From Dehalococcoidia bacterium (GTDB lineage: Bacteria; Chloroflexota; Dehalococcoidia; Dehalococcoidales; Fen-1064), in assembly GCA_030691775.1 (NCBI GenBank), contig JAUYDN010000141.1:1-34905 (forward strand): DNA of 34,905 bases. Reading direction: 5' to 3'. Shown here in pieces: positions 1 through 34,905 of the stretch (position 1 is its first letter; the number at the start of each line of letters is the position of its first letter). The notes beneath the pieces were generated by a model. That model saw nothing but the letters and a program-made list of their open reading frames with translations, ran no database searches and was not told where the DNA came from. The position numbers were made by a program, and so were the translations under genes.

Positions 1-343
1 CGGGTTTTGAATCCGGGCGGTAAACGCCGTTAGGGGAAAGGGATTGAGCTTTGTGCCCGCGCGATTGCAGAAATGCCGCCAACTGCTGGCTGATAAAGCC
101 GGAGAGCTGATAGGCGTGGTACATCACGTACCGGAACGGCATACGGCTCACCTTGCCGAAGTAGTCCGGAATCCAATCGCGGTCGAGGGCGATGTTGAAG
201 GCAACGATGGCACGGGCAGACGGCAGGCAATAGGTGGGGTCGGCGGAGGGAGGACCTGCCATCCGCTCTTTTGTGGTCACCCGGGCATTCAGCGCGCCTT
301 TCTTGATGGCTAATTCTATCAGGTCTTGTTTCAAGCCGGGCAT
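1..343 (-). CDS. Epoxyqueuosine-reductase-like iron-sulfur protein, N-terminal part
   Basis: This gene is open at the left window edge, so the ORF track misses it; the two ORFs listed there (30..371 - and 44..313 +) are shadows. Reading the minus strand from the ATG at 343 gives 114 uninterrupted codons beginning MPGLKQDLIELAIKKGA, with a later stretch PTYCLPSARAIVAFNIALD. The start is supported by GGGAGG a few bases upstream and by a promoter further up. The pattern (short helix, substrate-loop region, then 'lp.Ar.ivaf' strand) resembles the flavin/cobalamin-binding N-terminus of COG1600/QueG-like proteins, which in full length carry two 4Fe-4S clusters. The cluster cysteines would lie outside the window. 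In Dehalococcoidia such proteins include many QueG paralogues of unknown substrate, so a true QueG role (last step of queuosine synthesis) is not shown. Confidence 0.6.
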   Translation of the reverse strand, partial: MPGLKQDLIELAIKKGALNARVTTKERMAGPPSADPTYCLPSARAIVAFNIALDRDWIPDYFGKVSRMPFRYVMYHAYQLSGFISQQLAAFLQSRGHKAQSLSPNGVYRPDSKP

Positions 344-463
344 TGTAGACCTCCCACGGTAACGCCCTCACCTTTCACTGCTGAACAGGGAAAATCTGGT
401 TATTGAATTATTCGAATTTTCTTGGTTCTTGGTTATTGGTTATTTCGGTACGGACGTGGCTGT

Positions 464-493
464 ATTGTAGCAAGGTGTGGGGTGGGGGGTCAA
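464..493 (-). promoter_or_regulatory. Sigma70-type promoter for the QueG-like gene
   Basis: On the minus strand TTGACC is followed after 18 bases by TACAAT. This would give a leader of about 115 bases before the ATG at 343. The spacing and both hexamers are good matches to the housekeeping consensus; no start-site data are available. Confidence 0.55.
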
Positions 494-625
494 ACGAAAG
501 GAGCCGGGCAGTACTTGATGATAGATAGAATCAGGATGGCTGAACTGAATCTTAGTTTCAAAATAAAGTCAACGGATAGCCCTTCTCTTTAGTGTACCAA
601 ATGGAATTGTAACTAAGACTTTTTC

Positions 626-1894
626 TTACTCGAAGTCTTCATCTTTAGGTAGTAGAGAATCATCTATTGGCTTAGGAAAAGGAGACACTGTAATTTCTGA
701 AGTCTTCGTTATTGTCGGTGCTAACTTCTTGACTTCCTCTTCACTGTAGGTTACTTTATCTACAAAAACATAGTCGAAGCCCTGATTAGAATCGAGAGAA
801 GGACAAGCTATACCAATTACACTTTGGCATCCGTATCGAATTTGGTTTGATGCGACTAATAAATGTAGCTGTCTTATCCTTAATGTCCTATCCATATTTG
901 GCGTGACAAGAAATGTTAGTACCCACGGTTGACCTAAGCCTCGGTACGTAAACATTCGTGTTTTACCATCACTTTTAACAGCCTTTGTTGTTTGAAATAA
1001 GTGCTTCCCAATCTCTCGTCGGTATGTATACGGTAGTTTATTCAGGCGAGTAGCAATTTCCAGGTAACTCGTTCTATCGGATAAAGGCATTACATGGTTC
1101 GCAAGCTCCGGTGGTTGATACGAAAGTTTGTCTGGATCCTGGTGGCGAAGCTCACTGATAAGTCCGTTGTAAAAATCGACAAAAATATTATGTTTTCGTT
1201 TACGTTCAAAAGACTCTTCTACATCTATAAGGTGAGCCCACCTATTTTTAATTTCTTTGTAGCTCAGATCTGACCGTAGATGACCATCTAGAAGATAAGT
1301 TGCATATAAATCTCTTTCATTACCAATAATGCTTTTAACATCGTGTGAAATCTCGGCCCTTTGCTGAAGGTATTCAATAATATCTGGCAGTGTTCCAAGA
1401 AGATCTACCAGGTTTAAGAAATCGTTAAGCGAAAAATAATGAATGGGAATTCCTCCAGAGTTTTCGGGCTTCACCTCAAGGGTTAGCGCGAAGGGTGGTC
1501 CCATGTATTCAACCAGCACTATTCCACAAACAGGAACTAGATCGCCTAAATGAAAAACAACGCTTCCTCGCCATGGGTGTACTGCTGATATCTCAGAGGT
1601 TTTCACCTTGCGAATAGCACCTTCTGCTTGACGACCGGCTTTAATAAATTGCTTCGTTGCCCAACTAATAAGGCGTAGCCCTGAAGGAGGGGAATCATTT
1701 CCACGAGCCTTAATCTGGATGCACAAGCATTTGTCATCCAATATTGCCATCAGGTCAGTGAGTTCCCTGTTAACGCTGACCCTTTTGGGACGTAGAAATA
1801 AGAAGTCTTGGAGAAATGACCTTTCACAGAATTGGTCAGTCAACTCCTCAAAAGCTGAACCGCGTTGCTTAGACATACCAAAATTATTGCTCAT
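626..1894 (-). CDS. Putative PD-(D/E)XK nuclease-like protein (orphan, AT-rich)
   Basis: I do not recognise a named family for this 422-aa protein. The N-terminus has the layout of a restriction-endonuclease fold: GSAFEELTDQFCERSF with acidic residues E16/E17 on the first helix, then ELTDLMAI with D47, then CIQIKAR giving Q60-x-K62. That E...D...QxK order fits PD-(D/E)XK enzymes such as Mrr/NERD-type nucleases. The remaining 350 residues have no motif I can name; there is no signal peptide or membrane segment. Base composition is visibly richer in A+T than all neighbours (many TTA, AAA, ATA codons), suggesting recent acquisition. It stands alone, with no methylase, helicase or toxin partner next to it. 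The ATG at 1894 lacks a strong ribosome site; a second in-frame ATG lies six codons in. A defence or DNA-degrading role is inference only. Confidence 0.5.
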   Translation of the reverse strand: MSNNFGMSKQRGSAFEELTDQFCERSFLQDFLFLRPKRVSVNRELTDLMAILDDKCLCIQIKARGNDSPPSGLRLISWATKQFIKAGRQAEGAIRKVKTSEISAVHPWRGSVVFHLGDLVPVCGIVLVEYMGPPFALTLEVKPENSGGIPIHYFSLNDFLNLVDLLGTLPDIIEYLQQRAEISHDVKSIIGNERDLYATYLLDGHLRSDLSYKEIKNRWAHLIDVEESFERKRKHNIFVDFYNGLISELRHQDPDKLSYQPPELANHVMPLSDRTSYLEIATRLNKLPYTYRREIGKHLFQTTKAVKSDGKTRMFTYRGLGQPWVLTFLVTPNMDRTLRIRQLHLLVASNQIRYGCQSVIGIACPSLDSNQGFDYVFVDKVTYSEEEVKKLAPTITKTSEITVSPFPKPIDDSLLPKDEDFE

Positions 1895-2093
1895 TAGAAT
1901 TCAAACTCTACCTTTTTATGAATATCTTTACCCACCCACCACTCTATTCGTCTATCTTAAGTATAATGTAGACTTATTTGCTATTCCATTCCAGCAACTG
2001 AAACCTGTACCCCGCATACGTTCAAAGGACAAAATTCGCATCATATCCTGTTGAACCAACGATCCATCTGAATGTTATCCTATGCAAAAGAAA

Positions 2094-2120
2094 TGGGAAA
2101 AAGCCGGAAGAATCTCCCGG
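2094..2120 (-). terminator. Intrinsic terminator, minus strand
   Basis: On the minus strand GCCGGGAG-ATT-CTTCCGGC forms an 8-bp stem (one G-T pair) with a 3-base loop, followed directly by TTTTTCCC. It lies downstream of the tRNA-like fragment on the same strand and upstream of the AT-rich gene, so it would end transcripts entering from the polA side. Confidence 0.6.
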
Positions 2121-2205
2121 CCTCTCTACGGCCAAATCCTACTAAATCCTTAGTCAGTACACTAGCGGAAAAGTCTTCTCGAAAGTTTTACCTTTTGAAC
2201 GGTAT

Positions 2206-2275
2206 GGTGGGCGGTACTGGTCTCGAACTGGCCACCTTGTATTGACAGTAACTAAAAGCGCCTTGCCGCTCACCA
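2206..2275 (-). other. tRNA-like 3' fragment (probably non-functional)
   Basis: The minus strand ends with ACCGCCCACCA, preceded by a T-loop-like CAGTTCGAGACC, an anticodon-loop-like CTGTCAA (would be GUC, Asp) and a possible D stem AGCG/CGCT. However, the T-stem arms are direct (CCAG/CCAG) rather than complementary, the anticodon stem pairs in only two positions, and a clean 5' acceptor strand is missing. I read this as a decayed or truncated tRNA, or chance similarity, not a working gene. Confidence 0.25.
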
Positions 2276-2279
2276 TTTA

Positions 2280-2308
2280 TTCCACCACCTCTCTCCCTCT
2301 GCTATAAT
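2280..2308 (+). promoter_or_regulatory. polA promoter, leaderless arrangement
   Basis: A perfect TATAAT (2303-2308) sits so that the predicted transcription start, seven bases on, is the A of the polA ATG at 2315. A weak -35 (TTCCAC, 2280-2285) is 17 bases upstream. The sequence before the ATG is pyrimidine-rich and has no Shine-Dalgarno, supporting a leaderless mRNA. Confidence 0.55.
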
Positions 2309-2314
2309 GTTCCC

Positions 2315-5038
2315 ATGAAAACCCCCCGCCTCGTTATCTTCGACGGCAATGCCCTCATCCACCGCGCTTTTCACGCATTGCCGCCGCTCACCGTGCGCAA
2401 GACCGGTGAAATGGTGGGGGCGGTCTACGGCTTCGCGCAAATATTGCTCAAGGCGCTCAACGAGCTTCAGCCCACCCATTACGCCATCGCCTTCGATAAA
2501 GCCGCACCCACCTTCCGTCACATCATCTATGGCGAGTACAAGGCAACGCGCAAAGAGACCTCCCCCGACCTGATACCGCAGTTCAAGAGGGTGCACGAAC
2601 TCGTAGAGGCATTCAAAATGCCCATCTATGAAGTCGAGGGTTTCGAGGCAGATGACGTCCTGGGGACCCTCGCAAGGCAAGCAAGCGAACAGGGAATCGA
2701 GACCGTCATCGTCACCGGCGATGCTGATGTAATGCAACTGGTTACGGACAAAGTGAAGGTTTTTTACCCCCGCGCCCGCGGTAGCTTCAGTGACGCCGAC
2801 ATCTTCGATTCCGCCGCCGTCGAGACAAAATACGGCATCACGCCGCAATTCATTGCTGATTACAAAGCGCTCAAGGGCGACCCATCGGACAACATTACCG
2901 GGGTGCCGGGCATCGGGGAAAAGACCGCCGTCAAACTCATCCAGCAGTCCGGCAGTATCGAAGAAATCTACAAGCGCCTTGACGAGGTAACGCCGCCGAA
3001 GCTGCAAAACCTGCTCCGTGAGCACGAAGCCGAGGCGCGACAGAGCAAAGAGCTGGCAACCATCGTCACCAATGCCCCTGTAAACCTCGACCTCGAGGCT
3101 TGCCAGGTGTCTAATTTCGACCGCTCCAGTGTGGCGGAACTACTCCGCGAGCTAGAGTTTGTCAGCCTGCTTTCAAAACTCCCCGATACGGTCACGGCTC
3201 AACCTTCTGAAACCATCCCGGAGAAAAAAACTCCGCCGCGGAAACGCGATTACTTAATTGTATCGACTACTGAAGCCCTGGAAAAACTGGTTGAACGGCT
3301 TGGCGAGGTGGATACTTTCTCGTTCGATGTCGAAACGGACAACCAGAATGCGATGCTCGCACAGCTTGTGGGCATTTCGTTTTCACCCGCTGATGGTGAA
3401 GCACATTACATCCCCGTGGGGCATACCGGTCTTTCCAGTGTGGCGCAGTTACCACTCCCGGATGTAATCAGCAGACTCAAGCCGGTGCTGGAAAATGCAA
3501 AGCCCAAAACCGCTCACGATAGCAAGTTCGATATAACCGTGCTCGCGGAAGCCGGCATCGAGATAAACAACCTCACCTTCGATACGATGGTCGCCGGCTA
3601 CCTCCTTTCGGAGCAGGCGCTCAATCTCAAGGTGCTGGCATTCAAGTGGCTCGGCCTGGAGCTGACCCCCATTTCCGACCTCATCGGCACGGGCGCCAGG
3701 CAGATCCCGATGTCTCGCGTGGAGATTGAAAAAACGGCGGATTTCTCCTGCGCACACGCCGATGTGACCCGTCAGCTCAATACTGTACTCGGTGATGAAC
3801 TCAAGCGCAAAGAGCTTTGGCAGTTGTTCGATGAGGTGGAAATGCCGCTGGTGCCGGTGCTCGTGCATATGGAACGCGCCGGGATATTGCTGGATGCGCC
3901 GCTATTGAAAACGATGTCCGAACAAATGGGCGAACAGCTCAAGATGCTGGAGGGGGAAATATACAGAGCCGCGAGGCAGGGGTTCAATATCAATTCGCCC
4001 AAACAACTGGGTGAAATCCTGTTCGATAAAATGGGCTTACCCTCACCGAAAAAGAAGGGCGGGAGTTATTCTACCGCGGCGAGTATCCTCGAAGGGCTCC
4101 GCGGCGCCGACCCCGTCATCGAATACATCCTGGAATACCGACAGCTAACCAAGTTAAAATCGACCTATATCGATGCCCTGCCAGCGCTTATCAACCCGAA
4201 GACAGGCAGGGTGCACACGAGCTTTAACCAGACGCGGACGACTACCGGACGGCTTTCCTCCAGCGACCCCAACCTTCAGAATATCCCTATCCGTGGTGAG
4301 CAAGGCAGACAGATACGGGAGGCATTCATCGCGCCACCGGGCTGTGTGCTTCTCGGTGCGGACTACTCACAAATCGACCTGCGTTCCCTGGCGCACCTTT
4401 CCCGGGATGAAAACCTGCTGAATGCCTTCGGCAAGGACGAGGACATCCACTCCACCACCGCCAGCCAGCTTTTTGGCGTGGAACCGGCAAAGGTTACGGC
4501 AGATATGCGGCGTCTCGCCAAGACAGTGAACTTCGGCGTTATTTACGGTATGAGCGAGTTCGGACTGGGGCAAGCCACAGAACTTTCCCGTGAAGACGCC
4601 GGAAAATTCATCCGCGCCTATTTTGAAAAGTATCCGGGCGTCGGGAAGTACCTCGATGAGACCAAACAACAGGCACGGCGGGAAGGCTATGTACAGACAA
4701 TACTCGGCAGACAACGGCCAATTCCTGAAATCAATTCCGCCAACCGCATCCTGCGCGAAGCCGCGGAACGTATGGCAATCAACATGCCCGTGCAGGGCAC
4801 CTCCGCGGACATCATCAAGAAAGCGATGGTCGATATATACCGCGTGATGGTTGAGCGCAAGTTGAAGAGCAAGCTGCTATTACAGGTACACGACGAGCTT
4901 GTCTTCGAAGTCCCGGAGACGGAACAGAACGAGATGCGGCGGTTGGTGCCGGAATTGATGGCGAACACTATCAAACTCGCCGTGCCCCTGAAAGTCGATG
5001 TGAAGGTCGGACGGAACTGGGGAGAAATGGAGAAATAG
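2315..5038 (+). CDS. polA: DNA polymerase I
   Basis: Full-length 907-aa family A polymerase used in Okazaki-fragment processing and excision repair. Residues 1 to about 290 form the 5' nuclease (LVIFDGNALIHRAFHALPP, VEGFEADDVLG, KGDPSDNITGVPGIGEKTA). The 3'-5' exonuclease follows: Exo I FDVETDN with D338/E340, Exo II AHDSKFD. The Exo III site reads F477-S-C-A-H481 where E. coli has Y497xxxD501, so proofreading may be weakened. The polymerase domain has motif B (RRLAKTVNFGVIYG) and motif C (LLQVHDELVFE) intact, but motif A is DYSQIDLR: D688 replaces the Glu (E. coli E710) that acts as the sugar steric gate. There is no ribosome binding site; a TATAAT six bases before the ATG points to leaderless expression. 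mutM follows with no gap, so the two are probably one transcript for repair. Confidence 0.98.
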   Translation: MKTPRLVIFDGNALIHRAFHALPPLTVRKTGEMVGAVYGFAQILLKALNELQPTHYAIAFDKAAPTFRHIIYGEYKATRKETSPDLIPQFKRVHELVEAFKMPIYEVEGFEADDVLGTLARQASEQGIETVIVTGDADVMQLVTDKVKVFYPRARGSFSDADIFDSAAVETKYGITPQFIADYKALKGDPSDNITGVPGIGEKTAVKLIQQSGSIEEIYKRLDEVTPPKLQNLLREHEAEARQSKELATIVTNAPVNLDLEACQVSNFDRSSVAELLRELEFVSLLSKLPDTVTAQPSETIPEKKTPPRKRDYLIVSTTEALEKLVERLGEVDTFSFDVETDNQNAMLAQLVGISFSPADGEAHYIPVGHTGLSSVAQLPLPDVISRLKPVLENAKPKTAHDSKFDITVLAEAGIEINNLTFDTMVAGYLLSEQALNLKVLAFKWLGLELTPISDLIGTGARQIPMSRVEIEKTADFSCAHADVTRQLNTVLGDELKRKELWQLFDEVEMPLVPVLVHMERAGILLDAPLLKTMSEQMGEQLKMLEGEIYRAARQGFNINSPKQLGEILFDKMGLPSPKKKGGSYSTAASILEGLRGADPVIEYILEYRQLTKLKSTYIDALPALINPKTGRVHTSFNQTRTTTGRLSSSDPNLQNIPIRGEQGRQIREAFIAPPGCVLLGADYSQIDLRSLAHLSRDENLLNAFGKDEDIHSTTASQLFGVEPAKVTADMRRLAKTVNFGVIYGMSEFGLGQATELSREDAGKFIRAYFEKYPGVGKYLDETKQQARREGYVQTILGRQRPIPEINSANRILREAAERMAINMPVQGTSADIIKKAMVDIYRVMVERKLKSKLLLQVHDELVFEVPETEQNEMRRLVPELMANTIKLAVPLKVDVKVGRNWGEMEK

Positions 5039-5863
5039 ATGCCCGAACTGCCTGAAGTCGAGACCGTCAAGAATGAAATCGCCCCGCATGTCCTCGGCCG
5101 TACGATAAAGGGCGTCACACTGCTCTGGGAAGGCATTGTTAAAGAGACCCCGGTCAAAGAGTTCCTCGACCGCGTCACCGGGCGCGTAGTTACTGCAATA
5201 CACCGGCACGGCAAGTACCTGCTCTTCAACCTGGATAGCGGTGATTCTCTGGTCGTGCACCTCAAGATGACCGGCTCGCTGTTTGCCGGCGCAAGCGAAC
5301 CACCGCAATATACACGCGCCATTATCCAACTGGAGAACGGGCAGAACATCTATTTTCGCGACCCGCGCAAGTTCGGCGTACTCAAGGTGGTCCAGGACTC
5401 AAACGTCATCGAAAGCAAGCTGGGACCGGAGCCGCTGGAGAAAGAGTTCACGGTCAGAATCTTCGCGGAGCGGCTGAAGGGCAGGAAAGCGCCCATCAAA
5501 GCGTTGTTGCTCGACCAGAAGTTCCTGGCAGGGGTGGGGAACATGTACGCGGACGAAGCCCTCTTTGCATCCCGCATCCACCCGGAACGTATTAGCGGCA
5601 GTCTGACCGCCGACGAAGTAAAGCGGTTGCATAAAGCAATCCGCGAAGTTTTGAAAGCGGCAATCATAAAAAAAGGCGCCAGTATCGTTACATACTACCG
5701 GCCGGACGGCTCAAAGGGCACGGCACAAACGGAATTCAATGTGGCACACGGGCAGGTGGAAAAATGCCACGTCTGCGGAACACCGATAAAACGGATTGTG
5801 GTGCGGGGGCGGGGCACTTACTTTTGCCCGAAGTGCCAGCCCGCCGCAGGCGGGAAACTCTAA
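5039..5863 (+). CDS. mutM: Formamidopyrimidine-DNA glycosylase
   Basis: Removes 8-oxoguanine and other oxidised purines and nicks the abasic site. The 274-aa protein has the catalytic N-terminus MPELPEVE (P2 nucleophile and E3 after Met removal), the conserved RHGKYLLF with K59, the helix-two-turn-helix region around LLLDQKFLAGVGNMYADE, and a C-terminal zinc finger with C243/C246 and C263/C266. Length is normal for Fpg. Its ATG follows the polA stop codon directly, so translation is likely coupled. The ribosome site would be GGGGAG/GGAG in the polA end. Grouping with polA makes sense: Pol I fills the gap left by the glycosylase. Confidence 0.97.
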   Translation: MPELPEVETVKNEIAPHVLGRTIKGVTLLWEGIVKETPVKEFLDRVTGRVVTAIHRHGKYLLFNLDSGDSLVVHLKMTGSLFAGASEPPQYTRAIIQLENGQNIYFRDPRKFGVLKVVQDSNVIESKLGPEPLEKEFTVRIFAERLKGRKAPIKALLLDQKFLAGVGNMYADEALFASRIHPERISGSLTADEVKRLHKAIREVLKAAIIKKGASIVTYYRPDGSKGTAQTEFNVAHGQVEKCHVCGTPIKRIVVRGRGTYFCPKCQPAAGGKL

Positions 5864-6385
5864 ACCTTGTTCCAGCGAAGGCTGGAATCGCAACAAATCC
5901 GAATAGCCAAAGCTAAAACTCTACCAGAAAACGAGGGGAGTTATGGCTCAGAACCGGATTGATACCGCTAAACTCTCTTTCCGCCACCTTCTGACTCTAT
6001 CAGGAAATCAGGATTGAAAACTGTTCAAGGCACGGGTTCTTTCGTTCGGTGTATTCAGTGGGCATGGAGTTCTTCGGCCATCCCTATAGCATCGGCACCA
6101 CGAAGTATGGAAATGGAGTCGTAATTTCTCGGTGAGGTCGTGACTTTCGCCAGTCGGTAATGCTTCTGCCACCCCACCCTGAGATTCTTTGTCGTCCCGA
6201 TAAGGAATAAAGGAATTATCGGGACTCCTCCAGAATGACAAGAAGACTATTTTCATAGTAATGACAGTTGTGGGTGTGATTTTCTATTTTCTTTAGTAAT
6301 CACATTGCATCCCCAACATACATCTGCGTGATTATCTTTCCCGCTTTCTGCTAATATTGGGTAGCAAACCTCTGCGGAGCGTCAA
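5864..6385. other. Intergenic region with repeat debris
   Basis: This 520-base stretch has no convincing gene. It contains segments that recur in other gaps of the window: a GCACCACGAAGTA piece and CCACCCTGAGATT (also near 13290-13395), and a GTCGTCCCGATAA palindromic element (also at 19392). The listed minus ORF 6008..6256 starts inside this repeat and is discounted. A possible -10 (TAATAT near 6352) precedes comEA, with no clear -35. Confidence 0.5.
6191..6242 (+). repeat. Dispersed palindromic repeat, family A copy 1
   Basis: GTCGTCCCGATAA ... TTATCGGGACTCC followed by TCCAGAATGACAAG. The arms TCCCGATAA/TTATCGGGA are inverted. The same element with small changes is at 19392-19441, again between genes. 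Confidence 0.7.
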
Positions 6386-6895
6386 ATGGCAGAAACCACC
6401 AAGCCCAACCGTCTCCGGGTGCTGGTCATTATCGTGCCCGTTATCGTCATTGTTGCCAGCACGGTGGTAATCGGGGTGCGGTACCAGCCTGCCGTTCCCA
6501 TTGAAATCAAGCTTCCCGCAGAGGAACAGTCAAAGGGCAACATCGCCATCGGCGGGGCGGTGGCAAATCCAGGAATTTATCCATACGATGGTGATGATAG
6601 TCTCGAATCTCTCCTTAAAGCCGCTGGTGGTACTACATCTAGCGCCGACTCAACACTCAACCTGACGGTCCCCGAAAAAGGCGCACAGAATATTCCGCAG
6701 AAAATAAACATCAACCGCGCTGAGCCCTGGCTCCTGGAAGCTTTGCCCGGAATCGGCACCACCCGCGCAAAGACAATTATTGCTTACCGCGAACAACACG
6801 GTCCTTTCAAGCATACCAGCGAGCTGATGCAGGTGGAAGGCATCGGGCAATCTGTGTACAACCAGATTAAAGACCTGATTACAGTAACGGACTGA
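6386..6895 (+). CDS. comEA: Competence protein ComEA, helix-hairpin-helix DNA receptor
   Basis: 169 aa. An N-terminal membrane anchor (VLVIIVPVIVIVASTVVIG, residues about 10-30) is followed by an SLBB-type domain (GGAVANPGIYPYDG) and a C-terminal tandem helix-hairpin-helix module: ININRAEPWLLEALPGIG, TRAKTIIAYRE, MQVEGIGQSVYNQI. This is the standard order in ComEA, which binds double-stranded DNA outside the membrane and passes it to ComEC. comEC follows after about 60 bases, confirming the assignment. The short gap contains a GC-rich inverted pair (CCCCCGCGCCGGGG). Natural transformation in this organism is suggested but needs a type IV pilus and DprA elsewhere. Confidence 0.93.
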   Translation: MAETTKPNRLRVLVIIVPVIVIVASTVVIGVRYQPAVPIEIKLPAEEQSKGNIAIGGAVANPGIYPYDGDDSLESLLKAAGGTTSSADSTLNLTVPEKGAQNIPQKININRAEPWLLEALPGIGTTRAKTIIAYREQHGPFKHTSELMQVEGIGQSVYNQIKDLITVTD

Positions 6896-6958
6896 TGGCT
6901 ATGGCAATAACACGGTTTCTCCCTGGTTCCCCCGCGCCGGGGAGAGAAGGTTGACGGC

Positions 6959-9352
6959 ATGTTACTGATTGCTCTCAGCCTTGCCTGGGTTGCGGGCATC
7001 TTTCTGGGCAGTAAGCTCAATCTGCCAGTCTTGTCGTTGTTCTCCGCGCTCGCTCCCCTGCCGCTCCTCCTCTTTTATCGCAAACAAAGAAAGCTCCTCA
7101 TCACGGCAAGCCTATGTTTGCTGGCGCTTGGCGGCGGCGCAATCTGGTATCAGGCAAGCCAACCAACAGTAAATGAAAATCACGTCCTGTATTACAACGA
7201 CGGCGGAACGGTTACGCTAAAGGGCATGGTTTCCGCCGGGCAAGATATCAGGGATAAGAGTACGCGTCTAACGGTCACTGTCACTGAAATGGATTCCGGG
7301 GGCGGATGGAAGAAGGTCAACGGTAAGGTGATGGTCTTCGTACCCCGGTATTTTAGTGGTGAGTATGGCACAACCCTTCAAGTGAGAGGCAAACTGGAAA
7401 CGCCTCCATTACTGGGGGATTTCGATTATGCCGGCTATCTCAAAGGGCAAGGTGTTTCCTCGATAATGTCTTTCCCTGACATCAGCGTCATCGAACGCGG
7501 CAGGGGATTCAGACCGCTGGCTGTACTCCATTCCCTGCGGCAGATGCTGGCATTAAAAATGACGCAGGTATTGCCGGAGCCGCAGGCGTCACTGGCGCAG
7601 GGTATTATCCTGGGTATCCGGAGCAATATCCCTCCGTCAGTCAACGACGATTTCACCAGGACAGGCACGACTCATGTCCTTGCCATATCAGGTATGAACC
7701 TCAATATCGTCGCCGGCATGTTCATCGCTACGGGAATCTGGCTCTTCGGCAAGCGGCGCTATACCTATGCCTGGCTGGCGCTTACCGCCACCTGGGGTTA
7801 CACCCTGCTCACCGGTATGAACCCGCCGGTCCTGCGCGCGGCAATTATGCTCACCCTGTTCCTCGCCGCCGATATTCTCGGTAGACAGCGGAGCGCGCTC
7901 CCTGCCCTCGCCTTCGCCGCCGCCGTGATGGTCGGTGTCAACCCGTTTCTTCTGCGTGACGCCTCTTTCCAATTGAGCTTCCTGGCGACGCTCGGCATGG
8001 TTGCAGTGGCTCCACCGATTCAGGCATCAGCCCGCACCTGGGTAAACCGGCGGCTCGGTGAAGAAGGCGCGCTTGTCTCGACCGTCAACTGGGTGCTGGA
8101 TAGCCTGGCGGTTACCGTTGGTGTTTTGCTGGTTGTCTGGCCGGTAATAACGTACTACTTTGGTGTGTTTTCTCTGGTGGCGCCCGTATCGACTCTCCTG
8201 CTGACGCCCCTGTTGTCAGTGATATTTATCACCGGGATGGCAGCCGTCGGGCTGAGTCTTATCGCGGTGCCGCTCGGGAACATCGCCGGCTGGCTGGCAT
8301 GGCTGTTTCTCACCTATCTGCTCACCGTGGTCAAATGGACTGCCAGCCTGCCAGCGGCGGCAGTAAACGTTGACATCAGCCCGGTAGTCCTGTGGAGCTA
8401 CTTCGTACTGCTCGTGCTCGTTTTCTGGCTCTTCCCCAAACGAAAGCAAGTTATAAATGCCATCGACCGTGTCATCGATTTCCTCGTCCGTATACCCTTG
8501 AAATGGTCGGCGCCGCCCCTGCTGGTGCTGGCGGTCCTGGCCCCTGCATTCGCCGCCAGTATGCCGGACGACCGTGTCCACATCAGCTTCCTCGATGTGG
8601 GCCAGGGGGACGCTATCCACATCCGTAACGGAAACCAGGACATCCTGGTCGATGGTGGTCCGAGTCCGCGCGCTGTCACGCTGGAGCTAGGGCAGAAAAT
8701 GCCTTTCTGGGACAGGACCATCGACCTGGTTATTCTCACGCATCCCCACACCGACCACCTCGCGGGACTGGTTGAACTGCTCAGACGATACCGCGTAAAA
8801 CAGGTGTTATACCCCGATGCGGCAAGCGATTCACCCCTGTGGAAAGAGTGGACCACCTTAATAGAGCGGAATAACATAAAAGTCACCCATGCCCTGGCAG
8901 GTCAATTGATAGAGCTTGGCAACGGTGATTTATCGATTGAGGTATTGAATCCGGTCGTTTCTGATATTGAAGCATCGTTAGATGCAGAAGGGGTTGTGCT
9001 GAGGGTGAGTCGCGGGAAAATCAGCTTTTTACTAACTGCGGATGTACCTGCGGAACGGGAGCTTGAGCTGACCAGCCGGCGGGCACATCTTGAAAGCACT
9101 ATTCTCAAGGTGGGGCACCACGGCTCGAACACGTCCACCAACCCGGAGTTCTTAGCCACCGTAAATCCAGAGGTGGCAGTCATTTCCGTGGGTGCCGATA
9201 ACGATTACGGGCATCCGAATAAAGAGGTCCTGCAAAGACTCTCGGAACGAGTGGGAGAGGGGAACATCTACCGCACAGACAAAAACGGGACGGTGGAGTT
9301 TATCACCGATGGGGAGAAATTGTGGGTGAAAAAAGACCTTCGCGCGAAGTAG
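6959..9352 (+). CDS. comEC: DNA internalization protein ComEC/Rec2
   Basis: 797-aa integral membrane channel for single-stranded DNA uptake. Order: an N-terminal pair of membrane helices and a DUF4131-like soluble part, then the competence domain with many helices and the signature HVLAISGMNLNIVAGM, then a C-terminal metallo-beta-lactamase domain starting at HISFLDVGQGDAIHI with the metal motif THPHTDHLAG (first His H595) and later VGHHGSN. All three parts are present and uninterrupted, so it appears functional. It starts at ATG 6959 after a GAGAGAAGG-like ribosome site and overlaps the next gene by 31 bases. Confidence 0.95.
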   Translation: MLLIALSLAWVAGIFLGSKLNLPVLSLFSALAPLPLLLFYRKQRKLLITASLCLLALGGGAIWYQASQPTVNENHVLYYNDGGTVTLKGMVSAGQDIRDKSTRLTVTVTEMDSGGGWKKVNGKVMVFVPRYFSGEYGTTLQVRGKLETPPLLGDFDYAGYLKGQGVSSIMSFPDISVIERGRGFRPLAVLHSLRQMLALKMTQVLPEPQASLAQGIILGIRSNIPPSVNDDFTRTGTTHVLAISGMNLNIVAGMFIATGIWLFGKRRYTYAWLALTATWGYTLLTGMNPPVLRAAIMLTLFLAADILGRQRSALPALAFAAAVMVGVNPFLLRDASFQLSFLATLGMVAVAPPIQASARTWVNRRLGEEGALVSTVNWVLDSLAVTVGVLLVVWPVITYYFGVFSLVAPVSTLLLTPLLSVIFITGMAAVGLSLIAVPLGNIAGWLAWLFLTYLLTVVKWTASLPAAAVNVDISPVVLWSYFVLLVLVFWLFPKRKQVINAIDRVIDFLVRIPLKWSAPPLLVLAVLAPAFAASMPDDRVHISFLDVGQGDAIHIRNGNQDILVDGGPSPRAVTLELGQKMPFWDRTIDLVILTHPHTDHLAGLVELLRRYRVKQVLYPDAASDSPLWKEWTTLIERNNIKVTHALAGQLIELGNGDLSIEVLNPVVSDIEASLDAEGVVLRVSRGKISFLLTADVPAERELELTSRRAHLESTILKVGHHGSNTSTNPEFLATVNPEVAVISVGADNDYGHPNKEVLQRLSERVGEGNIYRTDKNGTVEFITDGEKLWVKKDLRAK

Positions 9353-10455
9353 TCGTCCTCGGTGCGGGCTTATACCGCTATGGCATCTACCCGGAAGTAC
9401 CTTATGTGGATATGGGCGTCACTGCCTGCCAGCGTGCGCTGGAAGATTCCGGCCTGGAGTGGCAGGACATCGAGGTGGGGTACTGCGCCAATACCAACCT
9501 GCCCAATGCCGCCGGGCATATCATCGCCGGGATGATGGGCGCCACCGGTATCACCATGACCAACGTAGAAAACGCCTCGGCGAGCGGTAATGCCGCCTTC
9601 CGCGAGGCTTATCTCGCCGTCGCCGCCGGTGCGCATGATGTCGCCATCGCCATCGGGGTGGACAAGTTACGCTCCTACCGGGAAACGACTTCATCTGAAG
9701 ATAAGCAACCGGTAGTCAAGGCGCCAATCAATACCGGGATGATGCGTGGTTTTGCCCAGCGCGCACGGGAACATATGGCAAGGTATGGCACCACCATCGA
9801 CCAGCTGGCGATGGTCTCCGTGAAAAGCCACCGTAACGCCAGCTTCAATCCCTACGCGCATTTCCAGACGCCGGTGACGCTGGAAGAGGTACATAGGGCG
9901 CGGATGGTCGCCGAGCCATTGACCGTGCTCCACTGCTGTCCATGGGACGAGGGTGGGGCGGCGGTCATTCTCTGCGCCGCCGAGATTGCACCACGCTTCA
10001 ATTCAAAGCCATGCCCCGGGGTGCTCGCTTCGGCATGCACGGGTTATACCGGTGCCGACCCGCTCGTCGAACTCACGCAGGTCACCGCATACAAAGCCTA
10101 TGAGATGGCAGGGCTGGGACCGGAAGACCTGGATATGGTGGAAGTGCACGACGCGGCGACAATCGAGGAAATACTGTACTACGAGGCACTGGGACTGTGC
10201 GCCATGGGCGAGGGCGGCAGGTTAATTGAGAGCGGAGCGACCGAGATTACGGGACGCATCCCGGTGAACAGCAGTGGGGGACTGATTTCCATGGGGCACC
10301 CCATCGGGCCGACAGGGCTGGGGCAACTCGCGGAGATTCTGTGGCAGATGCGCGGTCAAGCAGGCGAACGGCAGATAAATCAAAGCCCCAGAAACGGATT
10401 GGCACACATGGTGGGGGCAGGGGGTGTTTGTTTTATCCACATTCTGGGGCTTTGA
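9322..10455 (+). CDS. Thiolase-fold protein (SCP-x/lipid-transfer type) with Ser for the catalytic Cys
   Basis: 377 aa. It starts with GTG inside the end of comEC after GGGGAG. The fold is that of archaeal-type thiolases: VENASASGNAAFREA around residue 83-97, EVHDAAT with H276 in place of the NEAF motif, and SMGHPIGPTG with H326. The active-site loop normally reads ENACASG; here it is ENASASG, so the acyl-accepting Cys is S86. Classical thiolysis or Claisen condensation by acyl-Cys is therefore doubtful. Known thiolase-like aldolases such as Ltp2 also lack this Cys and need a DUF35 partner, but no DUF35 gene lies in the window. Function could be acyl-CoA or branched-lipid metabolism; only the family is secure. 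Confidence 0.85.
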   Translation: MGEKRPSREVVVLGAGLYRYGIYPEVPYVDMGVTACQRALEDSGLEWQDIEVGYCANTNLPNAAGHIIAGMMGATGITMTNVENASASGNAAFREAYLAVAAGAHDVAIAIGVDKLRSYRETTSSEDKQPVVKAPINTGMMRGFAQRAREHMARYGTTIDQLAMVSVKSHRNASFNPYAHFQTPVTLEEVHRARMVAEPLTVLHCCPWDEGGAAVILCAAEIAPRFNSKPCPGVLASACTGYTGADPLVELTQVTAYKAYEMAGLGPEDLDMVEVHDAATIEEILYYEALGLCAMGEGGRLIESGATEITGRIPVNSSGGLISMGHPIGPTGLGQLAEILWQMRGQAGERQINQSPRNGLAHMVGAGGVCFIHILGL

Positions 10456-10474
10456 CCGAGGGGGTCGGAGCTAT

Positions 10475-10582
10475 CTACCAATTAGCTCTCGTCCGGGACC
10501 ATAACAGGGCGTAACGTTCACGCTCGGACATTACCAGCCATCTCAGGCGGAACGTCAGCCGGCGATAAATCTCTCTCAACAC
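10475..10582 (-). CDS. Small basic protein, 35 aa, hypothetical
   Basis: Too short for the ORF track. The minus strand has a perfect AGGAGG (10590-10595), then GTG codons at 10585 and 10582; the second has ideal spacing of seven bases. The peptide begins MLREIYRRLTFRLRWL and ends RYALLWSRTRANW before TAG. It is rich in Arg and aromatic residues, with an amphipathic look and no clear membrane span. Upstream TATATT/TATTAT could serve as a -10. It is divergent from rplY and convergent with the thiolase-like gene. No function can be assigned; a strong ribosome site and consistent composition are the reasons to keep it. Confidence 0.5.
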   Translation of the reverse strand: MLREIYRRLTFRLRWLVMSERERYALLWSRTRANW

Positions 10583-10782
10583 CACGGCACCTCCTCTCAT
10601 ATTGTCTAATAATATAAACGTCCCGCCAATGAGAAAGTTAGGTGATAAAGGGATGGTCTTTTAGTACTGGGTAGGTATGTAAAAATTTGAAGGTATCACC
10701 GAGCAATATACTGCGGCCCATATGATGCGCCAAACTTCGGGAGAACACAGCGGAGAATAGTATATCCACGCCAGCGCAATTG

Positions 10783-10810
10783 TTGAGATCGCTAAATTAT
10801 GGCATAATAT
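10783..10810 (+). promoter_or_regulatory. rplY promoter
   Basis: TTGAGA, 16 bases, TAATAT, followed by a leader of about 45 bases that ends in ACGGAGGA before the ATG at 10862. Confidence 0.45.
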
Positions 10811-10861
10811 AGTTTGTTGCATTATTTACGGTAAGCGCTACCATTCACGGAGGATTCAATA

Positions 10862-11554
10862 ATGACTACCCTTGAGCTAAAAGTCAGCAAACGTACCATA
10901 GAAGGTAAGAAAGTAAAGGAGCTACGGCGTAACGGTGTTACCCCCGCGCACCTTTTTGGTCCCAAAGTAGAATCGGTGACGATTCAGGTGGATACCGCCA
11001 CCCTCAAACGCACCCTGGCGGAAGCCGGACGCACCCGGCTCGTCAATCTGCTTATTGGCGATGAAAAGGCTCCCCGGACGGTAATGGTGCGGGAAGTGCA
11101 GGTAGACACCATTAAAGGCGACATCCTTCACGTAGACTTCTACCAGGTCCAGCTGACGGAAAACATCAGGGTCGATGTCCCCATCATCTTCATGGGCGAA
11201 TCGGTTGCGGCAAAAACGAAGGGCAATACCCTCGTGCAGGAGCTAAACCAGCTTTCTGTTCAGGCGTTGCCCGCCAGCATCCCTAGCTCGGTTTCTGTTG
11301 ACGTTTCCGTACTGGTCACCGCCGACCAGATGATACGGGTCAAAGATATACAGGTCCCCAAAGAAGTGACTATACTCAATGACCCGAATGTGGTCGTGGC
11401 GAGAATCGCGGTTCGCATCGAGGAGCTTGCACCGGAGAAACCGAAGGCTGAGGCTGAAGAAGCGGTGCCGGCAGAAGGCGAAGAGGCTGAAGGTAAAGAA
11501 CCTGAGGCTAAGAAAGAACCCGCTGAGAAGGCAGTGAAACCAGAAAGGAAATAG
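10862..11554 (+). CDS. rplY: Large-subunit ribosomal protein bL25 (CTC/TL5 type)
   Basis: 230 aa, binds 5S rRNA in the large subunit. The N-terminal L25 domain is residues 1 to about 95 (ELRRNGVTPAHLFGP, VREVQVDTIKGDILHVDFYQV). A C-terminal beta domain follows, as in Thermus TL5 and Bacillus CTC, not in the short E. coli form. The last 40 residues are a low-complexity Glu/Lys/Ala/Pro tail, common in this family. A clear GGAGG lies before the ATG. It has its own promoter and seems to be monocistronic, as the ilvE promoter lies just downstream. Confidence 0.95.
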   Translation: MTTLELKVSKRTIEGKKVKELRRNGVTPAHLFGPKVESVTIQVDTATLKRTLAEAGRTRLVNLLIGDEKAPRTVMVREVQVDTIKGDILHVDFYQVQLTENIRVDVPIIFMGESVAAKTKGNTLVQELNQLSVQALPASIPSSVSVDVSVLVTADQMIRVKDIQVPKEVTILNDPNVVVARIAVRIEELAPEKPKAEAEEAVPAEGEEAEGKEPEAKKEPAEKAVKPERK

Positions 11555-11583
11555 CCTCTTAACCTTACCTTCGCGGTCCTCTC

Positions 11584-11612
11584 TTGCTTTTATACCTGGC
11601 TATAGCTATAAT
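11584..11612 (+). promoter_or_regulatory. ilvE promoter
   Basis: TTGCTT, exactly 17 bases, TATAAT; GAGGAG ribosome site 7 bases before the ATG at 11642. No leader peptide or T-box is visible in the short leader. Confidence 0.65.
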
Positions 11613-11641
11613 AGTGCCCAATTAAACCGAGGAGTTTTGCT

Positions 11642-12553
11642 ATGCCATCATACGCCTATCTCAAAAAGAAGTACGTGCCATTGGAGCAGGCGAATATCAA
11701 TGTCATGACCAACTTCATGCACTACGGCACGGGCGTCTTCGAGGGCATTCGCGGTAACTGGAACAAAACGCACCGCCAGCTCTACCTCTTCCGTCTCAAG
11801 GAACATTACGAGCGGATGCGCAACGGCTGTCATATCCTGAACATCGAACTGCCTTACACCATCGATGAGTTATGTGAAATCACCGTCAAAGTGGCGCAGA
11901 CGAGCGCTTTCGAAGAGGATGTTTATGTGCGTCCCGTGGCTTACAAGAGCAGTGAGACCCTGGGCGTGCGCCTCCACAACCTGGAATCTGATTTCTTCGC
12001 TTTTGTTTTCCCCTGGGGACCTTACCTCGATACCGACCGTGCCCGCTGTGTGGTCTCGTCCTGGCGCTTCCCCAAGGAAATCCCCCGGCAGAAGCTGACC
12101 GGACTTTATGTGACTAATGCCCTCGCCAAGACCGAAGCCGTCTCCGGCGGGTTCGATGAGGCAATCATGCTCAACGCCGATGGCTACGTGGCGGAGGGGA
12201 GCGGGGAGAACATCTTCCTGGTCAAGGGTGGCAAGCTGGTCACCCCACCCAGCACCGACGGCATCCTCATCGGCATCACGCGCGACACAGTGATGAAGCT
12301 CGCTAAAAACGAACTCGGCATCGATACCATCGAGCGTCATGTCGACCGCATCGAGCTTTATGACGCGGAGGAAATCTTCCTCACGGGCACCGCCGCTCAT
12401 ATCACGCCGGTGGGGGAAATCGATAGGCGTAAAATCACCGATGGTGAAATCGGACCCGTTACCAAAAAGTTACAGAAGCTCTACGCAGACGTCATTGTGA
12501 ACAAAAACACGAAATACACTTCGTGGTGCACACCGGTCTATCCTGAAAAATAG
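11642..12553 (+). CDS. ilvE: Branched-chain amino acid aminotransferase
   Basis: PLP enzyme for the last step of leucine, isoleucine and valine synthesis (2-keto acid plus glutamate). The 303-aa protein is fold-type IV: NFMHYGTGVFEGIRG near the N-terminus, the PLP-lysine region RQKLTGLYVTNALAKTEAV, the signature GGFDEAIMLNADGYVAEGSG with ENIFLVKGG, and the C-terminal LTGTAAHITPVGEID. Related D-amino-acid transaminase or aminodeoxychorismate lyase would be shorter; length and motifs favour BCAT. plsY follows 15 bases later and is likely cotranscribed. Confidence 0.93.
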   Translation: MPSYAYLKKKYVPLEQANINVMTNFMHYGTGVFEGIRGNWNKTHRQLYLFRLKEHYERMRNGCHILNIELPYTIDELCEITVKVAQTSAFEEDVYVRPVAYKSSETLGVRLHNLESDFFAFVFPWGPYLDTDRARCVVSSWRFPKEIPRQKLTGLYVTNALAKTEAVSGGFDEAIMLNADGYVAEGSGENIFLVKGGKLVTPPSTDGILIGITRDTVMKLAKNELGIDTIERHVDRIELYDAEEIFLTGTAAHITPVGEIDRRKITDGEIGPVTKKLQKLYADVIVNKNTKYTSWCTPVYPEK

Positions 12554-12568
12554 TCACCGGAGGCTGAC

Positions 12569-13201
12569 TTGGTTGTCAACGCGTTTGTCTCGGGCTTAAT
12601 TGCGATACTCACCGGGTATTTCCTCGGCTCATTCCCATCGGCATATCTCTTCACCAGGTGGATAACCGGCAAGGATATCCGTAAACTCGGCGGCGGCAAT
12701 ATCGGCGGACTGAACACGTTCAAAGAAGCCGGCATCCTGCCCGCCATCGCGGTGGCGGTTTTCGATGTGGGCAAGGGCGCGCTTGCGGTGGCTATCACGC
12801 ACTACACCATGCATCTCGATAAACCCTACGTGTTGATGTCGGCGCTTGGGGCGGTGATGGGTCACAACTGGATGCCCTGGCTTAAGTTCAGCGGTGGCAA
12901 GGGAATGGGCGCCACCGTGGGGACGTTGGTATTAATTCTGCCCGTTTACGGTTATACAAAAGAGCTGGCGATTTTCGCCGCGTTCATCGCGATGCCGTTA
13001 CTGATTACACGGAATATCGCCCTCTCCAACGGCATCGGACTGCTGGCACTGCCTTTCATCGCCTGGCTGAGCATGCACTCCGGGACGATGGTGGTATGGT
13101 CGATAGCACTCGGCCTGATAATCGCCGTTAAATTCACCCCCACGGCGCTGGCGGCGCTCCAGAAAAACCCGAATATCAAGGACTATATCAAGGGGAGCTG
13201 A
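12569..13201 (+). CDS. plsY: Glycerol-3-phosphate acyltransferase PlsY
   Basis: 210-aa membrane enzyme that transfers an acyl group from acyl phosphate to glycerol 3-phosphate, the first step of phospholipid synthesis. It has the three cytosolic motifs: LGSFPSAYLFTRWITGKD with GGGNIGGLNTFKEAG, then HNWMPWLKFSGGKGMGATVG (normally GGKGVAT), then SNGIGLLALPF. Several hydrophobic spans alternate with these loops. The start is TTG at 12569, fixed by CCGGAGG five bases upstream. Motif 1 is GGLN rather than the usual GATN, so it may belong to a PlsY subfamily, but the acyltransferase core is intact. Confidence 0.88.
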   Translation: MVVNAFVSGLIAILTGYFLGSFPSAYLFTRWITGKDIRKLGGGNIGGLNTFKEAGILPAIAVAVFDVGKGALAVAITHYTMHLDKPYVLMSALGAVMGHNWMPWLKFSGGKGMGATVGTLVLILPVYGYTKELAIFAAFIAMPLLITRNIALSNGIGLLALPFIAWLSMHSGTMVVWSIALGLIIAVKFTPTALAALQKNPNIKDYIKGS

Positions 13202-13485
13202 ACGGGGAAACCGCCAATAACCGATTGGTTGGTTCTCAAAATTCAGCAAGTGTCCCGGCTGGTCAGAATCTTTCATACCGATTGCACCAGCACCACGAAG
13301 TACAAAAACCGCGCCCAGTCTGTCATTCCCGCCACCGCATCCAGTGCGGGGCAGGCTTCGAGCGGGAATCTAAGACGACCACCCCGCCACCCTGAGATTG
13401 CTTCACTATGTTCGCAATGACACCGTAGACCTCGATGACGACTCTTTTGGTGCAATAAGGTGTTCGTGTACAAGCCGCGGTTAAA
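13202..13485. repeat. Intergenic repeat cluster after plsY
   Basis: Contains an ATTCCCGC...GCGGGAAT inverted element (13324-13369) preceded by GTC, a GCACCACGAAGTA piece, and CCACCCTGAGATTGCTTC, the same building blocks as in 5980-6250. No credible gene. It lies between convergent plsY and rpsT. Confidence 0.55.
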
Positions 13486-13518
13486 CACAAAAAAGGGGCT
13501 TGTTTTAAAACAAGCCCC
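13486..13518 (-). terminator. rpsT terminator
   Basis: Perfect 12-bp inverted repeat GGGGCTTGTTTT/AAAACAAGCCCC followed on the minus strand by TTTTTT. It is about 30 bases beyond the rpsT stop and is the strongest intrinsic terminator in the window. Confidence 0.92.
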
Positions 13519-13550
13519 TCTAAATTCTTTTGCGTGGATACGCGCTCCGG

Positions 13551-13826
13551 CTAAGCAGATGGCTTTGTTGCTTTGTTCAACCTGGCAACCAGCCGTGACT
13601 TCCGCCGCGAGGCGTTATTCTGGTGTAGAATCCCTTTCACCGCCGCCTTGTCGAGCTCTCTGACCGCTAAGGTGACCGCTTGCTTCGCTTCCTCAAATTT
13701 GCCTGCAGTGATGAGCTTGTCCGCCTTGGTGATATCGGTCTTGACGCGCGAGCGAATGTTCTTATTGCGCAGGGTACGCCGCTTGTCGGTCCTGACCTGG
13801 CGTATCGATGATGCTATATTTGGCAA
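13551..13826 (-). CDS. rpsT: Small-subunit ribosomal protein bS20
   Basis: 91 aa, binds 16S rRNA early in 30S assembly. The basic three-helix pattern is typical: SSIRQVRTDKRRTLRNKNIRS at the start, ITAGKFEEAKQAV in the middle, and KGILHQNNASRRKSRLVARLN near the end, the bS20 signature. Start is TTG with a perfect AGGAGG five bases upstream. rpsT in E. coli is autoregulated through a non-AUG start, so the TTG is plausible. It follows relA by 28 bases on the same strand and ends at a strong terminator. Confidence 0.96.
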   Translation of the reverse strand: MPNIASSIRQVRTDKRRTLRNKNIRSRVKTDITKADKLITAGKFEEAKQAVTLAVRELDKAAVKGILHQNNASRRKSRLVARLNKATKPSA

Positions 13827-13854
13827 CTTAACCTCCTGCTAAGACTATTTCTAT

Positions 13855-16047
13855 TTACTGCTGGGAGCTTGATTTCGCCGGCGCGCCCTCTCCAGTCCGG
13901 GCGACATTAATGACCCCTTTGACCCCTTCAATCCTCCCCACCAGCCGGCTCAGCTGGGAAAGGTCCGCAATCTCGATGTTGAGTAAGAAATTGGTCTTCT
14001 GGTCCTCGCGGTTGGAGACCGTCATGCTGGCGATGTTCACCTTTTCCGCGGCAACCATCGCCGTGATGTCCCGGGCAAGCCCCACCCTGTCCCACGCCTC
14101 CACCGCGACGCTTACCGGGTAGGTGCGGTCACCGCGGCCCCACTGGACGGGTACAATCCTTTCCCGCTCTTCCTCGTTGACAATGTTCGTGCAGTCCTTG
14201 CGGTGGATACTGACACCGCGACTGCGGGTCACAAATCCGATTATCGCATCTCCGGGCACCGGATTGCAACATTGCGCCAGGTTGGTGAGCATATCACCGA
14301 CACCCAGCACCTTGATGGCTGACGTTGAACGCTTGACGGGCGCGGCGGTTTCCGGGATATTCACCTCGGGCTCTTCCGTTGGCGCCAGTTTCGCCGCAAT
14401 TTGTTGAGTGGTGACGCCGCCATAACCGAGCGCGGCGTAAAACTCATCGATGGTATCGTAGCTGAACAGGGAAGCGATACGGGTACGCTCGGTGAACTTG
14501 ATACCGAGATTGCGCATGAACTTCTCCAGGATTTCCCGGCCGCGTTCGATGTTTTCGGTCTTTTCCTGCTTTGTGAACCACTGGCGTATCTTGGTACGGG
14601 CGTGCGTGGTCTTAATGAAACCCAGCTCCGGGTTCAGCCAGTCGCGGCTGGGGGCGCGGGGACTTTTGCTCGTCAGAATCTCCACGATATCGCCATTCTT
14701 GAGCTGGTGGTTCAGAGACACCAGCCGCCCGTTTACCTTAGTGCCGATACAGCGGTTCCCCAGCTCGGTGTGGACGCGGTAGGCGAAATCGAGCGGTGTC
14801 GCCCCCTTCGGCAGGTCTTTCACTTCACCCTTGGGTGTGTAGACAAACACCTGGTCGCCGAACACATCCGTCCGCACCGATTCCAGGAACTCTTCCGCCC
14901 CGCTCAGCTCCCGGTGCCAGTCCACGAGTTGACGTAACCACCCGATGCCTGCCTCGAAGCCCATGTCCTTTTTTCCGCCCTCTTTATAGTGCCAGTGGAC
15001 GGCAAAACCGTATTCCGCCATGTGGTGCATTTCACGGGTACGTATCTGGACCTCCAGCGGCATGGTGCGTTCGCACATCACGGTGGTATGGAGCGATTGG
15101 TAGCCATTCATCTTGGGGTTGGCGATGTAGTCATCGAAGTGCTCGGGCAGGGGATGCCAGAGGTTGTGGACGATACCGAGAGCGGTGTAGCAATCGGGGA
15201 CGGTATCTACGATTACACGGAGGGCAAGCAGGTCGTGGATGTCATCGAAGTCCTTGCCCATCTGGACATACTTTTCCATCTTTTGATAGATGCTGTAAAT
15301 GTGCTTGGCGCGCCCGGTAACTTCCGCCTTGAGACCGATTTTTTCGCACTCCGCGGTCAGCTGTTTGGTCACCCCGTCGACGAAAGTCTCGCGGTCGATG
15401 CGTTTGCTGGCAAGATGGGTGGCAATCTCGCGGTACTTTTCCGGCTCGAGGTAGCGGAAGGAGAGGTCTTCCAACTGCCATTTAAGCTCCCAGATACCGA
15501 GACGGTGCGCCAGAGGCGCGTAAATCTCAATTGTCTCGCGGGAGATTCTCTGCTGTTGCTCCGGGGTAAGGGGGTGAAGAGTGCGCATATTGTGGAGACG
15601 GTCCGCGAGCTTGATGAAGACGACTCTCAGGTCTTCCGCCATTGCTACGAGCATCTTACGCAGGTTCTCTGCCTGCCCGGCGCCGGCGAGGGCGCCACCC
15701 CGTTTTGCCGGCTCTTCCTTCGTCTGCAGGGATATCTTACCGAGTTTGGTGGTGGCATCGACAAGTTTGGCGATTTCCTGCCCGAATTTCTCGGCGATGA
15801 CGCTATTAGGGATGTCGCTGTTTTCCTCGACGTCATGGAGGAGGGCAGATGCCAGAGAACTGGCATCGAGTTGAAGCTCGACAAGGATAAGGGCTACCTG
15901 GAGCGGATGTTCGATATAAGGTTCGCCCGATTTGCGTACCTGTCCCTCGTGGGCTTCCCGCGCGAATTCATAGGCACGCTCAATGAGGGCGACCTTCTCC
16001 TGCGGAAGATACGCCTGCGCCTTTTCGATTAGCTCGTTGACAGTCAT
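13855..16047 (-). CDS. relA: RelA/SpoT-type (p)ppGpp synthetase with HD domain
   Basis: Long RSH enzyme of the stringent response, 730 aa from ATG 16047 (the track adds seven residues from a TTG). Domains: HD hydrolase (IEHPLQVALILVEL, LLHDVEENSD, LADRLHNMRTLHP), synthetase (GRAKHIYSIYQKME, FDDIHDLLALRVIVD, NPKMNGYQSLHTTV), TGS (VFVYTPKGEVKDLPKGAT), zinc-finger region (LAQCCNPVPGDAIIGFVTRSRGVSIHRKDC) and C-terminal ACT. In the HD domain the usual HDxxED is H71-D72-V-E-E75-N76: the Asp equivalent to RelSeq D82 is Asn, so ppGpp hydrolysis may be reduced. The synthetase residues look intact. A promoter is upstream and rpsT is downstream, linking alarmone control and ribosome supply in one transcript. 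Confidence 0.95.
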   Translation of the reverse strand: MTVNELIEKAQAYLPQEKVALIERAYEFAREAHEGQVRKSGEPYIEHPLQVALILVELQLDASSLASALLHDVEENSDIPNSVIAEKFGQEIAKLVDATTKLGKISLQTKEEPAKRGGALAGAGQAENLRKMLVAMAEDLRVVFIKLADRLHNMRTLHPLTPEQQQRISRETIEIYAPLAHRLGIWELKWQLEDLSFRYLEPEKYREIATHLASKRIDRETFVDGVTKQLTAECEKIGLKAEVTGRAKHIYSIYQKMEKYVQMGKDFDDIHDLLALRVIVDTVPDCYTALGIVHNLWHPLPEHFDDYIANPKMNGYQSLHTTVMCERTMPLEVQIRTREMHHMAEYGFAVHWHYKEGGKKDMGFEAGIGWLRQLVDWHRELSGAEEFLESVRTDVFGDQVFVYTPKGEVKDLPKGATPLDFAYRVHTELGNRCIGTKVNGRLVSLNHQLKNGDIVEILTSKSPRAPSRDWLNPELGFIKTTHARTKIRQWFTKQEKTENIERGREILEKFMRNLGIKFTERTRIASLFSYDTIDEFYAALGYGGVTTQQIAAKLAPTEEPEVNIPETAAPVKRSTSAIKVLGVGDMLTNLAQCCNPVPGDAIIGFVTRSRGVSIHRKDCTNIVNEEERERIVPVQWGRGDRTYPVSVAVEAWDRVGLARDITAMVAAEKVNIASMTVSNREDQKTNFLLNIEIADLSQLSRLVGRIEGVKGVINVARTGEGAPAKSSSQQ

Positions 16048-16159
16048 GGAGAAAATTCCAAATCCCAATAACCAATAGTCAAATCCCCGCCCCTTTACCC
16101 CGGGGAGGAAACAAAATGTCCGTAATCCGTGAATTGAGGATGGGTAGTTTCGTAAGTTA

Positions 16160-16189
16160 AGTATAGCGCAAGAAGGGGGTAAATTCTAA
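16160..16189 (-). promoter_or_regulatory. Possible relA promoter
   Basis: On the minus strand TTAGAA, 18 bases, TATACT. The -10 is good and the -35 weak. It would give a leader of about 105 bases. Confidence 0.4.
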
Positions 16190-16210
16190 TTGGATAGGAA
16201 TGAGAGTTCT

Positions 16211-16291
16211 GTAGGGTGGGTTAGTCGCCCGAAATAATTCGGGAAGCGTAACCCACCAAATCCCCGATGGTCTTGAATAAACGGTGGGTTT
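16211..16291 (+). repeat. GTAGGGTGGGTTA repeat, family B copy 1
   Basis: Nested palindrome: GTGGGTTA...TAACCCAC outside, CCCGAA...TTCGGG inside, followed by AAATCCCCGATGGTCTTG and AATAAACGGTGGGTTTC. Nearly the same 80 bases recur at 17834. It lies just beyond the esterase gene. Confidence 0.8.
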
Positions 16292-16334
16292 CTTGCGTGC
16301 AATAACTCCCTGGAAAATACGAGGGAGTAGAATC

Positions 16335-16388
16335 GTAGGGTGGGTTAGTCGCCCGAAATAATTCGGGAAGCGTAACCCACCAAATCCC
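16335..16388 (+). repeat. GTAGGGTGGGTTA repeat, family B copy 2 (short)
   Basis: Same nested palindrome as copy 1, identical through AACCCACCAAATCCCC, but without the trailing AATAAACGGTGGGTTTC part. It is in direct orientation to copies 1 and 3. Confidence 0.8.
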
Positions 16389-16457
16389 CTCCAGATACTC
16401 TATTTCGAGATAGGCTCTCTAGTAACTTCAATCAATTCTCTGCTCTGTCACAATCCG

Positions 16458-17465
16458 TCATTTCATCGGGTGCTTTACAAAGAAATCCCATATAACATCA
16501 ACAGCCTTCAACTTGTCCGAAGTTTTGCCTACCAGCGATTCCGGCAACAACTCCTTTCCGCCGGGCCAGCAGTGTCCCAGCCCTTCCACCGTATAGAAAA
16601 TAACCTCTGTCCCGTCCTTACCATCGGGATACCGGATTGTTTTTACTCCGTTACTGTCAAGCACTGTTTCCGGTGTCAGATTACAGCCGATTGCTAACGC
16701 CCAGCGTCTCACCTCTTCATAGAACGAAGGCTTGAATTGAGTTCTTCCCAATGTCGTTACCATACCGCCGGCAGGCGGATTAAGCGGGTCGTCCAGTCCG
16801 ATAATATAGACCATGGGTACGGGACGCGAAAGCTTGAATTCCTCTAGCCACAGGTGACCGGCAACCGGAGCAATCGCTGCGAAACGGTGTGCCAGGTGTA
16901 CCCCGGCATAATAGGTCATTGAGGCACCGTTGGAAAAACCCGTGGCGTACAACCGCCTGGTATCGACGTTGAATTTAGCCTCAATTTCGTCCAGCATGAC
17001 ATTCACAAAGCCGACATCATCGATGTTTTTCGCACCGGAATCGAACCTTCCCGAGCCTTCATTCCACGTCTGGGGATTGGTACGGAAGCTGTACGGTTCA
17101 TCCATCCGCGGACGAGTGCCGTCCGGATACGAAACAATAAAGCCAGCCTCATCCGCTTTGAGATTGAATTCTGTGGTCCTGATTGCCGCTGATGCGTTGC
17201 CCCCACCCCCATGGAACACTACCACAAGGGGCATAGGTTTTTTACCGTCATAACTCGAAGGTAGATGGACAGTATATGTCCGTTCCATATTCTGCCACTT
17301 GAGAGTGTATTGATAATCACCGGGTTTAACAACATCATACGAGTCCATTCTACAACCTCCCGTGAAAGTACTACCGCTCAACAGCAAGAACATAATGGAT
17401 AAACACAGGCTGATGTCACGGCGTTTCGTCCACGCGTGGATTTTTTCAACAGCATTTGCTCTCAT
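16458..17465 (-). CDS. Secreted lipoprotein esterase, LpqC/PHB-depolymerase family
   Basis: 335-aa alpha/beta hydrolase. The N-terminus has a basic stretch, a hydrophobic segment (LSIMFLLLSG) and a lipobox-like TGGC, with C38 as the lipidated residue. The catalytic set is visible: oxyanion loop VVVFHGGGGNAS, nucleophile elbow GFSNGAS (S178), acid GLDDPLNPP (D225) and GLGHCWPGG (H298). This pattern is that of COG3509 enzymes, which include polyhydroxybutyrate depolymerases, feruloyl and acetylxylan esterases; the substrate is not predictable. The track starts at a TTG; I prefer the next codon, ATG 17465. The gene is bracketed by family B repeats on both sides and stands apart from operons. Confidence 0.85.
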   Translation of the reverse strand: MRANAVEKIHAWTKRRDISLCLSIMFLLLSGSTFTGGCRMDSYDVVKPGDYQYTLKWQNMERTYTVHLPSSYDGKKPMPLVVVFHGGGGNASAAIRTTEFNLKADEAGFIVSYPDGTRPRMDEPYSFRTNPQTWNEGSGRFDSGAKNIDDVGFVNVMLDEIEAKFNVDTRRLYATGFSNGASMTYYAGVHLAHRFAAIAPVAGHLWLEEFKLSRPVPMVYIIGLDDPLNPPAGGMVTTLGRTQFKPSFYEEVRRWALAIGCNLTPETVLDSNGVKTIRYPDGKDGTEVIFYTVEGLGHCWPGGKELLPESLVGKTSDKLKAVDVIWDFFVKHPMK

Positions 17466-17469
17466 CAAC

Positions 17470-17694
17470 TTAACGGATATTGACCGAATATCGTCTCTCG
17501 CATTTCAATTTCGGCGATATTGCGTGCCAGCTTCTTCTTGTTTTGCGTAACTCTGTGCGAGAGAGGATGTCTAAAACTATTCCGTGCCAGTGAACCGAAC
17601 TCCACCAATCAGCGAAGATCAAAGGATATTCAGACGCAAATCTATCGTGATATTCACGTACGATTTCCGGAGCATTGGCTATTCCTGCATACAC
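17470..17694 (-). CDS. Possible 74-aa hypothetical protein or gene remnant
   Basis: ORF directly upstream of the esterase, same strand, four bases apart. It contains NAPEIVREYHDRFASEYP and FADWWSSVHWHGIVLD, which look more protein-like than most shadows, but the C-terminal third is basic and featureless. Its GTG start has no ribosome site. I do not recognise a family. It could be the remains of a gene carried with the esterase, or spurious. Confidence 0.2.
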   Translation of the reverse strand: MYAGIANAPEIVREYHDRFASEYPLIFADWWSSVHWHGIVLDILSRTELRKTRRSWHAISPKLKCERRYSVNIR

Positions 17695-17833
17695 GGCAAT
17701 AGCTTATAACATCTTGCAAAGGTTTTCAACTTGACGCATTGACTCATAATAAAAGTTACCAGGGGAGGGGTTATTGCCTTAAAATTAGTGTTACCGAAGG
17801 ACTAAGGAGGACCGGTGACACGAAAGGCAGAAT

Positions 17834-17914
17834 CGTAGGGTGGGTTTGTCGCCCGATAAAATCGGGAAGCGTAACCCACCAAATCCCCGATGGTCTTGAA
17901 TAAACGGTGGGTTT
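17834..17914 (+). repeat. GTAGGGTGGGTTA repeat, family B copy 3
   Basis: About 80 bases matching copy 1 at 16211 almost base for base (TTTGTC for TTAGTC; two bases fewer in the inner loop), including the AATAAACGGTGGGTTTC end. It lies upstream of the esterase, between it and hisS. Nothing else is visible in 17700-17960. Confidence 0.8.
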
Positions 17915-17964
17915 CACGCTGATAAATCAGTTTTCTACCCACCCTGCGCTCCCACGCTCCATTC

Positions 17965-17994
17965 TTTACAACCCTCCCCCGTTTACAGTATCCT
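17965..17994 (+). promoter_or_regulatory. hisS promoter
   Basis: TTTACA, 18 bases, TATCCT, with a start about 20 bases before the TTG codon of hisS and an AGGAG ribosome site in that leader. No T-box structure fits in such a short leader. Confidence 0.5.
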
Positions 17995-18019
17995 AGCCTT
18001 TAGACAGGAGTAAACAACC

Positions 18020-19267
18020 TTGTACACAGCTCCCCGCGGCACGCAGGATATACTACCGGAAGAGCAACCTTACTGGCGGTACGTGGAGCAGAAAGCCGCC
18101 CGCATCTGCCAGCTCTATGGCTACGAGCGCATCGACCCGCCGATGTTCGAAGACACCCGGCTCTTCATCAAAGGCACCGGCGAGACGACGGACATCGTCC
18201 AGAAAGAGATGTATACGTTCGATGACCGCAGTGGCAACAGCCTGACACTTAAACCGGAGGGCACACCATCCGTCTGCCGTGCCTACCTGGAGCACGGTTT
18301 CAATAACCTGCCCCAGCCCGTCAAGCTCTTCTATTTCTCGCCCATCTTCCGCTATGAACGGCCCCAGGCCGGACGTTACCGTCAACACTACCAGTTCGGT
18401 GCGGAAGCTCTCGGCGAGGCGGATGCCTCACTGGACGCCGAGGTCATCGATATGGCATGGCGGTTCCTGGTTTCCCTGGGTCTGGAAAAACTCTTACTAT
18501 TCATCAACAGCATCGGCTGTCCTCAGTGCCGCCCGGCTTACCTGGAGCTATTGCGTAAATACTTCAGCGCCCGCATCGATGAATCCTGTGCCGACTGTAA
18601 AGCACGGTTGGAGCGGAATGTCTTGCGCCTGCTGGACTGCAAGCAACCGGCATGTCAAAGCATTGCCGCAAAAGCGCCGAGAAGCATCGATAACCTCTGC
18701 CCGGAATGCGCCGAGCACTTCCAGAAGCTCCAGGAATACCTGGGCTTGCTCAACATCCCGTTCGAGGTGAACCATAACCTGGTGCGCGGACTTGATTATT
18801 ATACCCGCACTGTCTTTGAAATCCAGCCCCAGGACCACGAAGCCCAGAGCACCATCTGCGGCGGCGGCAGGTATGACGGGCTGATCGAGACACTGGGCGG
18901 CAAACCGACACCCGGCACCGGCTATGCTATCGGCATCGAACGCATTATTATAAACCTCAAGAAAGAGGGGGTTACCGTGCCGCCACTGCCTTCTCCACAG
19001 GCATTTATCGCCTACATCGGGGAGACGGCACGCACAGAAGCAATCATACTGGCAGGGCAACTGCGGCGGGGTGATATCCCCGTGCTTATGGCTACCTCTG
19101 CCAAAAGTCTAAAAGCGCAACTCCGCCAGGCAAACAACCTGAAAATCCCCAAAACCGTCATTATCGGTGATGACGAGGTACGGACAGGCACGGCTATTCT
19201 CCGCGATATGGCGAGCTCAAAACAAATTACGGTCGGTTTGAAGGAACTGGCAGCGCTTTTGAGATAG
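18020..19267 (+). CDS. hisS: Histidyl-tRNA synthetase
   Basis: 415-aa class II synthetase that charges tRNA-His. Start is TTG at 18020, with CAGGAG about 8 bases upstream; the N-terminus YTAPRGTQDILP is the family start. Motif 2 is FRYERPQAGRYRQHYQFGAE; the histidine-specific motifs are GLDYYTRTVFEI and GGGRYDGL; motif 3 is GTGYAIGIERI. The C-terminal anticodon-binding domain starts near QAFIAYIG. The insertion domain has paired cysteines (GCPQC, CADC, CKQPAC, CPEC) that may bind zinc, a feature seen in many bacterial HisRS. Not linked to aspS here. Confidence 0.97.
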   Translation: MYTAPRGTQDILPEEQPYWRYVEQKAARICQLYGYERIDPPMFEDTRLFIKGTGETTDIVQKEMYTFDDRSGNSLTLKPEGTPSVCRAYLEHGFNNLPQPVKLFYFSPIFRYERPQAGRYRQHYQFGAEALGEADASLDAEVIDMAWRFLVSLGLEKLLLFINSIGCPQCRPAYLELLRKYFSARIDESCADCKARLERNVLRLLDCKQPACQSIAAKAPRSIDNLCPECAEHFQKLQEYLGLLNIPFEVNHNLVRGLDYYTRTVFEIQPQDHEAQSTICGGGRYDGLIETLGGKPTPGTGYAIGIERIIINLKKEGVTVPPLPSPQAFIAYIGETARTEAIILAGQLRRGDIPVLMATSAKSLKAQLRQANNLKIPKTVIIGDDEVRTGTAILRDMASSKQITVGLKELAALLR

Positions 19268-19391
19268 CCTCCCCACCCCTACGACCACTCCGGCATTTAG
19301 CTGTTAGCAATAAGCCTTCAGCTTTTACGTCCAATCTATCATGGCGCCGTGGCGCCACCCACGAACAATGAAAATGGAGGTGTCATTCTTC

Positions 19392-19441
19392 GTCGTCCCG
19401 ATAAAGTACAGGAGGATCGGGACTCCTCCAGAATGACAAGA
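19392..19441 (+). repeat. Dispersed palindromic repeat, family A copy 2
   Basis: GTCGTCCCGATAAAGTACAG then GATCGGGACTCC and TCCAGAATGACAAG, matching 6191-6242 in the same orientation with small internal changes. Confidence 0.7.
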
Positions 19442-19502
19442 TAGACCATTTTCTAGGTAACGTTAAGTTGTATTTGCCAGGTGTTCCTTCTCGGCAGGTT
19501 AG

Positions 19503-19550
19503 TAAAACAAAAACGGGGGTAGTGACTCTATCACCGCCTCCCCGTTTGTA
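19503..19550 (-). terminator. Terminator, probably for amt
   Basis: Stem AAACGGGG/CCCCGTTT with an inner GTGA/TCAC hairpin. On the minus strand it is followed by CGTTTTTGTTTTAC, a good U-tract. It lies about 210 bases beyond amt and also faces hisS, so it may stop transcripts from both sides. Confidence 0.6.
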
Positions 19551-19614
19551 AAAGAATGACTATCCGAGCTTCCCGCGAAACAACTGAAAACCCTCACAAT
19601 CTCCCCCGTATCTT

Positions 19615-19663
19615 GTCCCGACTGAATCGGGATGGCGATGAAGTCGCTCATACGGGGCAGGCT
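19615..19663 (-). repeat. 49-base dispersed element, copy 1
   Basis: GTCCCGACTGAATCGGGATG... through CATACGGGGCAGGCT. Its reverse complement occurs at 34298-34346 with a single mismatch. Contains the inner inverted pair CCCGACTGAATCGGG. Confidence 0.85.
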
Positions 19664-19762
19664 CTTTACGAAGGGAGAGGATACAATTTCCCCACTTTCG
19701 TAAAGGGGGACTGAAGGGGGTTTTTCCTACATATGCTTTAGTTTCGCGGATGCCTCTATCCG

Positions 19763-21196
19763 TTATTCGCTGGCTGGAGCTGAAGCCGGAACCGCTTCCT
19801 GTTCCGGCGGGTATGCCTCTATACCATGCTCAGGTATATCCAGCCCCTGCAGTTCCTCTTTCCGGCTCGCCCGCAGACCCATCGTCTTTTTAATGAACCA
19901 GAAGGTAAGGAAAGCGGTAGGAGCCACCCAGGCAAAGACCGCCGCAATATCGATGATTTGTAAGACTAGCTGGCTGGCAGTGCCGCCGATAAGCCCTGTG
20001 ACGCCCTGGTACGTGCCATCGGCGAAAATGCCGACCATCAGCAAGCCCCAAAGTCCGCCACCCAGGTGCACCGGTACCGCGCCGACAGCATCGTCGACCT
20101 TAAGCACCCGCTCCACGAAGTTGGCTGTAAACATCATCACCGGCACAGCGGTAGCGCCGATAACGACGGCCGCCCAAGGAGCAATGTAAGCGACGGGCGC
20201 GGTAACCGCAACCAGGCCAACCAGGGTGCCGTTACACGCCATGACAATATCCATCTTTCCAGTCTTGACGAAGGTCCAGTATAGGGCGACTATGGCACCG
20301 GTCACCCCTGCCAGGAAGGTATTGACCGCAATTATCGAGATGCGCAGGTCGTTAGCCGCCAGCGTACTCCCTGTATTGAACCCGAACCATCCGAAGAACA
20401 GGATAAACGTACCGATGACGACATACGGCAGGTTGTGCCCTTTAATGACGTTAGGCGTGCCATCTTTATTGAACTTACCGATTCTCGGGCCGACCATCCA
20501 GGCACCGATAAGGGCTGCCAGACCGCCAACCATGTGCACCACGCCGGAACCGGCGAAATCCCTGGCACCGACGGCATCACCGATGGCGAGTGTGCTCAAC
20601 CAGCCGCCGCCCCAAACCCATTTACCGTAGACCGGGTAAATGAGCGCGCCGATAATGAAGCTGTACGCCAGGTAAGCAGTTATCTTCATCCGCTCCGCCA
20701 CCGCGCCGGCGACAATGGTGCAGGCGGTTGCCGCGAAGACCATCTGGAAGAACCACATCATTATCGTGGAGACGTCATAGCTGGCGCCGCTGAGGAAAAA
20801 TCCGCTAAACCCGATAAAGCTATTGCCGTTATCCAGTCCGGGGAACAATTTAGAGCCGCCGAACATGATGGCAAAACCGAACGCCCAGAAAGCCAGCGAA
20901 GAAATGCAGAAATCCATAAAGCTCTTGGTCCAGTAGTTGACATTGTTCTTGGACCGGATGAGACCGGCGCCGAGGAAGGCGAAACCCAACTGCATGAACC
21001 AGACGAGGAACCCCGTGAGCAGAGTCCACGCCATATTGAGACCGGCACTCGGATTCGCTTTCAGGGTATCACCACCGGTGGGGTCGGCGGCCTGTACGAT
21101 TGCCGGCACACCGAATATCAGGGTGCCGATAATTGCCATCACCATCAGCATGGTGACGACGCGGCGTATCGGGAAGGGCGGATTTGAACGTAACAT
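19763..21196 (-). CDS. amt: Ammonium transporter
   Basis: 477-aa Amt/Mep/Rh channel. A cleavable signal-like N-terminus (to about VQAAD, residue 38) is followed by eleven hydrophobic spans. The pore twin histidines are present: GSGVVHMVGG (H221) and AVPVHLGGGLWG (H377), plus the family stretch DFAGSGVVHMVGG and FGFNTGS. The cytoplasmic tail ends in a Pro/Ala/Glu-rich stretch. Start ATG has AAGGAGA seven bases upstream. No glnK lies next to it; instead a 39-aa membrane peptide gene precedes it by 41 bases. Confidence 0.97.
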   Translation of the reverse strand: MLRSNPPFPIRRVVTMLMVMAIIGTLIFGVPAIVQAADPTGGDTLKANPSAGLNMAWTLLTGFLVWFMQLGFAFLGAGLIRSKNNVNYWTKSFMDFCISSLAFWAFGFAIMFGGSKLFPGLDNGNSFIGFSGFFLSGASYDVSTIMMWFFQMVFAATACTIVAGAVAERMKITAYLAYSFIIGALIYPVYGKWVWGGGWLSTLAIGDAVGARDFAGSGVVHMVGGLAALIGAWMVGPRIGKFNKDGTPNVIKGHNLPYVVIGTFILFFGWFGFNTGSTLAANDLRISIIAVNTFLAGVTGAIVALYWTFVKTGKMDIVMACNGTLVGLVAVTAPVAYIAPWAAVVIGATAVPVMMFTANFVERVLKVDDAVGAVPVHLGGGLWGLLMVGIFADGTYQGVTGLIGGTASQLVLQIIDIAAVFAWVAPTAFLTFWFIKKTMGLRASRKEELQGLDIPEHGIEAYPPEQEAVPASAPASE

Positions 21197-21237
21197 CGAG
21201 ACTCTCCTTTTTGTGTAATGGCTGTCAGCGATTACTG

Positions 21238-21357
21238 CTATTCCATCAGCTCTTCTTCCTGGTGTGCCACGGCATGGCGCTTGCGGACGATGGTCGGGAC
21301 GACCACCCAGACACCGAAGAGACCGACGAACGCGACCAGGGCAAATACGATTTCCAT
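21238..21357 (-). CDS. 39-aa single-span membrane protein upstream of amt
   Basis: Too short for the ORF track. On the minus strand GGAGGAT leads to ATG 21357 and 39 codons: MEIVFALVAFVGLFGVWVVV, then PTIVRKRHAVAHQEEELME and TAG. It has one hydrophobic span (about residues 3-22) followed by a basic turn and an acidic tail, so the N-terminus is probably outside. It is 41 bases ahead of amt on the same strand and likely in the same transcript. Translation is supported by the strong ribosome site and the clean membrane-helix pattern. It could be a small accessory subunit or regulator of the ammonium channel, which is inference from position only. Confidence 0.7.
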   Translation of the reverse strand: MEIVFALVAFVGLFGVWVVVPTIVRKRHAVAHQEEELME

Positions 21358-21501
21358 GTTATCCTCCTGTATTGGGTTTACATATTTTCATCATAGGGAA
21401 TCAACATTTCCTGATTATTACTGTTATATTAAATCTATGTTTCGTGCATCATCGACCGTAACCCGCTGGAAAAACCAGTACAAATTTCCCTCCTTCCCAG
21501 C

Positions 21502-21530
21502 TTCCATTTGAAGCTGAAGTATGGTATAAT
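21502..21530 (+). promoter_or_regulatory. gyrB promoter
   Basis: TATAAT at 21525-21530 with TTCCAT 17 bases upstream. The leader to the gyrB ATG is about 115 bases. Confidence 0.5.
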
Positions 21531-21568
21531 GTAAACATAATGAGAGCAGAAGTGCTCCTTTTACATAG

Positions 21569-23602
<2,034 letters not shown>

Positions 23603-23650
23603 TACACGTTGCTCGTCATTCCCTTCGAAAAAAACGTTCTTCACGTTCGT

Positions 23651-23678
23651 TGAGGACACGGCATGCCGTGTCCCTACA
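23651..23678. repeat. Perfect 20-base palindrome between gyrB and nadD
   Basis: GGACACGGCATGCCGTGTCC is fully self-complementary and lies between convergent gyrB and nadD. No T-run follows on either strand, so it is not a classic terminator, but it could still stall polymerase or protect 3' ends. The form is familiar from dispersed intergenic repeats. Confidence 0.7.
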
Positions 23679-23698
23679 TACCATATCCACGACTGGTT

Positions 23699-24331
23699 CT
23701 AATCCCGGTACAACCCCTTCTCCCTGATATACCACTCCACCTCTTTCGGGACCATTTCCCCGATGGGCAGTCCTTCGCGCACCCGCTCGCGGATATCCGT
23801 GGCGCTGATGTTCACCAGCGGCATTTCAACAATGATGACGCGCTTTAGCAGACCGGGTATTTTTTCTTCGATAGCGGCGAGGTCGGGGAGGGAGGAGCCG
23901 GGGCGGGGCAGTGCCACCAGGCAAGCAAGCTCGATTATCCGCGGTGGGTTTTTCCAGCGCACCAGTTCCGGCAGGTTGTCCCATCCCATGATGAAATAGA
24001 ACTCAGCCCGTCCTCGGTACTCATAGTGGAGTGTTTCCAGCGTATCAACGGTGTAAGAGGGACCCGCCATATCAACTTCGATTGTGGATAGCCGGTAGCA
24101 CGGTTTCCGGGAGATGGCAAGGCGCACCATGGCGATACGGTGCGCGGCGGGTGTTATCGGCTTGGCGGCTTTCATCCATGGCTTACCCGCGGGCACAAAT
24201 ATAACATCGTCAAGCTCGAGCCGGCACCGGGTTTCTTCCGCGATTGCCAGGTGCCCGTTGTGCACCGGGTCGAACGTGCCCCCGAGCACCCCTACCTTTG
24301 TTTTCTCACCATTCCCACTCGGTGTCACCAC
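23699..24331 (-). CDS. nadD: Nicotinate-nucleotide adenylyltransferase
   Basis: Makes deamido-NAD from nicotinate mononucleotide and ATP. 210 aa with the nucleotidyltransferase motif GVLGGTFDPVHNGHLAIAEE, KPWMKAAKPITPAAHR, PSYTVDTLETL, FIMGWDNLPELVRW and the C-terminal ISATDIRERV. The GTG start at 24331 lies 26 bases inside the end of obgE in another frame, so translation is probably coupled. The N-terminus is about ten residues longer than usual; no better in-frame start with a ribosome site exists. Confidence 0.95.
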   Translation of the reverse strand: MVTPSGNGEKTKVGVLGGTFDPVHNGHLAIAEETRCRLELDDVIFVPAGKPWMKAAKPITPAAHRIAMVRLAISRKPCYRLSTIEVDMAGPSYTVDTLETLHYEYRGRAEFYFIMGWDNLPELVRWKNPPRIIELACLVALPRPGSSLPDLAAIEEKIPGLLKRVIIVEMPLVNISATDIRERVREGLPIGEMVPKEVEWYIREKGLYRD

Positions 24332-25559
24332 AGCGTATCTTGTCGCCTCCCTTGATTCCAGCGTTCTTCAACAGCCGCCCGATTCCCTTGCGTATCAGGA
24401 ACCCATGCACCTGCAAGCGGACGGTAGGGTTGGTTATATCTACCCGCGCCACCACCCTTTCGATGTCAAGAGCATAAACTACAAAAACGCTGTCTTCCTT
24501 ACTTACTTCAGCGGCAGGTCGTTTCGGCTGGGGTCTGAAGATTTTCGTTTCTTCATGTTTCTTTACAACCGCGTTCTTTTTCAACAGGTCGTTGATGGTC
24601 CTCACCAGTTCCTTCACGCCTGACCCTGTCAATGCCGATACAAACTGTACCGTAACACCTGCCGCATCGAACTCCTTTTTAAGCTCATTTATTTTCACGT
24701 GTACTTCAGGCAGGTCTATCTTGTTTATAGCGACCAACTGTGGTTTCTTTCCCAGCGATGGGTCGTAAAGAAACAGCTCGTTGTTCACCTTCACCATGTC
24801 TTCCACCGGTGATTGAGAAGCGCCATTGACGAGGTGTACGAAGACCCGCGTCCGGGTGCTGTGGCGGAGAAATTCATGTCCCAGCCCGCGCCCCTGGTGC
24901 GCCCCCTCGAGCAGGCCGGGAATCTCGGCGATTACGAAGGTCTCATCGCCGACTTCCACCACCCCGAGCTCGGGTTCCCTGGTGGTAAACGGATAATCGG
25001 CTATCTTGGGTTTAGCGGCAGATACAGCCGCAAGTAGCGAAGACTTGCCAACATTAGGATAGCCGATAATACCCACATCCGCAATCAACCGCAGTTCCAT
25101 GACCAATGTCTTCTGCTCGCCCTCTTCTCCCGCCTGGGCGAGCCGCGGGGTCTGGTTAGTGGACGTGGCATAGTGCACGTTACCCCAACCGCCTTTACCA
25201 CCCGTGGCAACTGTCACCCGGTCGCCGGGAGCGGTCAGGTCGACGAGATAGACCTGGCCCTCTTCGGTTACATCATAAACGATAGTGCCCAACGGCACTT
25301 TTATATCCAGGTCTGCACCATATTTGCCGAATTTCTTCTGCCTGGCTCCCGCAAGTCCGTCTCCTGCCAGGTACCAGCCTCCCGACCGGAACTCCTTAAA
25401 ACCGGTCACCGCCGGGTCAGCCACCAGAACAACATCTCCACCCTTCCCTCCATCTCCCCCATCCGGTCCGCCGAACGGAACGTACTTTTCCCGCCGGAAA
25501 GTGATGGCGCCATCCCCACCTTTGCCTCCACTAATTTTTATACGGACGATATCGAACAT
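24306..25559 (-). CDS. obgE: GTPase ObgE/CgtA
   Basis: Essential GTPase in 50S assembly and stress response. 417 aa with three domains: glycine-rich Obg fold (SGGKGGDGAITFRREKYVP, GGPDGGDGGKGGDV), G domain with P-loop GYPNVGKSS (166-173), switch YPFTTREPELG, DIPG-equivalent AEIPGLLEGAHQGRGLG and NKID, then a C-terminal OCT domain ending CGDTEWEW. Start ATG has GTGAGG upstream. A promoter with a leader of about 185 bases lies between it and dnaA. The nadD overlap suggests an obgE-nadD operon. Confidence 0.97.
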   Translation of the reverse strand: MFDIVRIKISGGKGGDGAITFRREKYVPFGGPDGGDGGKGGDVVLVADPAVTGFKEFRSGGWYLAGDGLAGARQKKFGKYGADLDIKVPLGTIVYDVTEEGQVYLVDLTAPGDRVTVATGGKGGWGNVHYATSTNQTPRLAQAGEEGEQKTLVMELRLIADVGIIGYPNVGKSSLLAAVSAAKPKIADYPFTTREPELGVVEVGDETFVIAEIPGLLEGAHQGRGLGHEFLRHSTRTRVFVHLVNGASQSPVEDMVKVNNELFLYDPSLGKKPQLVAINKIDLPEVHVKINELKKEFDAAGVTVQFVSALTGSGVKELVRTINDLLKKNAVVKKHEETKIFRPQPKRPAAEVSKEDSVFVVYALDIERVVARVDITNPTVRLQVHGFLIRKGIGRLLKNAGIKGGDKIRCGDTEWEW

Positions 25560-25914
25560 CTATTGCCTCACAATTTTCAATGCTTCCCGGATGTTCTCGG
25601 CTATCATCCGGTGCTTGCTCTTTTCAATAAAGAAATTCACAGCTTACTATCCTGTCAACTCTCAGCAAGTACCCCCCCCCTCTTTTTAAAGGTTAAATAA
25701 CTAGCTAACTCCTCTTGTTACTTCTTTTATTCTAAAGGATATGAGATATTATTTATACTAATGTCAGCGCACGCTCGTCAAACGTTGAACCTGGCTTGAA
25801 GATTTTGCCGCGGTGGGGTCGATGATTCTGCGGTCAGCGGGGGTTATCGAAAAGTGCCGTGGGTTATAAAAAAAAACGGGGTGGCGTTGAAAACGGACGG
25901 TGGGGATATAATCG
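25560..25914 (-). other. Long obgE leader and dnaA-obgE spacer
   Basis: 355 bases. It contains the obgE promoter, a run of nine G on the minus strand (25672-25680) in the obgE leader, and a T9 tract (25868-25876 region) downstream of dnaA without a convincing stem. AT-rich at 25685-25760. No ORF worth keeping. Confidence 0.5.
25752..25781 (-). promoter_or_regulatory. obgE promoter
   Basis: On the minus strand TTGACG, 18 bases, TATAAA. A perfect TTGACA also occurs nearer to obgE (about 25655) but lacks a good -10. Confidence 0.5.
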
Positions 25915-27231
25915 TTAAATGTTTCGTTGAGCGTGTAGTTTCTGCTGGATGTTGAACAGCTGTCGCCGCAGGTGCGGGTCGTTGTTGAGAGACTCGGTTA
26001 TTTTTCCACAGGCGTAGCTGATGGTTGCGGGACTGCGCCCGCCCAGTTGTCTGCCGATGTCTGCCAGTGAACACTCTGTCTCCTCGCGCATAAGGTACAT
26101 TGCCGCCTGGCGGGCGGTTGCGGTGGTGTCATCCCGGCGTCTGCCCCTGAGGTCGGAAAGGGAGACCTGGAATGCTCCAGCGACCATCTCCACGATAAGC
26201 TCTAGGGTAACCGGCGGCAACCGTGGTTGTTTGCTGGCGATATCATCGATGGCGCGTGCCGCCATGTCCGGGGTAATGGCGGTACGGAGGAGTTTAGCAT
26301 ATGCAATAACACGGTTCAAGGCACCTTCCAGCGCCCGTATGTTCTCTTTTATCTGCAGAGCGATGAATTCCAGCACTTCCGCAGTAACGTCAACGCGTTC
26401 TCGTTCTGCCTTTGCCTTGAGTACGTTGAGTCGTGTTTCAAAATCGGGTGGCTGGAGGTCGGCTACCAGCCCCCACTCCAGGCGGCTACGTAAGCGTTCC
26501 TTGAGGGCTGGTAAAGCTTGCGGTACGCGGTCACTGGTGACGACAATCTGGTGGTTAGCGGCGTGGAGTTCGTTGAAGGTGTGGAAGAAATTCTCTTCGG
26601 TCTGTTCCTTGCCCCCGAAAAACTGGACGTCATCCAGCAGGAGGATATCGACCGTGCGGAACTTGCGGCGGAAATCGTCCGTGGTCTTTTCGCGGATGGA
26701 GGTGACCAGCTCGTTGGTGTACTGTTCCGCGCTGACGCAAAGCACGTGAAAGTTTCTTGTAATCGCATAGTTGCCAATGGCGTGGAGCAGGTGGGTCTTG
26801 CCGAGACCGGAGCCGCCGTGGAGATAGAGCGGGTTGAAGTTCTGCCCCGGATTTTCCGCAACTTTAGTTGCGGCGGCAAAGGCGAGGTTGTTGGAATTTC
26901 CCACGATGAAAGAATCGAATGTATATCGGGGGTTGAAGAGGGGTAAAGGCGTTCGGTCGCTAATGATTCTGGCGCCGGCATCGGCGACACGGAATTCCAA
27001 CCGGACATTATCGCGGAGGATACCGGTTAATACTCTCTCAATCAGACTGCGCTGGTTTTTTTCCAGGTATTCGGCGATAAAGGTGTTGGGCACGCCGATT
27101 TCGAATCGCCCGTCCCGGAAGTCGATACCGGTAGTCTTTTTAAACCAGGTAGCGAAATTCGCTTTATTTACTTCAACCTGAAGCTGGCCCAGAGCGGTTT
27201 CCCAGATTTCCTGGGCAGACCGTAGTTTCAT
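25915..27231 (-). CDS. dnaA: Chromosomal replication initiator DnaA
   Basis: 438 aa. Domain I is IWETALGQLQVEVNKANFATWFKKT; domain II is very short; domain III (AAA+) starts at NPRYTFDSFIVGNSNNLAFAAA, with Walker A GGSGLGKTHLL, Walker B ILLLDDVQFF, sensor I IVVTSDRVPQ and the arginine-finger region LRSRLEWGL. Domain IV has the helix-turn-helix with SLADIGRQLGGRSPATISYAC. In most bacteria this signature reads GGRDHTTVLHAC; here the DHT trio that reads the DnaA box is S400-P401-A402. The ATPase is intact, so it should be an initiator, but with different DNA reading. The ribosome site before ATG 27231 is weak (AGGATT). The genes that follow on this strand are obgE and nadD; dnaN is absent. Confidence 0.97.
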   Translation of the reverse strand: MKLRSAQEIWETALGQLQVEVNKANFATWFKKTTGIDFRDGRFEIGVPNTFIAEYLEKNQRSLIERVLTGILRDNVRLEFRVADAGARIISDRTPLPLFNPRYTFDSFIVGNSNNLAFAAATKVAENPGQNFNPLYLHGGSGLGKTHLLHAIGNYAITRNFHVLCVSAEQYTNELVTSIREKTTDDFRRKFRTVDILLLDDVQFFGGKEQTEENFFHTFNELHAANHQIVVTSDRVPQALPALKERLRSRLEWGLVADLQPPDFETRLNVLKAKAERERVDVTAEVLEFIALQIKENIRALEGALNRVIAYAKLLRTAITPDMAARAIDDIASKQPRLPPVTLELIVEMVAGAFQVSLSDLRGRRRDDTTATARQAAMYLMREETECSLADIGRQLGGRSPATISYACGKITESLNNDPHLRRQLFNIQQKLHAQRNI

Positions 27232-27696
27232 GTGTTAGAATCCTAAATCCAAGCCATAAACCCCCACAGACACAAAAATACCTACCCCACAGCTTTACGG
27301 CCTGGTGAAAATTACTTGCGGTTCTGGTGAGAACAAGCAACGATATTAAGGATAATCCCCTTTGCTACAGGAAAGCAAAGGCTCTGGCAATTACTTCTGG
27401 TAGTTTTTGACGTTAAAAAACTCGTTCGTTCTTAAGCGAACGCTCTGTCAGACTTCACCTTTTACCACTTCTCTCCTTGCCAGATTGAGTATGCCAGACG
27501 GCTTTGAAAAGTCAATTGCGAGCCTTTCTGTCACGGTTTTATGTGGTACTTACAGTACCAGACCGATACTATCTACTGTAGTGTCTCCGAAATAACCTGA
27601 CAATTACACATGGAGTGTGGTGCCACGGACGAAATATGAAAATGATGGTTGCAAAGGGTGGGAAAGCAAGATGACTGCCAGCTTGCACAAGGGAGT

Positions 27697-27755
27697 TGAG
27701 AGGGGCTGACGCCCCTCTCAAAATAGTTCTTCCCCTTCTCCGCAGAGAAGGGGCA
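27697..27755. repeat. Two adjacent strong hairpins
   Basis: TTGAGAGGGGC-TGAC-GCCCCTCTCAA (11-bp perfect stem) followed shortly by CCCCTTCTC-CGCA-GAGAAGGGG (9-bp perfect stem). Neither has a T-run. The second resembles intergenic repeats of the CCCCTTCTC type. Confidence 0.75.
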
Positions 27756-27881
27756 AGGGGATGAGGCGCTGTGTAAGAACGGGCATCTTTTATTCAGAAT
27801 TGTAAAGCTGTTATTGAGACACTCCACTACTTTAACTCCAAAGTCATGCAGTACAATTTTGTTTATCATCAGGAAAGAATA

Positions 27882-27910
27882 TTGTTAGGTTACCCTCCAG
27901 ATGATAAAAT
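27882..27910 (+). promoter_or_regulatory. fmt promoter
   Basis: TTGTTA, 17 bases, TAAAAT; the predicted start is about 15 bases before the ATG and the leader contains GGAGG. Confidence 0.5.
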
Positions 27911-27931
27911 GCGGTTAGCTGGAGGCAGTTA

Positions 27932-28867
27932 ATGCGCATCGTCTTTATGGGCACGCCGGAGTTTGCCGTTGCACCGCTCGAATACCTTGTTCTGAACGGT
28001 TTAGAAGTAGTGGCGGTCTATACCCAGCCGGACCGGGAGGCGGGGCGGGGTCGGGCGACAGCGCCGCCTCCGGTGAAAATCACCGCTCTAAAATTAGGAC
28101 TACCGGTCCGCCAGCCCGCGAACTTGAAACCACCGGAAGAAAGGGCAAAACTGGCGGAGTTGAAGCCGGATGTTATCGTTGTGGCCGCCTTCGGGCAGAT
28201 TTTATCCCGCACAGTGCTGGAACTGCCCCCTCACGGCTGTCTCAATATCCACCCTTCCCTGCTCCCGAAGCACCGGGGTGTAGCGCCGGTGCCGGCCGCG
28301 ATTCTTAACGGGGATGTTTTCACGGGAGTAAGCATCATGAAGCTGGACACGGGCGTGGATACGGGTCCTATCCTTGCCCGGGCGCAAACGCCGGTAAGCG
28401 ATTGGGACACAGCCGGCACGCTCACTGAAAAACTGTCCCGCATAGGGGCGCACTTGCTCGTGGAGATTCTACCCCGCTGGATACAGGGGCAGGTTATCCC
28501 CCGGCAACAGGACGGAGCTGAGGCAAGCTATACAAATATGATTAAAAAAGAAGACGGAGAAATCGACTGGACAAAGCCTGCGCTTGAAATCTGGCGCCGG
28601 GTGCGTGCCTACCAGCCCTGGCCCGGAAGCTACACCAGCTGGCAGGGCAAACAGCTAAAAATTATCGAGGCGGCGGTCTTGCCGGATGGCGCTGGGAACC
28701 CCGGTCAGATAGTGCCGCTGACAGGTGAGATTGCTTTCGGGGTGGCAACGGGGCGGGGCATACTGGGTATTATGCGGGTGCAAATGGAAGGGAAACGTGT
28801 CATGAGCTCCGGAGAATTCCTGCGGGGTCAACGCCAGCTATTGGGAGCGAGCCTGCCCGGAGAGTAG
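27932..28867 (+). CDS. fmt: Methionyl-tRNA formyltransferase
   Basis: Formylates initiator Met-tRNA with 10-formyl-tetrahydrofolate. 311 aa: MRIVFMGTPEFAV at the N-terminus, the catalytic and folate loop LNIHPSLLPKHRGVAPVPAAIL, SIMKLDTGVDTGPIL with the catalytic Asp, and YTNMIKKEDGEIDW leading to the C-terminal tRNA-binding domain. Length is normal. GGAGG lies six bases before the ATG. No def gene is next to it, unlike in many bacteria. mazG follows ten bases later, probably cotranscribed. Confidence 0.97.
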   Translation: MRIVFMGTPEFAVAPLEYLVLNGLEVVAVYTQPDREAGRGRATAPPPVKITALKLGLPVRQPANLKPPEERAKLAELKPDVIVVAAFGQILSRTVLELPPHGCLNIHPSLLPKHRGVAPVPAAILNGDVFTGVSIMKLDTGVDTGPILARAQTPVSDWDTAGTLTEKLSRIGAHLLVEILPRWIQGQVIPRQQDGAEASYTNMIKKEDGEIDWTKPALEIWRRVRAYQPWPGSYTSWQGKQLKIIEAAVLPDGAGNPGQIVPLTGEIAFGVATGRGILGIMRVQMEGKRVMSSGEFLRGQRQLLGASLPGE

Positions 28868-28877
28868 AGGAGATGAG

Positions 28878-29672
28878 TTGGAACTACCAAAAGACCTGAG
28901 CCGCTTTACGGCACTGGAGAAGGTTATCGCCCGCCTGCGCGGACCCGAAGGCTGTCCCTGGGATAAAGCGCAAACGCATCAATCGCTCCGTGAAACGTTT
29001 TTACAGGAATGCTATGAGGTGCTGGAAGCCCTCGATGAAGCCGATGTAAACAAACTGCGCGAGGAGCTCGGCGACCTTTTGCTTCATATCGTCCTGCAAG
29101 CGCGTATCGCCGAGGAGGCGGGTGAATTCAAGCTGGGCAACGTCATCGCGGCAATCAATAAAAAGCTTATTCACCGGCACCCGCACGTTTTCGGCCAGCG
29201 GAAGGTCGCCGACGTGTCTGAAATCGTCCATAACTGGGAGGTATTAAAACAGGAAGAGAAAGGCACGGAGAAATCGGTCATTACCGGCGTGCCGAAAGAC
29301 CTGCCCGCTCTCAGCCACAGCCAGGAAATCCAGCACCGGGTGGCGCAGGTCGGCTTCGACTGGGAAGATGACCGGGGTGTCATCGAAAAACTGGCGGAGG
29401 AGGTCGGGGAGTTGACAGGGGCAGAGACGGCGGAAAAGAAAAAAGAGGAGTTCGGCGACCTGCTTTTTACCCTGGCGAACATTGCCCGCCGCCAGGAAAT
29501 CGACCTCGAAGTTGCGTTGAGAGAAGCCAACCGTAAATTTGCGCGCCGGTTCCAGTATATGGAAGAGCTCTGCCGCCAGCGGGACCTGGATTTCAAAAAG
29601 CTATCATTCGACGAGCAAAACCAGCTCTGGGAAGAAGCAAAGCGTGGCACGAAAAACCGGAAGAAACGGTAA
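28878..29672 (+). CDS. mazG: Nucleoside triphosphate pyrophosphohydrolase MazG
   Basis: 264 aa with two MazG repeats. The first has GPEGCPWDKAQTHQSLRE, the metal motif FLQECYEVLEAL and REELGDLLLHIVLQA; the second has KLAEEVGELTGAE and KEEFGDLLFTLANIARR. This all-alpha enzyme hydrolyses NTPs and aberrant dNTPs to monophosphates. Start is TTG with GAGGAG upstream, ten bases after fmt. Both repeats retain their Glu/Asp residues. The tail is basic (KRGTKNRKKR). Confidence 0.95.
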   Translation: MELPKDLSRFTALEKVIARLRGPEGCPWDKAQTHQSLRETFLQECYEVLEALDEADVNKLREELGDLLLHIVLQARIAEEAGEFKLGNVIAAINKKLIHRHPHVFGQRKVADVSEIVHNWEVLKQEEKGTEKSVITGVPKDLPALSHSQEIQHRVAQVGFDWEDDRGVIEKLAEEVGELTGAETAEKKKEEFGDLLFTLANIARRQEIDLEVALREANRKFARRFQYMEELCRQRDLDFKKLSFDEQNQLWEEAKRGTKNRKKR

Positions 29673-29818
29673 CCGGAAATACGTTATTCTGATAGTACTG
29701 GCAGCACACAAGGCAGCTCGTTTTCTGTAAGTTGGCGGTCAATTTCCCCACGGGACTATTTTGTGGCGACGCTATTGCTAAAAAAGTCAATCCCCGTTAA
29801 AATAACGTAGATAAGAGA

Positions 29819-29856
29819 CGACCGACTGTCAGCGTTGACGTCGGTTGTATTATTAT
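29819..29856 (+). terminator. Possible terminator after mazG
   Basis: ACCGAC-T-GTCA-GCGT-TGAC-GTCGGT makes a ten-pair stem with one bulged T, followed by TGTATTATTATG. The U-tract is imperfect. It lies between mazG and the next promoter. Confidence 0.4.
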
Positions 29857-29863
29857 GCAGTTG

Positions 29864-29892
29864 TTGCTATGCTAAAAGGGCTTGAGTATAAT
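29864..29892 (+). promoter_or_regulatory. Promoter of the DksA/TraR-like gene
   Basis: TTGCTA, exactly 17 bases, TATAAT, about 45 bases before the GTG start. Confidence 0.65.
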
Positions 29893-29938
29893 AGCTTAAC
29901 CACAGGAATTTCAGGTCAGGTAAAAGGGGCAGGGTAAC

Positions 29939-30307
29939 GTGCCGGTTGATATCGCGAAAGTGCGCGTCAGGTTAGAGGGTGATAAAAAGAAGTTGCTCGC
30001 TGAGCTCGACCAACTTATGGTGCTCGGGCGGCCTTCAGGGGAGCGGCGCGAGGGTAGTCCTTTTGGCAAGCGAGAAGAAGAAGCCACTGAAAGTCTGGAG
30101 CTGGAACGCCGTCTGGCTCTTGAGCAAGGAATTAAAGTCCAGCTGGTTGACGTCGAGGTTGCACTCGGCAAAATCGCGGCAGGAACTTACGGTAAGTGTG
30201 AAACGTGCGGTAAACCAATCGAGCCGGCGCGCCTGGACGCCCTACCCCAGGCAAAGCGATGCATGAGCTGTAAAATACTCCAGGCAAAGAATGCAAAAAC
30301 CAGGTAA
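29939..30307 (+). CDS. DksA/TraR-type C4 zinc-finger protein
   Basis: 122 aa. The N-terminal two thirds is charged and coiled-coil-like (LEGDKKKLLAELDQLM, EATESLELERRLALEQGI). The C-terminal zinc finger has C87/C90 and C108/C111 with the family phrase GTYGKCETCGKPIEPARLDALP. Such proteins bind the RNA polymerase secondary channel; full DksA works with ppGpp. The acidic tip residues of E. coli DksA are not obvious, so its effect on transcription is open. Start is GTG with an AGGGG-rich leader. It overlaps lspA by 17 bases, a pairing I recall seeing in other bacteria. Confidence 0.88.
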   Translation: MPVDIAKVRVRLEGDKKKLLAELDQLMVLGRPSGERREGSPFGKREEEATESLELERRLALEQGIKVQLVDVEVALGKIAAGTYGKCETCGKPIEPARLDALPQAKRCMSCKILQAKNAKTR

Positions 30308-30788
30308 CCTGTTTACCGATACCCGCAGTCTTGTCATTGTTTTCACGGTTCTTGCCCACCTGACTATCGACCAGCTTACCAAAGCCTGGATAAATAACTA
30401 TCCGCCGGGGCAGGAAATCACCCGGTTTGGTTTTATACGTATTGTTCATATCAACAATACCGGTGCCGCCTTCGGGTTATTTCAGGGGCAAAATACAGTT
30501 CTGGCTATCCTCGCAGGCACCGGGCTGGTAGTCTTTCTGTGCCTGGGATTTATTATTTACCGCCGGCTCCCTTACCTGGTCACGAAGTGGAACCAGATTG
30601 CTTACAGCTTGATTATCGGCGGCACGACCGGCAACCTTATCGATAGACTTCGCTTCGGGATGGTGACGGATTTCATCGACCCCGGATTCTGGCCCGCGTT
30701 CAACGCGGCCGATGCCGGTATCTCAATCGGCGCGGTCATGCTTGCCATCTCCATCCTCCGTTTGGCGCTCAAGGAAAAGAGCCAGTAA
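30291..30788 (+). CDS. lspA: Lipoprotein signal peptidase
   Basis: 165-aa inner-membrane aspartic protease that removes signal peptides from prolipoproteins. Four hydrophobic spans; conserved DQLTKAWI, INNTGAAFGLF, GNLIDRL with catalytic D118, and FNAADAGISIG with catalytic D141. ATG at 30291 lies inside the end of the preceding gene. A likely substrate in this window is the esterase with the TGGC lipobox. Confidence 0.96.
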   Translation: MQKPGNLFTDTRSLVIVFTVLAHLTIDQLTKAWINNYPPGQEITRFGFIRIVHINNTGAAFGLFQGQNTVLAILAGTGLVVFLCLGFIIYRRLPYLVTKWNQIAYSLIIGGTTGNLIDRLRFGMVTDFIDPGFWPAFNAADAGISIGAVMLAISILRLALKEKSQ

Positions 30789-30827
30789 ATCGTAATAAAA
30801 TTCTTGGCGTACCCTCTAAAGCGTTAC

Positions 30828-30856
30828 TTGTCCAGCGTTCCTCCTCAATGTATAAT
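30828..30856 (+). promoter_or_regulatory. Promoter of the hicB-like/rluD/gltX cluster
   Basis: TTGTCC, exactly 17 bases, TATAAT, about 26 bases before the ATG at 30883. Confidence 0.6.
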
Positions 30857-30882
30857 GGCAATCAAACGACGAAGGTTGAACA

Positions 30883-31086
30883 ATGATTACGGAGTATATA
30901 AATGAGGCTTTGCGCAGAGCCAGATTCGAGATAATCAAGAATGGCGAACCTTACTATAGCGAGGTACCTGGACTCGAAGGCGTGTGGGCGACAGATGAGA
31001 CACCGGAGGATTGCCGACGCAATCTCGCCGAGGTAATTGACGGGTGGCTTATCGTCCGGCTGAAAAAAGGACTATCCGTACCGTAG
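30883..31086 (+). CDS. HicB-like protein 1 (antitoxin family)
   Basis: 67 aa. The pattern is that of the degraded RNase-H-like HicB/UPF0150 fold: a long first strand region [26 protein letters not shown], then the helix [20 protein letters not shown]. HicB normally neutralises the mRNA-cleaving HicA toxin. It has a GAAGG ribosome site and its own promoter. The partner HicA is missing; the next gene encodes another HicB-like protein. It lacks the C-terminal DNA-binding domain of full HicB. Confidence 0.8.
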
Positions 31087-31109
31087 AAGCAGGGAGGAGG
31101 TTATGGAAA

Positions 31110-31325
31110 GTGAAAACCTTTACTGCATATGTCGAATATGACGCGGAGACAAAGTTGTATGTGGGAATTGTACCCGGGCTCCCGGGCGCTCATACCCAGG
31201 GGGTAACTCTCGGCGAACTTGGCGAGAACCTTCGGGAAGTTTTAGAGTTATGCCTTGAAGAGACCGGTAAACCAGTTACTGAACTATGGAACTTGTCTTT
31301 GTCGCGTCATGTTAGAAACAGCTAA
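31110..31325 (+). CDS. HicB-like protein 2 (antitoxin family)
   Basis: 71 aa from the GTG at 31110, nine bases after AGGAGG; the track's longer start at 31044 would overlap gene 1 and add an unrelated basic head. Sequence [48 protein letters not shown] is a textbook HicB-like core (strand, strand, PGLPG turn, helix). There is no HicA gene next to it. Its end overlaps rluD by 17 bases, so it is part of the same transcript. A regulatory or RNA-binding role without toxin is possible. Confidence 0.8.
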
Positions 31326-32220
31326 TAACCTCCATTATACCGTTGACCAGCCGGGCGCCAGACTTGATAAATACCTTAGCGAAAAGTGCCCGGAGCTATC
31401 ACGCACGCAGGCGCAGAAGCTAATTGAAGAGGGACTGGTCACCGTCAACGGCCAACTCCAGAAAGCCAGCTACAGGCTCGCCGCCGGCGCTCAAGTGCGG
31501 GTCCGCATACCACCCCCTGCTCCCAGCCACCTCATCGCTGAAGATATCCCCATCCCTATCCTGTATGAAGACGAGGATATTCTCGTGGTGGACAAGCCGG
31601 CGGGTATGACCGTTCACCCCGCCCCCGGCAACCCCGAACACACGCTGGTCAATGCCATCCTCGCTCGCCTGAAAAATATACCGGGCGGGACGGAACGACC
31701 CGGAATCGTACACCGGCTGGATAAAGACACCTCCGGTGTGATGGTCGTCGCCAAAAACCCGGCGGCGCACGAAACACTTGCCGCGCAGTTCAAAGGGCAT
31801 ACCGTAACCAAGGTCTACCTGGCGCTGGTGAGAGGACGGCTCACACCGGCAGAGGGTATCATCGAGGCGCACATCGGGCGGGACACGGGCGATAGGAAGA
31901 AGATGGCGGTGGCGGCGGAGAGCCGTGGCAGGCAGGCGCGCACCCGTTATAAAGTCCTGCGCTACCTGGATGATTACACCTACCTGGAAGTGATGCCGGA
32001 GACAGGACGCACCCACCAGATACGCGTCCACCTTTCCGCTATCGGCTACCCGGTGGTGGGAGACGCCACTTACGGCGTGAAGTCGCCGTTTTTGTCCCGA
32101 CAATTCCTGCACGCGCACAAGCTCGGTTTCCGTTTGCCCTTAACCGGGGAATATGTGGAATTTACCGCAGCTTTACCACCCGAACTGGAACGGGCGCTGA
32201 AAGAGATAGGGCAAGTGTGA
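31309..32220 (+). CDS. rluD: 23S rRNA pseudouridine synthase, RluD family
   Basis: 303 aa from ATG 31309; the track adds 18 residues that do not fit the family. N-terminal S4 domain ([25 protein letters not shown]), then the RluA-family catalytic core [18 protein letters not shown] with D138, YLALVRG, and the ending [20 protein letters not shown]. RluD modifies helix 69 of 23S rRNA; whether this one is RluD or a paralogue cannot be told by motif alone, but the S4 domain and length fit RluD. The ribosome site is weak and translation may depend on the overlapping HicB-like gene. Confidence 0.9.
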
Positions 32221-32265
32221 TAGAATTTGTTGAAAAGTGGATTAAATTATATGCGGAGTATAACC

Positions 32266-32799
32266 ATGCAACATCATCTGCACGTAAGAGAAAGCTATAC
32301 GGTTGATTACGCCGGGTTCTGGCTCAGGCTCGGCGCCATAATTATCGATGGCGGTATTTTGTGGGGTCTGAACTACCTGATGACCGGCTTATGGAACCTG
32401 GCGTCCGGTCTGCCATGGGCGGGGTTGACGCAACAGATGATAGAAGAAGGTATCACCACGGTTTCCCTGTGGTGGCTCCGTTCCCTTATTTTCTTACTGG
32501 TATTGGTGTTTTACTTCGTCGGGTTCTGGGCGTGGCGCGGTCAGACACCCGGCAAGATGGTCTTCAGGGTGAAAGTTACCCGCTTCGATGGCTCACCTAT
32601 CGGCTGGGGCGGAGCTTTCCTGCGCTTCTGCGGCTACATCATCTCCGTCATGACACTGCTCATCGGGTTCTTCTGGATGGCTTTTGACGGCCGGCGCCAG
32701 GGCATCCACGATAAGGTGGCGGAGACATTCGTCGTCCGTATCCCCACCCGTAAAGAGCTTACCGCCTGGCGGGTCAGTCCCCAGGGGAGAGCCTCTTGA
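32266..32799 (+). CDS. RDD-family membrane protein
   Basis: 177 aa from ATG 32266, chosen because GCGGAG lies about eight bases upstream; the track uses a TTG 13 codons earlier. RDD pattern: YAGFWLRLGAIIIDGGIL near the start (Arg and Asp), a second span RSLIFLLVLVFYFVGFWAW, then RGQTPGKMVFRVKVTRFDG, and the last span ending FDGRRQGIHDKVAETFVV. RDD proteins are small membrane proteins; some are linked to Na+/H+ exchange, most are unknown. It ends with a four-base overlap (TTGA) with gltX. Confidence 0.88.
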   Translation: MQHHLHVRESYTVDYAGFWLRLGAIIIDGGILWGLNYLMTGLWNLASGLPWAGLTQQMIEEGITTVSLWWLRSLIFLLVLVFYFVGFWAWRGQTPGKMVFRVKVTRFDGSPIGWGGAFLRFCGYIISVMTLLIGFFWMAFDGRRQGIHDKVAETFVVRIPTRKELTAWRVSPQGRAS

Positions 32800-34265
32800 C
32801 GGATAAAGTCCGCACCCGGTTCGCACCCAGCCCCACCGGCGAACCCCACATCGGCAATGCCCATTCTGCGTTGTTCGGCTGGCTGTTTGCGCGGCACAAC
32901 CACGGCGTTTTCATCCTGCGTATCGAAGATACGGACGTGGAGCGCAAAGTCGAGGGTAGTGTAGAAAAAATCCTCGAAGGTCTGCGCTATCTCGGCATGG
33001 ACTGGGACGAGGGACCCGAGGTTGGAGGTAATTACGGACCGTATTTTCAATCGGACCGGCTCGACCTCTATCACAAGTATGCCAGGGAGTTGGTGGAAAG
33101 CGGGCACGCCTATCACTGCTATTGTACTGAGGAGCGCCTCGAAGCCATGCGCGCCGAGCAGACCAGCCGTAAGCTCCCGCCGGGCTACGACCGCCGTTGC
33201 CGCAACCTGACCCCCGAACAAGGGGAAACCGAGGAAAGAAAGGGCATCAAGCCGGTGGTCCGTTTCAAGGTCCCCCTCTACGGGCAGACCCGCTTCCACG
33301 ATGAAATCTGGGGTAACATCAGCTTTGAAAACAACACTATCGACGACCTCATCCTGTTGAAGACCGATGGTTTCCCTACCTATCACCTGGCTAACGTCGT
33401 CGACGACCACTTTATGGAGGTCACACACGTTTTACGCGCCGAGGAATGGCTTTCCAGTACGCCACGCCACATTCTGATATATAACGCGCTCGGCTGGACA
33501 CCGCCGCTTTTCGCCCACCTGCCGATGTTAATCGGCCCGGACAGGAGCAAGTTGGGTAAGCGGCACGGCGCTACCTCCGTGCTGGAGTACCGGGAACAGG
33601 GCTACCTGCCGGAGGCAATGGTCAACTTTCTGGCATTGCTGGGCTGGTCTCTGGACGATAAGACTGAAATCATGACCCGCGAAGAGCTTATCCGCTATTT
33701 TACCCTGGAGCGGGTTAGCAAGACCGCAGCCGTCTTCAACCATGAAAAGCTCAAATGGATGAACGGCGTTTACATCCGCAAACTGACCCCGGAGGATTTT
33801 GCACAACGGTGTCTGCCGTTCCTGAAAAAGGCGTTTCCGGATATTGCTCTCCCCAACGACTATGTGCGCCGGGTACTGCCGCTGGTGCAAGAGCGTGCCA
33901 AAATACTTTTCGAAGTGCCGGGACTGACCCGCTATTTCTTCACCGATAAGCTCGATTATGATGCCAACCTGCTCATCGGCAAAGGGATGACGGCGGAAAC
34001 CACCCGGCAGGCACTCCTGGTGGCGAAGGAACGGCTGGAGAAACTGCCTGCCTTCGATGAGCAATCGCTGGAAGCCCTGTTGCGCCCGCTGACAGAGGAG
34101 CTGGGGATAAAAGCGGGACAGCTTTTCGGGGCTTTGCGGACGGCGGTGAGCGGCGAAACAGCCACCCCACCCCTCTTCCAGATGATGGCGGTGCTGGGAC
34201 GGGAACGGTGCCTGGAGAGGATTGGGGATGCGATACAGCGGCTGTCGTCACTACCTGGGAAATAG
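32796..34265 (+). CDS. gltX: Glutamyl-tRNA synthetase
   Basis: 489-aa class I synthetase. HIGH motif in APSPTGEPHIGNAHSAL; KMSKS loop as SKLGKRHGATSV; also FILRIEDTDVERKVEGS and the conserved HVLRAEEWLSSTPRHI. A CYCTEERL cysteine motif is followed by a third Cys in RRCRN. The C-terminal anticodon-binding domain follows. Start is TTG overlapping the RDD stop, with GGGGAGAG eight bases upstream. Whether it is discriminating or also makes Glu-tRNA-Gln cannot be read here; no glnS is in the window. Confidence 0.97.
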   Translation: MTDKVRTRFAPSPTGEPHIGNAHSALFGWLFARHNHGVFILRIEDTDVERKVEGSVEKILEGLRYLGMDWDEGPEVGGNYGPYFQSDRLDLYHKYARELVESGHAYHCYCTEERLEAMRAEQTSRKLPPGYDRRCRNLTPEQGETEERKGIKPVVRFKVPLYGQTRFHDEIWGNISFENNTIDDLILLKTDGFPTYHLANVVDDHFMEVTHVLRAEEWLSSTPRHILIYNALGWTPPLFAHLPMLIGPDRSKLGKRHGATSVLEYREQGYLPEAMVNFLALLGWSLDDKTEIMTREELIRYFTLERVSKTAAVFNHEKLKWMNGVYIRKLTPEDFAQRCLPFLKKAFPDIALPNDYVRRVLPLVQERAKILFEVPGLTRYFFTDKLDYDANLLIGKGMTAETTRQALLVAKERLEKLPAFDEQSLEALLRPLTEELGIKAGQLFGALRTAVSGETATPPLFQMMAVLGRERCLERIGDAIQRLSSLPGK

Positions 34266-34282
34266 GCACGTCCTGCCCCAAT

Positions 34283-34377
34283 TTGTCATTCCCGCGAAGC
34301 CTGTCCCGTATGAGCGACTTCATCGCCATCCCGATTCAGTCGGGACTCCGATACGGGAGCGGGAGTCCAGAATGAGA
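34283..34377 (+). repeat. Intergenic repeat containing 49-base element copy 2
   Basis: Begins TGTCATTCCCGCGAAGCC and ends GGAGTCCAGAATGAGAG. The part 34298-34346 is the reverse complement of 19615-19663 with one mismatch. It sits between gltX and the radical SAM gene. Confidence 0.8.
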
Positions 34378-34449
34378 GTATACCCCTTGATTCCGGGTCA
34401 GTATGATGACATTCCGCTGTTGCCTGTGAATATCGTAAAATACTGTTAG

Positions 34450-34905
34450 ATGAGCCATTCGTTTTTACAACCCTCCTATCTTGCTTTATACCGTTCCGGT
34501 GAACTGCAAACCCGCGCTGATTTGCTGGAATCGCGGTTAGCGGACTGTGACCTCTGCCCGCACCTGTGCCATGTAAACCGCCTCGAAGGGGAAATAGGTT
34601 TCTGCCGCTCCGGGCCGCAATCAATCGTTTGCGCGGTGTGCGACCACCACGGTGAAGAACCGCCCGTTTCCGGCGAGAGAGGTTCGGGCACTATTTTCTT
34701 CGGGAACTGCACCATGCGCTGTGTCTATTGCCAGAACTACCAGATATCGCAAAACCCGCGTGCCATGAACGGTAAGGAAATGGATGCCCGCTCCCTCGCG
34801 GTGAAAATGCTTTTCCTGCAGAATGACCTCGGGTGCCACAACATCAACCTCGTTTCGCCAACGCACTTTGTCCCGCAGATTGTACGGGCGGTGCTGGAAG
34901 CTGTG
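34450..34905 (+). CDS. PflA-like radical SAM protein, N-terminal part
   Basis: Open at the right edge, so absent from the track; ATG 34450 gives 152 codons without a stop. It begins MSHSFLQPSYLALYRSGELQ. An N-terminal cysteine cluster CDLCPHLCHVNR with GFCRSG resembles the extra motif in COG1313/PflX proteins. The radical SAM motif is GNCTMRCVYCQNYQIS (CxxxCxxC), followed by NINLVSPTHFVPQIVRA, typical of the same family. These are annotated as pyruvate-formate-lyase-activating-like enzymes; in several genomes they accompany AMMECR1 and MEMO proteins. The substrate is unknown. No clear ribosome site precedes the ATG. Confidence 0.85.
   Translation, partial: MSHSFLQPSYLALYRSGELQTRADLLESRLADCDLCPHLCHVNRLEGEIGFCRSGPQSIVCAVCDHHGEEPPVSGERGSGTIFFGNCTMRCVYCQNYQISQNPRAMNGKEMDARSLAVKMLFLQNDLGCHNINLVSPTHFVPQIVRAVLEAV

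What the first reader, a model, noticed from the sequence alone, without database searches (positions are those of the whole stretch)
4361..4384. Pol I motif A has Asp at the steric-gate Glu
The nearly invariant DYSQIELR reads DYSQIDLR (D688). The Glu (E710 in E. coli, E615 in Taq) positions the sugar and excludes ribonucleotides. An Asp would be expected to lower dNTP affinity or change sugar selection unless compensated.
Basis: partly seen in the sequence, partly recalled or inferred. Interest (0 to 1): 0.55.

Follow-up and report, generated by a model that had tools for sequence, protein, structure and literature searches.

The report
Natural Asp steric gate in PolA
The window's DNA polymerase I does carry Asp instead of Glu at the residue that keeps RNA building blocks out of DNA, but this is a recurrent natural variant shared by its whole bacterial order and arisen several times elsewhere, nearly always (within its phylum) together with one matching change at a second site, which makes the pair worth testing in the laboratory.

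Summary
Window 4376-4378 (GAC) encodes Asp688 in motif A of an intact polA (2315-5038), at the position of E. coli Glu710 / Taq Glu615. It is not a one-off or an error: all 48 motif-A sequences from the same order are Asp; Asp is common in the class and turns up in other classes of the phylum, sometimes beside Glu in one family. It is also in Elusimicrobiota, Desulfobulbia, Syntrophomonas, Moranbacteria and others. The tree needs 6-7 Glu/Asp switches within Chloroflexota.

One column stands out: Taq Ala757 (helix Q, QGT[A/S]AD; Ser830 here, 4802-4804). In 350 Chloroflexota genomes: Glu+Ala 187, Asp+Ser/Thr 44, Glu+Ser/Thr 4, Asp+Ala 2. The two follow each other on the tree (correlated-evolution LR 46.7, p about 2e-9), including a reversal to Glu with Ala. 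The other catalytic residues compared are intact. Outside the phylum Asp+Ala is common, so the partner is favoured, not required.

Most likely this is a normal Pol I with a working, shorter steric gate and a coupled packing or hydrogen-bond change. Altered sugar selection is possible but untested. The interest lies in the coupling rather than the single Asp.

The parts
2315..5038 (+). polA, DNA polymerase I, 907 aa: 5' nuclease domain, 3'-5' exonuclease-like domain, polymerase domain
   Evidence: (NF004397 1108 bits, cut-off 720; TIGR00593 1003 bits, cut-off 600)
4361..4384 (+). motif A, DYSQIDLR (residues 683-690)
4376..4378 (+). Asp688 (GAC), steric-gate position: E. coli Glu710, Taq Glu615, Bst Glu658
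4802..4804 (+). Ser830 (TCC), Taq 757 position in helix Q (QGTSAD); the one column that co-varies strongly with the steric-gate residue
4520..4546 (+). O-helix segment with Lys736, Phe740 and Tyr744 (Taq K663, F667, Y671), unchanged
4892..4894 (+). motif C catalytic Asp860 (Taq D785), unchanged
3743..3757 (+). exo III motif of the proofreading domain reads FSCAH (Tyr to Phe, Asp to His)

Best explanation
This is an ordinary, functional DNA polymerase I whose steric gate is Asp instead of Glu. The carboxylate still closes the bottom of the nucleotide pocket next to Tyr744 and Phe740 and still excludes the ribose 2'-OH, but it is one methylene shorter. In this lineage the change is accommodated by Ala to Ser at position 830 on the helix that also carries Gln827 (Taq Q754), probably by filling the space or adding a hydrogen bond in the carboxylate-Tyr-Gln network. 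Shown here: the residue, its fixation in the order, its repeated independent appearance, the coupling to position 757, and the unchanged remaining pocket. Inferred: the physical contact, the retained sugar discrimination, and the order of the two changes.
For: All order relatives have Asp. In a phylum sample of 141 genomes, 10 of the 99 matching genomes outside the class have Asp, in four families (counted by hand). Asp also occurs in Elusimicrobiota, Desulfobulbia, Bacillota, Moraniibacteriota and others. Six to seven switches on the Chloroflexota tree, with 757 following in 5.9 of 6 independent pairs and opposing in none. In a scan of 3668 column-by-residue tests 757 scores 6.1, the next column 3.6. 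Correlated-evolution LR 46.7, p 1.8e-9, against at most 14.6 for seven other candidate columns. 350-genome table 187/44/4/2. R573, N583, D610, Q613, H639, R659, K663, F667, Y671, N750, Q754, H784 and D785 are conserved in both groups apart from N583 in two Asp rows. Predicted fold is canonical: pLDDT 91, TM 0.95 to closed Bst complexes. A Bst simulation paper describes Glu658-Tyr714 and Tyr714-Gln797 hydrogen bonds (PMC12756729), the network next to 757. Taq E615D keeps activity (PMC4215692).
Against: No kinetics. No coordinates were available, so 615-757 contact was not measured. Outside Chloroflexota many Asp enzymes keep Ala757 (17 of 17 Thermodesulfobacteriota), and four Chloroflexota Glu enzymes have Ser/Thr there, so the partner is neither necessary nor exclusive. 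The 757 column was found by scanning, not predicted in advance.
Confidence: 0.72

Rival explanations
1. Neutral drift: Asp and Glu are functionally interchangeable at this site and Ser/Ala at 757 is hitch-hiking lineage signal.
For: Chemically conservative change; Taq E615D is active (PMC4215692); Asp+Ala757 is stable in Desulfobulbia.
Against: Hitch-hiking does not explain 757 following 615 in about 6 of 6 independent pairs, including the reversal to Glu, or LR 46.7. Asp is kept without a single exception across 48 order sequences.
Confidence: 0.15
2. Altered sugar gate: Asp/Ser is an adaptive state with changed selectivity (more rNMP, or altered dideoxy or 2'-modified substrate use, or reverse transcription), repaired by RNase HII.
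For: Recurrent parallel change at the sugar-discriminating residue with a coupled partner. RNase HII is present in the genome, though it is near universal. Many named Asp carriers belong to groups I know as anaerobes, a biased sample.
Against: F667 and Y671 unchanged; the carboxylate is kept; no assay; the recorded loss of rNTP discrimination concerns E658A, which removes the carboxylate (PMC7200780).
Confidence: 0.12
3. Sequencing or assembly error, or a decayed polA.
For: Fragmented assembly (276 contigs).
Against: Asp in all relatives; full-length ORF over curated cut-offs.
Confidence: 0.01

Closest known systems
Bacterial DNA polymerase I (E. coli, Taq, Bst; TIGR00593 / NF004397)
   Same: Domain layout, motifs A-C, O-helix, predicted fold; equivalog cut-offs passed.
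   Different: Asp for Glu at the steric gate, Ser for Ala at Taq 757; exo III motif FSCAH instead of YxxxD.
Taq E615D from motif A random mutagenesis (Patel and Loeb 2000, via PMC4215692)
   Same: Same substitution in a family-A polymerase; not inactive.
   Different: Laboratory mutant without the 757 partner; here it is a natural state conserved across an order.
Bst E658A (structures 4dqq, 4dqr; PMC7200780)
   Same: Change of the same steric-gate residue.
   Different: Alanine removes the carboxylate and rNTP discrimination; Asp keeps a carboxylate.
Leu762 phage PolA
   Same: The 20 viral sequences of one type found here also have Asp at the steric gate.
   Different: They combine it with Leu at 762 and Phe at 766; the window keeps Phe and Tyr.

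Membership tests
DNA polymerase I (PolA, family A) | Passes curated equivalog model cut-offs | tested here: met
DNA polymerase I (PolA, family A) | Catalytic Asp of motifs A and C; Lys/Arg/Phe/Tyr of the O-helix | tested here: met
   D683, D860, K736, F740, Y744
DNA polymerase I (PolA, family A) | Glu at the steric gate (called universally conserved in PMC4882331; typical rather than defining) | tested here: not met
   Asp688; the same in 48 of 48 order sequences
DNA polymerase I (PolA, family A) | 5' nuclease domain at the N-terminus | tested here: met
   residues 5-290 align with the Taq 5' nuclease domain
Proofreading-competent Pol I | DEDD exonuclease residues (E. coli D355, E357, D424, D501) | tested here: not met
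DNA polymerase with relaxed sugar selection | Measurable rNMP incorporation above normal Pol I | not testable with these tools
   needs enzyme assay

The most novel reading that the evidence does not exclude
Asp615 with Ser/Thr757 is a second, repeatedly evolved architecture of the family-A steric gate with its own sugar-selection properties, reached and left by a two-residue switch.
Probability: 0.17. Interest if true: 0.6.

Novelty: new variant of a known kind. Interest (0 to 1): 0.4.

Why it matters
Glu710 of Pol I is described as universally conserved in family A (PMC4882331). Whole bacterial groups, mostly uncultured, have Asp, and within Chloroflexota evolution has switched between the two at least six times, with one partner residue following. 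That gives natural Glu and Asp enzyme pairs within single families for testing how the steric gate sets sugar choice, and points to a second-shell site (Taq A757 / E. coli A852) that I found no engineering study naming in the papers I read.

Tried and rejected
Read error: rejected by the relatives. Compensation by O-helix or catalytic residues: none changed. Columns 618, 664 and 665 looked associated in raw counts but are weak once the tree is considered. Glu controls from other phyla: the genome search accepts only G handles as centre, so independence of Asp origins outside Chloroflexota was not tested beyond placement in one tree. Literature: 0 held papers contain DYSQIDLR; the E710D search gave no polymerase paper; key Klenow papers are not held. 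An early impression that Ser/Thr757 never occurs with Glu was wrong: four genomes have it.

Full report
1. What is there. The window holds a complete polA at 2315-5038 (+), 907 aa, which passes NCBIfam equivalog cut-offs for DNA polymerase I. Motif A at 4361-4384 reads DYSQIDLR. The sixth residue, Asp688 (GAC, 4376-4378), aligns without gaps to Taq Glu615 and its M. smegmatis equivalent, i.e. E. coli Glu710 / Bst Glu658.

2. Is it peculiar to this protein? No. Among genomes of the same order every motif A recovered is Asp: 30 loci (including the window's own) and 18, with codons GAC or GAT. In the class the residue is mixed by family. In a phylum sample of 141 genomes 116 matched a neutral motif pattern; outside the class 10 of 99 have Asp, in families f111, f119, f122 and f125, of which f111, f119 and f125 also hold Glu members (counted from its list). 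The order is probably Dehalococcoidales (inference). The published statement that E710 is universally conserved (PMC4882331) is therefore too strong.

3. Is it compensated? 242 polymerase domains (177 Asp, 65 Glu) were aligned. The residues around the pocket (R573, N583, D610, Q613, H639, R659, K663, F667, Y671, N750, Q754, H784, D785 in Taq numbering) are the same in both groups, save N583 in two Asp rows. One column differs sharply: Taq Ala757, in the QGTAAD segment of helix Q. In Chloroflexota, Asp rows have Ser 70, Thr 4, Ala 4; Glu rows have Ala 59 of 63 and no Ser or Thr. On a tree built without the focal columns, all columns were scanned with 3668 column-by-residue-set tests: 757 is the top column by far (about 6.1 of 7 independent pairs in the same direction, 0 opposite; next best column 3.6). 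A better tree of 98 non-redundant sequences gives 7 Glu/Asp changes, at least 6 forced by well-supported branches, with 757 following in 5.9 of 6 pairs. They include family f72 (L247, L248), Glu with Ala nested inside the Asp/Ser clade, i.e. a reversal in both sites; its place rests on branches of 85-99% support. A Pagel-type test gives LR 46.7 (p 1.8e-9) against 5.0-14.6 for the seven comparison columns; even multiplied by 3668 tests it stays below 1e-5.

4. A wider count. Exact DNA patterns spanning both sites in 350 Chloroflexota genomes, about half not used before: Glu+Ala 187, Asp+Ser/Thr 44, Asp+Ala 2, Glu+Ser/Thr 4, odds ratio about 1000 without correction for kinship. The Ser/Thr pattern also admits Cys, Trp or Arg codons; the four exceptions were read and are 3 Ser and 1 Thr, the 44 were not all read. 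So the earlier impression of exclusivity was wrong, but the coupling is very strong. Outside the phylum it is looser: Elusimicrobiota 23 Ser and 1 Ala, Thermodesulfobacteriota 17 Ala and 0 Ser. Ser757 is favoured with Asp, not needed for it.

5. How it most likely works. Established: the steric-gate Glu hydrogen-bonds the conserved Tyr of the O-helix in the closed complex and excludes the 2'-OH (PMC12756729; PMC7200780); that Tyr also hydrogen-bonds Gln797 of Bst (Taq Q754), one helical turn from 757 (PMC12756729). Inference: shortening the carboxylate by one methylene is balanced by a larger polar residue (Ser or Thr) on that helix, keeping the carboxylate-Tyr-Gln network and the pocket floor. 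Since a carboxylate is kept and Taq E615D is active (PMC4215692), I expect near-normal dNTP selectivity.

6. Membership and novelty. It is a member of DNA polymerase I by all sequence tests; Glu at the gate is typical but plainly not defining. The proofreading site appears impaired in this species (see noticed items). I found no held paper containing DYSQIDLR or naming the 615-757 coupling in those read; absence from an open-licence library is weak evidence. Rated as a new variant of a known kind.

7. Limits. The 757 partner was found by scanning; out-of-sample support is partial because families overlap. The tree comes from the gene itself. Glu-type controls outside Chloroflexota were few (Taq, M. 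smegmatis, and phage sequences), so the number of origins outside the phylum is not established. No functional claim was tested.

Noticed in passing
window 3743-3757: The proofreading exo III motif (E. coli Y497xxxD501) reads FSCAH, with Asp to His and Tyr to Phe, while the other exo acids are kept; the same-family relatives checked (L003, L004, L009-L011, L017, L028, L030) keep Tyr and Asp there. The 3'-5' exonuclease is probably lost or weak in this species.
   Followed up: partly
L273-L282, L284-L293 (viral contigs): 20 of 21 phage PolAs with an Asp gate share DYSQVDFR together with Leu at E. coli 762 and Phe at 766 (NLGLSFG or NLGLAFG), while none of the Glu-type viral sequences aligned at that column has Leu762. 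The Asp gate may be the compensating change that PMC13228545 says native Leu762 polymerases need.
   Followed up: partly
L008 and L037 (genome G016); L237 and L238 (genome G201); genome G428: Some Chloroflexota genomes hold two PolA genes. In G428 one matches the Glu/Ala pattern and the other the Asp/Ser pattern: a duplicated polymerase with both gate types, or contamination.
   Followed up: no
L213-L216 (family f111, genus g212): Asp-gate enzymes of this genus have Thr at 757 and HDD instead of HDE in motif C, while all Glu rows aligned, including the sister genus g203, have HDE.
   Followed up: no
window 5035-5042: An ORF resembling formamidopyrimidine-DNA glycosylase (5039-5863) starts directly after the polA stop codon, suggesting one repair transcript (gene name from reading its sequence, not searched).
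   Followed up: no

Follow-up and report, generated by a model that had tools for sequence, protein, structure and literature searches.

In E. coli, domain IV of the replication initiator DnaA binds the TTATCCACA box (1J1V) with a recognition helix (residues 434-451) that reads 5'-TnCACA-3' in the major groove, and with Arg399, which reads 5'-TTA-3' in the minor groove (PMC5742627); the base-specific contacts are those of residues 399, 423, 432-435 and 438-439 (PMC5043019). In the Epsilonproteobacteria, whose boxes contain TTCAC, a clade-specific shift of the box goes with residue changes in helix 5 (PMC5043019), as in the case reported here, but in these bacteria both the D-H dyad and the CAC core persist, as they do not in our locus. 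The DnaA of Thermotoga maritima, with its 12-mer box, also has a divergent helix (SHPVVV), but that box is a different one. The basal unwinding system of B. subtilis has, beside dnaA, head-to-tail boxes with a TAG/TAN repeat behind them (8BTG, PMC8287927). As to the box itself, Ori-Finder listed TTATCGAAA in 2008 as the proposed DnaA box of Dehalococcoides (PMC2275245), an in silico proposal within the same order and for the same nonamer as found below, so that the deviant box is not new. That proposal concerned one genus, came without a link to DnaA residues, without the 20-bp tandem geometry and without a survey of the order, and the genome studied here belongs to another family.

The window (the whole stretch of DNA analysed, 34,905 nucleotides) holds the following genes and protein features:

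25915-27231, minus strand: dnaA, chromosomal replication initiator, 438 aa, the genome's sole copy
26008-26043, minus strand: altered start of the recognition helix, GGRSPATISYAC, from alignment to E. coli domain IV and the structural model
26134-26136, minus strand: R366, equivalent of E. coli Arg399, the minor-groove arginine reading TTA; position computed from the dnaA start
24306-25559, minus strand: obg (GTPase ObgE/CgtA), from profile evidence; bounds the candidate oriC

The initial annotation had described the DnaA domains outside the recognition helix as normal, and they are. The TIGR00362 equivalog matches the protein over its full length with 473.9 bits, above the cut-off of 343.9 for membership, and the Pfam domains DnaA_N, Bac_DnaA and Bac_DnaA_C (domain I, the AAA+ domain III and the helix-turn-helix domain IV) are all matched, the DnaA C-terminal domain occurring a single time in the 2.26 Mb genome. 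The AlphaFold model has a mean pLDDT of 82.9, mostly 85-92 in domain IV, where its helices span residues 343-437 and the helix-turn-helix is intact; the closest PDB structure is 8btg, B. subtilis DnaA on its origin.

It is at the start of the recognition helix that the protein departs from E. coli. An altered signature had been placed at 25966-26090, a range that encloses 26008-26043, with D433, H434 and T435 replaced by S400, P401 and A402, and the alignment to E. coli domain IV (1J1V) recovers exactly these positions, together with S405 and Y406 in place of L438 and H439. P423 differs as well, whilst the equivalents of E. coli R399 and R432 (the latter being R399 of the window) are retained. 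The canonical triad D-H-T/S at 433-435, here S-P-A, is a trait of most DnaA and does not define DnaA as a whole. In the model the recognition helix comprises residues 401-417, with P401 as its first helical residue and S400 directly ahead of it. Both are, in general, tolerable positions for these residues.

A DnaA was found in 151 of the order's 156 genomes, for most of which we also examined the dnaA locus. The alignment of relatives that the initial annotation had called for gives RSPAT, RSPST or RSSST in all 13 usable members of the window's family; family f104 has RSPAT, RTPAT or RSAAT, and elsewhere in the order we see RNPST, RNAST, RSAST (Dehalococcoides-like), RTAAT/RAAAT/RSAAT (Dehalogenimonas-like), RDAxx/RDPSx and REPIT/RQPIx. 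His434 is retained in 11 families of the order, and the other Chloroflexota examined retain it too (R/K/N, D/N, H). Across the clade the changes at helix positions 433, 434 and 438 occur jointly, while the minor-groove arginine (E. coli R399) was kept, being R, rarely K, in every locus checked. From the dnaA-first layout and the matching box we infer that L112, L113 and L116 (RSAST) are of Dehalococcoides type, and the genus labels Dehalococcoides and Dehalogenimonas are likewise our own assignments of the relatives' loci. Parsimony on the order tree gives 8 switches, but its backbone is weak and the supported branches yield 1 independent pair only; independent switches are therefore not countable with support, and a sister-pair test was dropped for having too few supported pairs.

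The DNA next to the gene has changed as well. The relevant features of the window are:

25560-25914, no strand: dnaA-obg intergenic region, proposed oriC, from the cumulative GC skew minimum
25844-25852, plus strand: candidate DnaA box 1, TTATCGAAA (GGTTATCGAAAAG), from the tandem pattern, covariation and alignment of relatives
25864-25872, plus strand: candidate DnaA box 2, TTATAAAAA, a variant of TTATCGAAA in the same orientation, 20 bp from box 1
25738-25763, minus strand: AT-rich TAG/TAN run (TTAGTATAAATAATATC), candidate DnaA-trio/unwinding element, weaker than in relatives

As had been remarked from the letters alone, the surroundings of the gene lack the consensus box: there is no TTATCCACA with 0-1 mismatch in 25560-25914 or 27232-27931, hence no canonical-box origin in these flanks, and the window's one exact copy lies at 10433. 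The two boxes at 25844-25872, which the initial annotation did not mention, are one exact and one variant copy of TTATCGAAA. Exact TTATCGAAA is not enriched genome-wide, its counts being near those of the reversed word, so that a single box carries little signal and it is the tandem that does: TTTNNATAAS-N10-TTTNNATAA has a single match in the 2.26 Mb genome, at this place, 42 bp past dnaA. The order as a whole yields 27 matches, of which 16 lie no more than 150 bp 3' of dnaA, whereas the reversed control pattern yields 2; G013, G049 and G098 have the same tandem. In an alignment of eight relatives the two boxes hold most of the invariant columns. In two further genomes (G301:C5:11714-11742 and G302:C2:21933-21961), TTTGCATAAC...TTTTGATAA is found in tandem some 3 kb upstream of dnaA and not 3' of it.

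B. subtilis, too, has head-to-tail boxes and then a TAG/TAN repeat next to dnaA, but the box here is different and the gap to the TAN repeat is about 80-100 bp as opposed to at most 16 bp; the basal-unwinding criterion asks for three or more NAN trinucleotides no farther than 16 bp from a DnaA box. By strict search the window contains no run of four TAN, and in relatives the stretch reads plain TAGTATTAGTAATAAT, which resembles DnaA-trios. Between the boxes and the TAN repeat many members of the order (e.g., L132, L133, L142) conserve a AATTTTAACC / AAATTTAAAGTTC element. Just upstream of dnaA, at 27245-27290, the minus strand of the window carries two TGTGGGG repeats (TGTGGGGGTTTATGG and TGTGGGGTAGG), possibly regulatory and absent from the nearest relative L126. 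GTGGGG (CCCCAC) was considered as the new box and rejected, its copies near dnaA being neither phased nor conserved, and later scans favoured TTATCRAAA.

Whether helix and box vary together can be read from the dnaA-obg intergenic DNA of the usable loci of the order, 70 without D433 and H434 and 22 keeping His434. The standard core TTATCCAC/TATCCACA (TTATCCACA) is present in 13 of the 22 His434-keeping loci and in 1 of the 70 D433/H434-less ones (Fisher p 3e-9), while TTATC(G/A)AAA is found in none of the former and 30 of the latter (Fisher p 5e-5). Since relatedness inflates these locus-level values, we also counted by family, which gives p 0.026 for the standard core and 0.005 for TTATCRAAA. 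Neither association is complete: 9 of the 22 His loci miss the standard core in this region, and no more than 30 of the 70 others have the exact TTATCRAAA. The His434-keeping loci often carry TTGTGGATAAC, i.e., TTATCCACA, and the D433/H434-less loci carry TTT(T/C)GATAAC(T), which is GTTATC(G/A)AAA(A), in head-to-tail copies. In the complete genome G240 (L132, RSPAT DnaA), CTATCCACA, one mismatch from the standard box, is seen just after the dnaA stop.

De novo motif search by EM was swamped, first by glycine codons in obg and afterwards by base composition and the TAN repeat, and enumeration, fixed-spacing and autocorrelation tests were therefore used. The spacings of TTATCRAAA-type units peak at 20, 21 and 41 bp, and a motif-free repeat scan recovers 20 and 41 bp. 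Pairs of TTNNATAA at 19-22 bp number 36 in the 70 His-less regions, where shuffles give 0.06 on average and 1 at most, and there are 0 in the His loci. Two His-keeping relatives (L174 and L183) have TGTGGATAAC-type units at the same 20/41 bp spacing. Because the standard-type units share this spacing, it seems that the array persisted while each box changed in one half. In the Dehalogenimonas-like loci (L114, L115, L118, L119, L123, L233 and L234, genus g3 of family f2), where dnaA does not adjoin obg, no phased box array was found beside dnaA, and their oriC is probably elsewhere.

Other helices go with other repeats. Family f101 has kept the Asp and lost the His, with Arg instead of Gln at 408, A or S at 436 and mostly N at 439, and its dnaA-obg region shows TTTTGTG-like repeats at 11 and 22 bp in place of TTATC boxes (L157, L172, L176, L177, L185, L193, L218, L226 and others, with RDAxx/RDPSx); these helices and the TTTTG(T)G repeats could possibly form a separate initiator code with one-turn spacing. 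Where the helix is E/Q-P-I, the repeats are CTATAA units spaced by about 11 and 21 bp (8 pairs against 0.09 in shuffles), and CTATAA-type triplets occur in the REPIT/RQAIT loci L141, L155, L163 and L196. Close relatives can differ in both partners, as they do within families f85, f95 and f99: L150 and L163 are 91% identical in domains I-III, and whilst the first has the helix RNPAT with TTTTGCA/TTTTAATAAG units, the second has REPIT with CTATAA. The TTTTGTG and CTATAA sets are small, and we are less sure of their boxes as codes. On balance we lean towards the view that the DnaA/box code, nearly universal otherwise, gave way within this one order, and more than once, to three or more other codes, with close relatives switching helix and boxes together. 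The candidates are the loss of D433/H434 with GTTATC(G/A)AAAA at 20/41 bp, D-A/P helices paired with TTTTGTG-like repeats at 11/22 bp, and CTATAA at about 11/21 bp alongside E/Q-P-I helices.

For the window we regard it as highly probable, judging from sequence comparison, that its DnaA, in other respects an ordinary initiator of four domains, has had the specificity of domain IV rewritten and would bind boxes of the TTATCRAAA type in an oriC situated between dnaA and obg. Arg366 would lie in the minor groove of TTA, and the recognition helix from Ser400 onwards over the RAAA half of the box; two DnaA protomers would sit on the same face of the DNA helix, two turns apart, and the filament would extend toward the TAG/TAN-rich stretch some 100 bp off, which it would open in much the manner of B. 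subtilis basal unwinding. DnaA and boxes would have departed jointly from the TTATCCACA state, which survives in other families of the order, and the domain IV of the window would be expected to prefer GTTATCGAAAA over TTATCCACA. The arginine that reads TTA (E. coli R399) is kept and so is TTAT, and the helix that reads TnCACA is changed and so is CACA, which became RAAA; this apparent match between residues and box halves is, in our judgement, the strongest mechanistic point.

Of the other explanations, the one that survives best, unlikely as it seems, is that the phased TTTTNGATAAC repeats are bound by another protein (e.g., a regulator of dnaA or obg), the RSPAT DnaA having lost its specificity or binding AT-rich DNA loosely. 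The repeats are indeed AT-rich and could be the sites of such a regulator, and the loss of a base-reading His could relax specificity. The same repeats, however, stand where His-keeping relatives have their standard boxes, and at the same spacing; they retain TTAT, the half read by the conserved arginine, and vary along with the DnaA residues in three distinct ways, even between relatives as close as L150 and L163.

It is more improbable still that DnaA goes on reading TTATCCACA, with a neutral residue change and functional standard boxes elsewhere in the genome. Exact TTATCCACA has 28 copies there, against 10 for the reversed control word, and in some bacteria oriC does lie away from dnaA; but the copies are scattered, with none less than 15 kb from dnaA on its contig, the cumulative GC skew of the window is minimal at about 25.5 kb, at the dnaA-obg intergenic region, and it is at exactly this place that His434-keeping relatives have the standard box. 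For the complete relative G240, genome-wide GC skew taken at 20 places fluctuated too much to locate the origin, and a skew jump between dnaA and obg, seen in 69 of 69 loci, was left unused, being confounded by the Gly-rich obg gene. A sequencing error, which the initial annotation had named as what would undo its reading, is excluded, and an assembly error or a non-functional dnaA copy can likewise be dismissed even for a draft assembly of 276 contigs, because the signature is common to the whole family and found in others, and the frame of this only dnaA and its fold model are intact. The initial proposal that the initiator reads a different box is thus favoured by the covariation of protein and box across the order, although that the change is common to most of the order was no part of it.

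The link between the box and DnaA residues was not found in the literature on the nonamer, on Dehalococcoides origins or on initiator-box coevolution, a weak negative with subscription papers mostly outside its coverage, nor were the order-wide spread and the TTTTGTG and CTATAA codes in the literature searched. Beyond a deviant box known for one genus, the new points appear to be the tie to DnaA residues, the tandem arrangement, the distribution across the order and the further candidate codes.

The initiator and its box are an essential pair, usually constant across most of the bacterial domain. An order with co-varying partners, intermediate and sister states is a natural mutational series for the change of an essential protein-DNA code, and it offers a recognition table of residues 433, 434, 435 and 438 against box positions 6 to 9. 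The proposed rewriting also explains why a search for TTATCCACA by origin finders would overlook oriC in most uncultured Dehalococcoidales, for which the tandem-box search pattern is one that finds it.
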